5,375 nt of DNA from Prevotella sp. (GTDB lineage Bacteria > Bacteroidota > Bacteroidia > Bacteroidales > Bacteroidaceae). This document shows, piece by piece, positions 1 to 5,375 of the stretch (its first letter is position 1; the number at the start of each line of letters is the position of its first letter). The DNA lies in assembly GCA_021204735.1 (NCBI GenBank), contig JAJPYV010000314.1:1-5375 (forward strand), in the 5' to 3' direction. The position numbers and the translations under genes were made by a program. The notes under the pieces are model-generated. The model was not told the origin of the DNA. It made no database searches and saw only the letters and a list, made by a program, of their open reading frames with translations.

Positions 1-123
1 GTTCATTATCCTCTTGAACGCCGCAAGGAGCGTGTCCGTCATGTTGTTGGCCAGCCCCCACAACAAGAACAGTGTGCTCACAAGGATAAATGGTGCGTAG
101 TATTTCCTCTCAAGTGCTCGCAT
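1..123 (-). CDS. fucP: FucP-family MFS sugar:H+ symporter, N-terminal fragment
   Basis: Only the first 41 codons are present; the gene runs off the left edge. The product should be an inner-membrane major-facilitator permease importing L-fucose or a related sugar with a proton. Residues 1-9 are a short basic cytoplasmic start, and a hydrophobic first membrane helix begins about residue 10. The stretch LWGLANNMTD at 21-30 aligns with the first helix of E. coli FucP. N27 and D30 fall where FucP has Asn43 and Asp46, the latter known to matter for proton coupling. The ATG at 123-121 is chosen because an in-frame TAA lies four codons upstream, leaving no room for a longer ATG start. No Shine-Dalgarno is visible, as is usual in Bacteroidota. 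GC of the fragment is about 50% by hand count, above the neighbouring DUF2971 gene. The family is fairly sure, but the sugar is not: glucose, galactose or N-acetylglucosamine relatives share this helix, so the symbol is family-level. Confidence 0.8.
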   Translation of the reverse strand, partial: MRALERKYYAPFILVSTLFLLWGLANNMTDTLLAAFKRIMN

Positions 124-150
124 TGCTTCATTTAATTACCAGTGCATAAT

Positions 151-185
151 ATTCGTGGAAAAATATAATCTTTCCAAGTACGAAT
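151..185. repeat. Bulged inverted repeat between the DUF2971 and symporter genes
   Basis: On the plus strand the left arm ATTCGTGGAAA (151-161) pairs with TTTCCA (171-176) and then CGAAT (181-185). The loop is 9 nt (162-170) and one arm carries a 4-nt bulge (177-180), giving 11 base pairs in two blocks. It begins about 20 nt past the stop of the DUF2971 gene and ends 28 nt before the symporter start. It could be a weak terminator for the upstream cassette, but the T run lies in the loop and 3' arm and no U tract follows, so it is not a classic intrinsic terminator. It could equally be an operator or a 5'-leader hairpin for the symporter gene. The pairing is directly visible; the function is unknown. 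Confidence 0.4.
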
Positions 186-204
186 TTCTATACGTGAACA
201 CATT

Positions 205-1356
205 TTACGGAAGCTGCTTGCAAGTTAATTTCAAAAGATAACGAGAATCTGTTTCCATCTTATATAATTTTACTCCTTGACCTTTCACTGCCTCACGAAC
301 ATATTGGATACATCCCTCAGGACATTTAACTCCGAAATAAACAGCTTCCACACAACCTAGTGGCAAATGTAATCTTGTATACTCACATTTTGTTGACGGG
401 TCATAGTAAACTAAGCGAACTTCGTTCTCATATTCCCAAGTTTTGGCTTTTCCGAAAAACGCATCTATGAAACTCATTTTATCAACTGTTTGTTCGTCAT
501 CATATTTTATTCCTCTCCATCGTGATATAATCATATTTTCCTTATCATCTTTGGGAAAATCTTTGGGGAACTTATATTTTACACAAATGCCTTTATGACT
601 GTCGGCATAATGTGACCACATCAGCGTATTACAAACCTCAGAACCCCCATTCTTAGACACAGCATTATTAGAATTACCCTCAGATGGATGATCATAGCAG
701 ACAAAGCAGCGGATTCTAACCGAACGGCATGTTTCCTCCAATTGTTTCATACGGATTTCTTCGTCTTTTTCTTTCTTCATGTATTCAATCCAAGGAAACA
801 TAAGGCAATCCATCGGGTCATTAAAGTTAGCGGGGTCGGAGAGAGTCAAGACGTTATCCTTTAAATCTCCGATAAAATATTTGTCGCATTTTCGGAAGCA
901 ATATAAATTCCTGTCACTCCAATTTTCATTGTTCTTGGATTTCCCTGACAACATCAAGTAAAACAAGAATTTTTTTGAAGCCAAGGGATTAAATTCGGAT
1001 GCAATGATGCTAAAATTCGCGTAAATTAATGCACTATACCATTTACTATCCCTTTCAGAATCATTTCCATAAAGTTTGCAAAACTCGTTCATGCTGTTTT
1101 CCAATGGGCCCGCGATGTGCTTGATATAGTCCAAATTCTCCAAAGTTACACCTAATGTCCAACATACCGACATCATCGTTGTGATAACTTTTGAATGTGT
1201 TTCCTTTGGGAGATATGACCAATATAATCGGTACTTCTCAAGCCCTGCATATATCTGTGATAAATGTGGTTTTATGGGGAGATTAAGCAACTCGTTTATC
1301 TCATTCTCCATTTCACAAGTAATAGCTGACATATTCTCAATTTGTTCTTTTACCAT
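205..1356 (-). CDS. DUF2971 domain protein with helical N-terminal extension
   Basis: The product is a 383-residue protein with no signal peptide or membrane helix, so probably cytoplasmic. Residues about 150-375 show the ordered motifs of DUF2971: NLYCFRK (150-156), LSDPANFNDPMD (172-183), RCFVC (216-220), LMWSHYADSHKGICVKY (245-261), WEYENEVRLV (307-316) and VEAVYFGVKCP (336-346). The biochemical function of DUF2971 is not known to me; members recur in accessory and defence neighbourhoods. Residues 1-145 match no domain I recognise and look mostly alpha-helical, making the protein longer than a bare DUF2971 domain. There are 16 cysteines, with C-x3-C pairs at 153/157 and 345/349 and C-x2-C at 217/220. 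The ATG at 1356-1354 is used because an in-frame TGA lies ten codons upstream; M9 is an alternative start. The gene follows the TIR-STAND gene by 75 nt on the same strand, suggesting co-expression and a joint role. Sampled GC is about 32-40%. Confidence 0.85.
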   Translation of the reverse strand: MVKEQIENMSAITCEMENEINELLNLPIKPHLSQIYAGLEKYRLYWSYLPKETHSKVITTMMSVCWTLGVTLENLDYIKHIAGPLENSMNEFCKLYGNDSERDSKWYSALIYANFSIIASEFNPLASKKFLFYLMLSGKSKNNENWSDRNLYCFRKCDKYFIGDLKDNVLTLSDPANFNDPMDCLMFPWIEYMKKEKDEEIRMKQLEETCRSVRIRCFVCYDHPSEGNSNNAVSKNGGSEVCNTLMWSHYADSHKGICVKYKFPKDFPKDDKENMIISRWRGIKYDDEQTVDKMSFIDAFFGKAKTWEYENEVRLVYYDPSTKCEYTRLHLPLGCVEAVYFGVKCPEGCIQYVREAVKGQGVKLYKMETDSRYLLKLTCKQLP

Positions 1357-1431
1357 GTAGTCATAGGCTTGAAAGCCAAAGAATCAAATATGGAACCTTA
1401 TGATTAGTCTGACTGATGTGGTCGCGAATCG

Positions 1432-4400
1432 CTAACTCCAACTCGTGTAATGCTCCTCTTCGAAATTTTGGGCATCTTCTATCTTCTTCTCATAGGAGGC
1501 GGTCATCTTTGCAGCCCATTGACGGACAATTGCGTTTTTGTTGTTCAGCAAAGCCTCAACCGCACGTTTCTGACTGTAGAGTAAAGGCAAAACGGAACCG
1601 GTGATTGCAAAAGTCCCCAGATGCGCCTCAAGAGAATTCAGAACATATGGTTTGTCAGCGTATTTTTCCAAAATTTTAATCACCAAATCGGGGAATTTGC
1701 CATTACCATCCAGAGGAACCATTTCTATGAGTATGGCAGGAGCTTTTTCCGGATATCGTTCACACCACGCCATAAAACTTTCAGTATGGTCTTCCGTGAA
1801 CAATATTCCCGCTTCATTGTAGCTCCCTGTTTTAGAACCGAGGATATTGTGCAAACGGTAACCGCTGAATTCGTCATTTACCAAAGTATCAGATATGTCT
1901 TTCCAGACTTCGCTAAAATAATCTCTTACAAGCAATTGATAAAAATCATCAAGGCCGTAGCTACTATAGTGTGTGCTGTCGCTATCTAAGAATTTTATAA
2001 CCTTTTTATTCAACGTGCATGCCAATTCGGGATTGTGCTTTCTTTTCAACAAGAAATTTATGATATGCCAATATTGCTCGGACGGTTCGAGAAGGTCTTC
2101 GGATGCTGCATCTTTCAACACGACGTTTGTTATAACCTCAAAGGTTTCGGGCATACGGCTATAATTATCTCCGAAGGTTGTCATCATGGCCATATGCAAA
2201 ACTGTTTGGAATGAGCCCGGCAGCTTGGATATTTTCGAGAACAATTTTGCTATATCTGAATCGGAATGCTCTCCTATTGTGAGGAAGGACCAATATTGGA
2301 GAAAAATGTCCACCGGCACTTTCCCGCATTTAACCAAGCTGTACAAGCAGTCAAACTTTGGATTATCCGGCATTAACCCTCTGGCAGCCGTACACGAAAA
2401 TGCGATGTCATATTTTTCTTTCTTCAGCAATTCTGAAAATGCGAAATCGAATACAGTTGTATCAATGGTTTTCATGAAATCCACCAATACCGCATAGCCG
2501 TTGTATTGAAAATCCGGAATGGCATCGATGAAATTTTTTGTAACTATGAGTTGTTCCTCACTGTTTAAAGATTCTGCCAAAACCTTCCCGAAAGAATATG
2601 TCAGAAGGTTTTCCGATGTTAGAATCTTGTGCAGGATTTCTTTGTCGTATAACTTTTTGCTTGCAATTTCCTTTGCCAAATCAGAATAAAGATTCTCAAT
2701 TCTCTCGTTAACGGCATCCAAAGCCATCGTATTGAAATTCCATCTGCCTTCTTTGTTTATGTAGCAGTATCGGGATACAATGTCGGTCTTCATTAACTTC
2801 GTTATAACCCTGTCCACTCTGCCGTGTTGTTCTTTCGTTAATACAATGTTCGGATTGTTTTTGACAAGATATAGTGTATCCAACATTTTGTCCCAATTGC
2901 CGTTCTTGCGTTCAGAAACATCCTCTATTAACGGCAATATCAAATCACACAAACCGCAACGGCACAATATGCCGAAATTGTCTTCCAAGATTCCCAAACA
3001 CTGCCCCTCAAATGCGGAGTGTTGGCCTATCTCGTTTTTGACAAGTTCAATGCAACCGCTAAGGTATTCACGTATTTCCTCATACGTTTTAGGCTTATAG
3101 TAACTCAGGTTTTTGGTTCCTTGTCTCTCCGCGCCGCCCATCAAAAAGAAATCACCCGTACGCAGAGCCCGTGAGATTGCTTTGAGAACAATTTCTTTGT
3201 ACTCCTCCGTTGCCATCATTTGACGCAAGAAGTCCAGACGATCATTCAGAGGGGTTTCCGTAGCAGGGAGCATGACGGGGAAAAGCCCAATAAACTGTGA
3301 AGTGGCGTTATTCCCGTATTCTTCATTTTCAGCAATACCCAGCAACATCATCATCTTGGCAGCCTTGTTGAAACAACGTGAGTCGTAACATAGTTTGTCC
3401 AAGGTCCATACAATGTTACGCCGGCCTTCCGCAAGCTTTTTCAGTTCGCTGGTCGATTGCGTACCCAGCGCATAATACAATCCGCTCGCTACAGCCACAG
3501 GGTTCACTTCTGCAAAAGAGCGGAAGAGGCGTGAACCTAATTCTGTGTTAATCACTTCCGCATTCACAAAAGGGCTTTGGACATTCATAAATTCCGCAAC
3601 CATCATTTTGGCTTTCTCATCGAATGCCATATTCTGAAATTGCGTTAATAACGCACGTGACAAGGTTACAGAATATACAGAACCCTGTATTGAATGGACA
3701 ACAGCTTGCAGCCTTTCCGTAGTACATTCTTCAATCCATTCCGCTACAAGACGCAATGCTATGGGAATGGGCCGTATTCCTATCATTCTGCCTTTACACT
3801 CTATTATGCCTTTCTTTTTATATCGCAATATGATTTCGTCAAATTCATGTTCTAAAACTTGATTGCTACCATCAATTGACGTAATATCTTTATTAGTTGC
3901 AACAAAAGCAGTTTCGCCATGCAATTCCTTGGCAAAACCGATAAAATCAAACAGCGAAAGTGAGCGCAGAATTTTCCTTTCTCTACTGTTTTTGTCTACA
4001 CCTAGAAATTTTCCCATCAAAGCATCATCGTTTATTTGGCCGAGGGGTTCTCCGTGCTTCAGACCTTCACCCAATACCAGAGCAATTTTGGGTATTCCGT
4101 CTGCAAATTCTTTTAGTTTTTTCAAATCATAATTCTTTACATAGTCCTTGTACCCATCGAATATCTCATCCACAACTTTATCGAATTTCTTTCCCAACCT
4201 AAGAGGTTTTGAAACAGAATTGTCGGCTTCTCCATAATCATTGCATATAGTGATAATAGGATTTATGGCTCGTTTGGCCGTTTTATAGTCAGTTATCTTA
4301 TCATGCAGAATCTTGTCACAATTATCAAATATCAAAATTAGTTCCGGATAATTCTCAAAAATAAAAGGAAGTTTATTTTTAATTTCTTTTTCATCCACAT

Positions 4401-5205
4401 CTTGACAATCTACGTATGCGTATTTCCAATTATCCTCTTGCCCACGAAAACTCTCCAACACCAATCGCGTTTTACCTAATCCATATAACCCTAATATACG
4501 AAGATTATCTGTATTCTCTGTAATTTCTTTTTTGTAAGGTTCATAGCCGTCCCAATAAAAATCCCCAATAAAATCCGATAATTCAATTTGCTTTTTGTGT
4601 GTTATAAAAGGGTAAATGTCTTTATCGAGCATATATTGAGCTGATTTTACACAACCCTTTATTGCTTTAGTCAAATCCTTGACCAATTCTCTCTTAACAT
4701 TTTTTCTTTCAAATTGAGGGCATGAACTTAACTTGTACTCTATGGGATTCCTTCTTTGACGTAAATCTACCGGCATTTCTTTATCAGCATCATTTGGGCT
4801 ACCGTTTATCGTGTTAAGAACTTTTATTATTTGGGAGTCAAAATTTCTTCGACCACATGCAATTCCATGCTCATGCAAAACATTGGCATTCATTATTACC
4901 CTCTTCTTCTCATTACCATTTCTTTTACGCCGAAATCCGAAAAAACCTTTTTTTCTATCTGGCGCGAGGCCAACAAACGTCATATCAGCTACATAAATAT
5001 GACAGTTTTTTATTCGCTCTTCATTTATTTTGGTTATATCCGGAGAACCAGGCTCACCGGAAACTCCTTCTTGATATTCTATATTTACCTCTCCCAACTC
5101 ATTGTGTACTTTGGCTATCGCTTCTGTAATACATTCAGCCCAAAATTTTTTATTATACTTGACATCGGTTTCTGATTGCCATGAGAAAAATAAGCGTAAT
5201 TTCAT
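1432..5205 (-). CDS. TIR-like / STAND NTPase / helical-repeat NLR-like defence protein
   Basis: The product has 1257 residues and appears soluble. Residues 1-160 form a TIR-like domain: strand LRLFFSW (3-9), GSPDI (53-57), CHIYVADMT (68-76), NANVLHEHG (106-114) with E112 as the candidate catalytic Glu, and VDLRQRR (146-152). About 200-405 is a STAND/NB-ARC-like ATPase: Walker A GLYGLGKT (239-246), Walker B LILIFDNCD (289-297) and a GIP (GxP) motif at 370-372. Residues 408-492 resemble a winged helix. From about 495 to the end it is alpha-helical, a likely HEAT/TPR-type sensor, with ENEEYGNNATSQF (626-638) and TGSV (1202-1205) standing out. By analogy with Avs and bacterial NLR proteins, target binding would trigger ATP-dependent oligomerisation and TIR nucleotide hydrolysis that stops the infected cell; this is inference. 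The ATG at 5205 follows the SGNH stop by 12 nt without a Shine-Dalgarno, so read-through transcription is possible. A nucleoside-deoxyribosyltransferase-like role for the N-terminus is the main alternative. Domain calls are strong; the trigger is unknown. Confidence 0.88.
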   Translation of the reverse strand: MKLRLFFSWQSETDVKYNKKFWAECITEAIAKVHNELGEVNIEYQEGVSGEPGSPDITKINEERIKNCHIYVADMTFVGLAPDRKKGFFGFRRKRNGNEKKRVIMNANVLHEHGIACGRRNFDSQIIKVLNTINGSPNDADKEMPVDLRQRRNPIEYKLSSCPQFERKNVKRELVKDLTKAIKGCVKSAQYMLDKDIYPFITHKKQIELSDFIGDFYWDGYEPYKKEITENTDNLRILGLYGLGKTRLVLESFRGQEDNWKYAYVDCQDVDEKEIKNKLPFIFENYPELILIFDNCDKILHDKITDYKTAKRAINPIITICNDYGEADNSVSKPLRLGKKFDKVVDEIFDGYKDYVKNYDLKKLKEFADGIPKIALVLGEGLKHGEPLGQINDDALMGKFLGVDKNSRERKILRSLSLFDFIGFAKELHGETAFVATNKDITSIDGSNQVLEHEFDEIILRYKKKGIIECKGRMIGIRPIPIALRLVAEWIEECTTERLQAVVHSIQGSVYSVTLSRALLTQFQNMAFDEKAKMMVAEFMNVQSPFVNAEVINTELGSRLFRSFAEVNPVAVASGLYYALGTQSTSELKKLAEGRRNIVWTLDKLCYDSRCFNKAAKMMMLLGIAENEEYGNNATSQFIGLFPVMLPATETPLNDRLDFLRQMMATEEYKEIVLKAISRALRTGDFFLMGGAERQGTKNLSYYKPKTYEEIREYLSGCIELVKNEIGQHSAFEGQCLGILEDNFGILCRCGLCDLILPLIEDVSERKNGNWDKMLDTLYLVKNNPNIVLTKEQHGRVDRVITKLMKTDIVSRYCYINKEGRWNFNTMALDAVNERIENLYSDLAKEIASKKLYDKEILHKILTSENLLTYSFGKVLAESLNSEEQLIVTKNFIDAIPDFQYNGYAVLVDFMKTIDTTVFDFAFSELLKKEKYDIAFSCTAARGLMPDNPKFDCLYSLVKCGKVPVDIFLQYWSFLTIGEHSDSDIAKLFSKISKLPGSFQTVLHMAMMTTFGDNYSRMPETFEVITNVVLKDAASEDLLEPSEQYWHIINFLLKRKHNPELACTLNKKVIKFLDSDSTHYSSYGLDDFYQLLVRDYFSEVWKDISDTLVNDEFSGYRLHNILGSKTGSYNEAGILFTEDHTESFMAWCERYPEKAPAILIEMVPLDGNGKFPDLVIKILEKYADKPYVLNSLEAHLGTFAITGSVLPLLYSQKRAVEALLNNKNAIVRQWAAKMTASYEKKIEDAQNFEEEHYTSWS

Positions 5206-5217
5206 ATCATATAAATT

Positions 5218-5375
5218 TTAGATGGGGTATTTTTCGTTATAATGTACAACTTTCTGCAATCGCTTCGCGAATTTTCGGGTGTATATCGGCGCGCCGTTCT
5301 TGTTAAGGTGAACATTGTCATAGAACCACTCTTTGTGGTTTAGGAAATCAGGATTTTGAGAATCATCAAAACAAG
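5218..5375 (-). CDS. C-terminal fragment of an SGNH/GDSL-type hydrolase-like protein
   Basis: The last 51 codons and a TAA stop of a gene entering from the right edge are present. The fragment contains WFYDNVHLNKNGAPIYT, which fits the final SGNH-hydrolase block: an Asp three residues before a His (D19 and H22 of the visible part), then L-N-x-x-G-A, then a short amphipathic helix. In that superfamily the Asp and His complete the catalytic triad with an N-terminal Ser that lies outside the window. Members act as esterases or acyltransferases on carbohydrates and lipids, and in Bacteroidota many are lipoproteins or MBOAT partners. Which applies here cannot be seen. The reading frame is open to the edge and stops 12 nt before the next gene on the same strand, so it is probably co-transcribed with it. 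The family call rests on one motif and the fragment is short. Confidence 0.6.
   Translation of the reverse strand, partial: CFDDSQNPDFLNHKEWFYDNVHLNKNGAPIYTRKFAKRLQKVVHYNEKYPI

What the first reader, a model, noticed from the sequence alone, without database searches (positions are those of the whole stretch)
205..5205. Candidate two-gene defence module: TIR-STAND-helical NLR-like protein plus DUF2971 protein
Seen: two consecutive same-strand genes, one with TIR-like motifs, intact Walker A (239-246), Walker B (289-297) and GxP (370-372) motifs and about 760 helical residues, the other with the full set of DUF2971 motifs. Known: TIR effectors fused to STAND switches and repeat sensors are a recurring anti-phage architecture (Avs and bacterial NLR-like proteins), usually acting as single genes. 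Inferred: a constant DUF2971 partner would make this a distinct two-component system with a second effector, antagonist or target-recognition subunit. I do not recognise this pair as a named system.
Basis: partly seen in the sequence, partly recalled or inferred. Interest (0 to 1): 0.75.

Follow-up and report, generated by a model that had tools for sequence, protein, structure and literature searches.

The report
TIR-armed NLR-like phage-defence switch
This window encodes a large protein that matches a known phage-defence family whose front domain differs from relative to relative like an exchangeable tool; here the tool is a predicted TIR-like domain that would break down NAD+ or a related nucleotide, likely shutting down infected cells, and the gene beside it is not a constant partner.

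Summary
Both genes and the motifs are real. Gene A (1432-5205, minus strand, 1257 aa) has a predicted TIR-like N-terminal domain with an invariant Glu112, a STAND-type NTPase and a long C-terminal part. PADLOC already has its core: residues 221-744 match the profile PD-Lambda-4_A, as do all 36 relatives scanned with it. That profile's own N-terminus belongs to a different, nuclease-looking domain. Across 80 relative loci the same core carries TIR-like (24), nuclease-like (32), alpha/beta-hydrolase (12), metallophosphoesterase (6) or trypsin-like (2) front domains; 4 are unclassified. A 74-row core tree needs at least 6 switches between them. The window is thus the TIR-armed branch of a modular NLR-like family.

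The proposed two-gene system fails its own test. No DUF2971 gene is adjacent in any of the 80 loci; one locus (L074) has one 7 kb away. Among 393 genomes of the order, only the window's has both on one contig. Gene B is itself a PADLOC defence candidate (PDC-S31), so it is most likely a second, independent defence gene.

Four TIR-type relatives lie between hsdS and hsdR of type I restriction operons; two other relatives directly follow hsdR. NADase activity, phage protection and trigger are inferred, not shown.

The parts
1432..5205 (-). Gene A, 1257 aa: predicted TIR-like domain + STAND-type NTPase + long C-terminal part; relative of PADLOC PD-Lambda-4_A by its core
4591..5205 (-). N-terminal domain, residues 1-205, predicted TIR-like (TIR / nucleoside-deoxyribosyltransferase-type fold)
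   Evidence: AlphaFold2 model of residues 1-210, pLDDT 82.8; PDB matches to TIR-STING, SPARTA, RRS1/RPS4 TIR, AbTir, MilB, DNPH1
4870..4872 (-). Codon of Glu112, predicted catalytic glutamate
   Evidence: E in 25 of 25 rows of A1 and 28 of 28 rows of A2; lies in helix 107-118 of the model
3976..4563 (-). STAND-type NTPase region, residues 215-410
   Evidence: Pfam AAA_14 E 0.0033, below its cut-off; PD-Lambda-4_A profile; K245 in 37 of 37 proteins of A4
4465..4491 (-). Walker A, residues 239-247 (GLYGLGKTR)
   Evidence: sequence
4315..4344 (-). Walker B-like strand, residues 288-297
   Evidence: sequence; D294 in 33 of 37 proteins, E in the other 4
4090..4098 (-). GxP motif, residues 370-372 (GIP)
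   Evidence: sequence
3256..3438 (-). Most conserved stretch of the regions compared, residues 590-650, in the C-terminal part
   Evidence: 53% mean pairwise identity in A4 against 27% for the NTPase; R596, E626, N633 in 37 of 37
1435..3255 (-). Rest of the C-terminal part, residues 651-1257; its later portion is variable and inferred to be the sensor
   Evidence: 19-28% mean pairwise identity for stretches of residues 721-1250 in A4; role inferred
205..1356 (-). Gene B, 383 aa: helical N-terminus (model confidence low to moderate) + DUF2971 domain; PADLOC candidate PDC-S31
412..621 (-). DUF2971 Pfam match in gene B (residues 246-315)
1357..1431 (-). 75-base gap between A and B; no terminator-like site on this strand, co-transcription possible
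   Evidence: a consensus scan that found no more than shuffles do, so weak
1..123 (-). Start of a downstream membrane protein (transporter-like by eye, recalled; not part of the system)
   Evidence: no Pfam match in 41 aa
5218..5373 (-). End of an upstream unidentified ORF (not part of the system)

Best explanation
Gene A belongs by its core to the PD-Lambda-4_A protein family and carries a predicted TIR-like front domain in place of the family profile's own, so it is likely a one-gene, NLR-like anti-phage switch. Inferred working: the C-terminal part senses a phage product or a disturbed host system; ATP-driven assembly of the STAND NTPase brings the TIR-like domains together; their Glu112 site then breaks the N-glycosidic bond of NAD+ (or of a related nucleotide), and the infected cell stops growing before phage is released. 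Shown here: the domain order, the conservation of Glu112 and of the ATP-binding Lys245, the exchange of front domains on one conserved core, and restriction-modification genes beside several relatives. Gene B (DUF2971) is most likely a second, independent defence candidate in the same locus, not a required subunit.
Against: No experiment. The front domain's best structural matches include nucleotide N-glycosidases (MilB, DNPH1) and flavodoxin-fold proteins as well as TIRs; Foldseek's first two hits are flavodiiron entries, so NAD+ as substrate is not fixed. The window's N-domain has no TIR match in Pfam or PADLOC. The relatives whose front matches the PD-Lambda-4_A profile have another domain there, and PADLOC's PD-Lambda-4 also has a B protein that is absent here. 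No further defence gene can be seen around the window because the contig ends. Gene B sits 75 bases downstream on the same strand, so a working link in this one genome is not excluded. Island context of relatives has no distant-gene control.
Confidence: 0.62

Rival explanations
1. A and B form a true two-component defence system, B being a second effector, antagonist or recognition subunit, recently assembled in this lineage.
For: Same strand, 75-base gap, no terminator-like site between them on that strand; gene B is a PADLOC defence candidate; in L074 a DUF2971 gene stands directly before hsdM in the same same-strand run as a core gene.
Against: 0 of 80 relative loci have DUF2971 adjacent (11 of 80 lack one or both immediate neighbours) and 1 has it 7 kb away; of 5 core-bearing genomes among 393, 2 have DUF2971 and only the window's on the same contig; in 20 stretches around other DUF2971 matches (7.6-12.3 kb each) no core or TIR-like gene was found, though in 1 of the 20 my ORF scan missed the DUF2971 gene itself.
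Confidence: 0.15
2. Gene A is a guard that watches a restriction enzyme: like PrrC it is held off by an intact type I restriction complex and triggered when a phage disables it.
For: hsdS-[A]-hsdR order in L005, L006, L007 and L065 (in L007 hsdR overlaps A by one base), and hsdR-[A] in L053 and L074. PrrC is genetically linked to, and silenced by, a type I enzyme (PMC2610378, abstract and passages).
Against: Only 6 of 80 loci; in the window the visible flanks are not recognised as hsd genes. Defence genes are common cargo of such operons (recalled), so position alone does not show regulation.
Confidence: 0.12
3. The TIR-like domain makes a signal, or hydrolyses nucleoside monophosphates like MilB/DNPH1, rather than destroying NAD+.
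Against: No second gene is constant beside it; SPARTA, whose TIR is tied to NAD+ loss (recalled), ranks within one Z unit.
Confidence: 0.2
4. Gene A is a non-defence regulator.
For: No phage test of this branch is known to me; one visible flank looks like a transporter by eye.
Against: PADLOC family match and restriction-type neighbours of relatives, patchy occurrence (core in 5 of 393 genomes of the order).
Confidence: 0.06

Closest known systems
PD-Lambda-4 (PADLOC PD-Lambda-4_A; attributed to the E. coli functional selection, PMC9519451, by PMC10952713, passages)
   Same: Core residues 221-744 match the A profile at E 5e-32; total length (1257 against 1283) and order fit.
   Different: The first ~190 positions of the profile match the nuclease-looking front domain of other relatives, not the domain here; the B protein profile has no match in the window's genome and in 0 of 50 relatives' genomes searched.
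Avs (AVAST) STAND proteins, e.g. Avs5
   Same: Effector - STAND NTPase - C-terminal sensor plan, with an NAD+-attacking effector in Avs5 (PMC12931631, passages).
   Different: No Avs profile and no nSTAND3 matched gene A.
TIR domains of TIR-STING, SPARTA and plant RPS4/RRS1
   Same: Fold of the front domain.
   Different: No sequence-profile match of the window's N-domain to TIR families; different partner domains.
DUF2971 / PADLOC PDC-S31
   Same: Gene B matches both (PF11185 E 3e-7; PDC-S31 E 5e-33).
   Different: Adds a ~145-residue predicted helical N-terminus; fold of the DUF2971 part unresolved.
PrrC anticodon nuclease in type I restriction operons
   Same: Some relatives of gene A sit inside hsd operons.
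   Different: Different protein family; not seen in the window.

Membership tests
PD-Lambda-4 | match to the PD-Lambda-4_A profile in the STAND/C-terminal core | tested here: met
   window residues 221-744 on profile 223-745 of 1283, E 5.3e-32
PD-Lambda-4 | N-terminal part of the PD-Lambda-4_A profile (positions 1-200) | tested here: not met
   window N-domain: 0 PADLOC families at E <= 0.1; L024 and L041 N-domains match it
PD-Lambda-4 | PD-Lambda-4_B present | tested here: not met
   no match in G000 (81% complete) at E <= 1; gene B does not match it; 0 of 50 relatives' genomes
PD-Lambda-4 | phage protection | not testable with these tools
   needs plating assays
Avs / AVAST | effector-STAND-sensor plan | tested here: met
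   domain order; effector and sensor roles inferred
Avs / AVAST | match to an Avs profile | tested here: not met
   only PD-Lambda-4_A profiles at E <= 10
TIR domain | TIR fold with catalytic Glu | tested here: inconclusive
TIR domain | NAD+ cleavage | not testable with these tools
   biochemistry
STAND NTPase | Walker A, Walker B and GxP motifs | tested here: met
   sequence; conservation
DUF2971 | PF11185 above curated cut-off | tested here: met
   32.1 bits against 22
Two-gene TIR-STAND + DUF2971 system | recurring adjacency | tested here: not met
   0 of 80 loci adjacent; 1 of 393 genomes on one contig
PrrC-like restriction guard | gene lies within a type I restriction operon | tested here: inconclusive
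   6 of 80 relatives; the window's visible flanks are not recognised as hsd and the contig ends

The most novel reading that the evidence does not exclude
The PD-Lambda-4_A core is its own superfamily of bacterial NLRs: one conserved sensing and assembly module, marked by the RR-W-ENE-NNA block at 590-650, that has swapped at least five kinds of enzyme onto its front. Its TIR-armed branch works as a guard inside type I restriction operons in the way of PrrC, firing NAD+ loss when a phage disables restriction.
Probability: 0.25. Interest if true: 0.75.

Novelty: new variant of a known kind. Interest (0 to 1): 0.5.

Why it matters
In the passages I could read, PD-Lambda-4 is little more than a name and a P-loop NTPase entry. 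This work shows that its core is a widespread NLR-like chassis with exchangeable front domains, found in Bacteroidota, Pseudomonadota, Bacillota, an archaeon and others. That makes the trigger testable once for all arms: the stretch 590-650 is more conserved than the NTPase and suggests a shared activation step. The position of some TIR-armed copies between hsdS and hsdR makes a restriction-guard test direct.

Tried and rejected
Constant DUF2971 partner: rejected on counts. Gene B as PD-Lambda-4_B: rejected, no match. Another constant partner of gene A: clustering of up to six ORFs on each side gave no cluster in more than 8 loci, the larger ones restriction subunits. Phage carriage of gene A: no match in 50,697 phage records; IMG/VR gave only the N-domain, in 3 contigs. 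Plasmids: 48 of 72,556 records with distant matches, all under 60% identity. Gene B: no match in the phage records and 9 plasmid records. Solved relatives by sequence: none convincing for A; for the gene B profile only TPR-like hits to its N-terminal half. DUF2971 fold: whole-model searches were dominated by the helical N-terminus or gave nothing significant, so the fold of the DUF2971 part remains untested. Empty-site check: neither flank of the window matched by DNA in 59 other genomes. The nuclease-like name of the 32-locus front domain is by eye from a recalled D...FQxK pattern; Pfam found nothing convincing in four representatives. Literature: eight searches answered; in their listings I saw no paper that describes this TIR-armed branch or the front-domain exchange on the PD-Lambda-4_A core. 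Papers seen: PMC9519451 (passages, and one section in full; PD-Lambda-4 itself not met there), PMC10952713 and PMC13268207 (passages), PMC13174449 (outline and abstract), PMC2610378 and PMC12931631 (passages). Supplements were not available.

Rows dropped before counts: of the 80 loci, four (L020, L062, L069, L071) have no classifiable front domain; the tree also leaves out L016 (split gene) and L019, L054, L079 (short) and adds L002 and the window. The PADLOC scan of the family used 35 of 80 loci plus L002 and the window. Neighbour scans took ORFs of 110-900 aa only: 127 of 127 listed for the TIR-type loci (four on each side), 136 of 143 for the others (two on each side), and 93 of 112 for DUF2971 stretches; the 20 DUF2971 stretches were chosen from the 30 best-scoring matches given as loci. 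No distant-gene control was run, so defence-island enrichment is descriptive. In one search, 14 of 393 genomes matched; I counted as core-bearing the 5 with long core matches and left out 9 with only the N-domain or short weak stretches.

Full report
Observation. The window is a complete 5375-base contig of a draft genome (2.74 Mb, 438 contigs, 81% complete). It holds two complete minus-strand ORFs: gene A, 1432-5205, 1257 aa, and gene B, 205-1356, 383 aa, with 75 bases between. The flanks hold the start of a membrane protein (1-123) and the end of an unidentified ORF (5218-5373). Walker A, Walker B-like and GxP motifs are at the stated residues. E112, K245 and D294 are invariant in 25 aligned homologues.

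What gene A is. Pfam sees only a sub-threshold AAA_14 and one chance-level hit. PADLOC sees PD-Lambda-4_A at E 5e-32 over residues 221-744. 135 homologues were found, the nearest 44% identical; 120 are listed and most of those are full length. The few sources with names are mainly Bacteroidota, among them Tannerella forsythia, Prevotella nigrescens and Phocaeicola vulgatus. An alignment-based scan of named genomes confirmed 142 stretches and kept the best 80 loci, among them Bacteroidota, Pseudomonadota, Bacillota, Poribacteria and an archaeon. All 37 proteins scanned (35 of these loci, L002 and the window) match the PD-Lambda-4_A profile, best E 3.6e-278.

Exchangeable front. In 24 of the 80 loci the match to gene A starts at residue 1-3; in the other 56 it starts later, mostly near residues 205-236. 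Clustering the parts before the core gave, for the 80 loci, 32 of one nuclease-looking type, 24 of the window's type, 12 alpha/beta-hydrolases, 6 metallophosphoesterases and 2 trypsin-like, with 4 unclassifiable. On representatives Pfam supports the hydrolase (Abhydrolase_1, E 4e-8), the metallophosphoesterase (Metallophos, E 4e-13 and 9e-16) and, weakly, the protease (Trypsin_2, E 3e-4 and 6e-3, below cut-off), but gives nothing convincing for four nuclease-looking ones. PADLOC places the first ~190 positions of PD-Lambda-4_A on the nuclease-looking type, LmuA on the hydrolase, PDC-S60 on the phosphoesterase, and nothing on the window's N-domain; a distant row of the same type (L045) touches PADLOC's TIR effector profile at E 2e-4. 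A maximum-likelihood tree of the core (74 rows, quick method) needs at least 6 switches among five labels (4 would be the least possible); the phosphoesterase rows and one trypsin-like row nest within the TIR-bearing set on starred branches. Six rows have long branches and many have uneven composition, so single placements are less sure.

The core. In the 37 proteins of A4 the mean pairwise identity is 27% for the NTPase, 53% for residues 590-650 and 19-28% for stretches of residues 721-1250. K245, R596, E626 and N633 are invariant. I infer that 590-650 serves a shared step of assembly or nucleotide response and that the last ~500 residues vary as a sensor does.

Context. Of the neighbours of TIR-type relatives, 5 of 127 match N6_Mtase and 5 of 127 Methylase_S; AbiEii (2), Schlafen-AlbA (3), BrxL (1) and phage integrase (2) also occur, beside ordinary metabolic genes (PADLOC counts). 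Gene A relatives lie between hsdS and hsdR in L005, L006, L007 and L065 (in L005, L006 and L065 with one or two other genes before hsdR), and directly after hsdR in L053 and L074. PrrC, a translation-stopping enzyme, is likewise genetically linked to a type I enzyme that silences it (PMC2610378, abstract and passages). No control set of distant genes was run, so enrichment is not measured.

Gene B. It matches PDC-S31, a PADLOC candidate (E 5e-33), and has a confident C-terminal domain in the model whose fold stayed unresolved. In 393 genomes of the order DUF2971 occurs in 83 and the core in 5 (9 more matched only the N-domain or short weak stretches); only G000 and G099 have both, and only G000 on one contig. 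None of the 80 loci has DUF2971 adjacent; L074 has one 7.0 kb away, directly before hsdM of the restriction genes that the core gene follows. Neighbours in the DUF2971 stretches also include restriction genes (5 of 93 match MTase_I), but no relative of gene A was found in the 20 stretches; in one of them (L135) my ORF scan missed the DUF2971 gene. Gene B is best read as a separate defence candidate that shares island company.

Mechanism and verdict. Most likely gene A is a one-gene abortive-infection switch: sensing by the C-terminal part, assembly through the STAND NTPase, and nucleotide destruction by the TIR-like front. The plan is that of Avs5, where NAD+ loss on phage sensing has been shown (PMC12931631, passages), but no Avs profile matches the core. 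It is not a PD-Lambda-4 system in the strict sense, since the profile's N-terminus and its B protein are missing; 0 of 50 relatives' genomes carried B either, so the core usually seems to work without it. Novelty: a new variant of a known kind, with a modular family behind it that I did not find described in the library searched.

Noticed in passing
L005, L006, L065 (core gene at 10001-13800) and L007 (3385-7164): TIR-type relatives sit between hsdS and hsdR of type I restriction operons, with Schlafen-AlbA-like or AbiE-like genes (assigned to these loci by eye) as further cargo.
   Followed up: partly
L074:1217-13291: DUF2971, hsdM, hsdS-like, hsdR and a metallophosphoesterase-armed core gene in one same-strand run: the only other case of DUF2971 near the core.
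   Followed up: partly
L085, L086, L087 (IMG/VR contigs): The TIR-like N-domain occurs in smaller proteins (415-538 aa) on viral contigs, without the STAND core.
   Followed up: no
L016:569-4403: In Bacteroides rodentium the relative is split into two overlapping ORFs within the NTPase; decay or assembly error.
   Followed up: no
L062:10004-15001: In Bacillus kwashiorkori the core is split with about 2.3 kb between the halves, as if interrupted by an insertion.
   Followed up: no
L012: A TIR-type relative on a 3 kb contig binned as Oceanicaulis (Pseudomonadota) falls among Bacteroidota rows; possible binning error or transfer.
   Followed up: no
window 3256-3438: Residues 590-650 of gene A are more conserved across the family than the NTPase, and no Pfam model matched there.
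   Followed up: partly
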